This document shows positions 1 through 64,000 of a stretch of 64,000 nt of DNA, piece after piece. The notes beneath the pieces were generated by a model. The model searched no databases, was not told the origin of the DNA, and was given only the letters and a program-made list of their open reading frames with translations. How positions within the stretch are numbered: the first letter of the stretch is position 1; the number at the start of each line of letters is the position of its first letter. The stretch comes from Rhodovulum strictum (GTDB taxonomy: Bacteria > Pseudomonadota > Alphaproteobacteria > Rhodobacterales > Rhodobacteraceae). The stretch spans positions 248,001 to 312,000 of the forward strand of contig NZ_WJPO01000001.1 in NCBI RefSeq assembly GCF_009649175.1, given 5' to 3'. Both the position numbers and the translations under genes were made by a program.

Positions 1-475
1 GCGCCAGCCCCGAGACCACGATATGCCCGGCATCCGCCAGCCCCTCGGCCAGTTTCCGGGCCATGCGCGTGCCCAGCGACGATGCATTGCGCGCGCCGAC
101 CAGCGCCACCATCGGCCGGTCCAGCAGATCGGTCCGGCCCAGCGCCCAGAGGATCGCGGGCGCGTCGGGCAGGTCGGCCAGCGCCGCCGGATAGCCCGGC
201 CCTCCATGCACCAGCGGCACCGCACCCAGCGCCCGGCCCCTGGCCAGTTCCGCCCGGGCAACGCCGTCGGGGCATATCTCGTAACGCTCGACGCCTGCGG
301 CGCGGGCAATGTCGGGCAGGGCGTCCAGCGCGGTTACGGCATCGCCATGTTCGGCCATGAGCCGGTGATAGGTCGTCGCACCGACCCGGCGCGAGCGGAT
401 CAGCCGCAACTGCGCCAGCAGCTCATCCTCGGGGATGGGCGCGTCGAACAGGGACAGGGCGGCTTGGCTGGGCAC
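1..475 (-). CDS. dprA: DNA processing protein DprA, 5' part (cut by window edge)
   Basis: Only the first 158 codons lie in the window; the gene runs off the left edge. The strand reads through the DprA Rossmann-like signature VGARNASSLGTRMARKLAEG followed by LADAGHIVVSGLA, which forms the single-stranded-DNA/RecA-loading core of this family. The N-terminal stretch with EDELLAQLRLIRSRRVG fits the usual DprA SAM-like region. No in-frame ATG precedes the conserved part; the likeliest start is a GTG at 475 with a GGAG about 9 nt upstream. DprA protects incoming single-stranded DNA and loads RecA; in Rhodobacter capsulatus it is needed for uptake of gene-transfer-agent DNA. Upstream CtrA-like sites (listed separately) would fit that role. 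Confidence 0.85.
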   Translation of the reverse strand, partial: MPSQAALSLFDAPIPEDELLAQLRLIRSRRVGATTYHRLMAEHGDAVTALDALPDIARAAGVERYEICPDGVARAELARGRALGAVPLVHGGPGYPAALADLPDAPAILWALGRTDLLDRPMVALVGARNASSLGTRMARKLAEGLADAGHIVVSGLA

Positions 476-521
476 GGGGCGGGCTCCGGTCTGGGACCGG
501 CGGAGAGTGCCGCAATCGGGG

Positions 522-537
522 TTAACGGAAGGTGAAC
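522..537. promoter_or_regulatory. CtrA-like site upstream of dprA
   Basis: TTAA-N7-TGAAC sits about 47-62 bp before the dprA GTG. It differs by one base from the full CtrA consensus TTAA-N7-TTAA. The position suits overlap with a -35 region of dprA. CtrA control of competence/GTA-recipient genes is known in Rhodobacter; binding here is inference. Confidence 0.4.
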
Positions 538-638
538 GGTTGCGCGGCTTGCCCGCGGTTGCCCGGGGCGGGATGTCGTGATGCGCAAGCGAGGGGGCGG
601 GGGCGATAGTCAAGCGGTGGGCTGGGCCCCTGAATCGT

Positions 639-763
639 GTCGCGCCCGAGAGGGCGCGACCGGATGAGACGAAGTTGCTAGACCAGGAAGTCTTCCCGGG
701 TGGGTGGTGCGAGGGGGTGGTAGGAAGAAACTTTCTCCACGTTTTCGCAACTTCGCTCATCCG
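639..763. other. Structured intergenic element (hairpin abutting a long-range stem)
   Basis: This is the main content of the 406-bp gap between dprA and tldD. Two paired elements lie directly end to end. Bases 639-647 and 652-660 form a perfect 9-bp stem with a GAGA loop. Bases 661-678 pair with 747-763 as a 17-bp stem interrupted by a single bulged A (669), enclosing about 68 nt that is rich in GGTGG-type repeats. There is no open frame of note and no T-tract at either end, so the coding strand of any RNA is undetermined. It could be a small RNA, a leader of dprA (minus strand) or a protein-binding DNA element. I do not recognise an Rfam family. Confidence 0.45.
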
Positions 764-788
764 TGAAGCCAATTTGCGTCACAAAGGG

Positions 789-804
789 TTAATCAAAGGT
801 GAAC
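789..804. promoter_or_regulatory. Second CtrA-like site
   Basis: TTAA-N7-TGAAC again, with the same single departure from consensus as the site at 522 and 15 of 19 surrounding bases shared. On the minus strand it lies about 26-41 bp upstream of the edge of the structured element (763), the right distance for a CtrA-activated start there. This is inference from position and motif only. Confidence 0.3.
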
Positions 805-852
805 AGAATCAAGAAAGATCGCCTTAAAGGTGAAAATCCTCCAGGGCGATGC

Positions 853-873
853 AAAAATAGGCGGAAATCCGCC
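853..873 (-). terminator. Intrinsic terminator of tldD
   Basis: On the minus strand GGCGG-ATTT-CCGCC is followed by TATTTTT, a compact stem plus U-tract 9 nt past the tldD stop codon. Confidence 0.7.
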
Positions 874-881
874 GATCCTGC

Positions 882-2303
882 TCAGGCCGCCGCGCCGCCC
901 ACCGTCAGCCCGCCGATCATCAGAGTCGGCTGGCCCACGCCCACCGGCACCCATTGCCCCTGCTTGCCGCAATTGCCGATCCCGGGGTCCAGTGCCATGT
1001 CGTTGCCGATGGCGCGGATCTTCTGCATCGCGGTCGGCCCGTCGCCGATCAGCGTGGCGCCCTTGACCGGCGCGCCGATCCTGCCGTTCCTGACGCGATA
1101 GGCTTCGGTGCAGGAAAAGACGAACTTGCCATTGGTGATGTCGACCTGTCCGCCTCCGAATCCAACGGCATAGAGGCCGTCCTTGAGATCCGCCACGATA
1201 TCGGCGGGATCGGCGTTGCCCGACAGCATGTAGGTGTTCGTCATGCGCGGCATCGGCGGATGGGCATAGCTTTCGCGCCGTCCGTTGCCGGTGGGGGCGA
1301 CGCCCATCAGCCGTGCGTTCTGCCGGTCCTGCATGTAGCCGACCAGAATCCCGTCCTCGATCAGCACCGTGCGGCCCGATGGCGTGCCCTCGTCATCGAC
1401 GCTGATCGAGCCGCGCCGGTCGGGGATGGTGCCGTCGTCAAGGACCGTGACGCCCGGTGCCGCGATTTGCTGGCCCATCAGCCCGGCAAAGGCCGAACTC
1501 ACCTTGCGGTTGAAATCGCCCTCCAGCCCGTGGCCCACCGCCTCGTGCAGCAGAACGCCCGGCCAGCCGGGGCCAAGGACCACATCCATCACGCCCGCGG
1601 GCGCGGCTTCGGCGTCGAGATTGACCAGCGCGATGCGCAGCGCCTCGCGGGTTGCGGCCTCCCAGCCTGTGCGCTCGATCAGCCCGGCCAGCCCCCGCCG
1701 CCCGCCGCCGCCATGGCTGCCCGATTCGCGGCGGCCGTCCTGTTCGACGATCACGCCCACATTCAGCCGGGTCATCGGGCGGATATCGGTGAACAGCATC
1801 CCGTCGGGGCGCAGGATCACCACCTCCTGCAAGGACGCCGCCAGCGTCGCGGTCACCTGCACCACGCGCGGATCCAGCGCGCGGGCAAAGGCGTCGATCT
1901 CGCGCAGCGTGTCGAGCTTGACCCCGAATGTGGCGTCGGCCATCGGGTCGGCATCCGAATAAAGCCGCCGGTTGGTCGGCTGCGGCGGATCGGCAAGCGT
2001 GCCGCCGCCCTCGGCCACGGCAAGCCGCGCGGTCCGGGTGGCGCGTTTCAGCGCGGGTTCGGAGATTTCGGTCGAATGGGCATAGCCCGCGGCCTCGCCC
2101 CGCACGGCGCGCAGCCCGAACCCTTCGGAGGCGTCGTAGCTGGCGGTGCGCACGCGGCCGTCATCGAAGCTGAGAACCTCGGAGCGGGTGCGTTCGAGGA
2201 ACAATTCGCCGTCATCGGCCCCGGCGGTCGCCTGTTGCAGAAGCGCCAGCGCGCGGTCGCGGTCGATCAGCGTCTCGAAGGGGCGGAACGGGCCTTGGGT
2301 CAT
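882..2303 (-). CDS. tldD: Metalloprotease TldD
   Basis: This encodes a 473-residue TldD (E. coli 481), the partner of TldE/PmbA in a cytosolic heterodimeric zinc protease that trims unfolded or modified peptides. The family's HExxxH zinc motif is visible as HEAVGHGLEGDFN near residue 250, together with the C-terminal glycine-rich GVGQPTLMIGGLTVGG segment. The reading frame is open for 52 codons further upstream, but the start at 2303 has GAGG 6 nt before it and matches family length. In most Rhodobacteraceae I know, the cytochrome aa3 oxidase genes follow between tldD and thrC; here thrC comes next. A U-tract terminator follows the stop codon. Confidence 0.93.
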   Translation of the reverse strand: MTQGPFRPFETLIDRDRALALLQQATAGADDGELFLERTRSEVLSFDDGRVRTASYDASEGFGLRAVRGEAAGYAHSTEISEPALKRATRTARLAVAEGGGTLADPPQPTNRRLYSDADPMADATFGVKLDTLREIDAFARALDPRVVQVTATLAASLQEVVILRPDGMLFTDIRPMTRLNVGVIVEQDGRRESGSHGGGGRRGLAGLIERTGWEAATREALRIALVNLDAEAAPAGVMDVVLGPGWPGVLLHEAVGHGLEGDFNRKVSSAFAGLMGQQIAAPGVTVLDDGTIPDRRGSISVDDEGTPSGRTVLIEDGILVGYMQDRQNARLMGVAPTGNGRRESYAHPPMPRMTNTYMLSGNADPADIVADLKDGLYAVGFGGGQVDITNGKFVFSCTEAYRVRNGRIGAPVKGATLIGDGPTAMQKIRAIGNDMALDPGIGNCGKQGQWVPVGVGQPTLMIGGLTVGGAAA

Positions 2304-2618
2304 GGGCATCCTCGGGGTGAAGAAAGGCGGCAGAATGTCGCGGCTTTCGCTTGTGTCCACCCGCCCAATATGCTTCCCTGTGAGGGCGATACAACTGTCT
2401 CCGCAGATGTCGCGCAAAATGGCGGTCAACGCCAGACAAGGGAACCGGGAAAAGCGCAATGCGCAGGGTCCGGATATCGACTGCCGGGCTTTCCCTGATC
2501 TCGTCCGGTGCCGCGCGCTCCCGCGGCCCGGACACTCCCTTCCCGAACAGGAACTTGCGCGGGGTGACAGCGCGGCGCGACTGGCGTATCAGGCGGCAGG
2601 CTGAAGGAAGGCTTGCAG

Positions 2619-4010
2619 ATGCGCTATGTGTCCACGCGGGGAACGGCCCCGGTCCTGACATTCGAAGAGGCGATGCTGACGGGGCTGGCGCGCGATGGCG
2701 GGCTTTACGTCCCCGAATCCGTGCCCGCGATGGCGCCCGCCGAAATCGCGGCGCTGGCCGGGCTGTCCTATGAGGAGGCCGCGTTCCGGGTGATGCGGCC
2801 CTTCATCGGCGATGCCTTTGCCGATGCCGAGTTTCGGGCGATCATCGACCGCGCCTATGCGGGCTTCGGCCATGCCGCGCGGGCGCCACTGGTGCAGCTT
2901 GGTCCCAACCATTTCCTGCTGGAGCTGTTTCACGGGCCGACGCTGGCCTTCAAGGATTTCGCGATGCAGCTGATCGGCCAGCTCTTTCAGGCGGCGCTGG
3001 CGCGGTCGGGCAATCGTGTGACCATCGTGGGGGCGACCAGCGGCGATACCGGGTCGGCGGCGATCGAGGCGTTCCGGGGCCTGCCCAATGTCGATGTGTT
3101 CATCCTGTTCCCCGAGGGCCGCGTGTCCGAGGTGCAGCGCCGCCAGATGACCACGCCGGCCGAGGCGAACGTGCATGCGCTGGCGGTGCGGGGCGATTTC
3201 GACGATTGCCAGGCGCGGGTGAAGGACATGTTCAACGATTTCGCCTTTCGCGACCGGGTGGGGCTGGCGGGGGTGAACTCGATCAACTGGGCGCGGGTGC
3301 TGGCGCAGGTGGTCTATTACTTCACCTCGGCGGTCAGCCTGGGCGCACCGCACCGGGCGGTCAGTTTCACCGTGCCCACGGGCAATTTCGGCGATATCTT
3401 CGCGGGCCATATCGCCCGGCGGATGGGGCTGCCCATCGAAAAGCTGGTGATCGCGACGAACCAGAACGACATCCTGCACCGGGCGCTGAGCACAGGGGCC
3501 TATGAAACCCATGGCGTCAGCCCCTCGATCAGCCCGTCGATGGATATTCAGGTCTCCTCGAATTTCGAGCGTGCGCTGTTCGAGGCCTATGGCCGCGACG
3601 GGGCGGCGGTGGCGAGCCAGATGGACGCGCTGAAGGAGCAGGGCGGCTTCACCATCAGCCAGGGCGCGCTGGAGGCCTTGCGCGAGGTGTTCGCCTCGGG
3701 CCGGGCGTCCGAGGAGGAGACCAGCGCCACGATCCGCGCCACCCATCAGGCCACGGGCGAGATCCTGTGCCCGCATTCCGCCGTCGGCGTGAAGGTGGCC
3801 GGGGACCAGCCCGCCAGCGCCACGCCGATGATCACGCTGGCGACCGCGCATCCCGCGAAATTCCCCGATGCGGTCGCGGCGGCCACCGGGATCCGCCCCC
3901 CCCTTCCCAAGCGCATGGCGGATCTGTATGAGCGGCCCGAGCGCGTGACGGTCGTGGACAACGACCTTGGCGCGCTCGAGTCCCTCATCGAGGAAAGGCG
4001 CGCGGTTTGA
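2619..4010 (+). CDS. thrC: Threonine synthase
   Basis: PLP enzyme converting O-phospho-L-homoserine to L-threonine, 463 residues, cytosolic. The N-terminal YVSTRGTAP and the PLP-lysine segment FHGPTLAFKDFAMQ (Lys112) are diagnostic, as are SGDTGSAAIEAF and the phosphate-binding PTGNFGDIFAG. A TTG six bases upstream is possible, but ATG at 2619 has AAGGAAGG at suitable spacing. The M16 peptidase begins on the thrC stop (TTGA overlap), so the two are translationally coupled. The pairing of thrC with an M16 peptidase and a GNAT acetyltransferase is conserved in this family of bacteria. Confidence 0.95.
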   Translation: MRYVSTRGTAPVLTFEEAMLTGLARDGGLYVPESVPAMAPAEIAALAGLSYEEAAFRVMRPFIGDAFADAEFRAIIDRAYAGFGHAARAPLVQLGPNHFLLELFHGPTLAFKDFAMQLIGQLFQAALARSGNRVTIVGATSGDTGSAAIEAFRGLPNVDVFILFPEGRVSEVQRRQMTTPAEANVHALAVRGDFDDCQARVKDMFNDFAFRDRVGLAGVNSINWARVLAQVVYYFTSAVSLGAPHRAVSFTVPTGNFGDIFAGHIARRMGLPIEKLVIATNQNDILHRALSTGAYETHGVSPSISPSMDIQVSSNFERALFEAYGRDGAAVASQMDALKEQGGFTISQGALEALREVFASGRASEEETSATIRATHQATGEILCPHSAVGVKVAGDQPASATPMITLATAHPAKFPDAVAAATGIRPPLPKRMADLYERPERVTVVDNDLGALESLIEERRAV

Positions 4011-5269
4011 GCGTAGACCTGCACAGGCTGTCCAACGGATTTCGTATCGTGACCGAGCGGATGCCGGGGCTGAAATCGGCCTCTATCGGCATCTGGATCA
4101 TGGCCGGTGGCCGCGACGAGCGGGCCGAGGAAAACGGCATCGCCCATTTCCTGGAACACATGGCGTTCAAGGGCACCGACAAGCGCAGCACACTTCAGAT
4201 CGCCGAGGCGATCGAGGATGTGGGCGGCTATATCAACGCCTATACCGGGCGCGAGATGACCGCCTATTACGCCCGCGTGCTGGAGGCCGATGTCCCGCTG
4301 GCACTCGACGTGCTGGCCGATATCCTGCTGAACCCGCTCTTTGACCCCGCCGAGATCGAGGTGGAGCGCGGCGTGATCCTGCAAGAGATCGGGCAGGTGC
4401 TGGACACGCCCGACGATGTGATCTTTGACTGGTTGCAGGAGGTCGCCTATCCCGGCCAGGCCATCGGGCGAACGCTGCTGGGTCCGGCGGAGCGGGTGCA
4501 GGGGTTTACGCGCGAGGATCTGTTCTCGTTCATCGGGCGGCACTACACGCCCGAGCGGATGATCCTGTCGGCGGCCGGTGCGGTAGACCATGACGAGATC
4601 GTGCGTCTGGCCGAGGGGCTCTTTGGCCATCTGGCGCCCGGCACGCAGGCGGCGCATGAACCGGCCCGCTTCACTGGCGGCGAGCGGCGCGAGGTCAAGA
4701 AGCTGGAACAGGCGCATCTGGCGCTGGCCTTCGAATGTCCCGGCTATCGCGACCCCGCGATCTATACAGCGCAGATCTTCTCGACCGCGCTGGGCGGCGG
4801 CATGTCCTCGCGGCTGTTCCAGGAACTCAGGGAAAAGCGCGGGCTGTGCTATACCGTCTTCGCGCAGGCGGGCGCCTATGCCGATACCGGGCTCATCACG
4901 CTTTATGCGGGCACCAGTGCGGCGCAGATCGGCGAACTGGCCGAACTGACCATGGCCGAGATCGCGCGTTCGGCGCAGGACATGACACCCGCCGAAGTGG
5001 CCCGGGCGCGCGCGCAGATGAAGGCGGGGTTGCTGATGGGGCTGGAAAGCCCGTCGAACCGGACCGAGCGGCTGGCGCGGCTGGTCTCGATCTGGGACCG
5101 GGTGCCCGGCATCGAGGAGACCATCGCCCATATCGACGCGGTGACCACCGGCGATGTGCGCGACTTCGCCGCGCAGATGGCCGGGGCAGGGCGGGCGGCG
5201 CTTGCGCTTTACGGCCCCGTCGCAAAGGCGCCCGCGCTTGATGCGTTGCAGGGCAGGCTGGCGGCCTGA
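4007..5269 (+). CDS. M16 family zinc peptidase (mitochondrial processing peptidase-like)
   Basis: 420 residues. The inverted zinc motif HFLEH (His47, Glu50, His51) is followed about 75 residues later by ERGVILQEIG, which supplies the third zinc ligand, so the catalytic half is intact. The second, structural half ends with the glycine-rich ALGGGMSSRLFQELREKRGL seen in MPP-beta/PqqL relatives. No signal peptide is visible, so a cytosolic role is likely; the substrate is unknown. The start is TTG overlapping the thrC stop codon, with AGGAAAGG just upstream. It overlaps the next gene by one base (TGATG), which suggests an operon thrC-M16-GNAT. Confidence 0.92.
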   Translation: MSVDLHRLSNGFRIVTERMPGLKSASIGIWIMAGGRDERAEENGIAHFLEHMAFKGTDKRSTLQIAEAIEDVGGYINAYTGREMTAYYARVLEADVPLALDVLADILLNPLFDPAEIEVERGVILQEIGQVLDTPDDVIFDWLQEVAYPGQAIGRTLLGPAERVQGFTREDLFSFIGRHYTPERMILSAAGAVDHDEIVRLAEGLFGHLAPGTQAAHEPARFTGGERREVKKLEQAHLALAFECPGYRDPAIYTAQIFSTALGGGMSSRLFQELREKRGLCYTVFAQAGAYADTGLITLYAGTSAAQIGELAELTMAEIARSAQDMTPAEVARARAQMKAGLLMGLESPSNRTERLARLVSIWDRVPGIEETIAHIDAVTTGDVRDFAAQMAGAGRAALALYGPVAKAPALDALQGRLAA

Positions 5270-5859
5270 TGCTGGGCCTCAGGCGCAAGCTCCGGATCGA
5301 GACGGACCGGATGAGCTTGCGCCCGCCGGTGCATGCCGATTATCGTGACTGGGCCGCGCTGCGGGCGGCCAGTGCCGCCTTTCTGACCCCGTGGGAACCC
5401 GCCTGGGCGCCCGATCACCTGACGCGCAAGGCGTTCACCAACCGCGTCTACTGGGCGCAGCGGGCGATGGGCTCTGGCTCGGCGATCCCGTTGTTCCTGA
5501 TCCGCCGAGCCGATGACGTGCTTCTGGGCGCGATCACGCTGGACAATATCCGCCGCGGACCGTCGCAATCGGGCACGCTGGGCTACTGGATCGGCCAGCC
5601 CTTTGCCCGCCAGGGCTACATGCGCGAGGCGATCGAGGCGGTGGTGCATCACGCCTTTGTCATGCGCGATCTGTCCCGGATCGAGGCCGCCTGCCTGCCC
5701 GAAAACGCCGCCTCGCGCGGGGTGCTGGAGAAATGCGGCTTCAAGTATGAAGGCGTGGCGCAAAGCTATCTTCAGATCAATAACCGCTGGCGCAACCACG
5801 TCCTCTACGCCAACCTGCGCAACGACCGGCGCGGCCGGACCGAGACCGGGCTGGCCTGA
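5269..5859 (+). CDS. rimJ: GNAT N-acetyltransferase, RimJ-like
   Basis: 196 residues of the RimJ/RimL type, which acetylate protein N-termini or amino groups using acetyl-CoA. Family marks are LGYWIGQPFARQGYMREAIE (acetyl-CoA pyrophosphate loop) and the C-terminal RIEAACLPENAASRGVLEKC followed by GFKYEGVA. The ATG shares its A with the stop of the upstream peptidase. Whether ribosomal protein S5 is the real target cannot be told from sequence; related paralogues are common. The third and last gene of the thrC group. Confidence 0.85.
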   Translation: MLGLRRKLRIETDRMSLRPPVHADYRDWAALRAASAAFLTPWEPAWAPDHLTRKAFTNRVYWAQRAMGSGSAIPLFLIRRADDVLLGAITLDNIRRGPSQSGTLGYWIGQPFARQGYMREAIEAVVHHAFVMRDLSRIEAACLPENAASRGVLEKCGFKYEGVAQSYLQINNRWRNHVLYANLRNDRRGRTETGLA

Positions 5860-5919
5860 GGCGCGCGCGGCGTCACTTTCTCGCGCGCAGGCGGCGGAAA
5901 TATGCGTTTTTAACCTAAT

Positions 5920-6068
5920 TTCTGTTGCACCGACTCACGCAATTCCCTATCTGGCCCCGTTACGGACGCCAACGCACGCGCCTCTGTCCCCTCACGGGTT
6001 ACGTAGCGACGGTAACGTCTCCCTTGGTACTGAGCGGCCATAGATGGCCGGGTCTATTGGAGATGACC
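5920..6068 (+). promoter_or_regulatory. Probable speF-type leader RNA before ornithine decarboxylase
   Basis: The roughly 200 bp before the decarboxylase contain ordered hairpins: GTTAC-N9-GTAAC around 5998-6015, the stretch CGTCTCCCTTGGTACTGAGC, and a perfect 6-bp stem CGGCCA-TAGA-TGGCCG at 6035-6050 that ends 7 nt before the GGAG ribosome-binding site. A conserved speF leader motif upstream of ornithine decarboxylase genes is known in alphaproteobacteria, and length, position and terminal hairpin all fit. I matched this by layout and not by covariance model. The hairpin just before the ribosome-binding site suggests translational control by polyamines or ornithine (inference). Confidence 0.55.
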
Positions 6069-7241
6069 ATGATCGCTACGCAAGTCGGCTTTGCCGGCCA
6101 ATCCCCCGTATTCGAATCCACCCGCGTTGAATCCTTCATCCGCGCGCACCGCTTCGAGCGGCCGACGCTGGTGCTGGACATGCAGGCCGTGGCCGACCGC
6201 TATGCCGCGCTGAAGGCCGGGCTGGGCCGGGCGGCGATCCACTATGCTGTCAAGGCCAACCCCGCGCCCGAGATCGTGGCGCAACTAGCGGCGCTGGGCT
6301 CGGGCTTCGATGCCGCCTCGCGCGCCGAGATCGAGTTGTGCCTTGCGCAAGGCGCTGCGCCTTCGGCGATTTCCTATGGCAACACGATCAAGCGCGCCGC
6401 CGATATCGCCTTTGCCCATCAGGCGGGCATCACGCTGTTTGCGGCGGATGCCGAGGAAGAAATCGACAAGATCGCCGTCCATGCCCCCGGCGCGCAGGTC
6501 TATATCCGCGTGCTGGTGACCGCGACCGAGGCCGATTGGCCGCTGTCGCGCAAGTTCGGCTGTGCGCCGGGCAAGGTGCAGCCGCTGCTGGCGCGCGCCC
6601 TTGCGGCGGGGCTGCGGCCCGTGGGCCTCTCGTTCCATGTCGGCAGCCAGACACGGGCGGCGCGGATGTGGCTGCCGGTGCTGGACGAGGTGGCGGGCAT
6701 CTGGCACGCGGCGCATGCGGCGGGCTTCGATCTGGAGCTTCTGAACATCGGCGGCGGCTTCCCGGCCTTCTACGGTGACGAGGTCGAGCAGCCCGAGATC
6801 TATGCCGCCCAGGTGATGCGGCTGGTCACCGACCTGTTCGGGGCGGTGCCGCGCGTGATGGCCGAACCCGGCCGCGGCATGGTCGCCGAGGCGGGCGCGA
6901 TTGCGGCCGAGGTGATGCTGGTCTCGCGCAAATGCGATACCGATGCCTATCGCTGGGTCTATCTCGATATCGGCAAGTTCTCGGGGCTGGCCGAAACGAT
7001 GGACGAGGCGATCCGCTACCAGTTCCTGACCGAGCGCGAGCATGAGCCGGTCGGCCCCTGCATCCTGGCCGGGCCGTCCTGCGACAGTGCGGATGTGCTT
7101 TACGAAAAGCGCCCCGTCCTGCTGCCGCTGGGTCTGAGCGCGGGCGACCGGGTCATCATCCGCAATGCGGGCGCCTATACGTCGAGCTATGCCTCGGTCG
7201 GCTTCAACGGCTTTCCGCCGCTCGATGTCGTGGTGATCTGA
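6069..7241 (+). CDS. Ornithine decarboxylase, fold-III PLP family
   Basis: Makes putrescine from ornithine (lysine may also be used), the entry to polyamine synthesis. 390 residues, alanine-racemase-like fold. The PLP lysine is Lys62 in HYAVKANP; FHVGSQ, NIGGGFP and EPGRGMV form the phosphate site; GPSCDSADVLYE holds the catalytic Cys-Asp pair of eukaryote-type decarboxylases; GAYTSSYASVGFNGF is the C-terminal dimer segment. The start at ATG 6069 has GGAG 7 nt upstream; an in-frame ATG six bases earlier has only 1 nt spacing. The GC hairpin after the stop and the leader before the gene suggest a single-gene transcript. Confidence 0.93.
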   Translation: MIATQVGFAGQSPVFESTRVESFIRAHRFERPTLVLDMQAVADRYAALKAGLGRAAIHYAVKANPAPEIVAQLAALGSGFDAASRAEIELCLAQGAAPSAISYGNTIKRAADIAFAHQAGITLFAADAEEEIDKIAVHAPGAQVYIRVLVTATEADWPLSRKFGCAPGKVQPLLARALAAGLRPVGLSFHVGSQTRAARMWLPVLDEVAGIWHAAHAAGFDLELLNIGGGFPAFYGDEVEQPEIYAAQVMRLVTDLFGAVPRVMAEPGRGMVAEAGAIAAEVMLVSRKCDTDAYRWVYLDIGKFSGLAETMDEAIRYQFLTEREHEPVGPCILAGPSCDSADVLYEKRPVLLPLGLSAGDRVIIRNAGAYTSSYASVGFNGFPPLDVVVI

Positions 7242-7251
7242 TACGGCGCGC

Positions 7252-7281
7252 GCGCCGCGCTGCTGCATTGCGGCGCGGCGC
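7252..7281 (+). terminator. GC-rich hairpin after ornithine decarboxylase
   Basis: A perfect 9-bp stem GCGCCGCGC/GCGCGGCGC with a 12-nt loop begins 10 nt past the stop codon. There is no T-tract, so it is either a weak terminator or a 3'-end stabiliser. Confidence 0.4.
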
Positions 7282-7322
7282 GGGTCGGTCTATCGCTGGG
7301 GCGCATCATCAGGATCCGCGCC

Positions 7323-8471
7323 ATGCCCCAGCCCACCGACCCCGTTGCCCTGACCGCCGAACTGATCCGCTGCCCCTCGGTCACGCCCAGCGAGGCGGGC
7401 GCCCTGCGGCTGCTGGAAACCCGGCTGGCGGCGGCGGGGTTCGAATGTCGCCGGATCGACCGGGGCGGCGTTCCGAACCTGTTCGCGCGCTGGGGGGGCA
7501 AGGGGCATCGGCGGACATTCGGCTTCAACGGGCATACCGATGTGGTGCCCGCAGGCGATACCGCTGCGTGGCGCCATGCGCCGTTCGGGGCGGAACTGGG
7601 CGATGGCTATCTGTGGGGCCGGGGGGCGACCGACATGAAATCGGGCGTCGCGGCCTTTGTCGCGGCGGCGATCGACTTCGTGACCGACACGCCGCCCGAT
7701 GGTGCCATCGTTCTGACGATTACCGGCGACGAGGAGGGCGACGCGACGGACGGCACCGTGGCGCTTCTGGACTGGATGGCGACCGAGGGCGAGCGGATGG
7801 AGGTCTGTCTGGTGGGGGAACCCACCTGCCGCGAGCGCCTTGGCGACATGATGAAGATCGGGCGGCGCGGCTCGATGACCGCTTGGTTCACCGCCCATGG
7901 CGTGCAGGGCCATTCGGCCTATCCGCAGCGCGCGCAGAACCCGATCCCGGCACTGGCGCGGCTGGTCGAGCGGCTGTCGGCCTATCCGCTGGACGAGGGC
8001 ACGCGCCATTTCGACCCCTCGACGCTGGCGGTGACCGGCTTCGACACCGGTAATCCGGCCTCGAACGTGATCCCGGGGCTGTGCTGCGCGATGGTCAATA
8101 TCCGCTTCAACGAGGCGCATAGCGCCGACAGCCTGACCGACTGGCTGCGCGCCGAGGCGGGCAAGGTGACGGACGAGACCGGCATCCGCTTTGATCTGGA
8201 GGTCAGGGTCTCGGGCGAAAGCTTCCTGACGCCGCCGGGCGCGTTGTCCGAACTGGTGGCGGCGGCGGTCGAGGCGGAAACCGGGCTGCGGCCCGAATAT
8301 TCGACCTCGGGCGGGACGTCGGATGCGCGCTTTGTCAAGGATTTCTGCCCGGTGATTGAGTTCGGCCTTGTCGGCAAGACCATGCATCAGGTCGACGAGC
8401 GTGTGGAGGTGGCCCAGATCGAGGGGCTGAAGCGCATCTATGGCCGCATCCTTGCCGCCTATTTCGCCTGA
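7323..8471 (+). CDS. dapE: Succinyl-diaminopimelate desuccinylase
   Basis: Dinuclear zinc amidohydrolase of the M20 family, 382 residues, releasing succinate from N-succinyl-LL-diaminopimelate for lysine and peptidoglycan synthesis. Metal ligands are visible in [20 protein letters not shown] and [11 protein letters not shown]; the dimerisation lid carries [20 protein letters not shown]; the C-terminal ligand lies in [10 protein letters not shown]. Full family length. It stands 80 bp behind the decarboxylase and 54 bp before rnr on the same strand; the intervening hairpin makes a separate promoter likely. Confidence 0.95.
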
Positions 8472-8525
8472 GCGGCCCCCGCTTTCCGGCTGACGGGGGC
8501 GGGCGCGCATGATAGCTCTGCGGGC

Positions 8526-10778
8526 ATGAGCCAGATCCCCTCCAAGACCCAGATCCTCGACTGGATCGCCGCGCATCCCGGCGAGACCTCGAAACGCGAC
8601 ATCGCCCGGGCCTTCGGCATCAAGGGGGCGGACCGGATCGACCTGAAGCGCGTGCTCAAGGAGCTTGAGGACGAGGGCCATCTGGAAAAGCGAGGCAAGA
8701 GCTATCGCGATGCCGACCGGCTGCCGCCGGTCAGCGTGTTGCAGATGCTGGCACCGAACCGCGACGGCGATCTGTTCGCGAAACCGCTGGAATGGCATGG
8801 CGAGGGGCCGGAACCGCGCGTGCTGTTCATCGCGCGCAAGGACGAACCGGCACTGGCCGAGGGCGACCGCATCCTGGCCCGCCTGCAAGAGGTGCGCGGC
8901 GAGGATCATCAATACGAGGCGCGGCTGATCCGCAGGATCGGCGCGAACCCGAAACGGGTGCTGGGCATCTTTCGCACCGGCGCCGAGGGCGGGCGGATCG
9001 TGCCGATCGACAAGGGCGCCGATCTGGAGTGGATGGTGGCGCGCGATGCCACCCATGGCGCGAAGGATGGCGAACTGGTCGAGGCCGAGCAGATCGGCGC
9101 GCGCGCCCGCATGGGCCTGCCGCGTGCGCGTGTCGTGGACCGGCTGGGCGATCCGTCCGCGCCGAAGGCCGTCAGCCTGATCGCGATCCACCAGCACGGC
9201 ATCCCCGACGCCTTTCCCGATGATGCCATCGCCGAGGCCGATGCCGCGAAACCCGCGGGGCTGGGCAGACGCGAGGATCTGCGCCATCTGCCGCTGGTCA
9301 CCATCGACCCCTCGGATGCGCGCGACCGCGACGATGCGGTGCTGGCGCTGCCCGATGACGATCCGAAGAACCCGGGCGGGTTCGTGCTGTGGGTCGCGAT
9401 TGCCGATGTCGCCCATTACGTCCGCCCCGGCAGCGCGCTGGACCGCGAGGCGCGGCGGCGGGGCAATTCCACCTATTTCCCCGACCGCGTGGTGCCGATG
9501 CTGCCCGACCGGCTGTCGGGCGATCTGTGTTCGCTGCATGAGGGCGTGCCGCGCGCCTGCATCGCGGTGCGCATGGTGATCGACGCCCATGGCACCAAGC
9601 TGTCGCATCGCTTCACCCGGGGGCTGATGTGCTCGGCCGGGGCGCTGGGCTATGCCGAGGTGCAGGCGGCGCAGGACGGCCAGCCCGACGCGCGGACCGC
9701 GGCGCTGCTGGACGATGTGATCCGGCCGCTTTATGCCGCCTATGCGGCGCTCTGCCGGGCGCGGGCGCTTCGCCAGCCGCTGGATCTGGACCTGCCGGAA
9801 CGCCGCATCGTGCTGACCGAGGATGGTCACGTCGCCTCGGTCAATTTCCGCGACCGGCTGGACGCGCATCGGCTGATCGAGGAATTCATGGTGCTGGCCA
9901 ATGTCTCGGCCGCCGAGGAACTGACCCGACTGCGCCGCCCGCTGATCTTTCGCGTGCATGAGGAACCCAGCCCCGAGAAGCTGGACGCGCTGCGCGAGGT
10001 GGCGGCGGCTTCGGGCTTCACGCTGGCCAAGGGGCAGGTGTTGCAGACCCGGCACCTGAACAACCTGCTGGATCAGGCGATGGGCACCGAGTTTTCCGAA
10101 CTCATCAACCTGTCGACGCTGCGCTCGATGACGCAGGCCTATTACACGCCGGAACATTTCGGCCATTTCGGGCTGGCGCTGCGGTCTTACGCCCATTTCA
10201 CCTCGCCCATCCGCCGCTATGCCGACCTGATCGTGCATCGCGCGCTGATCTCGGCGCATGGCTGGGGCAAGGACGGGTTGTCGCCGCAGGAGATCGAGGA
10301 GCTGGAGGCGACCGCGCAGCATATCAGCGAGACCGAGCGCCGCTCGATGGAGGCCGAGCGCGACACCACCGACCGTTACCTTGCCGCCTATCTGTCGGAA
10401 CGGGTGGGCAATGAATTCGCGGGCCGCGTGTCGGGCATCGCGCGGTTCGGGGTGTTCGTGAAGCTGGACGAGACCGGCGCCGACGGGCTGATCCCGATCC
10501 GCGAACTGGGGCAGGAATATTTCCACCATGACCGCGAGGCGCAGACGCTGATGGGTGCCGATACCGGGCTGACCATCGGCATCGGCCAGCGGGTCACGGT
10601 GCGGCTGTCCGAGGCGGTGCCGGTCACCGGCGGGCTGACACTCGAACTGCTGTCGATCGAGGACAAGGCGATGCGTCCGGGCCCGCGCAAGATCCGCGGC
10701 AAGGCGCCCAGGCGCAATATCGGCCGGTCCAGGGCCAGGGCGGGCAAGCTCGGGCGCAAGGGGCCGCGCAAGGGCTAG
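8526..10778 (+). CDS. rnr: Ribonuclease R
   Basis: Processive 3'-5' exoribonuclease that degrades structured RNA, 750 residues. Order: winged-helix HTH (residues 1-65), cold-shock/OB domains, RNB catalytic domain with the acidic TIDPSDARDRDDAV that binds magnesium, HFTSPIRRYADLIVHR, then an S1 domain (about 625-705) and a very basic tail rich in Arg/Lys ending at GRKGPRKG. The tail is typical of RNase R and not of RNase II. The start is ATG in GGGCATGAGCC without a strong ribosome-binding site. Nothing unusual. Confidence 0.95.
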   Translation: MSQIPSKTQILDWIAAHPGETSKRDIARAFGIKGADRIDLKRVLKELEDEGHLEKRGKSYRDADRLPPVSVLQMLAPNRDGDLFAKPLEWHGEGPEPRVLFIARKDEPALAEGDRILARLQEVRGEDHQYEARLIRRIGANPKRVLGIFRTGAEGGRIVPIDKGADLEWMVARDATHGAKDGELVEAEQIGARARMGLPRARVVDRLGDPSAPKAVSLIAIHQHGIPDAFPDDAIAEADAAKPAGLGRREDLRHLPLVTIDPSDARDRDDAVLALPDDDPKNPGGFVLWVAIADVAHYVRPGSALDREARRRGNSTYFPDRVVPMLPDRLSGDLCSLHEGVPRACIAVRMVIDAHGTKLSHRFTRGLMCSAGALGYAEVQAAQDGQPDARTAALLDDVIRPLYAAYAALCRARALRQPLDLDLPERRIVLTEDGHVASVNFRDRLDAHRLIEEFMVLANVSAAEELTRLRRPLIFRVHEEPSPEKLDALREVAAASGFTLAKGQVLQTRHLNNLLDQAMGTEFSELINLSTLRSMTQAYYTPEHFGHFGLALRSYAHFTSPIRRYADLIVHRALISAHGWGKDGLSPQEIEELEATAQHISETERRSMEAERDTTDRYLAAYLSERVGNEFAGRVSGIARFGVFVKLDETGADGLIPIRELGQEYFHHDREAQTLMGADTGLTIGIGQRVTVRLSEAVPVTGGLTLELLSIEDKAMRPGPRKIRGKAPRRNIGRSRARAGKLGRKGPRKG

Positions 10779-10875
10779 GCGAAATCCGGCGGGCGGGCCC
10801 GGGGCGGGAACGGCGTGCTTTGCGTTCCGCGCCGGAGCGGGTAGACTGTCTGCAAAACCGGAAAGGTTCGAGCAG

Positions 10876-12186
10876 ATGCCATTCTCCCCCGCCCGGGCTG
10901 CGGCCCTTGTCCCGTTTCTGTGCGCCCTGACGACGACCGCCCCGGCGCTGGCGCTGGAAACCTCGCCCCGCCCGAACCCGCGACCGGCGCTGACCGAGGC
11001 GGGGACACAGGCCCGCCCCGTTCTGGTGAAGGAGGCCGCCTTGGACCAGGTGCAGCTATCGACGGCGAATATCGGGTTCCAGCGCTGGATCGAGGGGTTC
11101 CGCGCCCGCGCGCTGGCGCAGGGCATCGCGCCCGCGGTCTTTGACCGGGCGTTTCAGGGCGTGCAGTACAATGCCGACGTGATCGGGCGCGACCGCAACC
11201 AGGCGGAATTCACCCGCACGATCTGGGACTATCTCGACAGCGCGGCCTCCGAGACCCGGGTGGCCAACGGGCGCGAGGCGCTGGAGCGTCACCGCGCCCT
11301 GCTGGAGCGGATCGAGGCGCGTTTCGGCGTCGACAAGGAGGTGGTGGTCGCGATCTGGGGGCTTGAAAGCGCCTATGGAACCTTCCGCGGCACCACGCCG
11401 ATCATCGAGGCGCTGGCGACACTTGCCTTTGACGGGCGGCGCGGCGCGTTCTTCGAGGACCAGTTGATCGCGGCGCTGAGGATCGTGCAAGCGGGCGATA
11501 CCGATGCCCGGAACATGACCGGAAGCTGGGCGGGGGCGATGGGACATACCCAGTTCATCCCCACCTCCTATCTGGATTATGCGGTGGATTTCACCGGCGA
11601 CGGGCGGCGCGACATCTGGGGCGACGACCCGGCCGACGCGCTGGCCTCGACCGCTGCCTATCTGGCGCGGTTCGGCTGGCAGCGCGGGCAGCCCTGGGGG
11701 GGCGAGGTGCAGTTGCCGCGCGATTTCGACTACCGGCTGGCGGATCGCAGCGTCAGGCGGATGCCCTCGGACTGGGCGGCACTGGGCGTGCGCGACATGG
11801 CCGGGCGCGCGGTGCCCGAGCATGGGCGGGCCTCGATCCTGCTGCCGGCAGGCGCGCGGGGTGCGGCCTTCATGGTCTTTGATAATTTTGCGGTGATCGG
11901 GCGCTACAACACGGCGGATGCCTATGTGATCGGGGTGGGGCATCTGTCCGACCGGATCCGGGGCGGCGGGCCGATCCGGTCCGCCTGGCCGCGCGAAGAT
12001 CGCGCGCTGGTCTTTGCCGAGCGTCAGGAATTGCAGGAACGGCTGACCCGGGCTGGGTTCGATACCAAGGGCGTAGACGGCCGGATCGGGCCGAACACCA
12101 TCGCCGCGGTGCGCGCCTTTCAGCACGCGGCGGGGATGATTCCGGACGGCTATGCAAGTCTCGATCTGCTGAACCGCCTGCGCTGA
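10876..12186 (+). CDS. Lytic murein transglycosylase with peptidoglycan-binding domain
   Basis: 436 residues of the MltB-like (SLT_2) family that cleaves the MurNAc-GlcNAc bond to give 1,6-anhydro ends. A signal peptide covers about residues 1-27. The catalytic glutamate is Glu164 in AIWGLESAYG; SWAGAMGHTQFIPTSY is the family's second motif. Residues from about 370 to the end form a peptidoglycan-binding domain of the PG_binding_1 type (RAGFDTKGVDGRIGPNTIAA). It is therefore periplasmic or outer-membrane associated; no lipobox Cys is seen, so it is soluble. A hairpin and a dispersed repeat follow the stop codon. Confidence 0.93.
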   Translation: MPFSPARAAALVPFLCALTTTAPALALETSPRPNPRPALTEAGTQARPVLVKEAALDQVQLSTANIGFQRWIEGFRARALAQGIAPAVFDRAFQGVQYNADVIGRDRNQAEFTRTIWDYLDSAASETRVANGREALERHRALLERIEARFGVDKEVVVAIWGLESAYGTFRGTTPIIEALATLAFDGRRGAFFEDQLIAALRIVQAGDTDARNMTGSWAGAMGHTQFIPTSYLDYAVDFTGDGRRDIWGDDPADALASTAAYLARFGWQRGQPWGGEVQLPRDFDYRLADRSVRRMPSDWAALGVRDMAGRAVPEHGRASILLPAGARGAAFMVFDNFAVIGRYNTADAYVIGVGHLSDRIRGGGPIRSAWPREDRALVFAERQELQERLTRAGFDTKGVDGRIGPNTIAAVRAFQHAAGMIPDGYASLDLLNRLR

Positions 12187-12198
12187 ACCCGCCCGGGG

Positions 12199-12248
12199 AG
12201 CCGACTGCGTCGGCTGCCTTCGGCGAGGATATTTGAGGCCAGAAGAAG
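12199..12248 (-). repeat. Dispersed intergenic element, copy A (box plus hairpin)
   Basis: On the minus strand: CTTCTTCTGGCC, TCA, AATATCC, TCG, then a hairpin AGCCGAC-GCA-GTCGGCT (7 bp, 12199-12215). It lies between the convergent ends of the transglycosylase (13 bp away) and the Hint gene (about 170 bp away). Two further copies are at 21484 and 61007. The hairpin may serve as terminator for the transglycosylase transcript. The rest of the gap (12249-12421) is G/C-rich and shows nothing I can name. Confidence 0.75.
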
Positions 12249-12421
12249 CACAGGTGGACCCCCTGTCCGGGCCTTCCTCGGGGGGGACGGGAAGGGGGGA
12301 CGGGGGTCTTCTCCTGGCGCGGTCATCGGCGTCCCCGCCTGTACCGCCCTGGCAGACTGGCGGATCAGGGTTAATTTTCCGTTGCCTTCTGTCGCTGGTC
12401 TGGGCGGTCGCGCCGGGTGCG

Positions 12422-13531
12422 TCAGCCGGAGATCCGCGCCTCGGCCCCGCGCGGCGCGCGGGCAAGGCGGTTGGCCAATGCGCGGCGGGTCAGGAAGGGC
12501 CGGGTGGGCGGGCCGTAGCGGGCGATGACCTCGTCGCGCGCGATGCCGGGCTGGAACAGGCCGGGAAACAACGGCTCCAGCGTGGCGATGTCCGCCGCCG
12601 ACAGGGCCTGTTGCGCCATCGGGCCGGGATAGAAGCTTTCGCAGGGCGCCCCTTCGGCAAAGACGATCTGATGGGCGTCGAACATCAGGTGGATATAGGT
12701 GATCTCGCGCTTGCCGCGGGCGATGCGGATGGGGCCGCGGGCCAGTTCGGCCAGATGCCCGGCCCGGGCCAGATGGGTGCCGTCGATCAGCATCCCGTGC
12801 AGCGGCGAGACCAGAAGATCGCGGCTTGTTCCAAGGCTGCCGCGCGGGATCAGGATCGGGCGCAGGTTCGGCTGCGCGGCCAGTGCGGCGGCGTCGTGAT
12901 GGGTGCGGCCGATCCAGCGGACGGGCTGGGGACCGTTGTCCAGCGTGACGACCGGATCGCCCGGCGCCAGCGTTTCGACCGGGATATCGCCCCGGGGCGT
13001 GCGGATCGCGGTGCCCGTGGTCAGACAGTTCGCGAAGCTGCCGAGATAGCGCACGGCGCCCAGCTTGGCGTTGTTGTCGAAGACGCTGTCGACGGTCAGC
13101 GACCGGATCGGTTTCGCCTCGAGCGCGATCTGGGTTGCGTTGTAGCTGAGCGACGGGACCAGGTAGAGACGGCCGACCGTGTCCTGCATCAGCACGAGCG
13201 GAAGTGTTGTCGAGGTGCCGTCGACATAGGTGAGGGTGGCGTTGTAGCCCACCGTTGCATCGACCTGCCGGGGCGCGCCACCATCGATCCTGAAGGTGTC
13301 GTATTTCATGACACCGAAATAGTCGTTCCTGGTATCATAGGTGGTCGTATCGCCGTGGCCGAAATAATCGGCCGAAAAAGTCTGGATATTGTTGGCAAGC
13401 GCGTTTCCCGGCCCGCCAAAGGTCGTGCCGACAAGATTGGCGGCGTTCTCGGTGACGTTGCTCGTCTCGTCGGCATCCAGCCGCGCGAAGGAGCCCAGAT
13501 AGATGACCTGGAAGGTTGTTCCCGTCGCCAT
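12422..13531 (-). CDS. Hint-domain protein (Hedgehog/intein-like autoprocessing domain)
   Basis: 369 residues. From Cys169 the sequence CLTTGTAIRTPRGDIPVE begins a Hint domain; TLDNGPQPVRWIGR and VSPLHGMLIDG are its later blocks, as in the Hint_2 proteins abundant in Rhodobacteraceae. The first 168 residues are a beta-rich, Asn/Thr-rich module of unknown function. The six residues YLGSFA occur twice, at 11-16 and at 162-167 directly before the Hint cysteine. The N-terminal module is visibly less GC-rich in codon choice than the Hint part. No signal peptide is seen; related proteins are often secreted or surface linked. Whether it self-cleaves is unknown. The C-terminal tail is Arg-rich. Confidence 0.8.
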   Translation of the reverse strand: MATGTTFQVIYLGSFARLDADETSNVTENAANLVGTTFGGPGNALANNIQTFSADYFGHGDTTTYDTRNDYFGVMKYDTFRIDGGAPRQVDATVGYNATLTYVDGTSTTLPLVLMQDTVGRLYLVPSLSYNATQIALEAKPIRSLTVDSVFDNNAKLGAVRYLGSFANCLTTGTAIRTPRGDIPVETLAPGDPVVTLDNGPQPVRWIGRTHHDAAALAAQPNLRPILIPRGSLGTSRDLLVSPLHGMLIDGTHLARAGHLAELARGPIRIARGKREITYIHLMFDAHQIVFAEGAPCESFYPGPMAQQALSAADIATLEPLFPGLFQPGIARDEVIARYGPPTRPFLTRRALANRLARAPRGAEARISG

Positions 13532-13695
13532 GTCGTCCTGGACCCTTGTTCCTGCGGGTTCGTGGAGCGCGGTCCGGAGCCTGTTGGTCGACAGGTCCGC
13601 AACGCCCGATTCGGTGCATGCTTGGCGCCGAATCTTCCATGGCGGGCCTTAACGTCGGGTCACTGCCGGGCAGGATATGGGGCGCGGGCGGCGCC

Positions 13696-15075
13696 TTACG
13701 GGCCGACGAGCCGTCCCCAGAGATCATACTCCCCCGCCTCGTCCACATCCACCGTCACGATATCGCCCGGCGCCAGCCCCCCGGTGTCCTCGTCGATGAA
13801 CAGGCAGCCGTCGATCTCGGGCGCGTCGGCCATGCTGCGGCAGGTGGCGATGCCGTCGGCATCCACCTCGTCGACGATGACCTGAAGCCGCTGGCCGACC
13901 TTTGCGGCCAGCTTCGCCTCGGAGATCGCCTGCGCCTTCTCCATGAAGCGGTGCCAGCGTTCATCCTTGACCGCGTCGGGGACGTGATCGGGCAGGGCGT
14001 TCGACCGGGCACCGGCGACATTCTCGTAGCGAAAGCAGCCCACGCGATCCAGTTGCGCCTCGTCCAGCCAGTCGAGCAGGGTCTGGAACTCGGCCTCGGT
14101 CTCGCCCGGAAAGCCCACGATGAAGGTGGAGCGCAGCGCCAGATCGGGACAGTCGCGCCGCCAGGCTGCGATCTCGTCCAGCGTCTTCGCCGCCGCCGCC
14201 GGGCGGGCCATGCGTTTGAGCGTGTCGGGATGGGCATGCTGGAACGGGATGTCGAGGTAGGGCAGCACCAACCTCTCGGCCATCAGCGGGATCAGCTCGC
14301 GCACATGCGGGTAGGGATAGACGTAATGCAGCCGCACCCACGCGCCGAGCGAGCCGAGGTCGCGGGCCAGATCGGTGATGTGGGCGCGGTGGCCGCGGTC
14401 GGTGGCATGTTTCAGGTCCAGCCCATAGGCCGATGTGTCCTGGCTGATGACGAGCAGTTCGCGGACCCCCGCCTCGACCAGCCGTTCGGCCTCGCGCAGA
14501 ACGGCGTGCGCCGGGCGCGAGACGAGCCGCCCGCGCATGTCGGGGATGATGCAGAACCGGCAGGCGTGATTGCAGCCTTCGGAGATCTTGAGATAGCTGT
14601 AATGGCGTGGTGTCAGCGTCACGCCCGAGGCGGGCAACAGATCCACGAACGGATCGGGATCGGGCGGCACGGCGGCGTGGACCGCATCCAGCACCTGTTC
14701 GTACTGGTGCGGCCCCGTGACCGCCAGAACCGTGGGATGCGCGCCGGTGACATAGCCGGGCTCGGCGCCCAGGCAGCCCGTCACGATCACCCGGCCGTTT
14801 TCCTTCAGCGCCTCGCCGATCGCCTCCAGGCTTTCGGCCTTGGCGGAATCAAGGAAACCGCAGGTGTTCACGATCACCGCATCCGCCCCCGCGTAATCGG
14901 GGCTGATCGCATAGCCTTCGGCGCGCAGGCGCGTCAGGATCCGTTCGCTGTCCACCAGCGCCTTGGGACAGCCAAGGCTGACCATGCCGATGGTCGGCTG
15001 GCCGGGGCGGGGGGGATCCTCGATCCGGGGGCGGGGGGCGCGGTCGGGGCGCAGGTCGGGCGGGTTCGTTACCAT
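13696..15075 (-). CDS. rimO: Ribosomal protein S12 methylthiotransferase RimO
   Basis: Radical-SAM enzyme adding a methylthio group to the conserved aspartate of ribosomal protein S12. About 459 residues: UPF0004 domain opening with [15 protein letters not shown], the radical-SAM cluster CNHACRFC with its CX3CX2C spacing, and a C-terminal TRAM domain ending in [16 protein letters not shown]. The three cysteines of the second [4Fe-4S] cluster are at SLGCPK, NTCGFL and TGCLGA. The start is uncertain between ATG 15084 and ATG 15075; neither has a clear ribosome-binding site, and the shorter matches relatives better. Divergent from the AsmA gene. Confidence 0.93.
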
Positions 15076-15181
15076 GGGGCGCATATAGCGATGCGCGCGG
15101 TCGCGGGAAAGTGGGGAACCCGCGCTTGCCCCGGCGCGTGCGCTGCGCCTAGTCTGGGGCAGGACAACCGAAAGGTGCGCC

Positions 15182-17167
15182 ATGCGCTGGATCATCCGTC
15201 TGGTTCTTGCCGTTGTCGTTCTGGCCGGGCTGTTCGTGGGCGGGCTGTTCCTGCTGCCCGCCGACAAGGTGGCGGCGCTGGTGCAGGATCAGGTACGCAG
15301 CGCGACCGGGCGCGAACTGACGCTGTCGGGGCGGCTCAGCCCCTCGCTCTGGCCCGAGATCGGGGTGGCGACGGGGCCGGTCACGCTGTCCAATGCCGAC
15401 TGGTCCGATGCAGGCCCGATGCTGGCGGCCGAGGGGCTGTCGGTCGGGCTGGACCTGAAGGCGCTGATCGGCGGGCAGATCGTGATCCGCGAGATCGTGG
15501 CGCAATCGCCCCGGATCGTGCTGGAACGTGCGGCGGACGGGCGGGCGAACTGGCTGTTCGAGACGGGCGCCCCGGCGCCTGAAACGGCCGGGGCTGGCGG
15601 CGAGGGCAAGCCCGCGCGCGGCTTCACGCTGGATATGGCGCGGGTCGTCGATGGCAGTTTCGTCTATCTCGACCGCGCAGCCGGCACGCGCACGGAACTT
15701 GCCGGGGTCGATGCGACGCTGGCCATGCCCAGTGCCGATGGCCCCGCACGGATCGAGGTCAAGGCGGCTCTGAACGGCCAGCCACTGAGCGCCACGGCGC
15801 AGGTCGCGCAGCTTGCGGAATTCACCGGTGGGGCGGTTTCGGACCTGTCGCTTGACGCGGCGCTGGGCGGCGCGCGGCTTGTCTTTGACGGGCGGTCCGG
15901 TCTGGTGCCGCTTTCTGCCGAAGGCGCGGTCGATGCCGATCTGTCCGACCTGCGCGCGATATTTGCCGCGCTGGGCCAACCCGCGCCGACCGTGCCGGGG
16001 CGGCAAATAGGCGTCAAGGGGCAGATGCGATACACCCCCCAGAACACGCTGCATCTGCGCGAGGGCGTGCTGCGCCAGGATGGCAATTTGCTGTCCGGGT
16101 CGGCCGATCTGGCGCTGTCGGGCAAGCCGCGGCTGACCGGGCAATTCACCGCCGGGGCGCTGGATCTGACCGCGCTGACGGGCGGCGGATCGGGGACCGG
16201 GGCGGGCGCGGGCGGTGGCGGCGGGGGGGGCTGGTCCACCGCGCCGATCGACCTGTCGGGGCTTGGCGCGCTTGATGCCGAGGTGACGCTGGCCGCGCAA
16301 TCCGTCGATCTGGGCGGCACAAGGCTTGGCCCCACGCGGATCGCCGCGACACTGACCGACCGTCGCCTGGTGCTAGACCTGCGCGAGGTGCAGGCCCATG
16401 GCGGTCGGATCACCGGCAATGTCGTGCTGAACGGGCGCGGCGGCACCTCGGTCGGCGGCGATCTGACTGTGGCGGGCGTGGCGATGCAGACGCTTCTGCG
16501 CGAGCTTGCCGATTACGACCGGCTGATCGGGCAGGGCGATCTGCGGCTGCAATTCCTGGGCTCGGGCGGGTCGATGGCGGCGATCATGAACAGCCTGTCG
16601 GGGTCCGGCTCGCTGCGGCTGGGCAAGGGCGAACTGCGCGGGCTGGATATAGCGGGGATGATCCGCACGCTTGACCTGGGCTATGTCGGCGAGGGCGCAA
16701 AGACCATTTTCGACGGGATCACCGCCAGTTTCACCATCGACCAGGGCGTGCTGCGCAATGACGACATGGTACTGGCCGCGCCGCTGCTGACCGCGACCGG
16801 CGCGGGCCGGGTGGGGATCGGGGCGCGCACGCTTGACTATCGCGTGGTGTCGCGGGCGCTGTCGGATAGCGGCGGGGCGGGCGGCATCCGCGTGCCGCTG
16901 CTGATCTCGGGCAGCTGGGCTAATCCGCGCTACCGGCTGGATCTGGAAGCCATCGCGCGCGAGCGGCTGGAACTGGACGAGCAGAAGAAGGCCATCGAGG
17001 AAAAGGCCCGTGCAGCCGCGAAGAAGGCCGAAGAGGACGCCAAGGCCCGTGCGGCAAGGGAACTGGGCGTCGAGGCCGGCGAGGGCGCGCGGATCGAGGA
17101 TGCGGCCCGCCGCAAGCTTGAGGAGGAGGCGAAGAAGGGGCTCAGGCGGCTTCTGGGCGGCAATTGA
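15182..17167 (+). CDS. AsmA-family protein
   Basis: 661 residues. One N-terminal membrane helix (about residues 4-26) anchors a large periplasmic part built of AsmA/DUF3971-like repeats ([22 protein letters not shown]; later [26 protein letters not shown]). A glycine-run linker lies near residues 337-355. The last 65 residues are a charged Lys/Glu/Ala helix ([20 protein letters not shown]), probably a coiled coil. AsmA-like proteins form bridge structures implicated in phospholipid transport to the outer membrane; that role is known for relatives such as TamB/YhdP and inferred here. No operon partner: rimO is divergent and the ferredoxin is about 200 bp away. Confidence 0.88.
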
Positions 17168-17223
17168 ACCGCACCCTTCCCCAGCCCGACCAGTCCGGCC
17201 AGCGGCCCGGCCTGGCACGCTGA

Positions 17224-17688
<465 letters not shown>

Positions 17689-17695
17689 CGCACCC

Positions 17696-17718
17696 GGCGG
17701 CCGCTTCTGGCGGCCGCC
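17696..17718 (+). terminator. Hairpin after the ferredoxin gene
   Basis: Perfect 9-bp stem GGCGGCCGC/GCGGCCGCC with loop TTCTG, 8 nt past the stop codon. No T-tract follows. Confidence 0.5.
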
Positions 17719-18001
17719 CGGTCATTCCCGGTGTTCCGGCCCCAATTTCTCGCGGCAAGTGCCGGTTAGAACGGTGCCCGGCTGCAAAGCCCCCGTCCCC
17801 TGTCAACGCTCTGATTGTGGCCCACTGGCAAGCCGCGCGGTCGCGTTCCGGATGACATGTTGCAGACACATCCGGACCGCCTGCCCGGCAGACGACATCC
17901 ACGGCGCATGTCAGGCCAGTTGCACGGACCTGACCGAAAGCACCTTGTCGGCCCGGCTGAACCTCTGCCCGGTGCCTCAAACGTCAATGAAACGGAAGGG
18001 T
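17719..18001. other. Intergenic stretch before tRNA-Ala, with one inverted repeat
   Basis: No credible gene. The one feature I see is an 8-bp inverted repeat TCCGGATG/CATCCGGA (17847-17854 and 17869-17876) with a 14-nt loop. The tRNA is transcribed into this region from the right, but no U-tract terminator is evident. Confidence 0.5.
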
Positions 18002-18077
<76 letters not shown>

Positions 18078-18110
18078 GTTCCGGTTGCGGCCCCTCGGGA
18101 CCGCCCGGGT

Positions 18111-18139
18111 GTCTTATGGAAGCTGCGGGACGAGTTCAA
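18111..18139 (-). promoter_or_regulatory. Probable housekeeping promoter of tRNA-Ala
   Basis: On the minus strand TTGAAC and TAAGAC are separated by exactly 17 bp, placing transcription start roughly 25-30 nt before the tRNA. Fits a sigma-70 promoter. Confidence 0.5.
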
Positions 18140-18163
18140 GCGAAAAAATCGTCCCGCGCCCTG

Positions 18164-18496
18164 TCATGTTTCGTCGTCGTCATCGGCGGACATGTCCGCC
18201 AGATCGTCCAGCGAAACATTGTCGTCATCGTCGTCCAGCACGTCGTCGCCCAGATCGACATCGGTCGCGTCATCGTCGTCGATCACGGCGTCATCGGTGT
18301 CCAGATCGTCATCGGGAATGGCCTTGGCAGGCGCCGCCTTCTCGGCCAGCAGCGTCCGGCTCTTGCCCGCCATCAGGCTTTCCAGCGAGAAGCTGTTGGC
18401 GCAGGCGGGGCAGGTCATCGGGTTGCGCTGAAGGTCGTAGAAGCGGGTCGCGCAACTTGGGCAAACGCGCTTTACGCCCCATTCTTCCTTTGGCAT
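18164..18496 (-). CDS. FYDLN-acid domain protein (zinc-ribbon plus acidic tail)
   Basis: 110 residues. The N-terminus has a CPSCATRFYDLQRNPMTCPACA zinc ribbon containing the family's FYDL signature, followed by a tail in which most of the last 50 residues are Asp, giving an extremely acidic protein. This matches the alphaproteobacterial TIGR02300/FYDLN-acid family, whose function is unknown. The start at 18496 has GAGG 6 nt upstream; the frame is open further back but without support. It lies between tRNA-Ala and a divergent metallopeptidase gene. Confidence 0.9.
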   Translation of the reverse strand: MPKEEWGVKRVCPSCATRFYDLQRNPMTCPACANSFSLESLMAGKSRTLLAEKAAPAKAIPDDDLDTDDAVIDDDDATDVDLGDDVLDDDDDNVSLDDLADMSADDDDET

Positions 18497-18610
18497 GGAG
18501 GTCCTCTCGGGGGTAACGTCTTTTTGCGGTTGCAGCCACCTGCCACAAGTCCCCCGACGTGTCAAAGCCCTTTTGGGATGCTATGGAAACGCGCAACGGA
18601 CGAGGCAGAG

Positions 18611-19303
18611 ATGGACAGCACACGCCTTCCCGGCGATCCCCCGCTCGAGATCGCGCTGCGCCGCTCGGCGCGGGCGCGGCGCTATTCGCTGCGCGTCTCG
18701 CAGCTTGACGGGCGGGTGACGCTGACCCTGCCCCGCCGCGCGCCGATCGCCGAGGGGCTGGCCTTCCTGCGCGAGAAGGAGGACTGGATTCGCGGCCACC
18801 TTGCGGCGCGCCCCGAGGATCACGCCGTCGCGCTTGGTGGCTCGGTGCCGTTCCGCGGTCGAGCGCTGCCCATCGTGGCCGGAACCGGCCGCGCGCCGCG
18901 GCTGATCGACGAGGCGCTGGCCGTGCCCGGCCCCGCGGCGGGCGTGGCGGGCCGGGTGCAGGCCTTTCTGCGGAGCGAGGCGCGCGCGGCACTGGCCGAG
19001 GCGGTGGACCGCCATGCAGGCGCGCTTGGCCGGCCCTATGGGCGGCTGACGCTGCGCGACACCCGCTCTCGCTGGGGATCCTGCACGTCGCGGGGGGATC
19101 TGATGTTTTCCTGGCGGCTGATCATGGCGCCGCCGCAGGTGCTGGATTACGTCGCCGCGCATGAGGTCGCGCATCTGGCCGAGATGAATCATTCCCCGGC
19201 CTACTGGGCCGTGGTGCGTCGGCTGATGCCCGACTATGCCGCGCCGCGGTCTTGGCTGCGCGCGAACGGGGCGGCGCTGCATCGGGTGCGCTTCGGCGAT
19301 TGA
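18611..19303 (+). CDS. YgjP-like (M48-related) metallopeptidase
   Basis: 230 residues of the YgjP/SprT-like DUF45 family. The zinc site is HEVAHLAEMNHSPAYW: His184, Glu185, His188 and a distal His194; the preceding DTRSRWGSCTSRGDLMFSWR is the family's second block. No signal peptide, so cytosolic. The physiological substrate is unknown. Start at ATG 18611 has GAGG 5 nt upstream; an in-frame ATG about 33 bp earlier is less likely. Divergent from the FYDLN gene. Confidence 0.88.
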   Translation: MDSTRLPGDPPLEIALRRSARARRYSLRVSQLDGRVTLTLPRRAPIAEGLAFLREKEDWIRGHLAARPEDHAVALGGSVPFRGRALPIVAGTGRAPRLIDEALAVPGPAAGVAGRVQAFLRSEARAALAEAVDRHAGALGRPYGRLTLRDTRSRWGSCTSRGDLMFSWRLIMAPPQVLDYVAAHEVAHLAEMNHSPAYWAVVRRLMPDYAAPRSWLRANGAALHRVRFGD

Positions 19304-19316
19304 CGTTTGACGCCGC

Positions 19317-19326
19317 CGTGATCACA
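19317..19326. promoter_or_regulatory. Single CGTGATCACA operator before the GntR/FCD gene
   Basis: Nine of ten bases match the palindrome TGTGATCACA found in pairs before sucC and sdhC. It ends 8 bp before the regulator's ATG, over the expected ribosome-binding/promoter region, and suggests autoregulation. By reading, I found no other copy of GTGATCAC outside these three loci. Confidence 0.5.
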
Positions 19327-19334
19327 GTCGTTCC

Positions 19335-19985
19335 ATGCTGATCCAGACCCGGCCGGGCGAGACGGGCACCGCGGCCCATGACCGGCTCTACCGCACGCTC
19401 AGAACCCAGATCATGCACGGGGAACTGACCCCCGGGGCAGCGCTGACGCTGCGCGGGATCGGGCGGCAATTCGGCGTGTCGATGACGCCTGCGCGCGAGG
19501 CGGTGCGCCGGCTGGTGGCCGAGGGGGCGCTGACCCTGTCCTCCTCGGGCCGGGTCGCGACGCCGGAACTGTCGAACGAGCGGATCGAGGAACTGGCCGC
19601 CCTGCGCGCCCTGCTGGAGCCGGAACTGGCCAGCCGCGCCCTGCCGCGCGCGCATATGGCGCTGATCGAGCGGATGCAGAAGATCAATGCCGAGATCGGC
19701 GAGACGGTGGCGCGCGGCGATGCGGTGGGCTTCATCCGCACCAATCTGGAGTTTCACCGCGCGCTTTACCTGCGCGCGCAGGCGCCCGCGATGCTGGCCA
19801 TGGCCGAAACCGTCTGGCTGCAACTCGGCCCCACCATGCGCGCGCTTTACGGGCGGCTCGGCCGGACCGAACCGCCGCAGCACCACCGGATGATCCTGGC
19901 GGCGCTGCGGGCGGGGGATGAACCCGCGCTGCGGCTGGCGATCCGGACCGATGTGACCCAGGGGCTGCGGATGCTGGCCACCTGA
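19335..19985 (+). CDS. GntR-family regulator with FCD ligand domain
   Basis: 216 residues. Residues 15-80 are a winged helix (GIGRQFGVSMTPAREAVRRL is the recognition segment); residues about 85-210 form an all-helical FCD domain that typically binds a metal and a small carboxylate (the NLEFHRALY and PPQHHRMI histidines fit the metal site). Carboxylate sensing suits its place next to lpd and the suc operon. A near-perfect copy of the palindrome seen before sucC and sdhC overlaps its translation start, so I infer it is the cognate regulator; this is untested. Convergent with lpd, 7 bp apart. Confidence 0.88.
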   Translation: MLIQTRPGETGTAAHDRLYRTLRTQIMHGELTPGAALTLRGIGRQFGVSMTPAREAVRRLVAEGALTLSSSGRVATPELSNERIEELAALRALLEPELASRALPRAHMALIERMQKINAEIGETVARGDAVGFIRTNLEFHRALYLRAQAPAMLAMAETVWLQLGPTMRALYGRLGRTEPPQHHRMILAALRAGDEPALRLAIRTDVTQGLRMLAT

Positions 19986-19992
19986 TCGGGGG

Positions 19993-21381
19993 CTAGCTGT
20001 GGATCGCCCCGTCGCCGCAGGCCAGCGCCGCCTCGCGCACCGCCTCGGAACAGGTCGGATGGGCGTGGCAGGTGCGGGCGAGGTCTTCGGCAGAGGCGCC
20101 GAATTCCATCGCGACGCAGATCTCGTGGATCAGCTCGCCCGCATTTGGGCCCAGGATATGGGCGCCGAGGATGCGGTCGGTCTGGGCATCGGCGAGGATC
20201 TTGACAAAGCCATCCGCGGCGAACATCGCCTTGGCCCGGCCATTGCCCATGAACGAGAACTTGCCGACCTTGTAGGCCCGGCCTGATTCCTTCAGGCTGT
20301 CCTCGGTCGCGCCGACCGCCGCCACTTCGGGCGCGGTATAGATCACGCCGGGGATGACCGCGTAATTCACATGGCCTTTTTGGCCCGCAAGGATCTCGGC
20401 CACCGCCATTCCCTCGTCCTCGGCCTTGTGGGCGAGCATGGGGCCCTCGATCGCGTCGCCGATGGCGTAAAGGCCGGGGACCGATGTGCGATAGTGCGGA
20501 TCAGTGGCGATCTGGCCGTGTTGGGTCAGCGCCACGCCCAGCGCATCAAGGCCCAGACCCTGGGTGAAGGGTTTGCGCCCCGTGGCCACCAGAACGGTAT
20601 CGGCATCCACCTGATGTTCGCTGTCATCCTTGCGCAGCCGGTAGGTGACCCTGGCCTTGGTCCTGAGCGCCTCGGCAGACTGGACGGCAGCGCCGGTGAT
20701 GATCTCGAGCCCCTGTTTCTTGAGCAGGGACCGGAAGCTGCGGGCGATTTCGCTGTCGAGCCCGGGGGTGATCTGGTCGAGATATTCCAGCACCGTCACC
20801 TGCGCGCCGAGACGGGCATAGACGGAGCCCAGTTCCAGCCCGATCACGCCTGCGCCGATCACGACCAGTTTCTTCGGGATCTTCGGCAAGCTGAGCGCGC
20901 CGGTCGAGGAGACGATCAGCTTCTCGTCGATCTCGACTCCGGGAATGGTGGCGGGTTCGGAACCTGTTGCGATCACGATGTTTTTCGCCTTGTGGGTCTC
21001 GTCGCCGACGGTGACCAGCCCGGGCTCGGGGATCGTGGCCCAGCCCTTGATCCAGTCCACCTTGTTCTTCTTGAACAGGAATTCGATGCCCTTGGTGTTC
21101 TGGGCGATGACCTCGTCCTTGTAGGCGAGCATCTGTTGCCAGTCGACCTTGGGGGGGGCGCCCTTGAGCCCCATCTTCTCGAAATTATGTTGCGATTCAT
21201 GGAGTTGGTGGGAGGCATGCAGCAGCGCCTTGGAGGGGATGCAGCCGACATTCAGGCAGGTGCCGCCCAGCGTCTCGCGGCCCTCGACGCAGGCGGTTTT
21301 CAGGCCCAGTTGGGCGCAGCGGATGGCGCAGACATAGCCGCCGGGGCCGGCGCCGATGATGATCACGTCATAGCTTGCCAT
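19993..21381 (-). CDS. lpd: Dihydrolipoyl dehydrogenase (E3 of 2-oxoglutarate dehydrogenase)
   Basis: 462 residues, FAD flavoprotein that reoxidises dihydrolipoyl groups with NAD+. The FAD motif [12 protein letters not shown], the redox disulfide [13 protein letters not shown], the NAD motif [19 protein letters not shown] and the C-terminal catalytic HAHPTCSEA are all present. The start at 21381 has AAGGAGAG close upstream; a longer frame exists without support. It is the last gene of the minus-strand mdh-suc row; the dispersed repeat copy B and the MAPEG gene lie upstream, so it may also have its own promoter. Confidence 0.96.
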
Positions 21382-21483
21382 TGGGCTCTCCTTTGCCGGA
21401 TCTGGCGATATGAATTCCGTATGATGCCCATATGAGATCCACATGAGCTTTTCGGGCCGGGGCAGGGGGGCTGTCTGCACCCC

Positions 21484-21533
21484 GCCGCGGCGCTGCCGCG
21501 GCCCCCCCCGAGGATATTTCCGGCCAGAAGAAG
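21484..21533 (-). repeat. Dispersed intergenic element, copy B (box plus hairpin)
   Basis: On the minus strand the box CTTCTTCTGGCC, GGA, AATATCC, TCGG (21508-21533) begins 1 nt after the MAPEG stop codon and is followed by a perfect 8-bp hairpin GCCGCGGC-AGC-GCCGCGGC (21484-21502). Same arrangement as copies A and C but with a different stem sequence. Confidence 0.8.
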
Positions 21534-21534
21534 A

Positions 21535-21930
21535 TCACAGCAGGGCTGCGAGCGTCATCAGGAGCGTGGCGAAGAACCCCACGGCCCAGAGGATCGACCG
21601 GCCGGGCACCCAGCCGCGGACATAGGCCGGGACATAGAGGATGCGGGCGCCGAGATAGGTGAAGGCGCAGATGGCGGTGAAGAGCGAGGACTGGCCCGAG
21701 AGGGTGACCAGCGCGGTGGCGGCGGTGAAGAGGATCAGCGCCTCGAAATGGTTGTTCAGCGCGCGTTGTAGCCGCGCGGTGCGCGGCGAGAGCGGCCGTT
21801 CGGGCGGCGTGTCGCGCGTGCCCGCGGTGTAGTTGGCGCCCAGTTCCATATTGGCGGGGATGGCCAGCAGGACAAGCTGGACCGCCTGGAGCAGGATGGC
21901 GAGGGCGAGGGCGGTGAGTTCGGGGGTCAT
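21535..21930 (-). CDS. MAPEG-family membrane protein
   Basis: 131 residues with four predicted membrane helices and the MAPEG pattern RALNNHFEALILFTAA followed by FTYLGARILYVPAYVRG. MAPEG relatives include glutathione transferases and eicosanoid enzymes, but bacterial members of this type are of unknown function. It lies inside the suc row between the AT-rich ORF and lpd, bounded by a palindromic repeat upstream and the box-hairpin element downstream, which suggests it is a later insertion into an ancestral sucB-lpd order (inference). Confidence 0.85.
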   Translation of the reverse strand: MTPELTALALAILLQAVQLVLLAIPANMELGANYTAGTRDTPPERPLSPRTARLQRALNNHFEALILFTAATALVTLSGQSSLFTAICAFTYLGARILYVPAYVRGWVPGRSILWAVGFFATLLMTLAALL

Positions 21931-21938
21931 TCCGTCGC

Positions 21939-22004
21939 GTCCCGGGCTTGACCCGGGACCTCCTGGTTCGGGGTGCGGGCGAGGCCCCGGATCAGGTCCG
22001 GGGC
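21939..22004. repeat. Two adjacent palindromes of the alphaproteobacterial REP-like type
   Basis: GTCCCGGG-CTTGA-CCCGGGAC (21939-21959) and GCCCCGGA-TCAGG-TCCGGGGC (21984-22004) are perfect 8-bp stems with 5-nt loops, spaced 24 bp apart. Similar paired palindromes are common between genes in alphaproteobacteria. They lie between the AT-rich ORF and the MAPEG gene. Confidence 0.75.
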
Positions 22005-22042
22005 GGGGTGAGACAAGTTAACAAAGGCGCTCGGCTTAACGG

Positions 22043-22447
22043 TCATCTTGCTTGAACGCCGTCCAGGACTGTCCAAACCCCAAATGAAAACGCTGCCAGA
22101 GAAATGGTTGCTAGACCAACGTAAGCTGGCACAACGAACCAGTCGGCAAGAGCGGATTTCCCAGTGTAGGGATTTGCAGTCAAAGCAACCAAGTAAGCAA
22201 CCGCGATATCCGCGAACGCAGATATTATGCCCGCAAGAAAGCAAAGCATGGAAAACTTGATTGCACTCAAGGGAACGGAGAATGCTGTCTGCGCTGTGGC
22301 ATTACCCAGGAAGGTTAGAAGAACAACGAAGGCGCCACTATTCAAAGTAATTAGCGCTTTGAGCGCAAAAATACCTATTTCACGCACAACCTGAATAGAC
22401 GCGCGGTACCATTCCGCTCGGACTTTTTCCTCTGTAATTTCTTCCAT
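22043..22447 (-). CDS. Small four-helix membrane protein, AT-rich, function unknown
   Basis: 134 residues. A charged N-terminus ([20 protein letters not shown]) precedes four likely membrane helices (about residues 25-45, 50-65, 70-90 and 105-125), with LITLNSGAFVVLLTFLGN in the first. I do not recognise the family. The DNA is visibly AT-rich against its neighbours, with AAA, TTT and ATT codons otherwise rare here, which indicates transfer. Its ATG shares one base with the sucB stop codon (TGATG); a GTG one codon earlier is also possible. It is therefore placed to be expressed by coupling to sucB. Confidence 0.75.
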   Translation of the reverse strand: MEEITEEKVRAEWYRASIQVVREIGIFALKALITLNSGAFVVLLTFLGNATAQTAFSVPLSAIKFSMLCFLAGIISAFADIAVAYLVALTANPYTGKSALADWFVVPAYVGLATISLAAFSFGVWTVLDGVQAR

Positions 22448-23955
22448 CACAAATCCATCAACAGCCTTCTCGGATCCTCCAGAGCCTCCTTCACGCGGAC
22501 GAGGAAGGTCACCGCCCCCTTGCCGTCGACGATGCGGTGGTCGTAGCTGAGCGCGAGGTACATCATCGGGCGGATGACGATCTGGCCGGCGACGACCACG
22601 GGGCGGTCCTGGATCTTGTGCATCCCCAGGATGCCCGATTGCGGCGGGTTGAGGATGGGCGAGGACATCAGCGAGCCGTAGACGCCGCCATTCGAGATGG
22701 TGAAGGTGCCGCCCTGCATCTCGGCCATGGACAGCTTGCCGTCGCGGGCGCGGATGCCGAGTTCGGCGATGCGTTTCTCGATCTCGGCGAAGCCCATGGC
22801 GTGGGCATTGCGCAGCACCGGCACGACGAGGCCCGAGGGCGTGCCGACGGCGATGCCCATATGGACGAATTGCTTGTAGACGATGTCGGTGCCGTCGATC
22901 TCGGCATTGACCTCGGGCACTTCGGCGAGCGCGTGGCAGCAGGCCTTGGTGAAGAAGGACATGAAGCCGAGTTTGACGCCGTGCTTCTTTTCGAACAGAT
23001 CCTTGTATTCCTTGCGCAGCGCCATGACGCCGGACATGTCGATCTCGTTATAGGTGGTCAGCATCGCCGCGCTGTTCTGCGCGTCCTTGAGCCGGCGCGC
23101 GATGGTCTGGCGCAGGCGGGTCATGCGCACCCGTTCCTCGCGCGCGGCATCCTCGGCGGGGATGGGGGCGCGGGCGGCGTCGGGGGCGGGTCTGGGCGGT
23201 TCGGCGGGTCTGGGGGCGGGTTTCGGGGCCTCGGCGGCGCGCATGACATCCTCTTTCATGATGCGGCCGTCGCGGCCGGAGCCGGTCACGGCATCGGGGG
23301 AGAGGCCCTTTTCGGCCATCAGTTTCTTCGCCGAGGGGGCGTGTTCGATATCCTTGCCGGTGGTCGGGGCGGGCGCTTCGGCGGGTTCGGGGGCGGGTTT
23401 GGGCGCGGGGGATGCGGCGGCGCCTTCGCCCGCGATCAGGGTGGCCAGTCGGGCGCCCGCGGCAACGGTGGCGCCTTCGGCGGCGAGGATCGCGCCCAGG
23501 GTTCCGGCGGCAGGCGCCGGCACCTCGACCGAGACCTTGTCGGTTTCCAGTTCGCACAGGATCTCGTCCCGCTCGACATGGTCGCCCGGGGCCTTGAACC
23601 AGGTCGAGACGGTCGCCTCGGCCACGCTTTCGCCGAGCGTGGGGACCATGACGGCGATTTCCTGCGCGGCGGGCGCGGGGGCGGAGGCAGCGGCGGGGCT
23701 GCGGGCGGCCTTGGCAGCGGCCTCGACGATGGTGGCGAGAAGGGCATCGACCGAGACGGTCTCGCCCTCCGGCGCCACGATCTCGCCGAGCGTTCCGGCG
23801 GTGGGCGCGGGCACCTCGACCGTTACCTTGTCGGTTTCCAGTTCGCACAGCATCTCGTCAGCGGCGACGGCATCGCCGGGTTTCTTGAACCAGGTGGCGA
23901 CGGTGGCTTCGGTGACGCTTTCGCCCAGGGTGGGCACACGGACTTCTGTGGACAT
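22447..23955 (-). CDS. sucB: Dihydrolipoyl succinyltransferase (E2 of 2-oxoglutarate dehydrogenase), two lipoyl domains
   Basis: 502 residues, core of the complex that turns 2-oxoglutarate into succinyl-CoA. Two successive lipoyl domains are visible, each with the ELETDKV turn (lipoyl-lysines Lys43 and Lys140), joined by Ala/Pro-rich linkers; then an E3-binding domain ([20 protein letters not shown]) and the catalytic domain ending in [13 protein letters not shown]. Enteric SucB has a single lipoyl domain. The start at 23955 lies 4 bp after the sucA stop. The downstream AT-rich ORF begins on its stop codon. Confidence 0.96.
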
Positions 23956-23959
23956 GGGA

Positions 23960-26929
23960 TCACCCTTCGATGGTGAGCGCGTCGTTGACGAGCGCGGCTT
24001 GCTGGGCCTTGTGCTGGCTGGCGAGCCCGGTGGCGGGCGAGGCGGCGGCGGGGCGGCCCGCATAGCGCGGGCGGTGGTGCTTCGCGTCGATGCGCGTCAG
24101 CACCCATTCGAGATTGGGCTCGATGAAGGTCCAGGCGCCCTGGTTCTTGGGCTCTTCCTGGCACCAGACGATTTCGGCGTCGTGGAAGCGTTCCAGTTCC
24201 TTGACCAGGCTGAGCGCGGGGAAGGGATAGAACTGTTCGAGCCGCAGGAGATAGACATCGTCCAGTCCGCGGGCGTCGCGTTCTTCCAGCAGGTCATAAT
24301 AGACCTTTCCCGAGCAGATCACGACGCGGCGGATTTCGGAATCGGGTTTCAGCTTGACCTGCGCATTGCCATGTTCGGCGTCGTCCCAGAGCACGCGGTG
24401 GAAGGAAGATCCGGTCAGGAATTCGCTGGCTTCGGACACTGCAAGCCGATGGCGCAACAGCGATTTCGGCGTCATCAGGATCAGCGGCTTGCGGAAGCTG
24501 CGGTGAAGCTGCCGGCGCAGGATGTGGAAGTAATTGGCGGGCGTCGAGCAATTGGCGACGATCCAGTTATCCTCGGCCGAGAGTTGCAGGAAGCGTTCCA
24601 GACGGGCGGAACTGTGTTCCGGGCCCTGCCCCTCAAACCCGTGGGGCAGCAGGACGACAAGGCCCGACATGCGCAGCCATTTGCGTTCGCCGGAACTGAT
24701 GAACTGGTCGAACATGATCTGCGCGCCATTGGCGAAATCGCCGAATTGCGCCTCCCACATCACCAGCGCATTGGGTTCGGCCAGCGAATAGCCGTATTCG
24801 AAGCCCAGAACCGCATATTCCGACAGCATCGAGTCGATGACGTCGTATTTCGCCTGGCCCTTGCGGATATGGTTCAGCGGGAAATACCGTTCCTCGGTGT
24901 TCTGGTCGATCAGCGCGGAATGGCGTTGCGAGAACGTGCCGCGGATCGAATCCTGGCCTGCCAGACGCACGGGGTAACCTTCGGTCAGCAGGCTGCCGAA
25001 GGCCAGCGCCTCGGCCGTGGCCCAGTCAAAGCCCTTGCCAGAATTGAACATTTCGCGCTTTGCGTCAAGCAGCCGACCCACCGTCTTGTGCAGGTCGAAG
25101 CCCTGCGGCACCAGCGTCAGCGCCTGGCCGATTTCCTGCATCGTCTCTTCCGAGATCGCGGTTTCGCCGCGCTGGTATTCGTCGCCGCCGCCGCGCTTGA
25201 TATGCGACCAGCGGCCATCCAGCCAGTCTGCCTTGTTCGGCTTGTAGTCCCTGCCGGCGTCGAATTCCTCGTTCAGATGCGACTGGAACGCGGCCTTCAT
25301 GTCCTCGATCTCGCCTTCGGGGATCAGCCCGTCGGCGACCAGACGTTCGGTATAGAGTTGCAGCGTCGATTTGTGCTTCTTGATCTTCTGATACATCAGG
25401 GGATTGGTGAACATCGGTTCATCCCCCTCGTTATGGCCGAAGCGGCGATAGCAGAACATGTCGATGACCACGTCCTTGCTGAATTTCTGGCGGAATTCGG
25501 TGGCCACCTTGGCGGCATGGACCACCGCCTCGGGATCGTCGCCATTGACGTGGAAGATCGGCGCCTCGACCATCAGCGCGATATCGGTGGGATAGGGCGA
25601 GGAGCGGCTGAAATGCGGCGCGGTGGTGAAGCCGATCTGGTTGTTCACCACGATATGGATCGTCCCGCCGGTGCGGTGGCCCACCAGCCCCGACATGCCG
25701 AAACATTCGGCCACGACGCCCTGACCGGCAAAGGCCGCATCGCCATGCAGCAGCAGCGGCAGCACGGTCTTGCGCTCGCGGTCACCCGCCTGTTCCTGCT
25801 TGGCGCGCGTCTTGCCCAGCACCACGGGGTTCACCGCCTCCAGGTGGCTGGGATTGGCGGTCAGCGACAGGTGGACGATATTGCCGTCGAATTCGCGGTC
25901 CGAGCTGGCGCCGAGGTGGTATTTCACATCGCCCGAACCGTCGACATCCTCGGGTTTGAAGCTGCCGCCCTGGAATTCGTGAAAGATCGCGCGATAGGGC
26001 TTGCCCATCACATTGGCCAGCACGCTGAGCCGCCCCCGGTGCGGCATGCCGATGGCGATTTCCTTGACCCCCAGCGCACCGCCGCGCTTGATGATCTGTT
26101 CCATCGCCGGGATCAGCGCCTCGCCGCCGTCAAGGCCGAACCGCTTGGTGCCCATGTACTTGACATGCAGGAACTTCTCGAAGCCCTCGGCCTCGACCAG
26201 CTTGTTCAGGATCGCGCGGCGGCCTTCGCGGGTGAACTTGATTTCCTTGCCGTACCCCTCGATCCGTTCCTTCAGCCAGGCGGATTGCTCGGGGTCGGAA
26301 ATATGCATGTATTGCAGCGCGAAGGTGCCGCAATAGGTGCGCTGCACGATGGCCAGGATCTCGCGGATCGAGGCGACCTGAAGCCCCAGCACGTTGTCGA
26401 TGAACACCGGCCGGTCCATGTCGGCATCGGTAAAGCCGTAGGAACCGGGGTCAAGCTCGGGATGGGGGGTGTCGTTGCGCAGCCCCAGCGGATCAAGATC
26501 GGCAACCAGATGGCCGCGGATGCGGTAGGCGCGGATCAGCATCAGCGCGCGGATCGAGTCGAGCACCGCGCGTTTCACCTCGTCATCGGTGACCTTGACG
26601 CCCTGTGCCTCGGCCTTCTCGCGGATCTTCACCTCGGCGGCGCGGGCCTCGCTGACCGGGGGCAGGCCGGGCCATTGGCCATCCAGCGCCGCCGTCAGGT
26701 CGTCATTGGGCGCGGGCGGCCAGTCGCGGCGCGCCCAGCTTGGCCCTGCCGCCTCGCGCTTGACCGAAACCTCGTCATCGCCGAGATCGGCGAAGAAGCG
26801 GCGCCATTGCTCGTCGACATTGTCGGGGTCATTGGCGTAGCGGGCGTAAAGCTGTTCCACATACTCGGCATTGTGCCCTTGCAGGAAGGACGAGGCGTGG
26901 AAGGTGGAATTGGGGCTCTGCTCGGTCAT
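23960..26929 (-). CDS. sucA: 2-oxoglutarate dehydrogenase E1
   Basis: 989 residues, thiamine-diphosphate enzyme that decarboxylates 2-oxoglutarate and succinylates the E2 lipoyl groups. The N-terminal E2-binding segment reads [38 protein letters not shown] and the ThDP region [18 protein letters not shown] are diagnostic. The N-terminal [18 protein letters not shown] matches other alphaproteobacterial SucA proteins. Full length, no defect seen. Order sucC-sucD-sucA-sucB is the usual one here; a 74-bp gap separates it from sucD. Confidence 0.97.
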
Positions 26930-27003
26930 GGGATCCTCCCTCGGGGGTCGTGCGCTGTCCGGCCTGGGGGTTCCCGCCCCGCGGCCGGACGCAGGTCTTC
27001 AGC

Positions 27004-27888
27004 TCATGCCTTCATCGCGGCCAGCACCGCCTCGCCCAGGCGGGCGGGGCTGTCGGCCACGACGACACCAGCGGCTTTCATCGCGTCGATCTTGTCCTCG
27101 GCGCCGCCCTTGCCGCCCGCGACGATGGCACCCGCATGGCCCATCCGCCTGCCCGGAGGCGCGGTGCGGCCCGCGATGAAGCCCGCGACGGGTTTCCTGC
27201 GGCCCTTCTTGGCTTCGTCCCGCAGGAACTGGGCGGCTTCCTCCTCGGCCGAGCCGCCGATCTCGCCGATCATGATGATCGCCTCGGTCTCGTCATCGGC
27301 CAGGAACCATTCCAGCACGTCGATATGCTCGGTCCCCTTGATCGGGTCGCCGCCGATGCCGACGCAGGTGGATTGGCCGAGCCCGACATCGGTGGTCTGC
27401 TTGACCGCCTCGTAGGTCAGCGTGCCCGAGCGGGAGACCACGCCCACCTTGCCGCGGCGGTGGATATGGCCGGGCATGATGCCGATCTTGCAGGCGCCGG
27501 GGGTGATGACGCCGGGGCAGTTCGGCCCGATCAGGATCGAGTCCGAGCCCGCCAGCGCGCGCTTGACCGTCATCATGTCGAGCACCGGGATGCCTTCGGT
27601 GATGCAGACGATCAGCGGAATCTTCGCGTCGATGGCCTCCAGGATCGAATCCGCGGCAAAGGGCGGGGGCACATAGATCACCGTGGCATTTGCACCGGTC
27701 TTGGCCACCGCCTCGTGGCAGGAATCGAAGACCGGCAGGTCGAGATGCTTCTGGCCCCCTTTGCCCGGCGTCACGCCGCCGACCATGCGGGTTCCGTAGG
27801 CGATGGCCTGTTCGGAGTGGAAGGTGCCCTGCGATCCGGTGAAGCCCTGGCAGATCACCTTGGTGTTTTCGTCAACGAGAACGGCCAT
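27004..27888 (-). CDS. sucD: Succinyl-CoA synthetase, alpha subunit
   Basis: 294 residues. The alpha subunit binds CoA and carries the phosphorylated histidine, here in [10 protein letters not shown] near residue 249. CoA-binding segments [15 protein letters not shown] and [11 protein letters not shown] are intact. It forms the ADP/GDP-dependent enzyme with SucC, whose stop codon lies 5 bp away, and yields succinate for the Sdh complex encoded 5-10 kb further on. Confidence 0.97.
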
Positions 27889-27893
27889 TCGCC

Positions 27894-29087
27894 TTACCCC
27901 TTCACCGCTTTGACAATCTTTTCCGCCGCATCCGACAGGTCGTCCGCCGCGATCACGTCGAGGCCGGAGGTGTTGAGGATGTCCTTGCCCTTCTCGACAT
28001 TGGTGCCTTCGAGGCGGACCACCAGCGGCACTTTCAGGCCGACCTCGCGGACGGCTTCGACCACGCCTTCGGCGATCACGTCGCAGCGCATGATGCCGCC
28101 GAAGATGTTCACCAGGATCCCCTTCACGTTCGGGTCCGAGGTGATGATCTTGAACGCTTCGGTCACCTTCTCGCGGGTGGCGCCGCCGCCCACGTCGAGG
28201 AAGTTGGCCGGTTCCGCACCGTAAAGCTTGATGATGTCCATGGTCGCCATGGCCAGGCCCGCGCCGTTGACCATGCAGCCGATCTCGCCATCGAGCGCGA
28301 TGTAGTTCAGGTCGTGCTTGGAGGCGGCAAGTTCCTTGGGGTCTTCCTCGGTCTCGTCGCGCAGGGCGAGGATGTCGTCATGGCGGTACAGCGCGTTCGA
28401 GTCGAAGCCCATCTTGGCGTCGAGGCATTTCAGATCGCCCTCGTCGCTGACGATCAGCGGGTTGATCTCGATCATCTCGCAATCCTTGTCGAGGAACAGC
28501 TTGTAAAGCTGGCCCAGAAGGGTCGAGCATTGCTTGATCTGCTTGCCTTCGAGCCCGAGGGAAAAGGCGACGCGGCGGCCGTGCCAGGGCTGGTAGCCGG
28601 TCACGGGGTCGATGGTGAAGGACAGGATGCGCTCGGGCGTCTTTGCCGCCACTTCCTCGATGTCCATGCCGCCCTCGGTCGAGCAGACAACGGCGATGCG
28701 GCTCGACTGCCGGTCGACCAGCAGCGCAAGGTAAAGCTCGCGCGCGATTTCCGAGCCGTCCTCGAAATAGACGCGGCCGACCTGCTTGCCGACCGGGCCG
28801 GTCTGGTGGGTGACAAGCGTGCGGCCCAGCATCTTGCGCGCTTCCTCGGCGGCCTCGCCGACCGAGCGGGCCAGACGCACGCCGCCCTTCTCGCCCGCCT
28901 CGGACTCGATGAAGCGGCCCTTGCCGCGGCCGCCGGCGTGGATCTGCGCCTTGACCACCCAGAGCGGGCCGTCAAGTTCGCCCGCGATGGTCTTGGCCTC
29001 TTCGGCGCGGGTGACCACATGGCCTTTCGACACCGGTACGCCATAGCTGCGCAGAAGGGCCTTGGCCTGGTATTCGTGGATGTTCAT
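27894..29087 (-). CDS. sucC: Succinyl-CoA synthetase, beta subunit
   Basis: 397 residues. An ATP-grasp domain at the N-terminus ([31 protein letters not shown]) sets nucleotide binding, and the C-terminal [20 protein letters not shown] region contacts SucD. The start is ATG 29087, with a GTG one codon upstream as the alternative. The 157-bp gap to mdh holds a perfect 14-bp inverted repeat made of two TGTGATCACA palindromes, so sucCDAB probably has its own regulated promoter in addition to read-through from mdh. Confidence 0.97.
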
Positions 29088-29190
29088 CACGCTGTCCCAT
29101 GCTGATGCGTTTTGTCGCCTCTAAGCATGGAACGGGTCGTCGCGAAACGGTTTTCGGTCGGGGGCGGCGGGATTTCGCGAAGTTTTCGGT

Positions 29191-29227
29191 GTTTGTGATC
29201 ACACCTTGGAAAAGTGTGATCACAAAC
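29191..29227. promoter_or_regulatory. Paired TGTGATCACA operators upstream of sucC
   Basis: Two exact copies of the palindrome TGTGATCACA (29194-29203 and 29215-29224) have centres 21 bp apart, two helical turns. With flanks they form a perfect 14-bp inverted repeat (29191-29204 / 29214-29227). The pair lies 107-137 bp before the sucC ATG. The same pair with the same 21-bp spacing precedes sdhC. A terminator is less likely because the arms are AT-rich and no U-tract follows. Confidence 0.75.
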
Positions 29228-29244
29228 TGTTTTTCGTCCGGCCG

Positions 29245-30740
<1,496 letters not shown>

Positions 30741-30928
30741 GGGCAAGGCTCCGTTCGGGATGGCTGTCGGCGCCGAACCTGCCGGGGAAAGCGCAACAAA
30801 GCCTGAGGGCAGCGCGCGCTGCTCTGCATCGCAGCGCAAGATTTTTCTGCGGCGCGGCGAAATGGGGGTTGCGGAATATGTCCCCGTTATGGTGATTGGC
30901 GCAACAAAATGACCCGAGGGGAGAATCA

Positions 30929-31789
30929 ATGGACCCGCGTGCCCGCCCGTTCCGTTCCGTTCTCTACATCCCGGCCTCCAAGGCACGTGCGCTGGAAAAG
31001 GCCCGGACGCTGCCGGCCGATGCGATCATCTTCGATCTCGAGGATGCCGTCGCCCCCGAGGAAAAGCGCGCCGCCCGCGACCTGCTGGCCGAGGCGCTGC
31101 GCGAGGGCGGCTATGGCGCGCGCTTCCTGATCGTACGCGTCAATGGGCTGGACAGCGAATGGGGCGCCGATGACGTGGCTGCGATGCGCGGTGTCGGTGC
31201 CGATGCGATCTTGCTGCCCAAGGTCGAGACCACGGCGCAACTGGATGCGCTGGGCGATGCGATTCCGGGGGTGGGTCTCTGGGCGATGATCGAGACGCCG
31301 CGCGGCGTGCTGAACGCCCCGGCGCTGGCCGCACATCCCCGCGTCGGCGGTTTCGTGATGGGCACCAACGATCTGGCCAAGGAACTGGGCTGCCGCACCC
31401 GGTCGGACCGGCTGGCGCTGATCGCGAGCCTCAGCCAGTGCCTGCTGGCCGCGCGCGCCCATGGGATCGTGGCCATCGACGGGGTCTACAATGCCTTCCG
31501 CCACGAGGAAGGGCTGTGGGCGGAATGCGAGCAGGGGCGCGATCTGGGCTTTGACGGCAAGAGCCTGATCCATCCCGACCAGATCGCCATCGCCAATGCC
31601 ACCTTCGCGCCCACCTCCGAAGAGATCGAACTGTCGCGCCGCCAGATCGCCGCTTTCGACGAGGCGCGCAAGCGAGGGCTGGGCATCGCCGTTGTGGATG
31701 GCCGCATCGTCGAGAATCTGCATATCGTCACGGCACGGAAGACGCTCGCCAAGGCGGCGGCGATCGCGCAACTGGAGGCCGTTTCATGA
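30929..31789 (+). CDS. mcl2: (3S)-malyl-CoA thioesterase (CitE/HpcH family)
   Basis: 286 residues of the citrate-lyase-beta fold: PFRSVLYIPASKARALEKA, the metal/substrate motif FDLEDAVAPEEKRAAR, and LLPKVETTAQLDAL. In R. sphaeroides the paralogue between mdh and mesaconyl-CoA hydratase is Mcl2, a thioesterase that releases malate from (3S)-malyl-CoA; the lyase Mcl1 is encoded elsewhere. Gene order and the short length support the thioesterase here, but the two activities cannot be separated by eye. ATG 30929 has GGGGAG 6 nt upstream. It overlaps nnrU by 4 bp (ATGA). Confidence 0.85.
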   Translation: MDPRARPFRSVLYIPASKARALEKARTLPADAIIFDLEDAVAPEEKRAARDLLAEALREGGYGARFLIVRVNGLDSEWGADDVAAMRGVGADAILLPKVETTAQLDALGDAIPGVGLWAMIETPRGVLNAPALAAHPRVGGFVMGTNDLAKELGCRTRSDRLALIASLSQCLLAARAHGIVAIDGVYNAFRHEEGLWAECEQGRDLGFDGKSLIHPDQIAIANATFAPTSEEIELSRRQIAAFDEARKRGLGIAVVDGRIVENLHIVTARKTLAKAAAIAQLEAVS

Positions 31790-32355
31790 CCCTGCTTATC
31801 CTCGGAGTTCTGCTCTGGAGCTTTGCCCATCTGTTCAAGCGGCTGTTCCCCGGCCCGCGTGCCGCGCTGGACGATCGCTTCGGCGCGGCCTCCAAGGCGT
31901 TCTTTGCCGTGCCGCTGGTGCTGTCGGTGGTGCTGATGGTGATGGGCTATCGCGGCAATACCGCCCCCGACATCTATCAGACGCCCGGTTTCATGGTGCA
32001 TCTGAACAACACGCTGATGCTGCTGGCCGTGGTGTTCTTCGGTGTCGGCAACTCGAAAAGCCGGGCGCGGCAATTGTTCCGCCACCCGATGCTTTACGGC
32101 GTGATGACTTGGTCGGTGGCGCATCTGCTGGTGAACGGCGATCTGGCGTCCATCGTGCTGTTCGGCGGTCTGCTGGTCTGGGCGATTGCCGAGGTGGTGC
32201 TGATCAACGCGAAGGAGCCGGTCACGACCTGGCGCGGCGGCAGCCTGGGGGGTGACATCAAGCTGGGGTTGATCTCGATCCTGCTCTACCTGGTGATCCT
32301 GTGGGTGCATAACTGGCTGGGCGCCTGGCCCCTGCCGGTGCCGGGCGCGGCCTGA
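31786..32355 (+). CDS. NnrU-family membrane protein
   Basis: 189 residues with five or six membrane helices and the NnrU pattern: LLWSFAHLFKRLFPGPRAAL near the N-terminus, RHPMLYGVMTWSVAHLLVNGD in the middle. The family is named after a gene near nitrite/nitric oxide reductases, but most members are not tied to denitrification and their function is unknown. Coupled by ATGA overlap to mcl2 and by TGATG to the following small gene. Confidence 0.88.
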   Translation: MTLLILGVLLWSFAHLFKRLFPGPRAALDDRFGAASKAFFAVPLVLSVVLMVMGYRGNTAPDIYQTPGFMVHLNNTLMLLAVVFFGVGNSKSRARQLFRHPMLYGVMTWSVAHLLVNGDLASIVLFGGLLVWAIAEVVLINAKEPVTTWRGGSLGGDIKLGLISILLYLVILWVHNWLGAWPLPVPGAA

Positions 32356-32558
32356 TGCGGGCCTATCGTCTGCTGACCGAAGAGGATACCGCCGCCTTCT
32401 GCCACAAGGTGACAGAGGCGCTGTCCAAGGGCTGGGAACTGTACGGCTCGCCCGCCTATGCGCATGACCCGGCGACGGGCAGGATGCGCTGCGCGCAAGC
32501 CGTGGTGAAGGATGTGCCGGGGCTCTACGCCCCGGACGTGAAGCTGGGAGAGTTGTAA
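32355..32558 (+). CDS. DUF1737 small protein
   Basis: 67 residues. YRLLTEEDTAAFCHKVTEAL followed by SKGWELYGSPAYAHD and AQAVVK is the DUF1737 pattern. Function unknown. Its ATG shares a base with the nnrU stop, and mch starts 4 bp after it, so mcl2-nnrU-DUF1737-mch are surely cotranscribed. Confidence 0.88.
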   Translation: MRAYRLLTEEDTAAFCHKVTEALSKGWELYGSPAYAHDPATGRMRCAQAVVKDVPGLYAPDVKLGEL

Positions 32559-32562
32559 GGTC

Positions 32563-33597
32563 ATGGTCAAGACCAACCCGGGGCGTTTCTTCGAGGATTA
32601 TCACGTCGGTCAGGTGATCGCGCATGCCGTGCCGCGCACCCTGTCGGGCGGCGAGCGGGCGCTGTATCATGCGCTTTATCCGGCGCGGCACGCGCTTTAT
32701 TCCTCGGATGCCTTTGCGCAATCCTGCGGGCTGCCCGCCGCGCCGATGGACGACCTGATCGCGTTCCATACCGTCTTTGGCAAGACCGTGCCCGATATCA
32801 GCCTGAACGCCATCGCCAATCTGGGCTATGCCGAGGGGCGCTGGCACCGGCCGGTCTGGCCCGGCGACACGCTGCGTTCGGAATCCGAGGTGATCGGGCT
32901 CAAGGAAAACTCGAACGGCAAGTCGGGTGTGGTCTGGGTGCGCACGCGGGGGCTGAACCAGCGCGGCGAACTGGTGATGGACTATGTCCGTTGGGTGATG
33001 GTGCGCAAGCGCGATGCCGCAGCACCCGCGCCCGAAACCGTGGTGCCGGTGCTGGCGGATTCGGTTGCGCCGAATGATCTGGTGCTGCCCGAGGGGCTGG
33101 ATTTCACGGATTACGATTTCACACTGGCGGGCGACCCGCATCGCTGGGGCGATTACGCGGTGGGCGAGATCATCGACCATGTGGACGGCGTGACGGTCGA
33201 GGAGGCCGAACACATGCTGGCCACGCGGCTGTGGCAGAACACCGCCAAGGTGCATTTCGACGCGACCGTGCGCGAGGATGGGCGGCGGCTGATCTATGGT
33301 GGCCATGTCATAAGCCTGGCGCGGACCTTGTCCTTCAACGGTCTGGCCAATGCGCAGATGATCGTGGGTCTGAACGCGGGCGCCCATGCCAATCCCTGCT
33401 TTGCCGGCGACACCGTTCGCGCCTGGTCCCAGGTGCTGGACAAGGCCGAGACGGCCGCCCCCGGGGTCGGCGCGCTGCGGCTGCGGCTGGTCGCGGTCAA
33501 GTCGGGCGGCGTTCCGGGCGCGTTGCGCGGTGAGGACGGGAAATACCTGCCCGATGTCCTGCTCGACCTCGACTACTGGGCGTTGATCCCGATCTGA
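32563..33597 (+). CDS. mch: Mesaconyl-CoA hydratase (beta-methylmalyl-CoA dehydratase)
   Basis: 344 residues with two MaoC-like hotdog halves: residues 1-150 (GRFFEDYHVGQVIAHAVPRT) and 165-344 (VGEIIDHVDGVTVEEAEHM, FAGDTVRAWSQVLDKAE). It interconverts mesaconyl-C1-CoA and (2R,3S)-beta-methylmalyl-CoA in the ethylmalonyl-CoA pathway of acetate assimilation. Clustering with the malyl-CoA thioesterase gene and the TCA genes matches R. sphaeroides. Last gene of its operon: only 16 bp separate its stop from the sdhC operator pair. Confidence 0.93.
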   Translation: MVKTNPGRFFEDYHVGQVIAHAVPRTLSGGERALYHALYPARHALYSSDAFAQSCGLPAAPMDDLIAFHTVFGKTVPDISLNAIANLGYAEGRWHRPVWPGDTLRSESEVIGLKENSNGKSGVVWVRTRGLNQRGELVMDYVRWVMVRKRDAAAPAPETVVPVLADSVAPNDLVLPEGLDFTDYDFTLAGDPHRWGDYAVGEIIDHVDGVTVEEAEHMLATRLWQNTAKVHFDATVREDGRRLIYGGHVISLARTLSFNGLANAQMIVGLNAGAHANPCFAGDTVRAWSQVLDKAETAAPGVGALRLRLVAVKSGGVPGALRGEDGKYLPDVLLDLDYWALIPI

Positions 33598-33613
33598 GGG
33601 TCGGCTGCCGGGT

Positions 33614-33644
33614 TGTGATCACAGTGCTGCGGCATGTGATCACA
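33614..33644. promoter_or_regulatory. Paired TGTGATCACA operators upstream of sdhC
   Basis: Two exact TGTGATCACA palindromes (33614-33623 and 33635-33644) with centres 21 bp apart, the same spacing as before sucC; the 11-nt spacers differ in sequence, so the pair is conserved and not simply duplicated. They end 122 bp before the sdhC ATG, well upstream of the candidate -35, a position suiting an activator. Confidence 0.75.
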
Positions 33645-33701
33645 AAGCCCGGTTTTTTCCCCGGAGCGACAAAAAATTCCGCCCCGATCCCGGCGCAAGC
33701 C

Positions 33702-33729
33702 GTGACAAGGGCGCAGAAACCGTTATCAG
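33702..33729 (+). promoter_or_regulatory. Candidate sdhC promoter
   Basis: GTGACA (33702-33707) and TATCAG (33724-33729) are 16 bp apart, about 35-40 bp before sdhC. A fair but not strong sigma-70 match. Confidence 0.3.
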
Positions 33730-33766
33730 ATCGGGCGATAGCTGCGCCCAGGACGAGAGGCACGCC

Positions 33767-34150
33767 ATGGCTCATTTCAACCGCGGTAACCGGCCGCTTT
33801 CGCCGCATATCCAGATCTACCGCCCGCAGATCACGTCCGTCACCTCGATCCTGACCCGGGTGACCGGCAATGCGCTGATCGTGGCGACGATCCTGATCGT
33901 GTGGTGGTTTCTGGCCGCGGCCAAGGGCCCCGAGGCCTTTGCCCGTGCCGATTGGGTGCTGACCTCGTGGTTCGGCAATCTGGTGCTGTTCCTGTCGCTC
34001 TGGGCGCTGTGGTATCACACGCTGGCGGGCATCCGGCACCTGATCTGGGATACCGGGCGGGGGCTGGAACTGAAGACGGCCGAGATGCTGGGCTGGGCCG
34101 TGATCGGCGGTTCGGCGGTGCTGACCGTGCTGACCGTTCTGGTCGTCTGA
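33767..34150 (+). CDS. sdhC: Succinate dehydrogenase cytochrome b556 subunit
   Basis: 127 residues, three membrane helices. RPLSPHIQIYRPQITSVTSI is the quinone-site N-terminal block of the family and the heme-b histidine lies in WYHTLAGIRHLIWD. It anchors SdhAB to the membrane and passes electrons to ubiquinone. First gene of sdhCDAB. Confidence 0.95.
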   Translation: MAHFNRGNRPLSPHIQIYRPQITSVTSILTRVTGNALIVATILIVWWFLAAAKGPEAFARADWVLTSWFGNLVLFLSLWALWYHTLAGIRHLIWDTGRGLELKTAEMLGWAVIGGSAVLTVLTVLVV

Positions 34151-34160
34151 GGGGGAAGAC

Positions 34161-34532
34161 ATGCGTTATCTGACCGACCGCAAGCGCGCGCTGGGCCTTG
34201 GCGCCGCCAAGACCGGAACCGAACATCACTGGATCCTGATCGTGACCGGCGTCGCGCTGGCGGGCCTTATCCCGGCCTTCGTGCTGATCTTCGGCCGGGC
34301 GCTGGGCGGCAGCCACGCAGATGTGGTGGCCACCTTCTCGCGCCCCTTCCCGGCGCTGGTTGCGCTGCTGACGCTGTTCGTGGGCCTTTTCCATTTCCGC
34401 AAGGGCGCCCAGACCGCGATCGAGGACTATACCCGCGGCATCCGCCGCACCGTGCTGCTGATCGCGATGATCTGCATCACCTATTCGGCCATGGCGGCCG
34501 GTCTTTACGCGATCATCCGCATCGCTCTGTAA
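34161..34532 (+). CDS. sdhD: Succinate dehydrogenase membrane anchor subunit
   Basis: 123 residues, three membrane helices. [20 protein letters not shown] and [20 protein letters not shown] mark the alphaproteobacterial SdhD family and carry a heme/quinone-site histidine and the conserved Asp-Tyr pair. GAGGGGGAAG precedes the ATG. Lies between sdhC (10 bp gap) and sdhA (16 bp gap). Confidence 0.94.
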
Positions 34533-34548
34533 GTTTCGAGGGACCAAG

Positions 34549-36354
34549 ATGGCCGCTTACGAATACGAGACGCATGAATATGACGTTGTGGTGGTCGGCG
34601 CCGGTGGCGCGGGGCTGCGCGCGACGCTGGGCATGGCCGAACAGGGCTTGCGCACGGCCTGCATCACCAAGGTCTTTCCGACCCGCTCGCATACGGTGGC
34701 AGCCCAGGGCGGCATCGCTGCCAGCCTTGGCAACATGGGGCCGGACCATTGGCAATGGCACATGTATGACACGGTCAAGGGGTCCGACTGGCTGGGCGAT
34801 ACGGATGCCATGGAATACCTCGCGCGCGAGGCACCCAAGGCGGTCTATGAACTGGAACATTACGGCGTGCCGTTCTCGCGCACCGAAAAGGGCCGGATCT
34901 ACCAGCGCCCCTTTGGCGGGCACACCACCGAATTCGGCGAAGGCCCGCCGGTGCAGCGCACCTGTGCCGCGGCCGACCGCACCGGCCATGCGATCCTGCA
35001 CACGCTCTATGGCCAGTCGCTGAAACAGAAGGCGGAATTCTTCATCGAGTATTTCGCCATCGACCTGATCATGTCCGAGGATGGCGTGTGTCAGGGCGTC
35101 GTGGCGTGGAAGCTCGATGACGGCACGATCCATGTCTTCGCCGCCAAGATGACGGTTCTGGCCACGGGCGGCTATGGCCGGGCCTATTTCAGCGCGACCT
35201 CGGCGCATACCTGCACCGGCGATGGCGGCGGTATGGTGGCGCGGGCCGGGCTGCCGCTTCAGGACATGGAATTCGTGCAGTTCCATCCCACCGGCATCTA
35301 TGGCGCTGGCTGCCTGATCACCGAGGGCGCGCGCGGCGAGGGCGGCTATCTGACCAATTCGGAAGGCGAGCGGTTCATGGAACGCTATGCGCCGACCTAC
35401 AAGGATCTGGCCTCGCGCGATGTGGTCAGCCGCTGCATGACCATCGAGATCCGCGAGGGCAGGGGCGTCGGCCCGAACAAGGACCACATCCACCTGAACC
35501 TGTCCCACCTGCCGCCCGAGGTTCTGGCCGAACGGCTGCCCGGCATTTCCGAAAGCGCCAAGATCTTTGCTGGTGTGGACGTGACGCGCGAACCGATCCC
35601 GGTGCTGCCGACCGTGCATTACAACATGGGCGGCATCCCCACGAACTATTGGGGCGAGGTGCTGGACCCGACGCCCGACCATCCCGACCGCGTGGCGCCC
35701 GGCCTGATGGCGGTGGGCGAGGCGGGCTGTGCCTCGGTGCATGGGGCGAACCGGCTGGGCTCGAACTCGCTGATCGACCTGGTGGTGTTCGGCCGCGCCG
35801 CGGCGATCCGGGCCAAGGATGTGGTCGATCCGAAAACGGCGGTGCCCGCGCCGAACAAGGCGTCGATCGACAGCGCCCTTGGCCGTTTCGACGGGTTGCG
35901 CCATGCCAAGGGCAGCGTGCCGACCGCCGATCTGCGGCTCGAGATGCAGAAGACCATGCAGGCCGATGCGGCGGTCTTCCGCACCTCGAAATCGCTGTCC
36001 GAAGGCTGCGCCAACATGGCCCGCGTCGCCGCCAAGATGGACGACATCAAGGTGACCGACCGTTCGCTGATCTGGAACTCGGACCTTATGGAGACGCTGG
36101 AGCTGACCAACCTGATGCCCAACGCGCTGGCCACCGTCGTCAGCGCCGAGGCGCGCAAGGAAAGCCGCGGCGCCCATGCCCACGAGGATTACCCCGACCG
36201 CAATGACGAGACCTGGCGCAAGCACACGCTGTCCTGGGTCGAGGGGCCGTCCGTGCGTCTGGCCTATCGCCCGGTCAAGCTGGAACCGCTGACCAGCCCC
36301 GACGAAGGCGGCATCGACCCGAAGAAGATTGCGCCCAAGGCGCGGGTCTATTGA
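34549..36354 (+). CDS. sdhA: Succinate dehydrogenase flavoprotein subunit
   Basis: 601 residues. The FAD motif [17 protein letters not shown], the histidine that takes the covalent flavin in [15 protein letters not shown], and active-site segments [11 protein letters not shown] and [15 protein letters not shown] are all present. It oxidises succinate to fumarate in the cytoplasmic part of complex II. In some relatives small genes lie between sdhA and sdhB; here sdhB follows after 10 bp. Confidence 0.97.
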
Positions 36355-36364
36355 GGAGACGGAG

Positions 36365-37144
36365 ATGGTTGAACTGACGCTCCCCAAGAACTCGGTGATC
36401 CGCACCGGCAAGACCTGGCCGAAACCGGCGGGTGCCACCAATGTCCGCGAATTCCGCATCTATCGCTGGGATCCCGACAGCGGCGAGACGCCCCGGGTGG
36501 ACAGCTATTTCGTCGATCTCGACACGTGCGGGCCGATGGTTCTGGACGCGCTGATCAAGATCAAGAACGAGATCGACCCGACGCTAACCTTCCGCCGCTC
36601 CTGCCGCGAGGGGATTTGCGGCTCTTGTGCGATGAATATCGACGGCACCAATACGCTGGCCTGCACCCGCGGCATGGACGAGATCCGCGGCGTCGTGAAG
36701 ATCTATCCGCTGCCGCATATGCCGGTGGTCAAGGATCTGGTGCCCGACCTGACGCATTTCTACGCCCAGCACGCCTCGGTCATGCCCTGGCTGGAAACCG
36801 AGACCAACGAGCCGGTCAAGGAATGGCGCCAGTCGCCCGAGGATCGCAGGAAGCTGGACGGGCTTTACGAATGCATCATGTGCGCAAGCTGCTCGACGGC
36901 CTGTCCGTCCTATTGGTGGAACGGCGACAAGTATCTGGGCCCGGCCGCGCTGCTGCATGCCTATCGCTGGATCATCGACTCGCGTGACGAGGCGACGGGC
37001 GATCGGCTGGACCAGCTTGAGGATCCGTTCAAGCTCTATCGCTGCCACACGATCATGAACTGCACCAAGACCTGCCCCAAGGGCCTGAACCCGGCCAAGG
37101 CGATTGCCGAGATCAAGAAGATGATGGTCGAACGCGCGATCTGA
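36365..37144 (+). CDS. sdhB: Succinate dehydrogenase iron-sulfur subunit
   Basis: 259 residues. CREGICGSC plus the later ACTR cysteine hold the [2Fe-2S] cluster; [17 protein letters not shown] and [20 protein letters not shown] hold the [4Fe-4S] and [3Fe-4S] clusters. All ligands are intact. GGAGACGGAG lies directly before the ATG at 36365. A hairpin in the short gap to the convergent mipZ probably ends the operon. Confidence 0.97.
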
Positions 37145-37162
37145 CGCGCGCATGCCACGGCA

Positions 37163-37186
37163 GGGCAGGGGCGGATGCGCCTGCCC
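37163..37186. terminator. Hairpin between sdhB and mipZ
   Basis: GGGCAGG (37163-37169) pairs with CCTGCCC (37180-37186) across a 10-nt loop, between two convergent genes 48 bp apart. Probably serves both. Confidence 0.5.
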
Positions 37187-37192
37187 TTGCAG

Positions 37193-38002
37193 TCAGAAGC
37201 TGACCTCGACCCCCGGCAGGCGCAGCTCGACCATCAGATCGCGCAATTCCTGCCGTGCTGCGATGTTCGAGATGTTCATCCCCGTGACGCCGGTATCGCG
37301 CAGATCCAGCAGCGTCAGCCCGCTGGGGAACAGTTCGCGAAAGATCACCCGCTCCGAGAAGCCGGGCGCCACGCGGAAGCCGATGCGGCGCGACAGGTTG
37401 ACCAGCGCATCGCCCATCTTGCGCTTGTTGTGCATCTGCTGGGCGCCCAGCCGGTTGCGCAGCACCACCCAGTCGATCGGCTTCAGCCCCGCCTGCGCCC
37501 GCAACTGCCGCGCGTTCCAGACCATTTCCGAATAGATCGAGGGGCCGAGGATCCGGCCCGTCGCGCCGTCATGCCGGGCCAGCAGGTCGAAATCTATGAA
37601 GCTGTCATTCAGGGGCGTGATCAGCGTGTCGGCCAGCGTATGCGCGACCTGGCTCAGCCGCGTGTGCGAGCCGGGGCAGTCGATCAGGATGAAATCCTTG
37701 TCCTGCTCCATCCCGGCAATCGCCTCGGCGATGCGGCGATCATGCAGGTTCTCGCCCGCGTCCATCTGGTCGGGCGCGATGTCGGGCAGGTCGCGGTATT
37801 CGGGCGTCGGCAGGTCGATGCCGCTGCGCTCCAGATAGGCGGTGCGGTTCTCCATGTAGCGGCCGAAACTGCGCTGGCGCAGGTCCAGATCCAGCGTGCC
37901 GACCCGATGGCCCAGCCGCGCCAGCGCGGTTGCCACATGCATCGACACGGTGGACTTGCCCGCCCCGCCCTTTTCGTTGCCGACGACGATGATATGCGCC
38001 AC
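37193..38002 (-). CDS. mipZ: Division-plane positioning ATPase MipZ
   Basis: 269 residues of the ParA/MinD class. The deviant Walker A GNEKGGAGKSTVSMHVATAL and DLDLRQRSFGRYMENR are typical of MipZ, which forms gradients from ParB-bound origins and inhibits FtsZ away from midcell in alphaproteobacteria lacking MinCD. DCPGSHTRLSQVAH is the Walker B region. The Ser/Thr after the Walker lysine and the DXDXR motif are intact. Single gene, own promoter region of about 150 bp upstream. Confidence 0.93.
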   Translation of the reverse strand: MAHIIVVGNEKGGAGKSTVSMHVATALARLGHRVGTLDLDLRQRSFGRYMENRTAYLERSGIDLPTPEYRDLPDIAPDQMDAGENLHDRRIAEAIAGMEQDKDFILIDCPGSHTRLSQVAHTLADTLITPLNDSFIDFDLLARHDGATGRILGPSIYSEMVWNARQLRAQAGLKPIDWVVLRNRLGAQQMHNKRKMGDALVNLSRRIGFRVAPGFSERVIFRELFPSGLTLLDLRDTGVTGMNISNIAARQELRDLMVELRLPGVEVSF

Positions 38003-38162
38003 GTCACCTTCCCCCTGCGATCTGTATGCCTATGGGCGAGAGAGTCGCTGACAACCATATGTTGTGTCTCGCGCCAGCGAAAGCCGGAGTTGACGACAAG
38101 CCGACACAGGCCCGGCCTCTGGCCCGCGCGCCACATCCCGGTTGCAGCCACCCGGAACGAGA

Positions 38163-38185
38163 ACGCCGCCCCGTGGGGGCGGCGT
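38163..38185 (-). terminator. Hairpin after rpmE
   Basis: Perfect 10-bp stem ACGCCGCCCC/GGGGCGGCGT with a 3-nt loop, 28 bp beyond the rpmE stop codon. Likely end of the ffh-to-rpmE transcript, although no U-tract follows. Confidence 0.55.
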
Positions 38186-38212
38186 GTCCCTGAAATCCGG
38201 ACGGGTTTCGGC

Positions 38213-38434
38213 TCAGAAGCCCAGACCTTCGTATTTCTTCTTGAACTTCGACACGCGGCCGCCGGTGTCCATCAGGCGCGAGCTGCCGCCGGTCCAGGCG
38301 GGGTGCACCGACGGGTCGATGTCAAGCGCGAGCGTATCACCCGCCTTGCCATAGGTCGATTTCATCTGGACCACGGTGCCGTCGGTCATCTTGACGTCGA
38401 TCACGTGGTAGTCGGGATGGATGTCCTTGCGCAT
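38213..38434 (-). CDS. rpmE: 50S ribosomal protein L31
   Basis: 73 residues. [20 protein letters not shown] and [20 protein letters not shown] are L31. The zinc-binding cysteines of the C+ form are absent (no CXXC; only Gly/Ser/Thr in those positions), so this is the zinc-free form common in alphaproteobacteria. Lies 11 bp behind rplS. Confidence 0.95.
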
Positions 38435-38445
38435 GGTCGCTCTCC

Positions 38446-38823
38446 TCACGCCTCGGTCTTGGGCTTGTAGGTGCTGTCCTCGGCGATCCGGGCGGATTTG
38501 CCCCGGCGCGCGCGCAGGTAATACAGCTTGGCGCGGCGCACACGGCCGCGGCGGACCACCTCGATCGAGTCGATATTGGTCGAGTAGAGGGGGAACACCC
38601 GCTCGACACCCTCGCCGAACGAGATCTTGCGCACGGTGAACGAGCCGGCAATGCCCTTGCCGTTGTTGCGGGCGATGCACACGCCTTCGTAGTTCTGGAC
38701 GCGCGAACGGGTGCCCTCGGTCACCTTGTAGCCCACGCGGATCGTGTCGCCCGGCTTGAAGTCGGGGATCTTCTTGTCGAGGGCGGCGATCTGTTCCGCC
38801 TCGAGCTGTGCGATCAGGTTCAT
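38446..38823 (-). CDS. rplS: 50S ribosomal protein L19
   Basis: 125 residues. The conserved L19 core [40 protein letters not shown] and [19 protein letters not shown] is complete. L19 sits at the subunit interface. The ATG at 38823 is the conserved start; the frame upstream lacks support. It follows trmD by 52 bp in the classic rpsP-rimM-trmD-rplS order. Confidence 0.96.
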
Positions 38824-38875
38824 CGCAGCGTCTCCATCTCTGCTCGCGGTTCGTTCCGCGAAGGTGATGCAGCCC

Positions 38876-39706
38876 CTAGAGCTCTGCGTCTCCATCCGGG
38901 TCCCTGCCGTGCCGTGCACGATAGGCCCGCCAGAGGTCGGGGCGGCGTTCCTTGGTCAGCCTTTCGGCCTCGGCCCGGCGCCAGGCGGCGATCTTCGCGT
39001 GATGGCCCGACAGGAGAATGTCGGGGATCGCGCGGCCTTTCCAGACGGCGGGCCGTGTATACTGCGGATGTTCAAGCAGACCCTCGGAAAAGGATTCCTC
39101 CTCCGTGGATGCCTGATTCCCGAGTACGCGGGGTATAAGGCGGACACTCGCGTCGATCAAGGCCTGTGCAGCGATCTCGCCGCCTGTCAGGACGAAATCC
39201 CCCAGGCTGACCTCCTCGACGGCGTATTCCTCGATCACCCGCTCGTCCAGCCCCTCGAACCGGCCGCAGATCAGCGTGATCCCCTCGGCCTGCGCGAAGC
39301 GTTGCGCCATCGCCTGGCAAAACGGGGCGCCGCGCGGCGACAGATAGACGACCGGCCAGCGGCTGCGGTCGGCGGGCGTGCCCAGCGCGGCCTGATCCAG
39401 CGCGGCGCCCATCACGTCGGGGCGCAGCACCATGCCCGCGCCGCCGCCTGCCGGGTTGTCATCGACATTGCGGTGCCTGCCCTCGCCGAAGGGGCGCAGA
39501 TCGACCGTTTCCAGCGCCCAGAGCCCCATATCCAGCGCCCGGCCGGTCAGCGACAGGCCCAGCACACCGGGAAAGGCTTCGGGGAACAGGGTGATGATGC
39601 GCGCGGTCCAGGCGCCTTTCAGGCGCGGCCGCTCGTCCATCAGGTCGCGCGGTTGCAGGCTGGCCGAGATCGAGAGCCGCCCATGGGATTTCGGTGCGTC
39701 CGTCAT
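38876..39706 (-). CDS. trmD: tRNA (guanine-37-N1)-methyltransferase
   Basis: 276 residues. A SPOUT-knot enzyme that methylates G37 of tRNAs reading CNN codons and prevents frameshifting. Key segments: [55 protein letters not shown] and the knot [20 protein letters not shown]. An N-terminal extension of about 30 residues precedes the usual start, with an alternative Met at residue 23. In the ribosomal row between a small membrane-protein gene and rplS. Confidence 0.96.
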
Positions 39707-39744
39707 GGGCGGTCTCTAGCCGGAAACCGGGCGGGGCGAAAGCC

Positions 39745-40092
39745 TCAGCCCTTGCGCGACATCACGGCCGCGCCGACAAGCCCCACCGCCGAAACAAGGA
39801 TCGGCAGCCAGAGCGGCAGCGCGACAACCGGGGCGCCAAGGGCCCAGACGATCCCGAAGCCGATCAGGAAGACGAGGTTGACCCAGATGATCTGGTTGAA
39901 GACCAGCATGGGCAGCGCCTTGGCCAGCGTCTTGCCCTGCGCGGCGCGGGCGGCGGCGGCCTCGGGGTCAAGGACGCGCGCGACGGTGGCCAGCGCGGCG
40001 ATCACCAGGATGACCCAGACCGGGTTCTCCGATTGCCCGGCCAGAAAGCCGCCGGCCAGGATGATCGCGTAAAAGATGTTCGCAGGGGACAT
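39745..40092 (-). CDS. Small integral membrane protein, function unknown
   Basis: 115 residues with about three hydrophobic segments (residues 5-15 with 24-38; 60-80; 88-110) and a short charged loop DPEAAAARAAQGKTLAKALP. I do not recognise the family. It is inserted between rimM and trmD with a start 29 bp after the rimM stop, so it is probably translated as part of the ribosomal row. Confidence 0.7.
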   Translation of the reverse strand: MSPANIFYAIILAGGFLAGQSENPVWVILVIAALATVARVLDPEAAAARAAQGKTLAKALPMLVFNQIIWVNLVFLIGFGIVWALGAPVVALPLWLPILVSAVGLVGAAVMSRKG

Positions 40093-40121
40093 GGGGATCC
40101 TCGTTCCTTGTTGTTCGGCGC

Positions 40122-40631
40122 TCAGGGGAACAGACCTTCGGGCGGATCCGCAATGAGACGCCCCGCCGCAAGATCGACCGTCGGCACGCAGGCCGCGGTA
40201 AAGGGCAACAGCACGGTCGCACTCAGCCCGGGCCCGTGGATCTCCAGCAGATCCCCCGCGCCATGGTCATGCACCGCCCGCACCCGGCCCAGAACCTTGC
40301 CGCCGGTATCCAGCACCTCGATCCCGATCAGGTCGGCATGGTAGAATTCGTCATCGGGCAGGGCGGGCAGGGCGGCGCGGTCGGCGAACAGCCGCACGCC
40401 CTTCAGCCCGTCGGCCTGTTCCTTGGTGGCGATGCCGGTCAGCCGGGCGGCGAACCCGCCCTTGACGGCGCGGGTCAGCGTTACCGCAAAGGACCGCTTG
40501 CCATCCTCGGTGAAAAGCGGGCCGTAATCGGCGATCGAGTCAGGCTCGGCGCAGAAGCTTTTCAGCCGCACCTCGCCCCGCACCCCGAAGGAGCCGCCGA
40601 TCACGCCCACGCAGACACGGGTTTCGGCCAT
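40122..40631 (-). CDS. rimM: Ribosome maturation factor RimM
   Basis: 169 residues. N-terminal RimM barrel ([40 protein letters not shown]) and C-terminal PRC-barrel ([39 protein letters not shown]). It binds S19 in the maturing 30S head. Starts immediately after the bluB stop codon. Confidence 0.95.
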
Positions 40632-41282
40632 CTAGCGCCCCTCGACATGCAGCGCTTCGGCGCGCCGCTCCCAGCCGACTTCTTCCAGTTCGGGATGGTC
40701 GCGCTCGACCTCGGGCCAGCCGATGCAGAGATAGGCCACCAGCGACCAGTCGGCGGGCACCGCCAGATCGCGGCAAAGCCGATCAGGATCCAGCACCGAC
40801 ACCCAGCCGACGCCCAGCCCCTCGGCCCGGGCCGCAAGCCAGAACATCGAGATCGCGGCCACCACCGAATAGCGCCGCATCTCGGGCATGGTTGCCGCGC
40901 CAAGCCCCGCGCCCTGGGGCGTGGCCTCGTCGCAGAAGACGGCCAGTTGCACCGGCGCGCGGTCCATCCCCGACAGTTTCAGCCGCGGATAAAGCGCGGC
41001 CTTCTCGCCGTCATAGCCCGCAAGGGCGGCGGCATTCGCGGCCTCGAAATTGGCGCGCGCGGCCTGGCGGGCCGCGTCGCTGTCCAGCCGCAGGATGCGC
41101 CACGGCTCCGACAGGCCCACCGAAGGCGCCAGCCGGAACGCATCAAGGCAGCGGTCCAGAAGCGCCTCGTCCACCGGATCGGGGCGAAAGTGCCGCACGT
41201 CGCGCCGCCACCGCATGAGCCGGGAAAGCTCGTCGCGAAAGGCGGGCGCGAACCGGTCGGGCTGCGGAGCCGTGGCAGCCAT
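40632..41282 (-). CDS. bluB: 5,6-dimethylbenzimidazole synthase BluB (nitroreductase fold)
   Basis: 216 residues. BluB cannibalises FMN with oxygen to make the lower ligand of vitamin B12. RRDVRHFRPDPVDEALLDRC and FRLAPSVGLSEPWRILRL carry the BluB-specific arginines and FMN-binding loop; AAISMFWLAARAEGLGVGWVSVL is the dimer core. A generic nitroreductase is the alternative, but the RRDVRxF start favours BluB. It lies between rpsP and rimM with 3 bp and 0 bp gaps, so it is expressed with ribosomal genes and far from other cobalamin genes in this window. Confidence 0.85.
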   Translation of the reverse strand: MAATAPQPDRFAPAFRDELSRLMRWRRDVRHFRPDPVDEALLDRCLDAFRLAPSVGLSEPWRILRLDSDAARQAARANFEAANAAALAGYDGEKAALYPRLKLSGMDRAPVQLAVFCDEATPQGAGLGAATMPEMRRYSVVAAISMFWLAARAEGLGVGWVSVLDPDRLCRDLAVPADWSLVAYLCIGWPEVERDHPELEEVGWERRAEALHVEGR

Positions 41283-41285
41283 CGC

Positions 41286-41639
41286 TTACTCTGCGCCTGC
41301 CTCGGCGGCCTTGGCGGCCTTTTCCTCGGCGCGGGCCTTGGCCTTGGCGCCCGGCACGGCCTTCTTGGGGTTGCTGCGCTCGGTTTTTGCAACGACGCCC
41401 GCGGTTTCCAGCATCCGGGCGATCCGGTCGGTCGGCTGGGCGCCCTGGCCGAGCCAATGCTTCACGCGGTCCAGATCCATGCGGACACGCTGTTCGTTGT
41501 CCTTGGCCAGAAGCGGGTTGTAGATGCCCAGCTTCTCGATGAAGCGGCCATCGCGCGGGGCGCGGCTGTCGGCCACGACGATGCTGTAGAAGGGACGCTT
41601 TTTCGAGCCGCCGCGGGCGAGACGAAGTTTCAGTGCCAT
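41286..41639 (-). CDS. rpsP: 30S ribosomal protein S16
   Basis: 117 residues. [40 protein letters not shown] and [16 protein letters not shown] form the complete S16 core; a Lys/Ala/Glu-rich tail of about 30 residues ([18 protein letters not shown]) extends it beyond the short enteric protein. Followed by bluB after 3 bp. Confidence 0.96.
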
Positions 41640-41676
41640 GTCAGTTTCTCCTGTATCTGGCGTTCGGCAGGGGTGC

Positions 41677-41973
41677 CTATTTCTGGTGTTCGATATGGTG
41701 TCGGATGACTTCCTGAATGATGAAGTTCAGGAATTTCTTGGCAAATTCCGGGTCGAGATCGGCCTCGCGGGCGAGCTGTTCGAGCCGGGCAATCTGGGTT
41801 TCCTCGCGGGTGGGGTCCGAGGGGGGCAGGCCGTGCTGCGCCTTGAGCTGGCCCACCGCCTGGGTGTGCTTGAACCGCTCGCCCAGCGTGTAGACAAGGA
41901 TCGCGTCCAGCCGGTCGATGCTGGCTCGGTGCTCGCGCAGAAGTGCGGCGGCGCGGGCGGTGTCGTCGGTCAC
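41677..41973 (-). CDS. Chorismate mutase, AroQ class
   Basis: 98 residues, all-helical Aro[41 protein letters not shown] and [15 protein letters not shown]-like order matches the three-helix mutase, which converts chorismate to prephenate for Phe/Tyr. The start is GTG 41973: AAGGAG lies 6-7 nt upstream, while the in-frame ATG nine codons earlier has none and would contain the ribosome-binding site. Between ffh and rpsP, as in related genomes. Confidence 0.9.
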
Positions 41974-42089
41974 AAGCCACTCCTTTCGGCGAGATTGCAT
42001 CGGGCAAGGGCCAGTCCCCCGGCCCGCGGCGCGCTCAGCGCCGGGTCGCAGGCCGCCGCCCGCTGGGGATATGCCGGAACGCGCCGCAT

Positions 42090-43580
42090 CTATTTCTTCT
42101 TGCCCAGCCCCGACAGGCCCGGCGGCAGATCCAGGCCGCCCATTCCGCCCGGCAGCCCGCCGCCCATCCGGCGCGCGGCTTCTTCCAGCGCCTTGGGATC
42201 CATGTCCGCGCCCAGACCGGGCAACCCGCCCTTGCCCATCATCCCGGCCATCGCGCGTTTCAGCATGGCGCGACCGCCCTTCTGGCCAAGTTTCTTCATC
42301 ATGTCAGACATCTGGCGGTGCATCTTGAGAAGCTTGTTCAGCTCCGGCACGTCGATTCCGGCACCGGCCGCGATGCGGCGCTTGCGGCTGGCCTGAAGGA
42401 TCTGGGGATTGGCCCGCTCGACCTTGGTCATGGAATTTATCAGCGCGATCTGGCGGCGCAGGATCGAATCGTCGAAGCCCGCATCGGCCATCTGCTTGGA
42501 CATCTTGCCCATGCCGGGCATCATCCCCATGATGCCCTCCATCCCGCCCATCTTGAGCATCTGTTCAAGCTGCATCTTCAGGTCGTTCATGTTGAACTGA
42601 CCCTTCTGGAAGCGCTTCATCATCCGCTCGGCCTGTTCGGCCTCGATGGTGGCTTGCGCCTTTTCCACCAGCGACACGATATCGCCCATGCCGAGGATGC
42701 GGCCCGCGATGCGTTCGGGGTGGAATTCCTCAAGCGCGTCCAGCTTTTCGCCAAGGCCCACATACTTGATCGGCTTGCCGGTGACCGCGCGCATCGACAG
42801 CGCCGCACCGCCGCGGCCGTCGCCATCCATCCGGGTCAGGATGACACCGGTGATGCCGATGCGGCCGTCGAAATTCTCGGCGGTGTGAACGGCGTCCTGA
42901 CCGGTCAGGCCATCGACCACCAGAAGCGTCTCGCGCGGGGTCGCGACGTCGCGCACGGCCTCGACCTCGGCCATCAGCGCCTCGTCGATGGAAAGCCGGC
43001 CGGCGGTGTCCAGCATGTAGACGTCATAGCCGCCCATCGCGGCCTGCTGCTTGGCGCGTTTCGCGATGTCGACCGGCTTCTGGCCGGGCACGATGGGCAG
43101 GGTGTCGACGCCGATCTGTGCGCCGAGGATGGCAAGCTGTTCCATCGCCGCCGGGCGGTTCACGTCGAGCGAGGCCATCAGCACCCGCTTGCCGTTCACC
43201 TCCTTGAGGCGTTTTGCCAGCTTGGCGGTGGTCGTGGTCTTGCCGCCGCCCTGAAGCCCGACCATCAGGATCGGCGCGGGCGGGTTGTCGATTTTCAGAT
43301 ATCCCGGTTCGCCCTCGCCGGTCAGCACGCGCACCAGTTCGTCATGGACGATCTTGACCACCTGCTGGCCGGGCGTGACCGAGCGTGTCACCTCCTGCCC
43401 GGTGGCCTTGTCCTGCACCGACTTGACGAAGCTGCGCGCGACGGGCAGCGAAACGTCGGCCTCCAGAAGCGCCACGCGCACCTCGCGCAGCGCGGTCTTG
43501 ACGTCGTCCTCGCTCAGCGCGCCCTGCTTGGTCAGGCGGTCGAACACGCCGGACAGGCGGTCTGATAGACTTTCGAACAT
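42090..43580 (-). CDS. ffh: Signal recognition particle protein Ffh
   Basis: 496 residues. N domain (FESLSDRLSGVFDRLTKQGA), GTPase G domain (GLQGGGKTTTTAKLAKRL; DTAGRLSIDEALM; LTRMDGDGRGGAALS) and a Met/Gly-rich M domain from about 325, with long runs of methionine that bind signal peptides and SRP RNA. A Gly-rich C-terminal tail (LPGGMGGLDLPPGLSGLGK) is longer than in E. coli (453 residues). First gene of the row; 247 bp separate it from azoR. No SRP RNA gene was recognised nearby. Confidence 0.96.
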   Translation of the reverse strand: MFESLSDRLSGVFDRLTKQGALSEDDVKTALREVRVALLEADVSLPVARSFVKSVQDKATGQEVTRSVTPGQQVVKIVHDELVRVLTGEGEPGYLKIDNPPAPILMVGLQGGGKTTTTAKLAKRLKEVNGKRVLMASLDVNRPAAMEQLAILGAQIGVDTLPIVPGQKPVDIAKRAKQQAAMGGYDVYMLDTAGRLSIDEALMAEVEAVRDVATPRETLLVVDGLTGQDAVHTAENFDGRIGITGVILTRMDGDGRGGAALSMRAVTGKPIKYVGLGEKLDALEEFHPERIAGRILGMGDIVSLVEKAQATIEAEQAERMMKRFQKGQFNMNDLKMQLEQMLKMGGMEGIMGMMPGMGKMSKQMADAGFDDSILRRQIALINSMTKVERANPQILQASRKRRIAAGAGIDVPELNKLLKMHRQMSDMMKKLGQKGGRAMLKRAMAGMMGKGGLPGLGADMDPKALEEAARRMGGGLPGGMGGLDLPPGLSGLGKKK

Positions 43581-43790
43581 GGGCCGGGCCCTCCGTCGAC
43601 CGTTGCACCTGCCCCCGATATGGGCGGGGACGCCTGAAATGTCAGCGCGACGAAGCGCCAAACGAGTGACGCCCCCGTGGGCGAAACCTCGCTGACGGGG
43701 GGCGATCCCGGGACATGGCCGGGACCGGAAGGCGTGAACCGTTCCGGATATCGGGCTGGCTTAAGCCATGGATGGGGGCGGGAGTCAAGT

Positions 43791-43820
43791 CCGGCCTGCC
43801 CGTGCGAGGGGGCAGGCCGG
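43791..43820 (-). terminator. Strong hairpin after azoR
   Basis: Perfect 11-bp stem CCGGCCTGCCC/GGGCAGGCCGG with an 8-nt loop, 7 bp beyond the azoR stop. No clear U-tract. The rest of the gap towards ffh (43581-43790) shows only short GC hairpins, for example GCCCCC near 43665-43707. Confidence 0.55.
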
Positions 43821-43827
43821 GCCTGTG

Positions 43828-44421
43828 TCAGGCCGCGCGGGGCAGTCGGTCGACCGCCGCCTGGGCGGCGGCAAGGGCGGCCTCGGGATCCAGCGCCAGC
43901 CGGTCGGCGCCCAGCACGGTCACATCGGTCAGCCCGAGGAAGCCCAGAACATGGGTAAGGTAGCGGGTGGCAAAGTCGATATCCGAGCCGAAGGCGGTCC
44001 CGCCCGAGGCGGCGGCCACGATCACCCGCTTGGCCCCCAGCAGCCCTTCGGGCCCGGCCTCGGTGTAGCGGAAGGTGACGCCTGCGCGGGCCACCAGGTC
44101 GATCCAGGCCTTGAGCGCGGCGGGCAGTCCGAAATTGTAGACCGGCAGGCCGATCACGATGGTATCGGCGGCCTTCAGTTCCGCGATCAGGCTGTCGGAC
44201 AGCGCCAGTTCGGCGCGCTGCGCTTCGGTCCGGTCGGCCTCGGGGGTGAAATTCGCGCCGATCCAGTCGGCCGTCAGCAGCGGCAGGCCCTCGGCCAGAT
44301 CGCGGGTCAGGATGCGGGTGTCGTCACCGGCAAGGCGCGCAACGACACGGTCGGTCAACTCGCGCGAGACCGAGCCTTCGCGGCGGGCCGAACTGTCGAT
44401 GCGTAGGAGGGTGTTGGACAT
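43828..44421 (-). CDS. azoR: FMN-dependent NADH-azoreductase / quinone reductase
   Basis: 197 residues, flavodoxin-like. LLRIDSSARREGSVSRELTD, GLPVYNFGLPAALKAWIDLV and AAASGGTAFGSDIDFATRYL (FMN phosphate loop, NAD site) are typical AzoR blocks. It reduces quinones and azo compounds with NADH in two-electron steps. The start at 44421 has CGGAG 5-6 nt upstream. Divergent from a LysR regulator 98 bp away, which probably controls it. Confidence 0.92.
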   Translation of the reverse strand: MSNTLLRIDSSARREGSVSRELTDRVVARLAGDDTRILTRDLAEGLPLLTADWIGANFTPEADRTEAQRAELALSDSLIAELKAADTIVIGLPVYNFGLPAALKAWIDLVARAGVTFRYTEAGPEGLLGAKRVIVAAASGGTAFGSDIDFATRYLTHVLGFLGLTDVTVLGADRLALDPEAALAAAQAAVDRLPRAA

Positions 44422-44519
44422 GGGGGCTCCGTTGGAGTGGGATTGTGGAGGGCAAGATGGCCCTTGCGCTGGCGAACACAATTGCTCAAAATCAACAAGG
44501 TCTGTGAGGTGGCGCACAT
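44422..44519. promoter_or_regulatory. Divergent promoter region of azoR and lysR
   Basis: 98 bp with a locally AT-rich centre (around 44475-44500) containing the dyad TTG-N8-CAA, compatible with a LysR T-N11-A box. No single promoter can be assigned with confidence. Confidence 0.4.
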
Positions 44520-45395
44520 ATGGATCTCGACAATTGGGACGAAATCCGCACCGCCTATCATGTTGCCCGGCTGGGCACCGTCAGCGGTGCGGCCGAGGCG
44601 CTGGGGGTGCATCACGCGACCGTCATCCGCCATGTCGATGCGCTGGAGAACCGGCTGGGGGTGAAGCTGTTCCAGCGCCACGCCCGCGGCTACACGCCGA
44701 CCGAGGCGGGCGAGGAACTGTTGCAGGTCGCCCAGGTGACCGCCGAGCAGTTCAGCCAGTTGGCCGGGCGGCTGCGCGGGCAGGGCGCGGCGATGACCGG
44801 CGATCTGGCCGTGACCTCGGTCGACTCGCTGACGCCGCTTCTGGTGCCGGTGCTGGCCGCGTTCCAGGCCGATCATCCCGATCTGTCGGTGCGGCTGATG
44901 GCCGATCCGCGGCTTTACCGGCTGGAATATGGCGAGGCGCATGTGGCGGTGCGCGCAGGCGCCCGGCCGGACGAGCCGGACAACATCGTGCAGACGCTTT
45001 ATGTCCAGCGCAGCGGGCTTTATGCCTCGCCCGATTATGTGGCGGCGCATGGCCCGCTGGGCGAGGATCTGTCGGCCCATCGCTTCGTCGGCCCCACCGA
45101 CGAGGGCCATCGCGCGCCGTTCTACCGCTGGCTGCGGGCGCATGTCCCGGCCGAGCGCATCACCTTTCGCGTAGGCGACATGCGCGGCGCGGTCGAGGCG
45201 GTCGAGGCCGGGGCGGGCATCGGTTTCGTGCCAATCTGGCAGGCGCGCGGCCTGCCCGATCTGGTCGAGATGCGCCCGCCCCGGCCCGACTGGGAGGTGA
45301 CGCTATGGCTGGTCACCCATGTCGATCTGCACCGCACGCCCAAGGTTCAGGCACTGACCGCGCAATTGAAGGAGGCCGCGCGATCATGGCCCTGA
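44520..45395 (+). CDS. LysR-family transcriptional regulator
   Basis: 291 residues. N-terminal winged helix (AYHVARLGTVSGAAEALGVH, HATVIRHVDALENRLGVKLF) and a periplasmic-binding-like effector domain from about residue 90. Divergent from azoR, the classic arrangement for a regulator and its target; the effector may be a quinone or related electrophile (inference). Overlaps the following EamA gene by 10 bp, so both are probably one transcript. Confidence 0.9.
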   Translation: MDLDNWDEIRTAYHVARLGTVSGAAEALGVHHATVIRHVDALENRLGVKLFQRHARGYTPTEAGEELLQVAQVTAEQFSQLAGRLRGQGAAMTGDLAVTSVDSLTPLLVPVLAAFQADHPDLSVRLMADPRLYRLEYGEAHVAVRAGARPDEPDNIVQTLYVQRSGLYASPDYVAAHGPLGEDLSAHRFVGPTDEGHRAPFYRWLRAHVPAERITFRVGDMRGAVEAVEAGAGIGFVPIWQARGLPDLVEMRPPRPDWEVTLWLVTHVDLHRTPKVQALTAQLKEAARSWP

Positions 45396-46279
45396 CGCGG
45401 GCCGAGGCGCTGCGCGGGCATCTGGCGATGCTGGTCTTCTCGGGGCTGGTGGCGGGCTCGTTCAGCTTCGGCAAGCTGATCGCCAACGATATCGACCCCG
45501 CCGCGCTGACTGCGCTGCGTTTCGCGATCGCGGGGGCGCTGATCGGGGCGGCGGCGGCGCTGGGGCCGGGGCTGGCGGCGCATGCCTTTCGCGCGCCCTG
45601 GCGGTTCCTGATCCTGGGCGGGCTGTTCGGCGCCTATTTCGTCCTGATGTTCGAGGCGCTCAAGACCGCCGATCCGGTTGCGACAGCGGCGATCTTCACG
45701 CTGACGCCGGTCATGGCGGCGGGCTTCGGCTGGCTGTTCCTGCGCCAGCTGACCACGGGCCGGATGGCGCTGGCGCTGGCGGTGGGGGCGGCGGGCGCGC
45801 TATGGGTGATCTTTCGCGGCGATCCGGCGGCGCTGATCGCGTTCGACCTTGGCCGGGGCGAGGCGGTGTTCTTCGTCGCCGCGCTGGCCCATGCCGCCTA
45901 TACGCCGCTGGTGCGCAGGTTCAACCGCGGCGAGCCCGCGCTTGTCTTTACCTTCGGGATGATGATGGCGGCGCTGGTGCTGCTGCTGATCTACGGGTTG
46001 CCGTCGATTCGCGCGACCGACTGGGCGGCGCTGCCCGCGCGGGTCTGGTGGGTGGTGCTGTACCTGGCGATCTTTGCCAGCGCGATGAGTTTCGTGATCC
46101 TGCAATACGCAGCGATGCGGCTGCCCTCGGCCAAGGTGATGGCCTATACCTATCTGACGCCTTGCTGGGTGATCGGCTGGGAGATCGCGCTGGGCAATGC
46201 CGCGCCCCGGGGGCTGGTGCTGGGGGGCATCGCCCTGACGGTGCTGGCGCTGGTCCTGCTCTTGAAGGAGGACGGGTAG
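45386..46279 (+). CDS. EamA/DMT-family transporter
   Basis: 297 residues with ten membrane helices in two EamA repeats (about 10-140 and 155-290). RFAIAGALIGAAAALGPGL and ALKTADPVATAAIFTLTPVM fall in the first repeat; LPSAKVMAYTYLTPCWVIGW in the second. Members export metabolites or amino acids; the substrate is unknown. The ATG at 45386 lies inside the lysR end and has GGAGG 11 nt upstream. Long upstream open frame ignored as a shadow. Confidence 0.88.
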   Translation: MALTRAEALRGHLAMLVFSGLVAGSFSFGKLIANDIDPAALTALRFAIAGALIGAAAALGPGLAAHAFRAPWRFLILGGLFGAYFVLMFEALKTADPVATAAIFTLTPVMAAGFGWLFLRQLTTGRMALALAVGAAGALWVIFRGDPAALIAFDLGRGEAVFFVAALAHAAYTPLVRRFNRGEPALVFTFGMMMAALVLLLIYGLPSIRATDWAALPARVWWVVLYLAIFASAMSFVILQYAAMRLPSAKVMAYTYLTPCWVIGWEIALGNAAPRGLVLGGIALTVLALVLLLKEDG

Positions 46280-46288
46280 GGCGGCCCG

Positions 46289-46660
46289 TCAGATGCCGTC
46301 GCGGCAGGCGTCGTCGGGAGTGTGTTGCGCCGTCGCCCCGTCATCGAGTTCCGTCCGAAGAAACCGCTCGAACGCATCCAGATCCACGGGGTCGAACTGG
46401 CCGAAGCCCTGCATCCAGACCGAGGCATCGCGCAGCGCGTCGGGTTCGAGCTTGCACCATTTCACCCGCCCGCGCTTTTCCTGGCTGATCAGCCCCGCGC
46501 GGGTCAGGATGACCAGATGTTTCGAGATCGCGGCCAGCGACATCTCGAAGGGCTCGGCGACATCGGTCACGGCCATGTCGTCCTCAAGCAGCATGGCGAG
46601 GATCGCGCGCCGCGTCGGGTCGGCGAGGGCGGCGAAAACGATGTCGAGCCGGTGGTCCAT
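46289..46660 (-). CDS. ArsR-family transcriptional regulator
   Basis: 123 residues. Winged helix of the ArsR type: IVFAALADPTRRAILAMLLE, VTDVAEPFEMSLAAISKHLV, LTRAGLISQEKRGRVKWCKL. It lacks the CVC metal motif of true arsenic/zinc sensors and resembles the non-metal subgroup often paired with SRPBCC/AHSA1 proteins, though no such partner lies here. The end is convergent with the EamA gene. Confidence 0.87.
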   Translation of the reverse strand: MDHRLDIVFAALADPTRRAILAMLLEDDMAVTDVAEPFEMSLAAISKHLVILTRAGLISQEKRGRVKWCKLEPDALRDASVWMQGFGQFDPVDLDAFERFLRTELDDGATAQHTPDDACRDGI

Positions 46661-46857
46661 CCGCCCAGCTTTGGGCGCGGCCGGGTGGAACGTCAACCGC
46701 AAGGTTGAATATGCAGGTCGGTCGAAAGGCCGGGGATGCGGCGGTGCAGCGTTTGATGAAGCTATATGAAAACAATGGCTTATGCGGGAAGATGGGCGCT
46801 TGACTCGGGGTCGCCCCCTCTCTAGGTTCGCCGCGACTGTCCGAGGGGGCGCTCAGG

Positions 46858-47199
46858 GTGATTGATCCGGCGGAAAGAGAGCGGCTAAAGCGGCTCGAAG
46901 ACCGGATCCGTGCCCTGAAGAAGGTCGAGGCCGCCGAGTCCGGCAAGCGCCACCAGGACGAGCATTATTCCCAGGCGCAACTGGCCTGGCGGATGGTGAT
47001 CGAGCTTGTCGCCGGTCTGGGGATCGGCTTCGGCATCGGGTATGCGGTGGACCTGTGGCTGGGGACGCTGCCGATCTTCCTGGTGCTGTTCATATTGCTG
47101 GGCTTTGCCGCCGGGGTGCGTGTGATGATGCGCTCGGCGGCCGAGATTCAGAGGCAACAGGTGGCCGAGCAGGCTGCCAAGGACGACAAGAGGGATTGA
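46858..47199 (+). CDS. atpI: ATP synthase protein I
   Basis: 113 residues, AtpI/Atp11-like. Charged N-terminus ([20 protein letters not shown]), two membrane helices (about 45-62 and 68-88). AtpI assists c-ring assembly or magnesium uptake. Starts with GTG 46858 behind a GAGGGGG. First gene of the F0 operon; the F1 genes are elsewhere, as is usual in alphaproteobacteria. Confidence 0.88.
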
Positions 47200-47201
47200 A
47201 C

Positions 47202-47954
47202 GTGGCAAGCGACCAAGCGACCGGCGGCCTGCAGATCCACCCGATGGACCAGTTCATCGTCAAGCCGCTGTTCGGCGGCGATGCGATCCACTGGTACACG
47301 CCCACCAACGTGACGCTGTGGATGGCGCTTGCGGTGGTCTGCGTGGTGCTTCTACTGGTGATCGGCACGCGCGGGCGCGCGCTGGTGCCAAGCCGGGTGC
47401 AGTCGGTCGCCGAGCTTGCCTATGGCTTCGTCTACAAGATGGTCGAGGATGTCGCGGGCAAGGACGGGGTGAAATATTTCCCCTATATCATGACGCTGTT
47501 CATCTTCATCGTCTTCGCGAACTTCCTGGGCCTGATCCCGATGGCGTTCACCACGACATCTCATATCGCGGTGACGGCGACCATGGCGCTGGCGGTGTTC
47601 TTCTTCGTGACGATCCTGGGCGTGGTCAAGAACGGCGTCGGCTTTCTCAGCCTGTTCTGGATCAGTGCCGCGCCGCTGGCGCTGCGGCCGATCCTGGCGC
47701 TGATCGAGGTGATTTCCTACTTCGTCCGGCCCGTCAGCCATTCCATTCGTCTTGCCGGCAACATGATGGCCGGGCACGCGGTGATCAAGGTGTTCGCGGG
47801 CTTCGCGGGCGTGCTGGGCGTCGGCGCGATCTTTCCGCTGGCCGCCATCACCGCGGTCTATGCGCTGGAGGTTCTGGTGTCCTTCATCCAGGCCTATGTC
47901 TTCGCGATCCTCACCTGCGTCTACCTGCGCGATGCGCTGCATCCGCACCACTGA
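47202..47954 (+). CDS. atpB: ATP synthase F0 subunit a
   Basis: 250 residues starting with GTG 47202 two bases after the atpI stop (AGAGGG upstream); starting at the next ATG would lose part of the conserved N-terminus ending in [20 protein letters not shown]. About six membrane helices. The proton-channel arginine lies in [19 protein letters not shown], and helix six reads [20 protein letters not shown]. Forms the stator channel facing the c-ring. Confidence 0.94.
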
Positions 47955-47997
47955 CGCAATCCGAAATCTGCCAATTCCAACGTAAGGAGAAATCGAC

Positions 47998-48234
47998 ATG
48001 GAAGGCGATATCGTTCAAATGGGCGCCTATATCGGTGCGGGTCTGGCATGCACCGGCATGGGCGGCGCCGCGGTCGGTGTGGGCCACGTTGTCGGCAACT
48101 ACATCTCGGGTGCGCTGCGCAACCCGTCGGCGGCTGCCTCGCAGACCGCGACCATGTTCATCGGTATCGCGTTCGCCGAAGCGCTGGGGATCTTCTCGTT
48201 CCTCGTCGCGCTTCTGCTGATGTTCGCCGTCTAA
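47998..48234 (+). CDS. atpE: ATP synthase F0 subunit c
   Basis: 78 residues, two-helix hairpin. First helix with the glycine motif [20 protein letters not shown], polar loop ALRNPSA, second helix with the proton-carrying Glu61 in [14 protein letters not shown]. An excellent ribosome-binding site (AAGGAG, 8 nt spacing, AT-rich surroundings) and the hairpin after the gene fit the need for many c copies per complex. Confidence 0.97.
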
Positions 48235-48257
48235 TCTCCCCGAACCGATCCTTACGG

Positions 48258-48288
48258 CCGGGTGGGGGCTTGAACAGCGCCCGCCCGG
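48258..48288 (+). other. Hairpin between atpE and atpF'
   Basis: CCGGGTGGGGGC (48258-48269) pairs with GCGCCCGCCCGG (48277-48288), about 10 of 12 pairs with one G-U, 23 bp after atpE. No U-tract. It may stabilise the upstream atpE message or attenuate downstream genes (inference). Confidence 0.5.
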
Positions 48289-48315
48289 TGTAATCCCGGG
48301 GTCCAGGGGGACGAC

Positions 48316-48834
48316 ATGGCAACTGATACGAACGCGGCCGAACCGGTCGGCATGCCGCAACTCGACTTTTCGACCTTCCCCAACCAGATCTTCTGGCTGG
48401 TGGTGACTCTGGTCGTGATCTATTTCGTGCTGTCGCGCATCGCGCTGCCGCGCATCGCGGCCGTGCTGGCCGAGCGGCAGGGCACGATCTCGAACGACAT
48501 CACCGCGGCCGAAGAGCTGAAGCTCAAGGCGCAGGAGGCCGAGCGCGCCTATGAAAAGGCGCTGGCCGATGCCCGTGCCGAAGCGCAGCGCATCGTCGCC
48601 GAGACCCGTGCCGAGATCAAGGCGGACCTCGATGCCGCCACCGCCCGTGCCGATGCCGAGATCGCGGCGCGTGCCGCCGAGGCCGAGAAGCAGATCGCCG
48701 AGATCCGCGAGAATGCGATGGAAAGCGTGACGCTGGTGGCCAGGGCGACGGCTGCGGAACTGGTCTCTGCGCTGGGCTTTCAGGCCGATGGGGCCGCCGT
48801 GGATACGGCTGTCGCGTCCAAGCTGAAGGGGTAG
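48316..48834 (+). CDS. atpF': ATP synthase F0 subunit b'
   Basis: 172 residues. One membrane helix (about 25-45, [20 protein letters not shown]) and a long charged helical stalk (residues 50-150) with Ala/Glu/Arg heptads. It pairs with the b subunit encoded next as a heterodimeric stator, a form found in photosynthetic bacteria and many alphaproteobacteria. Followed by atpF after 4 bp. Confidence 0.94.
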
Positions 48835-48838
48835 GGTG

Positions 48839-49399
48839 ATGAAGAAACTCGCAGTTGCTGTCAGCCTTGCGGCCAGCCCCGCCTTCGCCGCATCGGGTCC
48901 GTTCTTCTCGTTCTACAACACCGATTTCGTGGTGCTGGTGTCGTTCCTCGCCTTTGTCGGCGTGCTGGTCTACCTCAAGGTGCCGGGCAAGCTGGCGGGG
49001 ATGCTCGACAAGCGTGCCGCCAACATCCAGAACGATCTGGACGAGGCGCGCGCCCTGCGCGAGGAGGCCCAGTCGGTTCTGGCCTCGTATGAGCGCAAGC
49101 AGAAAGAGGTTCAGGAGCAGGCCGAGCGCATCATTGCGACCGCCCGCACCGAGGCCGAGGCGGCCGCCGCCAAGGCCAAGGACGACCTGAAGGCCACGAT
49201 CGAGCGCCGTCTTGCCGCCGCCGATGAACAGATCGAGTCGGCCAAGGCCGGTGCCGTGCGCGAGGTGCGCGACCGGGCGATCGCCGTGGCCGTGGCCGCT
49301 GCGCGCGAGGTGGTGGCCCGTCAGATGACCGATGCCACCAATGACCGGCTGGTTGACGCCGCTATCGGCGATGTGCAGGCCAAGCTGACGTTGCACTGA
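48839..49399 (+). CDS. atpF: ATP synthase F0 subunit b
   Basis: 186 residues. The first 18 residues (MKKLAVAVSLAASPAFAA) look like a cleavable signal peptide, then a membrane helix (YNTDFVVLVSFLAFVGVLVY) and a long stalk helix. A GTG one codon earlier is the alternative start. Whether the N-terminal segment is processed is unknown. Last gene of the F0 operon and followed by the best terminator in the window. Confidence 0.94.
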   Translation: MKKLAVAVSLAASPAFAASGPFFSFYNTDFVVLVSFLAFVGVLVYLKVPGKLAGMLDKRAANIQNDLDEARALREEAQSVLASYERKQKEVQEQAERIIATARTEAEAAAAKAKDDLKATIERRLAAADEQIESAKAGAVREVRDRAIAVAVAAAREVVARQMTDATNDRLVDAAIGDVQAKLTLH

Positions 49400-49417
49400 G
49401 CGGTCCGACAGAACAGG

Positions 49418-49450
49418 AAACGGCCCGGCAAGCGATTGCCGGGCCGTTTT
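49418..49450. terminator. Strong intrinsic terminator after atpF (bidirectional)
   Basis: Perfect 14-bp stem AAACGGCCCGGCAA/TTGCCGGGCCGTTT with GCGA loop, ending in TTTT; outer arms CAGAAC/GTTCTG extend it. It lies 18 bp past the atpF stop and 27 bp before the end of the convergent GntR gene, and has T/A tracts on both sides. Confidence 0.92.
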
Positions 49451-49476
49451 CCGTTCTGCACCCGGCGTCGGGGTCG

Positions 49477-50247
49477 TCAGCCGCGGCCAGCCACCTGTTC
49501 CAGCCGTTGCCGGGCAATGGCCTCGTTGCGCTCGGATTGCAGGTGGTCGGACAGCGCGGTTTCGACATAGCTAAGATGCCGTTCCACCGCGGCGCGGGCG
49601 CCCGGCGCGTCGCGGGCCTGCAACGCCGCGTTGATCGCGCGGTGCTGATCCAGCAGCATCGCCCGCGTGGTGCGCTGGCTGAACATGATCTGGCGGTTGT
49701 AGAACACGCCTGCGCGCAACAGATCGAACATGGCGCGCATCACATGCAGCATGACCAGGTTGTGGCTGGCCTCGATGATGGCGATGTGGAACTCGGCATC
49801 CAGCCGGGCTTCGTCGGCGGGGTTGCGCTTTTCATGCGCGGCCTCCATCCGGCGAAAGATCGCGTCGATCACCGCCAGATCGGTGTCCGAGCCGCGACGG
49901 GCGGCGCGTTCGGCCGCCATCGCCTCGATGTCGCGGCGAAAGGCGATGTAGTCGAACAGCGCCTCGTCATGGCGGGCGAAAAGCTGCACCAGCGCCTCGG
50001 GGAAGGCGGCGCCCAGCACTTCGGCCACGAACAGACCCGCGCCGGGGCGGCTGACCAGCAGCCCGCGATCCTGCAACTCGGCGATGGCTTCGCGCAGCGA
50101 GGGGCGCGAGACGCCCAGCCGCTCGGCCAGATCGCGTTCCGAGGGCAGCCGTTCGCCCGGGCGCAGGATGCCGCGCAGGATCAGAAGCTCGATCTGGCGC
50201 ACGACGGCGCCCGACAGCTTCTCGGGGTGAACCTTCTGGAAGGGCAT
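49477..50247 (-). CDS. FadR/PdhR-type GntR regulator with FCD domain
   Basis: 256 residues. Winged helix with LSGAVVRQIELLILRGILRP, RLPSERDLAERLGVSRPSLR and EAIAELQDRGLLVSRPGAG, then an FCD domain (about 95-235) with metal-site histidines in EFHIAIIEASHN and VERHLSYVE. The pattern is that of PdhR/LldR, sensors of pyruvate or lactate; the true ligand is unknown. A palindrome CGGTCA-N7-TGACCG lies 18 bp before the start, fitting autoregulation. No metabolic gene is adjacent. Confidence 0.9.
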   Translation of the reverse strand: MPFQKVHPEKLSGAVVRQIELLILRGILRPGERLPSERDLAERLGVSRPSLREAIAELQDRGLLVSRPGAGLFVAEVLGAAFPEALVQLFARHDEALFDYIAFRRDIEAMAAERAARRGSDTDLAVIDAIFRRMEAAHEKRNPADEARLDAEFHIAIIEASHNLVMLHVMRAMFDLLRAGVFYNRQIMFSQRTTRAMLLDQHRAINAALQARDAPGARAAVERHLSYVETALSDHLQSERNEAIARQRLEQVAGRG

Positions 50248-50265
50248 GGCCGGACTCCCTGAAAT

Positions 50266-50284
50266 CGGTCAGAAGATATGACCG
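50266..50284. promoter_or_regulatory. Palindrome CGGTCA-N7-TGACCG before the PdhR-like gene
   Basis: Perfect 6-bp half-sites, 18 bp upstream of the ATG. GGTC/GACC half-sites are typical of PdhR/LldR-type FCD regulators, so this is a likely auto-operator. Confidence 0.55.
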
Positions 50285-50352
50285 CCTTGCGGGGAGCGGC
50301 AACGGCAAATGCGCATCGCCCCCGCCGGACAGGCCAGCGGGGGCGGCATTGG

Positions 50353-51015
50353 TCAGTTGGTCGGGCGGATGATGATCTCGACCCTGCGGTTCTGTGCCCG
50401 GCCTTCGGGCGTCAGGTTCGACGCGATCGGCTGTTCCTCGCCCCGGCCAAAGGCGCGGATGCGCCGCGGATCGACGCCCGACCCGGTCAGCACCGCCGCG
50501 ACGGCACCCGCCCGGCGGGACGACAGATCCTGGTTGTGGGCGGCCGAGCCGGTGTTGTCGGTATGGCCGATGATGTCCACGGTGCTGTTGGGATACTGGT
50601 TCAGGTTGCGCGCCAGCCCCCGCAGATCCTCGCGCAGGTCGGGCCGGACCGCGGCGCTGTCGATGGCAAACAGGATGTCCTGCGGCATGGTCACGACAAG
50701 CTGCGAGCCGGTATTGACCACGTTGATCCGGTCATTGCCCATGTCGCGGCGCAGATCGGCCGCCTGCCGGTCAAGCCCGCTGCCGATCGCCGCACCGGCC
50801 GCCGCGCCGACCGCGGCACCCACCAGCGCATCGCGCGCGTCGCGCTTGCCGCCATCGGTGACGATCATGCCGGTGACCGCGCCAAGGCCCGCACCGATCA
50901 GCGCGCCTTCCTTGGTGCGCTGGCGGGGATCGCCGGTATCGGTGGTGGTCGGCGTGCAGGCCGCCAGCGCCAGCGCGCCGGCCGCGGCCACTATAAGGGG
51001 GGTCTTCGCTCGCAT
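50353..51015 (-). CDS. OmpA-family lipoprotein (YiaD-like)
   Basis: 220 residues. Lipoprotein signal peptide with lipobox LALAAC (Cys20); a glycine-rich hydrophobic stretch (EGALIGAGLGAVTGMIVTDG and ALVGAAVGAAAGAAIGSGLD) resembling the glycine-zipper segment; then an OmpA C-terminal domain (about 105-218) with TVDIIGHTDNTGSAAHNQDL, SSRRAGAVAAVL and GRAQNRRVEIII. The domain binds peptidoglycan, so the protein links outer membrane and cell wall. Full-length YiaD-type. Confidence 0.93.
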   Translation of the reverse strand: MRAKTPLIVAAAGALALAACTPTTTDTGDPRQRTKEGALIGAGLGAVTGMIVTDGGKRDARDALVGAAVGAAAGAAIGSGLDRQAADLRRDMGNDRINVVNTGSQLVVTMPQDILFAIDSAAVRPDLREDLRGLARNLNQYPNSTVDIIGHTDNTGSAAHNQDLSSRRAGAVAAVLTGSGVDPRRIRAFGRGEEQPIASNLTPEGRAQNRRVEIIIRPTN

Positions 51016-51124
51016 CGGTTCTGCCTCTTGCTTCAGGCCCGGCTGATCCGGACATCGCGCCCGAATATAGTGAATCCGGCGCCTCGATGCGAGGGCATGC
51101 AGGGGCTGGGCGGCAAGTTGCCGA

Positions 51125-51973
51125 TCACGGCTCTGTGCCTGCCGCCTCGGCGCGGGCCCCTTCCCAGGCCAGCATCGCGCGCTTGACCGGCAGCCCCCAG
51201 TGATAGCCGCCCAGCCCGCCACCTGCGCGCAGGACGCGGTGGCAGGGGATCAGGAAGGCGACCGGATTGCGCCCGACCGCCGTGCCCACCGCGCGCGCGG
51301 CGCGCGGGCTGCCGATGGCGCGGGCGATTTCCGCATAGGTGGTGACCTGGCCCGAGGGGATCGCCAGAAGCGCCTCCCAGACCTTGATCTGGAACGGGGC
51401 GCCGATCAGGTGCAGGGCCGTGCCGCCCGTGCCGAAGGCAGCGGCGACAAGCGGCGCGATGGCGTCGGGGTCTTCGACGAAATGCGCGGCGGGCCAGCGG
51501 GCGGTCAGGTCGGCATGGGCGGCGGCGGGGCCGGTTTCGTCGGTGAAGGCCAGCCCGCACAGGCCGCGATCGGTGGCCATGGCCAGCGCCGGGCCGAACG
51601 ACGTTGCGAACAGGCCGTGGCGGATCGTCAGCCCCGCCCCGGCGCGCGCATAGACACCGGGGCTCATCGCCTCCCATGTCAGGAACAGGTCGTGCAGCCG
51701 CCCCGCGCCCGACAGGCCCAGCGCATCCGCCGTCGCCAGCGTGGTGAACCGCTCGCGCATCAGGGTGCGGGCATGGTCGAGCGTCAGGTATTGCTGGTAC
51801 CGCTTGGGCGAGACCCCGGCCCAGCGCGAGAAGACGCGCTGGAAATGCGCGGGGCTCATGTCCATCTCGGCCGCCAGCCGGTCAAGCGGCAGCGCATGCC
51901 CGCCCGCCGCGTCGATCCGGTCGATGGCGCGGCGGATGATCTGGTAATGGTAACTGTCGGTGGTATCCTGCAT
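51125..51973 (-). CDS. Ada-type protein: AraC HTH fused to O6-alkylguanine-DNA alkyltransferase
   Basis: 282 residues. Residues 10-105 are an AraC helix-turn-helix (MSPAHFQRVFSRWAGVSPKR); residues 120-275 are the alkyltransferase with the acceptor cysteine in FLIPCHRVLRAGGGLGGYHW. The N-terminal Cys4 zinc domain that senses methyl-phosphotriesters in E. coli Ada is missing, so it can repair O6-alkylguanine but cannot be switched on in the classic way. Such short Ada forms are common in alphaproteobacteria. Confidence 0.9.
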   Translation of the reverse strand: MQDTTDSYHYQIIRRAIDRIDAAGGHALPLDRLAAEMDMSPAHFQRVFSRWAGVSPKRYQQYLTLDHARTLMRERFTTLATADALGLSGAGRLHDLFLTWEAMSPGVYARAGAGLTIRHGLFATSFGPALAMATDRGLCGLAFTDETGPAAAHADLTARWPAAHFVEDPDAIAPLVAAAFGTGGTALHLIGAPFQIKVWEALLAIPSGQVTTYAEIARAIGSPRAARAVGTAVGRNPVAFLIPCHRVLRAGGGLGGYHWGLPVKRAMLAWEGARAEAAGTEP

Positions 51974-52067
51974 GGGTCGAGGATAGGCGCCGCGCGGCAG
52001 GGGCGCGACCCGAAACATGCGCGAAATCGCCGTTGCCTGGGCGCGGCCTTGCGGGCATAGGGATGGC

Positions 52068-52712
52068 ATGGCGCAGCCGCTCGATTACAGAACGATCCGC
52101 GAGATCTTTGCCCGCTTTCAGGCCGCCGAGCCCGAGCCGAAGGGCGAGCTTGAGCATGTCAACGCCTATACGCTGCTGGTCGCCGTGGCGCTGTCGGCGC
52201 AGGCGACCGATGTGGGGGTGAACCGGGCCACGCGGGGGCTGTTCGCGGTGGTGGACACGCCCGAAAAGATGCTGGCTTTGGGCGAAGAGGGGCTGATCGG
52301 GCATATCCGCACGATCGGGCTTTACCGCAACAAGGCGAAGAACGTGATCGCGCTGTCGCGCATCCTTGTCGAGGAATATGGCGGCGCGGTGCCGTCCTCG
52401 CGCGCGGCGTTGCAGGCGCTGCCCGGCGTGGGGCGCAAGACGGCGAATGTGGTGCTGAACATGTGGTGGGGGCTGCCCGCGCAGGCGGTGGACACCCATA
52501 TCTTTCGCGTCGGCAACCGCACCCGCATCGCGCCCGGAAAGAGTGTCGAGGCGGTCGAGCGCGCCATCGAGGACAATGTTCCCGCCGAATTCCAGCGCCA
52601 TGCCCATCACTGGCTGATCCTGCATGGCCGTTACGTCTGCAAGGCGCGCAAGCCTGTCTGCGCCAATTGCCTGATCCGCGATCTCTGCCCATACGAGGAC
52701 AAGACCTTATGA
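52068..52712 (+). CDS. nth: Endonuclease III
   Basis: 214 residues. A bifunctional glycosylase/AP-lyase for oxidised pyrimidines. Helix-hairpin-helix LPGVGRKTANVVLNMWWG with the catalytic lysine, the aspartate in VDTHIFRVGNRT, and the C-terminal [4Fe-4S] ligands in CKARKPVCANCLIRDLC (C-X6-C-X2-C-X5-C). Divergent from the Ada gene, a repair pair. The ATG of the next kinase overlaps its stop (ATGA). Confidence 0.96.
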   Translation: MAQPLDYRTIREIFARFQAAEPEPKGELEHVNAYTLLVAVALSAQATDVGVNRATRGLFAVVDTPEKMLALGEEGLIGHIRTIGLYRNKAKNVIALSRILVEEYGGAVPSSRAALQALPGVGRKTANVVLNMWWGLPAQAVDTHIFRVGNRTRIAPGKSVEAVERAIEDNVPAEFQRHAHHWLILHGRYVCKARKPVCANCLIRDLCPYEDKTL

Positions 52713-53704
52713 CCAAACCCTATCACGTCGTCGGCATCGGCAATGCGCTGGTCGACATCCTGGCCCATGCCGAAGACGCGTTTCTGGCCGATAACGGCAT
52801 CGAGAAGGGGATCATGCAGCTGATCGACATGCAGCGCGCGGTCGATCTCTATGGCCGGGTGGGTCCGGCGCAGGAGATCTCGGGCGGGTCGGCGGCGAAC
52901 ACGATTGCGGGCATCGCCCAGCTTGGCGGGCGGACGGCCTATGTCGGCAAGGTCAAGGACGACCAGTTGGGTGCGATCTTTGCCCATGATCTGCGCGCGC
53001 AGGGGGCGCATTACACGACCCGCCCCGCGCCCGGGGACACCGAGGGCGAAACCGGGCGCTGCATCGTGCTGGTGACACCCGATGGCGAGCGGTCGATGAA
53101 CACCTATCTGGGCGTCACCGAGCATCTGACACCAGCCGATATCGACGAACGCCAGATGGCCGGGGCCGAATGGATCTATCTTGAGGGTTATCGCTTCGAT
53201 GGGCCGGAAAGCCATGAGGCATTTGCCAAGGCCATCGGCGCGGCCAAGTCGGCGCGGGGGCGGGTGTCGCTGACGCTGTCCGATCCGTTCTGCGTGGAAC
53301 GCCATCGCGATGCGTTCCGGCGGATGATCCGCGAGGATGTGGACCTGCTGTTCGCGAACCGGGCCGAGATCCTGTCGATGTACGAGACCGACGACTTTTC
53401 CGAGGCGCTGAGCCGGGCCGCTGCCGAGATCGACATCGTGGCCTGCACCGACAGCGAGAATGGTGCGCATATCCTGGCCGAGGGGCAGCACTGGCATGTG
53501 CCCGCGGTGCCGACGCAGGTGGTGGATGCGACCGGGGCGGGCGATCTGTTCGCGGCGGCGTTCCTGTGGGGGCTGACCCATGGCCATGATCTGGAACGTT
53601 GCGGGCGGATGGGCTGTGTTGCGGCGAGCGAGATCATCAGCCATATCGGCGCGCGCCCCGAGGCCGATCTGTCGGCGCTGTTCCGTCAGCACGGGCTGGT
53701 CTGA
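52709..53704 (+). CDS. PfkB-family sugar kinase, probably adenosine kinase
   Basis: 331 residues. Ribokinase fold with the substrate motif SGGSAANTIAGIAQLGGRTA and the ATP/anion-hole motif DATGAGDLFAAAFLWG with the catalytic aspartate. YHVVGIGNALVDILAHAEDA at the N-terminus matches alphaproteobacterial proteins annotated as adenosine kinase; other nucleoside or sugar substrates are possible. Coupled to nth by a 4-bp overlap. Confidence 0.88.
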   Translation: MTKPYHVVGIGNALVDILAHAEDAFLADNGIEKGIMQLIDMQRAVDLYGRVGPAQEISGGSAANTIAGIAQLGGRTAYVGKVKDDQLGAIFAHDLRAQGAHYTTRPAPGDTEGETGRCIVLVTPDGERSMNTYLGVTEHLTPADIDERQMAGAEWIYLEGYRFDGPESHEAFAKAIGAAKSARGRVSLTLSDPFCVERHRDAFRRMIREDVDLLFANRAEILSMYETDDFSEALSRAAAEIDIVACTDSENGAHILAEGQHWHVPAVPTQVVDATGAGDLFAAAFLWGLTHGHDLERCGRMGCVAASEIISHIGARPEADLSALFRQHGLV

Positions 53705-53844
53705 GCCCTTCTTTCCGCTTCGGAAAACCGTGATCCGGGCGTAGACTGGCGCCCGGGCCGGTGAGGGGCCTTGCTGTGGTTTCCCAGTGCGTTCCGTTTC
53801 CTGCCCCCGTGCCGGTGAGCGTTGAACCATAGGGGGGAAAGGCC
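53705..53844. other. Gap with two small hairpins
   Basis: TTTCCG-CTT-CGGAAA (53712-53726) directly after the kinase and CCGGGCG-N8-CGCCCGG (53735-53756). The first may help end the kinase transcript; neither has a U-tract. Confidence 0.35.
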
Positions 53845-55089
53845 ATGGGAGATCTGTCGCGATACGTGATCCTGCGCGACCGCAATGCCGATCTGCGCAA
53901 GCGCGTGACGGGCGAGGCATTCGTCGAGGCACCGGGAATGGCCGGCATGCTGGGCGAGGCGGCCGGGCCGCGGCTGGGGGCGATGCTGCCGCCCGGCCCC
54001 GAACTGGACATGGCCGATCTGACCGCGCACGAGGCCAAGGACGCGCTGCGCCAGGGCGATGTGGTGGGGGTCGTGCGCTCGATCCCGACGGCGCTGATCG
54101 CGCCGAAGGACAATCCCGCCAATGCCGCCGCGACCGACACCTGGGGCATCAAGGCGGTGCGCGCCGATGCCTCGCCCTTTACCGGCGCAGGCGTCAAGGT
54201 GGCGGTGCTGGATACCGGCATCGACGCGACCCACCCGGCCTTTTCCGGGATGCTGCTGGTCCAGCAGGATTTCACCGGCGAGGGCGATGGCGATGCGAAC
54301 GGCCATGGCACCCATTGCGCGGGCACGATCTTTGGCCGCGACGTGAACGGCCAGCGCATCGGCGTGGCGCGTGGGGTCGGCGAGGCGTTCATCGGCAAGG
54401 TGCTGAGTGCGTCAGGCTCGGGCACGTCCGAGATGATGTTCAGCGCGCTCAAGCGGGCGTCGGAGGAACGGGTTCAGGTGATCTCGATGTCGCTGGGCTT
54501 CGATTTTCCGGGCCTGGTCAAGTTTCTGATCGAACAGGAGGATTTCCCCGCCGATCTGGCCACCTGGATCGCGCTGGAAGGGTTCCGCACCAATCTGGCG
54601 ATGTTCAATGCGCTGATGAACATGATCCGCCAGCAGGCGGTGTTCGATGGCGGAACGGTGGGGATCGCGGCCAGCGGCAATGAAAGCCGGCGCGAGATCC
54701 ATCCCAATTACGAGGTCGGCGCCTCGGTGCCGGCGGTGGCCGAAGGCTGCATCGCGGTGGGCGCGTTCCAGCAGGGCGCGGCGGGGCTGCGGATTGCCGA
54801 TTTCTCGAACACCAATCCGGATATTGCCGCGCCGGGCGTGGGCGTGCTGTCGGCACGGACGGGGGGCGGGCTGGTCGCGCTGTCGGGCACCTCGATGGCC
54901 TGTCCGCATGTGGCAGGGCTGGCCGCGCTGTGGTGGGAGGCGACGCGCGCGGGTGCGCTGCCCGCCAATGCCGGGACGGTGACGATGCGGCTGTTGTCCT
55001 CGGCCACGGTGGCGGGGATCGCGCCGGGGGTTCAGGTGGCCGATCGCGGGCAGGGGCTGGCGCAGGCGCCGCTGTCGCCGATCGGCTGA
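53845..55089 (+). CDS. S8 subtilisin-like serine protease without signal peptide
   Basis: 414 residues. The triad is intact: Asp123 in VAVLDTGIDATHP, His154 in NGHGTHCAGTI and Ser350 in LSGTSMACPHVAGLAALW, plus the oxyanion Asn279 in AASGNES. About 100 residues precede the catalytic domain and may act as an inhibitory propeptide. No signal peptide or membrane helix is present, so the enzyme is cytosolic or exported by an unusual route. GGGGGGAAAGG precedes the ATG closely. No immunity or exporter gene is adjacent. Confidence 0.9.
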   Translation: MGDLSRYVILRDRNADLRKRVTGEAFVEAPGMAGMLGEAAGPRLGAMLPPGPELDMADLTAHEAKDALRQGDVVGVVRSIPTALIAPKDNPANAAATDTWGIKAVRADASPFTGAGVKVAVLDTGIDATHPAFSGMLLVQQDFTGEGDGDANGHGTHCAGTIFGRDVNGQRIGVARGVGEAFIGKVLSASGSGTSEMMFSALKRASEERVQVISMSLGFDFPGLVKFLIEQEDFPADLATWIALEGFRTNLAMFNALMNMIRQQAVFDGGTVGIAASGNESRREIHPNYEVGASVPAVAEGCIAVGAFQQGAAGLRIADFSNTNPDIAAPGVGVLSARTGGGLVALSGTSMACPHVAGLAALWWEATRAGALPANAGTVTMRLLSSATVAGIAPGVQVADRGQGLAQAPLSPIG

Positions 55090-55101
55090 AGGCAGCCGGG
55101 A

Positions 55102-55920
55102 TCAGTCGCCCAGCTTGGCATGCACCTCGTCAAGGTCGATCTCGCCCAGCGGCATCCGGTTGGCGGGATTGGCGAAATCGTAGCGAAAGAGTTCGAAGTC
55201 GCGGCGATAGATCTCGTGCATCAGATGCATGGCGAGGTCGTCGAAATAGGCCTCGACCGGGTGGGCACGCTTTGGCCCGTGGGATGCGGATTCGTTGAAC
55301 CGGGGAATGGCGGCGAGGTCCACCCGGTGCGGGGGGGCGGCGGCGTCCAGCACGGCCTGCATCCCCTCGTCGAAACGTTCGGTGAAGAAGATGCGGTCAT
55401 AGCGCCCGCCGCCCAGGATGAAGGTCGAGATATGGCCCGACATGGCCGACCAGTGGATGTCGGGCTCCATCGGTTTTCGCCAGCGGATGGTGTCGCGGGC
55501 GAACAGCAGAAAGCGGCGGAAGCTGGCGATCTGGTCGAATTCGGCGCTGCCATCCGCGCCGCCGACATCTATGCCGTACTTCTGGACCAGCATCGGCACC
55601 AGCTTGCCGCGATAGCGGTTGCCATTGCGCTGGATGCCGCAGATCTTGTCGAAGAACGACGACAGGATGCGGGAATAGGGATTGCGCACGCAGGTAAAGG
55701 CGGGCGCTCTGCGGGCACGCACCACACGGTCGATCGGGCCCTGGCTGTCCTCTTGCGCCCATTTGTGCAGCCCTTCGGTGGCATCATGGATGTCGCCGTC
55801 GAAGAAATGCCCATGATCCGAGTAATAGAGGATCTGGCCGATGGTCGAGCAGGCGCATTTCGGCACGACGCGGTAGACCATGCTTTCGCTGGTCGTCATC
55901 CAGGTGCCGGGAAAGCCCAT
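55102..55920 (-). CDS. Sulfotransferase family 2 protein
   Basis: 272 residues. The PAPS-binding motifs are visible: YRVVPKCACSTIGQILYYSD (5'-phosphosulfate site) and FTCVRNPYSRILSSFFDKI (3'-phosphate site), as in carbohydrate sulfotransferases. No membrane anchor. It probably sulfates a surface or secreted glycan. Divergent from the GT14 gene 132 bp away, which would suit a joint role in glycan decoration (inference from position). Convergent with the subtilase, 12 bp apart. Confidence 0.87.
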   Translation of the reverse strand: MGFPGTWMTTSESMVYRVVPKCACSTIGQILYYSDHGHFFDGDIHDATEGLHKWAQEDSQGPIDRVVRARRAPAFTCVRNPYSRILSSFFDKICGIQRNGNRYRGKLVPMLVQKYGIDVGGADGSAEFDQIASFRRFLLFARDTIRWRKPMEPDIHWSAMSGHISTFILGGGRYDRIFFTERFDEGMQAVLDAAAPPHRVDLAAIPRFNESASHGPKRAHPVEAYFDDLAMHLMHEIYRRDFELFRYDFANPANRMPLGEIDLDEVHAKLGD

Positions 55921-56052
55921 CCTCGCCTCCGCTGCGATGGCGGGAACCTGCGCCGCCTCTGACCCGTTCTAGGCGAAAGACTCATAACAAATTTTCAACG
56001 AAGACCGGGGCATGGTCGGCGCACGCGAAAAACCGGAGCTGGGCCGCACGCG

Positions 56053-57630
56053 ATGGCGAGAATCGCCTTTATCCTTCTGTGCCACAAGGCACCAGACGAG
56101 GTCATTGCCCAGGCCCGGCGGCTGTGCGCGGCAGGCGATTACGTCGCGATCCACTATGACGGGCGCGCGCCCGCGGCCGAGTTCGCGGCGATAAGGGCGG
56201 CGCTGGCGGGCGATCCGGGGGTCGTGTTCGCGCGTCGGCGGGTGAAATGCGGCTGGGGCGCGTGGTCTCTGGTCGCGGCGACGCTGGAAGCGTTGCGCGC
56301 GGCGCTGGCGGCATTCCCGCGTGCCAGCCATTTCTACATGCTGTCGGGCGATTGCATGCCGATCAAGACGGCCGAACATGCCCATGCCTTTCTCGATGCG
56401 CGCGACGCCGACCATATCGAAAGCTTCGATTTCTTCCGCTCGGACTGGATCCGCACCGGGATACGGGAAGAACGGCTGATCTATCGCCATCCGTTCAACG
56501 AGCGCCGCCACAGGCGGCTGTTCCATGCCGCGCTTGCGGTTCAGCGGCGGCTGGGGCTCAGGCGCGCGATCCCGGCCGATCTGCGGGTGATGATCGGCAG
56601 CCAGTGGTGGTGCCTGCGTCGCCGCACGGTCGAGGTGGTGCTGGATTTCATCCGCGCCCGGCCCGACGTGGTGCGATTCTTTCGCGGCACATGGATCCCC
56701 GACGAAAGCTTTTTCCAGACGCTGGTGCGCCATCTGGTGCCCGAGGCCGAGATCAGCACCAGATCGCCAACCTTCCTGATGTTCACCGATTACGGGATGC
56801 CGGTGAGCTTTTACAACGACCATTACGACCTGTTGCTGGCGCAGGATTACCTGTTCGCGCGCAAGATCTCGCCCGAGGCGCAGGCGCTCAAGGCGCGGTT
56901 GGGCACGCTTTACGCCGCGACCGGCCTGCGCTTTCCGATCTCGGACGAGGGGCGGCGGCTGCATGAATTCCTGACCGGCCGGGGAAGGGTCGGGCGCCGC
57001 TTCGCGCCGCGCATCTGGGAAACCGAGGCAAGCCTGGGCAGCGGGCGCGAATTGCTGATCGTGACCAGCAAGAAATGGCATCTGGCCCGGCGGCTGGTCG
57101 CGCGCATGGCCGAGGTCGCGGACGTGCCGGGGGTCGGCTACCTGTTCGACGAACAGGCGGCGGGCCTGCCCGATCTGGGCGGCATCGGGGAAAGCCTTGA
57201 AAAGCGCAACCGCCACCGCCGCGCTCTGGTGCGGATGCTGTTCGACCATTTCGGCACCGACCGGCTGGCGATCTGCCTAGACACCTCGGGCATCGAGGCG
57301 ATGCGCGATTTCCACACCGACCGCGCCCGCGTGGGGGTGCTGGAAATCCGCTGCGATTTCAGCGATGCCGATCTGGCCGGGCATGCGCGGCGCGTCGGTC
57401 TGGCGGGCGAGCAGACCCCGGCCGAGGCGCTGGACCGGCTGCTGCCGACGATCCGGCGCGACATCGCCTTTGAAAGCGACCGGCTGGACGGGGCGGGCTT
57501 TGCCGGTCTTCTGCGCATCGACCAGCGCCGCGCGCCCGCCGAAAACACGGCCGCTCTGGCGCAGTTCCTCTCGATCCCTTACGAAGCGGCAGGCAAGATC
57601 GCCAGGACCGACCAGCTTTTCGCCGATTGA
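56053..57630 (+). CDS. GT14 (core-2/I-branching) glycosyltransferase with C-terminal DUF5928-like domain
   Basis: 525 residues. The first 290 resemble beta-1,6-N-acetylglucosaminyltransferases: FILLCHKAPDEV, YVAIHYDGRAPA, HFYMLSGDCMPIKT, VMIGSQWWCLRRRTV and WIPDESFFQTLVRHL are GT14 blocks. The rest (300-525: TSKKWHLARRLVARMAEV, LFDHFGTDRLAICLDTSGIE, RRDIAFESDRL) is a second domain seen fused to this GT in Rhodobacteraceae, of unknown role. No transmembrane helix, unlike the Golgi relatives. The ATG at 56053 has only a distant GGAG. HIT gene follows after 9 bp. Confidence 0.85.
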   Translation: MARIAFILLCHKAPDEVIAQARRLCAAGDYVAIHYDGRAPAAEFAAIRAALAGDPGVVFARRRVKCGWGAWSLVAATLEALRAALAAFPRASHFYMLSGDCMPIKTAEHAHAFLDARDADHIESFDFFRSDWIRTGIREERLIYRHPFNERRHRRLFHAALAVQRRLGLRRAIPADLRVMIGSQWWCLRRRTVEVVLDFIRARPDVVRFFRGTWIPDESFFQTLVRHLVPEAEISTRSPTFLMFTDYGMPVSFYNDHYDLLLAQDYLFARKISPEAQALKARLGTLYAATGLRFPISDEGRRLHEFLTGRGRVGRRFAPRIWETEASLGSGRELLIVTSKKWHLARRLVARMAEVADVPGVGYLFDEQAAGLPDLGGIGESLEKRNRHRRALVRMLFDHFGTDRLAICLDTSGIEAMRDFHTDRARVGVLEIRCDFSDADLAGHARRVGLAGEQTPAEALDRLLPTIRRDIAFESDRLDGAGFAGLLRIDQRRAPAENTAALAQFLSIPYEAAGKIARTDQLFAD

Positions 57631-57639
57631 GGAACCCCC

Positions 57640-58020
57640 ATGCCCTATGTCTATGACGATCAGAACGTGTTCGCCAGAATCCTGCGCGGCGAGATCCCGA
57701 ACGACACGGTGATGGAAACCACCTACACGCTGGCCTTCAACGACATCGCGCCGCAGGCCCCGGTGCATGTGCTGGTGATCCCCAAGGGGCCCTATGTCTG
57801 CTTCGACCATTTCGCACAGGACGCCTCGGCCGCCGAGATCGCCGATTTCACCCGCGTCCTGGGCGAGATCTGCCGGGCAAAGGGCTTGCAGCCTGGCGAG
57901 GGGGGCGCAGGCTACCGGCTGATCGCCAATTCCGGCCGCGACGCCATCCAGGAGGTGCCGCACATGCATGTGCATATCCTGGGCGGGCGCGATCTGGGCC
58001 GGATGCTGGCCCCGGCCTGA
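57640..58020 (+). CDS. HIT-family nucleotide hydrolase
   Basis: 126 residues. The histidine triad HMHVHILGGRDLG near the C-terminus, FARILRGEIPNDTVMETTYT at the start and APVHVLVIPKGPY place it in the Hint/PKCI branch, which hydrolyses purine phosphoramidates and AMP-lysine. GAGGAACCCCC precedes the ATG. A U-tract terminator lies about 90 bp beyond its stop. Confidence 0.94.
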   Translation: MPYVYDDQNVFARILRGEIPNDTVMETTYTLAFNDIAPQAPVHVLVIPKGPYVCFDHFAQDASAAEIADFTRVLGEICRAKGLQPGEGGAGYRLIANSGRDAIQEVPHMHVHILGGRDLGRMLAPA

Positions 58021-58107
58021 TCCGGCCCCCGGCTGACCAGAGGGCGGCCCTTGCCGACCCGTCTGCATGGCGGGTGCGGCGCGGGCCGCGCCCGTTCCGC
58101 CGCCTTT

Positions 58108-58128
58108 TCGGGCAGGCGCCCGATTTTT
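58108..58128 (+). terminator. Intrinsic terminator after the HIT gene
   Basis: TCGGGC-AGGC-GCCCGA followed directly by TTTTT. It separates the HIT transcript from the potBCA operon. Confidence 0.8.
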
Positions 58129-58210
58129 CGTCCGCCATGGCCCGTGCGGGGCTTGCGCAGGACAGCAACCCTACACATGATCGCCGCGAATCTGGAGGCG
58201 CGCGCAACGG

Positions 58211-59098
58211 ATGAGCGACAGGATCAGGGGGCCGCGGATCGGCCGGAGCGAGGCGGCGCAGGGCTACCTGCTGGTGGCGACGCCTTTGGCCTATGCGCTG
58301 TTGCTGCTGGCCGTGCCGCTGGGCGCGATCGTGCTGTTCAGCTTCTGGTCGCAGGATTACCTGACCATCGACACCACGCTGACGCTCAAGAACTACCGCG
58401 AGGCGCTGTCCGATCCGCTTTATCGCCAGTTGTTGCTGCGCTCGCTGATGATCTCGGCGGCGGTGACGGCGGCGACGGTGCTGACCGCCTTTCCCATCGC
58501 CTATTACGTCTCGTTCTATGTCCCGCCCGAACGCAAGGCGATGTGGATCTTCCTCATCACCATCCCGTTCTGGACCTCGTACCTGATCCGGGTTTTCCTG
58601 TGGAAGGTGATCCTGGGCTATAACGGGGTGTTCAACACCACGCTTCTGGGCCTTGGTATCATCGACGAACCGCTGACCTTCATCCTCTACAACGCGAATG
58701 CGGTGGTCATCACGCTTGCCCATGCCTATGCGCCCTTCGCGATCCTGCCGATCTTCGTGGCGCTGGAAAAGATCGACCGCTCGCTGCACGAGGCCAGCCG
58801 CGATCTGGGCGAGGGGTACCTCTCGACCTTCTGGCGGGTGACGCTGCCGCTTGCGATGCCCGGCGTGGTGGCGGCGGTGCTGATCGTGTTCATCCCGACC
58901 ATCGGCGATTACGTCACGCCGATGCTGGTGGGCGGGCCGGACGGCCGGATGATCGCCAACATGATCCAGACCCAGTTCCTGCGGCTGAACAATGCGCCGA
59001 TGGGCGCGGCGCTGGCGGTGCTGACCATGGCGATGGTGTCGGCGGTGGCGCTGGTCTTCGTCTTCCTCAACCGCCGTTTCCTGCGAGGCCGGCAATGA
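58211..59098 (+). CDS. potB: Polyamine-type ABC transporter permease, PotB-like
   Basis: 295 residues, six membrane helices, with the ATPase-contact EAA loop EASRDLGEGYLSTFWRVTLP. PLGAIVLFSFWSQDY and FWTSYLIRVFLWKVILGYNG are typical PotB blocks. Probable spermidine/putrescine importer, although close relatives carry other cations or opines. Overlaps potC by 4 bp. Confidence 0.9.
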   Translation: MSDRIRGPRIGRSEAAQGYLLVATPLAYALLLLAVPLGAIVLFSFWSQDYLTIDTTLTLKNYREALSDPLYRQLLLRSLMISAAVTAATVLTAFPIAYYVSFYVPPERKAMWIFLITIPFWTSYLIRVFLWKVILGYNGVFNTTLLGLGIIDEPLTFILYNANAVVITLAHAYAPFAILPIFVALEKIDRSLHEASRDLGEGYLSTFWRVTLPLAMPGVVAAVLIVFIPTIGDYVTPMLVGGPDGRMIANMIQTQFLRLNNAPMGAALAVLTMAMVSAVALVFVFLNRRFLRGRQ

Positions 59099-59898
59099 AA
59101 CGCCCGCTGCGCGTCTACGCGATCCTCTATCTCGCCTTCCTCTATGCGCCGATCGCGCTTCTGCCGGTCTTTGCCTTCAATGACGGCACGGTGATCGCCT
59201 TCCCGCTGCGCGGATTCACCTGGGGCTGGTTCGAGCAACTGACCGAAATCCCGGCGTTGCATGCCGCCGTGCTGAACAGCCTCAAGATCGCGGTCAGCAC
59301 CGCGATCCTGGCCACCTGTCTGGGCGTTCTGGCCGCGCGCGCCGCCACCCGCTTTGCCTTTCCCGGCAAGAAGGGGGTGATGGGGCTCATCATGCTGCCG
59401 CTCGTGCTGCCCGAGATCATCGTCGCGGTCTCGCTTCTGGTGGTGCTGCTGCAACTGGGGCTGTCGCTGGGCGCCTGGACGGTGATCCTGGGCCATGTGC
59501 TGATCGCGACGCCGTTTTCCATCGCGATCCTGAACTCGGCCTTCCAGGGGCTCGACCTGTCGCTCGAGGAGGCGGCGGTCGATCTGGGCGAAACGCGGCT
59601 GTCCAGCTTCCGGCTGGTCACGCTGCCGCTGGTGATGCCGGGCATCATCTCGTCGCTGCTGATCGCCTTCACCATCTCGCTTGACGAGTTCATCATCGCC
59701 TTCTTCCTGACCGGGACCGAACCGACGCTGCCCGTCTATCTCTGGGGACAGTTGCGCTTTCCGCAGCGGCTGCCGGTGATCATGGCGCTGGGCACGCTTC
59801 TGGTGCTGGCCTCGGTGCTGTTGCTGGCGATTGCCGAATATGCCCGCCGCCGGGGCGCCGCGCGCACCGGGCAGAAAGACGCCGGAGGATTCCTGTGA
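59095..59898 (+). CDS. potC: Polyamine-type ABC transporter permease, PotC-like
   Basis: 267 residues, six membrane helices. EAA loop: LSLEEAAVDLGETRLSSFRL; upstream FAFNDGTVIAFPLRGFTWGW is the PotC N-terminal block. Overlaps potB and potA by 4 bp each, so a strict operon. Confidence 0.9.
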   Translation: MKRPLRVYAILYLAFLYAPIALLPVFAFNDGTVIAFPLRGFTWGWFEQLTEIPALHAAVLNSLKIAVSTAILATCLGVLAARAATRFAFPGKKGVMGLIMLPLVLPEIIVAVSLLVVLLQLGLSLGAWTVILGHVLIATPFSIAILNSAFQGLDLSLEEAAVDLGETRLSSFRLVTLPLVMPGIISSLLIAFTISLDEFIIAFFLTGTEPTLPVYLWGQLRFPQRLPVIMALGTLLVLASVLLLAIAEYARRRGAARTGQKDAGGFL

Positions 59899-61004
59899 AA
59901 GACACGCGCGCCACCGCCCGGCCGATCATCACGCTGGAGGCGGTCGAGAAGTATTACGGCGACTACCATGCGCTGCGCGGCATCAGCGCCGAGATCCGGC
60001 AGGGCGAGTTCTTCTCGCTGCTCGGCCCCTCGGGCTGCGGCAAGACCACGCTGCTGCGCACCATCGCAGGCTTCGAGGATCTGTCCGCAGGGCGGCTTTT
60101 CATCGACGGGCAGGACATGGCCGGGGTGCCCGCGAACAAGCGGCCCACCAACATGGTGTTCCAGTCCTACGCGATCTTTCCCCATCTCAGCGTGGCCGAG
60201 AATGTGGGCTTCGGCCTGCGCCGTACGCGGCTGTCGAAGACCGACAAGGCCGCCAGGGTCGAGGCCGCGCTCGCCATGGTGGGACTCTCGGGCTATGGCG
60301 GACGCGCGGCGCATGCGCTGTCGGGCGGCCAGCGCCAGCGGGTCGCGCTTGCGCGCGCGCTGATCCTCGAACCCACGGTCCTGCTGCTCGACGAGCCGCT
60401 CTCGGCGCTCGACAAGAAGATGCGCGACCAGATGCAGGGAGAGTTGCGCCGACTGCAACGCCAGGTCGGCATCACCTTCATCCTCGTCACCCATGACCAG
60501 GAAGAGGCGCTGATCATGTCCGACCGCATCGCGGTGATGTTCGAGGGCCAGATCGCGCAGCTCGACACGCCGCAGATGCTCTATCGCCGCCCGGTCAGCC
60601 GCAAGGTAGGCGAGTTCATCGGGGTGATGAACTTCCTGCCCGCCCGCGCCACCGTCGCCGACGAAACCCATATCGAGGTCGAGGCCGCCGGGCTCGGCCG
60701 CGCCGTGATCGGCCCCGACCAGCTGCCCGGCGGCTGGCATCCCGGCCAGACCCAGAGCGTCGGCATCCGCCCCGAAACCATGTCGATCCTCTATCCCGGC
60801 GAAACCACCGACCGGCGCGTGGCGACCGGCGTGGTCGAGGATCTCTCCTATTACGGCGACATGACCTATTACGAGGTCCGCCTTGACGGGGTCGAGCGGC
60901 CGATGACCATCTCGATGAAGAATCTCGTCGGTCGCCCCGTTCTGGAACGCGGCACCGAGGCCCGCGTCGCCTGGGACGCGCGCTCGCTGGTGCTGTTCGC
61001 CTGA
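59895..61004 (+). CDS. potA: Polyamine-type ABC transporter ATPase, PotA-like
   Basis: 369 residues. Walker A GPSGCGKTTLLRTIAGFEDL, signature LSGGQRQRVALARAL, Walker B VLLLDEPLSALDKK, then a C-terminal TOBE regulatory domain (about 285-365). No periplasmic binding protein gene accompanies potBCA here. The dispersed repeat copy C begins 3 nt after the stop codon and supplies a terminator. Confidence 0.93.
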   Translation: MKDTRATARPIITLEAVEKYYGDYHALRGISAEIRQGEFFSLLGPSGCGKTTLLRTIAGFEDLSAGRLFIDGQDMAGVPANKRPTNMVFQSYAIFPHLSVAENVGFGLRRTRLSKTDKAARVEAALAMVGLSGYGGRAAHALSGGQRQRVALARALILEPTVLLLDEPLSALDKKMRDQMQGELRRLQRQVGITFILVTHDQEEALIMSDRIAVMFEGQIAQLDTPQMLYRRPVSRKVGEFIGVMNFLPARATVADETHIEVEAAGLGRAVIGPDQLPGGWHPGQTQSVGIRPETMSILYPGETTDRRVATGVVEDLSYYGDMTYYEVRLDGVERPMTISMKNLVGRPVLERGTEARVAWDARSLVLFA

Positions 61005-61006
61005 GC

Positions 61007-61068
61007 CTTCTTCTGGCCGGAAATATCCCGGGGGGAGTCCGCAAGGACGGGGGGCAGCGCCCCCCTTT
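61007..61068 (+). repeat. Dispersed intergenic element, copy C (box plus two hairpins)
   Basis: Box CTTCTTCTGGCC, GGA, AATATCC, CGG (61007-61032), then GTCC-GCAA-GGAC (61037-61048) and GGGGGGC-AGC-GCCCCCC (61049-61065) followed by TTT. It starts 3 nt after the potA stop and lies 7 bp before the end of the convergent pseudouridine synthase gene, so it probably terminates both. Confidence 0.85.
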
Positions 61069-61074
61069 CCGGCC

Positions 61075-61620
61075 TCAGGCCGCGCGCCACGCCCCGCTGT
61101 CCAGCCCCGCCAGCGTCCATTCGCCGATCCGCCAGCGGATCAGCCGCAGGGTAGGGTGGCCCACCGCGGCCGTCATCCGGCGCACCTGCCGGTTGCGGCC
61201 CTCGGTGATGGTCAGTTCGATCCAGCAATCGGGCACCGACTTGCGGAACCGCACCGGCGGCGTGCGCGGCCACAGCCCGGGCGGGTCGCCCTCGATCCGG
61301 CGCACCCCGGCGGGCCGGGTCGGGCCGTCCTTCAGCGTCACGCCTTGGCGCAGCGCCTCAAGCGCGGCGTCAGAGGGAACCCCCTCGACCTGCACCAGAT
61401 AGGTCTTGGCCATCTTGTTGCGCGGATCGGCGATGCGGGCCTGCAACTGCCCGTCATCGGTCAGCACCAGCAGCCCCTCGCTGTCGCGGTCGAGCCGCCC
61501 GGCGGGATAGACGCCAGGGATCTTGATGAACCCCGCCAGCGTCGGTCGTCCGCCGCCGCCTTCGTCGGTGAATTGCGACAGCACCCCCCAGGGCTTGTTG
61601 AACAGGATCACCCGGCTCAC
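61075..61620 (-). CDS. rRNA pseudouridine synthase, RluE/RsuA family
   Basis: 181 residues. The catalytic aspartate is in [35 protein letters not shown] and [20 protein letters not shown] are the other family blocks. No N-terminal S4 domain, as in RluE, which modifies U2457 of 23S rRNA. Start is GTG 61620, overlapping the stop of the upstream ABC ATPase (GTGA), so the two are coupled. Confidence 0.92.
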
Positions 61621-62561
61621 GCAGCGCCCCTGGAGGAGGTCAGTTCCACGAACACGTCCTCGAGATTCGGTTCCTCGGTCGCGATGTCGCGGATGGTGAT
61701 GCCCGCGCTGCGCACCGCCTCGATCACGGCGCCGGTGGCGATCTGGCTGCGCCGATAGGTAAAGCACAGCGCGCCGTCGCGGCGGGTGCAGGTCTCGACC
61801 CCGGGCGGCATGGCGGGCGGGGTGCCGACAGGGTCTTCGGGGTGGATCACCAGCGTCTTGGCATCCATCCGTCCGATCAGGGCCGCGGTCGAATCCCGGG
61901 CGATCACCTCGCCATGATTGATGATCGCGATCTCGCCGCACATCTGTTCGGCTTCTTCCAGGTAATGCGTGGTCAGGATGATCGTGGTGCCCTGTTCCTC
62001 GTTCAGGCGGCGGATATTGGTCCACAGCATCTGGCGCAGTTCGATATCGACGCCCGCGGTCGGCTCGTCCAGCACCAGCACCTGCGGTCGATGGACCAGC
62101 GCCTTGCCCAGCAACAGCCGCCGCCGCATCCCCCCGGACAGGTTGCGCGCATAGGCATCGGCCTTGTCCTCCAGCCCGATGGCCTTGAGGATGCGGTCGG
62201 TGATGCGCTGCGATTTCGGCACGCCGTAAAGCCCCGCCTGCACCTCCAGCGCGGCGCGGGGGGTAAAGAACGGGTCTATGTTCAACTCCTGCGGCATGAC
62301 CCCGATGGCGGCGCGCGACTGGCGCGGGTTCACATCCTGATCGAAGCCCCAGATCCGCACCTTGCCCGAGCTTTTCAGCACGAGCCCCGCCAGAATGTTG
62401 ATCAGCGTGGACTTGCCCGCGCCGTTCGGCCCCAGCAGGCCAAAGATCGCGCCCGCCGGAATGGCCAGATCGACCCCTTTCAGCGCCTGTTTCGGGGGCT
62501 GGCTGCCGCTGGCGGCATAGGTCTTGGTCAGCCCTTCGATCTCGATCGCGTTTTCGCCCAT
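61617..62561 (-). CDS. ABC-2-type transporter ATP-binding protein
   Basis: 314 residues. Walker [21 protein letters not shown], signature [20 protein letters not shown], Walker [13 protein letters not shown]. The C-terminal 90 residues end in [20 protein letters not shown], the usual tail of DrrA/CcmA-like multidrug or lipid exporters. No permease gene follows; instead the pseudouridine synthase overlaps its end, so the membrane partner must be elsewhere. ATG 62561 has AGAGG 6 nt upstream; a GTG 27 bp earlier is less likely. Confidence 0.9.
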
Positions 62562-62657
62562 CTCGCGCCTCTGCCGCTTGCCCGTCACGGGGGCATCGCT
62601 ATCATGCCCCCTGACCTAACGCGACCCCGTCGCCCCGGCAACGAGCGGAGCCCAGAG

Positions 62658-62867
62658 ATGACCACAAATGCCTCCCGCGACCCGCGCGCGATCGACGCCC
62701 CCGAGACCGAGATCGTGCGCCAGTGGCGCGTGGCCTGCGATGGCTGCGGCCCCGCGCTGGGCCATCCGCGCGTCTGGCTGGTGATCCCGCACGAGACGGG
62801 CTTTGTCGATTGCGGCTATTGCGACAAGCGCTTCGTGCATGAAAGCTTTGCCGACCGGCTGGGATGA
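62658..62867 (+). CDS. Zinc-finger domain protein (zf-CHCC type)
   Basis: 69 residues. [19 protein letters not shown] followed by [13 protein letters not shown] gives the C/H/C/C zinc pattern related to the NDUFS6-like zinc-finger proteins of complex I assembly. GGAG lies 7 nt before the ATG. Its stop overlaps the next gene's ATG. The longer frame upstream is a shadow over the ABC gene. Confidence 0.87.
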
Positions 62868-63634
62868 GCGCGCCCGACCCGCGCGGGCGGCTGCGGCGCA
62901 ACCTGTTATGGCTGGGGGGCATCGCGCTGGCCTATGGGGCCATCGCCTCGGGGCCCGGGCTGTGGCGGCGGGCCTTTCCGCCCGGCTTCGATTTCGCGCC
63001 GATTGCGGGCCTGCCGGGGTTCCGGCGGCTTGAGCAGGGCGCGGTTTCGGCGGGTTCGCCGCTGCTGATCGGGCTTGATCCCGATACCGCGCCGCGGCTG
63101 CCGGTGGGCGATCCCTGTGCGGCGCTGTTTGGGGGCGCGCTCGGCGCGGGGGCGGTGCCGGTGGCCTATTTCACCGATGTGCGCTGCGCCTGGTGCCGGG
63201 TGATGACGCCCCTGCTGCGCGAACGCGCCGGGGGGGCGGCGCCCTCGATCCGGCTCGCCTGGCATGAACTGCCGCTCTTGGGCGAGGCGTCGGTTCTGGC
63301 GGCGCGCGCGGTTCTGGCGGCGGCCGAACAGGGCGCGGGGCCTGCCTTTCACGCGCGGATCGCGGCCGGGCGGCTGGTGCCCACGCCCGAGGCGCTGGGC
63401 CGGCTGGCCGATGCGATGGGGCTGGATGGCGCGCGGCTGCGCACCGAGATGACGGCACCCGGGATCGACCGTCAACTGGCGCTCAGCCGGGGGCTGGCGG
63501 ATCTGTTCGGCTTTTACGGCACGCCCGCGCTGGTGGTGGGCCGCACCGCCGTTCTGGGCCGGATCGAGGGGGCCGATCTGGACCGGCTGATCGCGCTCGA
63601 AGCCGCCGAGGCCGCCACCGCGCCCTGTGCCTGA
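62864..63634 (+). CDS. DsbA-family thioredoxin-fold protein, membrane anchored
   Basis: 256 residues. An N-terminal hydrophobic segment (about 13-30) acts as signal anchor; the redox motif is Cys108-Ala-Trp-Cys111 in [14 protein letters not shown], and the cis-proline lies in [14 protein letters not shown] differs from the CPHC of DsbA, so its redox potential and role (oxidase or isomerase) are open. Overlaps the zinc-finger gene by 4 bp. Confidence 0.85.
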
Positions 63635-63696
63635 AGGCTGGCGAAGCGCGCGCCATCGTGGCAAGACCGGATCGCACGGCCAAGGGGGACAAGGAC

Positions 63697-64000
63697 ATGG
63701 GCACGACATTCGGCAAGGGCTGCCATCTGCACCTGATCGACGGCTCGGCCTTCATCTTTCGCGCCTTTCACGCGCTGCCGCCGCTGACGCGGAAATCCGA
63801 CGGGCTGCCGGTGGGCGCGGTCTCGGGCTTCTGCAACATGATCCACAAATATGTGGAGGACAATTCCGGCCCCGATGCGCCGACCCATGTGGCCGTGGTG
63901 TTCGACAAGGGCAGCCACACCTTCCGCAACGATCTTTACGATCTTTACAAGGCCAACCGGGACGAGATGCCCGAAGATCTGCGCCCGCAGATCCCCCTGA
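63697..64000 (+). CDS. polA: DNA polymerase I, 5' part (cut by window edge)
   Basis: The first 101 codons. LHLIDGSAFIFRAFHALPPL, FCNMIHKYVEDNSG and HVAVVFDKGSHTFRNDLYDL followed by YKANRDEMPEDLRPQIPL are the 5'-3' exonuclease (FEN-like) domain of PolA with the first metal-binding aspartate and the conserved YKANR arch. The gene runs past the right edge. Confidence 0.95.
   Translation, partial: MGTTFGKGCHLHLIDGSAFIFRAFHALPPLTRKSDGLPVGAVSGFCNMIHKYVEDNSGPDAPTHVAVVFDKGSHTFRNDLYDLYKANRDEMPEDLRPQIPL

Follow-up and report, generated by a model that had tools for sequence, protein, structure and literature searches.

Paired palindromes upstream of sucCDAB and sdhCDAB in Rhodovulum strictum as predicted operators of the GntR/FCD regulator AkgR

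The GntR/FCD family of transcriptional regulators is better known for repression. In the excerpted text of PMC4344238, the GntR protein RSP_0981 of R. sphaeroides is predicted to regulate sucCD, sdh and the 2-oxoglutarate dehydrogenase genes, and in that of PMC6365646, AkgR is termed an activator, with GTGATCAC among its sites. The palindromes next to the TCA-cycle genes of Rhodovulum strictum had originally been predicted to define a new regulon; this was not supported, as AkgR had been published before as regulating the TCA cycle, with a GTGATCAC motif. The AkgR regulon is thus known, and the Rhodovulum genome is a new member of it.

Within the window, that is, the whole 64,000-nucleotide stretch analyzed, a recount confirmed four exact copies of the palindrome TGTGATCACA, at 29194–29203, 29215–29224, 33614–33623 and 33635–33644 (mean of 100 shuffles, 0.02), and one 9/10 copy, CGTGATCACA, at 19317–19326 upstream of a GntR/FCD gene, as the original prediction had claimed. 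The first pair, with its sucC-proximal copy at 29194 and the distal one at 29215, sits between mdh and sucC, both on the minus strand, while the second, distal at 33614 and proximal at 33635, lies 122 nt upstream of the sdhC ATG. Centre spacing was exactly 21 bp in both pairs and the 11-nt spacers CCTTGGAAAAG and GTGCTGCGGCA were unrelated to each other, likewise as claimed, and no further copy was present in the 64 kb, where the core GTGATCAC occurred only at the five named places. Genome-wide (3.83 Mb), TGTGATCACA was found four times, only as these pairs upstream of sucC and sdhC, while the reversed control pattern had no occurrence; the 10-mer is thus not scattered away from TCA-cycle genes, an outcome that had been named as counting against the prediction. 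The core GTGATCAC occurred 45 times in the genome. The other 40 cores, 31 of them within a clear coding frame and nine in no clear frame, never had both the flanking T and A; six had one flank (4 T, 2 A), which adds six 9/10 copies whose core is intact, three being within a clear coding frame. No pair was formed by any of the 40, so that the genome has two pairs in all. No paper on TGTGATCACA was judged relevant by title in the literature search.

Among the neighboring genes, lpd, sucB, sucA, sucD, sucC, mdh and sdhA carry NCBIfam assignments, while sdhC, sdhD and sdhB were named only by position and by their tblastn order in R. sphaeroides. The first gene of sucCDAB, sucC, was placed at 27894–29087 on the minus strand by NCBIfam (the ORF tool starts it at an earlier GTG, at 29090), and sdhC at 33767–34150 on the plus strand by position and because its R. 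sphaeroides counterpart matches with gene order kept.

The GntR/FCD gene, at 19335–19985 on the plus strand, encodes a 216-aa protein (P0001) in which both the N-terminal GntR winged helix and the C-terminal FCD domain exceed the Pfam cut-off, as expected of the FCD subfamily. FCD proteins carry an Asp-His-His-His metal site, which is not found in all members. This pattern was not seen here, as N137, H141, H184 and D206 stand at the aligned places (placed by hand) and are invariant in 117/117 aligned sequences; since the metal site is absent from some FCD proteins, membership rests on the domain match. The orthologue of the gene on the R. sphaeroides 2.4.1 chromosome is 79% identical and has ygjP beside it as in Rhodovulum. 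It lies just past sdhB, with no other GntR-domain gene between 2.223 and 2.798 Mb, and by this position it is assigned to RSP_0981 (AkgR). The neighboring GntR/FCD protein and AkgR, originally proposed as alternative regulators, therefore merge, because the GntR/FCD gene itself is the akgR orthologue. The GTGATCAC operators at sucC and sdhC, which mark the AkgR group, are also present.

The pair spacing was then compared across 248 genera. Of 442 site pairs with 2–32-nt gaps, 354 had centres exactly 21 bp apart, supporting the suggestion that the spacing is selected. The context was known for 109 distinct pair sequences, of which 54 lay upstream of sucC, 53 of sdhC and 1 of fumC, the remaining one being beside mdh, with no sucC found there. 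One other genus (G042) has a third 21-bp pair, ~125 nt upstream of the gene for fumarase, another TCA enzyme. An sdhC pair within two mismatches was absent from 5 of the 30 akgR-bearing genomes examined. No description of this pair architecture (spacing, A/T tracts and helical steps) was found in the literature covered, the 2015 AkgR paper being outside that coverage.

From the pair to the core promoter, A/T tracts follow one another at intervals of about 10 bp, with a ~10-bp phase at sucC (29148–29194, minus strand) and a ~10.5-bp phase at sdhC (33644–33701, plus strand). The A/T phase follows the operator register, as none of 3000 rotation nulls reached the observed value at either sucC (n = 54) or sdhC (n = 53). 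The sequences used for testing are those in which the period, and likewise the helical steps described below, had first been spotted. The best period at sucC, 9.75 bp, is shorter than the helical repeat, and the coding control gave a weaker hump near 10.5–11 (0.09, vs. 0.15 and 0.05), the shuffled control being a plain base permutation. In 17 genomes lacking akgR, the region upstream of sdhC showed no such period, the average signal being flat.

Putative core promoters could be placed downstream of both pairs. For sdhC, a −35 element GTGACA (33702–33707) and, with a 16-nt spacer, a −10 element TATCAG (33724–33729) are predicted on the plus strand, as GTGACW is conserved in 46/53 contexts and the column profile shows T 89% and A 87% at the same spacing, while a strict promoter scanner detected no sigma-70 promoter upstream of sdhC in the window. 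For sucC, a −35 TTTCGC (29142–29147, minus strand; TT 85% and 81% in the column profile of 54 contexts) was placed by hand ~46 nt from the pair end, and a weak and weakly conserved extended −10, TG-C-TTAGAG (29119–29124, minus strand), was likewise read by hand. The putative sdhC −35 lies 57–60 nt past the pair in 38 of 46 contexts, and the other eight offsets are 48, 48, 68, 69, 70, 78, 78 and 79, that is, the distance from the pair to the predicted core promoter shifts in helical steps; seven of the 53 contexts have no TGAC at offsets 40–90 and fall outside this count. The chance of such helical exceptions was 6e-6 for nine and 9e-5 for seven, the actual number being eight, under an assumption of independence that does not strictly hold among relatives.

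At akgR, the auto-site CGTGATCACA ends 8 nt upstream of the ATG at 19335, and a putative −35 TTGACG (19300–19305, plus strand), called from sequence, overlaps the TGA stop of the ygjP-like gene. The original prediction that the gene regulates itself is supported by the conservation of this site. A site core overlapping the putative promoter was kept in 68 of 80 named relatives, with TTGAC beginning 17–20 nt upstream of it in 62 of the 68, and was retained in Paracoccus denitrificans too, in which a large extra replicon carries akgR; however, R. sphaeroides akgR has no auto-site, so that akgR autoregulation cannot be assessed in that organism.

The distribution of the gene and the pairs was strongly associated. 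Gene and pair occurred together in 219 of the 248 genera, the gene only in 3, the pair only in 4 and neither in 22 (Fisher 2e-24, the genera being non-independent), that is, pairs were absent from 22/26 genera without akgR vs. 3/222 with it. In the 215 good-quality genomes, the corresponding numbers were 194, 2, 2 and 17. The gene was scored as present at E 1e-75 or better, a cut-off chosen after seeing the data, with the weakest accepted match at 1.3e-80 and the strongest rejected one at 1.6e-61. G122 (a 51%-identical akgR-like gene, no pair, genome 76% complete) and G033 (46% identity, the gene sharing a contig with its one pair), if called orthologues, change the table to 220, 4, 3 and 21. 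Loss of the motif in relatives that keep the gene, another outcome expected to speak against the prediction, was therefore rare: just three of 222 akgR-bearing genera had no exact pair, and in one of these a pair with a single mismatch remains. Exact pairs but no close akgR occurred in four genera, of which G096 and G033 have incomplete genomes (77 and 74%), G019 has a best match of 39% and yielded no sdhA, and G114, called 100% complete, has a best match of 36%, yet an exact pair. On a second sdhA tree (seven of 55 rows left out as incomplete or uncertain), the joint loss of gene and pairs required nine changes in 48 rows, at least five of them forced by well-supported branches, and the label was somewhat clustered (4 of 500 shuffles equally low). 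Because gene and sites were jointly lost in at least five lineages, AkgR is very probably the sole reader of the palindrome.

CRP sites have the form TGTGA-N6-TCACA, and the abutting TGTGA and TCACA halves of the palindrome are CRP-like half-sites; three further FCD genes in the genome, and the CceR sites that the excerpted text of PMC4344238 predicts for mdh and sdh of R. sphaeroides, could also suggest that a CRP-like protein, CceR or the PdhR-like FCD product of 49477–50247 binds there. This is very unlikely, as neither the sucC nor the sdhC pair has the 6-bp gap required by CRP, the CceR box given in that excerpt, [AGT]GTT-N6-8-AAC[ACT], is absent from the three window promoter regions, and the co-loss tracks akgR, the one FCD gene put through this test. 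The PdhR-like gene is not favored, since auto-site, position and co-loss all indicate the gene at 19335. That the sucC pair is instead an RNA or DNA hairpin, e.g., one that ends or processes transcripts downstream of mdh, is scarcely credible: the single strand folds well (z −5.4), but any two such sites would pair, each being already palindromic alone, the mdh strand has no T-run after them, the same pairs precede sdhC and fumC with different flanks, and both the spacing and the register relative to the core promoter are fixed.

A more serious, though still improbable, alternative is that AkgR binds but that the paired sites repress, or act either way depending on ligand. Many FCD regulators are repressors, and the sites of akgR itself overlap its putative core promoter. 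Further, under an essential-activator model, promoters without AkgR might be stronger, and no such difference was seen (mean best score 8.18 in 17 regions without the gene vs. 8.18 in 34 others), giving no sign of a lost activator. However, the pairs end ~46 nt (sucC) or 57–60 nt (sdhC) short of the putative −35 and leave the core promoter untouched, and the helical steps and phased A/T tracts fit activation, although looping repression would also be phase-dependent. The term activator for AkgR in the excerpted text of PMC6365646 points the same way.

We therefore consider it probable that the palindromes are AkgR operators, with AkgR an activator at the paired upstream sites and a repressor of its own gene; that it controls the TCA genes through the pairs is very probable. 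Two AkgR dimers would occupy the two palindromes upstream of sucCDAB and sdhCDAB, both on one DNA face since the palindromes are two helical turns apart, possibly cooperatively and in response to a TCA-related ligand, and would activate from ~85–120 bp upstream of the putative transcription starts. The phased A/T tracts may be curved DNA or may let the alpha subunit of RNA polymerase dock, in a class I manner, while a single dimer over the putative akgR core promoter would repress. More tentatively, and with slightly less than even confidence, operators two turns apart and A/T tracts continuing their register to the core may form a composite module fixed across Rhodobacteraceae and nearly confined to them, in which the DNA would wrap toward RNA polymerase or present it with an alpha-subunit ladder, AkgR standing at the far end. 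Such a module would be gained or lost whole with its regulator and could be installed upstream of a further TCA gene, as with fumC in one genus. AkgR would shut its own leaderless gene via the single core-promoter site, a loop lost in R. sphaeroides. An orphan-looking palindrome is tied to a named regulator, and the 21-bp pair, A/T tracts and helical steps give a target list the form of a testable geometry of activation by a GntR/FCD protein.

Compared with known systems, the locus shares with the AkgR regulon of R. sphaeroides 2.4.1 the orthologous regulator (79%), the GTGATCAC core, two 21-bp pairs upstream of sucC and sdhC (at 2729961 and 2734765) and the target operons predicted in the excerpted text of PMC4344238. 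They differ in that akgR adjoins lpd in Rhodovulum but lies ~0.75 kb past sdhB in R. sphaeroides, and in the auto-site over the putative akgR promoter, present in the former and absent in the latter. According to the excerpt of PMC6365646, PS417_07240, the deoxyribonate regulator of Pseudomonas simiae, is likewise a GntR protein with a proposed GTGATCAC palindrome, but it is 32% identical to AkgR, uses a single site at −47 to −40 and serves another pathway. The closest solved structure by sequence is the FCD regulator McbR of Escherichia coli (PDB 4p9f; E 3e-23, at low identity), whose known role differs from that of AkgR. Class I activation is known from CRP at lac and from the UP elements at rrn, with phased upstream A/T tracts. 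Similar to these, the upstream sites described here share a helix face with the core promoter, with A/T minor grooves about every turn; in contrast to them, the upstream factor would be an FCD protein on paired palindromes, with a contact to RNA polymerase that we infer.

The gene at 19335-19985 (+) encodes a protein with GntR and FCD domains, one of four FCD genes in the genome, two of them inside the window. Over its 216 residues the protein matches that of Rhodovulum tesquicola exactly, placing the source genome near that species, although the DNA 5′ of the gene differs. By position, its R. sphaeroides counterpart is RSP_0981, the protein named AkgR. In the compared genome G051, the akgR orthologue (2740310-2739669) is 79% identical, with ygjP adjoining, and lies 0.75 kb beyond sdhB; no further GntR-domain genes were found between 2.223 and 2.798 Mb. 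We infer that G051 is R. sphaeroides 2.4.1, because two motifs from PMC4344238 fall within the peak coordinates given in that paper. The same paper lists sucCD, sdh (RSP_0974-6) and the genes for 2-oxoglutarate dehydrogenase as predicted targets of RSP_0981, a GntR regulator. Regulator, motif and targets are already in print. The ordinary answer to the original prediction, that the neighboring GntR/FCD protein, or AkgR or CceR, governs sucCDAB and sdhCDAB through paired sites, is that the regulon is AkgR's and known; the attribution is supported, its novelty is not. The addition here is a comparative result on promoter geometry, of which no description for AkgR pairs was found by a literature search of sources other than the primary AkgR study.

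The usual FCD metal ligands are Asp-His-His-His. At these places the akgR product carries Asn137, His141, His184 and Asp206, invariant in 117/117 aligned relatives, a pattern hinting that the metal site is unusual or missing. The second FCD regulator in the window (49477-50247, −) is PdhR/LldR/GlcC-like, fell under every curated NCBIfam cut-off, and adjoins the ATP-synthase b-subunit gene (48836-49399).

The four exact copies of TGTGATCACA proposed at 29194 and 29215 before sucC and at 33614 and 33635 before sdhC, and the 9/10 copy at 19317, were all confirmed. A whole-genome search (3,825,097 bases) found the 10-mer only at these four pair sites, with none of the scatter that would tell against the regulon. 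GTGATCAC occurs 45 times in the genome, 40 of them away from the five sites just named. Of these 40, 31 lie within a clear coding frame and 9 are unclear; both flanking bases are present in 0, and one in 6.

Among 248 family genomes, one per genus, pairs (two GTGATCAC with a 2-32-nt gap) were found in 223, 442 pairs in total, while the reversed control pattern was positive in one genome. A close akgR was present in 222, and only 3 of these lacked an exact pair, the loss of motif that was named as a counter-indication; both were present in 219 genomes, the pair only in 4 and neither in 22 (Fisher 2e-24). In the 215 genomes with completeness ≥90% and contamination ≤5%, the numbers were 194 (both), 2 (gene only), 2 (pair only) and 17 (neither; Fisher 4e-21). 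The gene-only genomes were G040, retaining the sdhC pair with one mismatch, G155, whose contig stops 403 bases short of sdhA, and G147, which is 73% complete and yielded no sdhA. Three of the four pair-only genomes are incomplete or have a diverged gene, leaving the well-assembled G114 as the remaining exception. akgR and the pairs have been lost together: an sdhA tree with 55 rows, 22 of them lacking akgR, calls for 14 changes, of which well-supported branches force at least 8, and a stricter set of 15 both-lost rows among 48 calls for 9, at least 5 forced. The loss label was more clustered than in shuffles, so lineages, not genera, should be counted. Outside the family, pairs with 11-14-nt gaps occurred in 5/380 genomes of the class, compared with 5/5 family members in the same draw.

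Several single genomes deserve mention. Only broken pieces of akgR are left in G109 and G157, where the pairs are lost; G135 has six pairs with 2-32-nt gaps, three at 21-bp centers, the sdhC pair being the one viewed in context; and operator-like pairs with 13-14-nt gaps lie on L314, L315 and L323, stretches of genomes G261, G393 and G623 outside the family.

The centers were exactly 21 bp apart in 354/442 pairs, 20 bp being the commonest other spacing among the matches listed. By context, 109 distinct pairs comprised 54 before sucC, 53 before sdhC, 1 before fumC and 1 beside mdh. The fumC case, a third 21-bp pair in G042 (L301 1000-1029), lies ~125 nt before a class II fumarate hydratase gene, assigned from a partial gene under the full-length cut-off. 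Upstream of sdhC, a conserved GTGACW is followed 16 nt further by TANNAM, and these look like −35 and −10 elements. Counted from the pair end, the putative −35 starts at offset 57-60 in 38/46 sequences, and in the remaining 8 at 48, 48, 68, 69, 70, 78, 78 and 79, a shift of one or two turns of the helix; upstream of sucC, a conserved TT lies at offset 47-48, about one turn closer. From the pair to the core promoter, both promoter sets show A/T maxima near offsets 10, 21, 31 and 41, and these keep register with the operators (reached by 0/3000 rotation nulls). The A/T period signal for sdhC in sliding windows was 0.15, vs. 0.09 in the coding control and a flat 0.05 in 17 sdhC upstream regions from genomes without akgR.

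Transcription would putatively start near offset 83 (sucC) and 93 (sdhC). If so, the proximal operators are centered near −87 and −97, with A/T maxima near −42, −52, −62 and −72, the known docking zone of the polymerase alpha subunit. The sequence features and the co-loss are shown by the comparison, and the literature describes AkgR as an activator (PMC6365646); the rest of the mechanism is inferred. AkgR dimers most likely occupy the paired sites on the same helix face and activate sucCDAB and sdhCDAB from upstream, with the phased A/T tracts curving the DNA or docking polymerase. Against this model, promoters were not stronger after akgR loss, the sdhC pair within two mismatches was missing in 5/30 akgR-bearing genomes, and no strict sigma-70 match was found before sdhC; G114 counts against it as well.

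Directly before the akgR start, a single GTGATCAC was found in 68 of 80 named relatives, the best 80 of 539. The first in-frame start codon lies 8 or 9 nt past this auto-site in 54/68, and TTGAC begins 17-20 nt ahead of it in 62/68, so the auto-site spans the positions of the −10 and the start; judged from this layout, the akgR message should be leaderless or nearly so. One dimer bound there would repress akgR. In the window, the ygjP-like gene has its TGA stop codon within the putative akgR −35 (19300-19305). Paracoccus denitrificans keeps the auto-site, with akgR on a large second replicon and away from these TCA genes within the 40 kb covered. In R. sphaeroides 2.4.1 the auto-site is absent upstream of akgR, and in this its AkgR system differs from that of Rhodovulum strictum, which has one.
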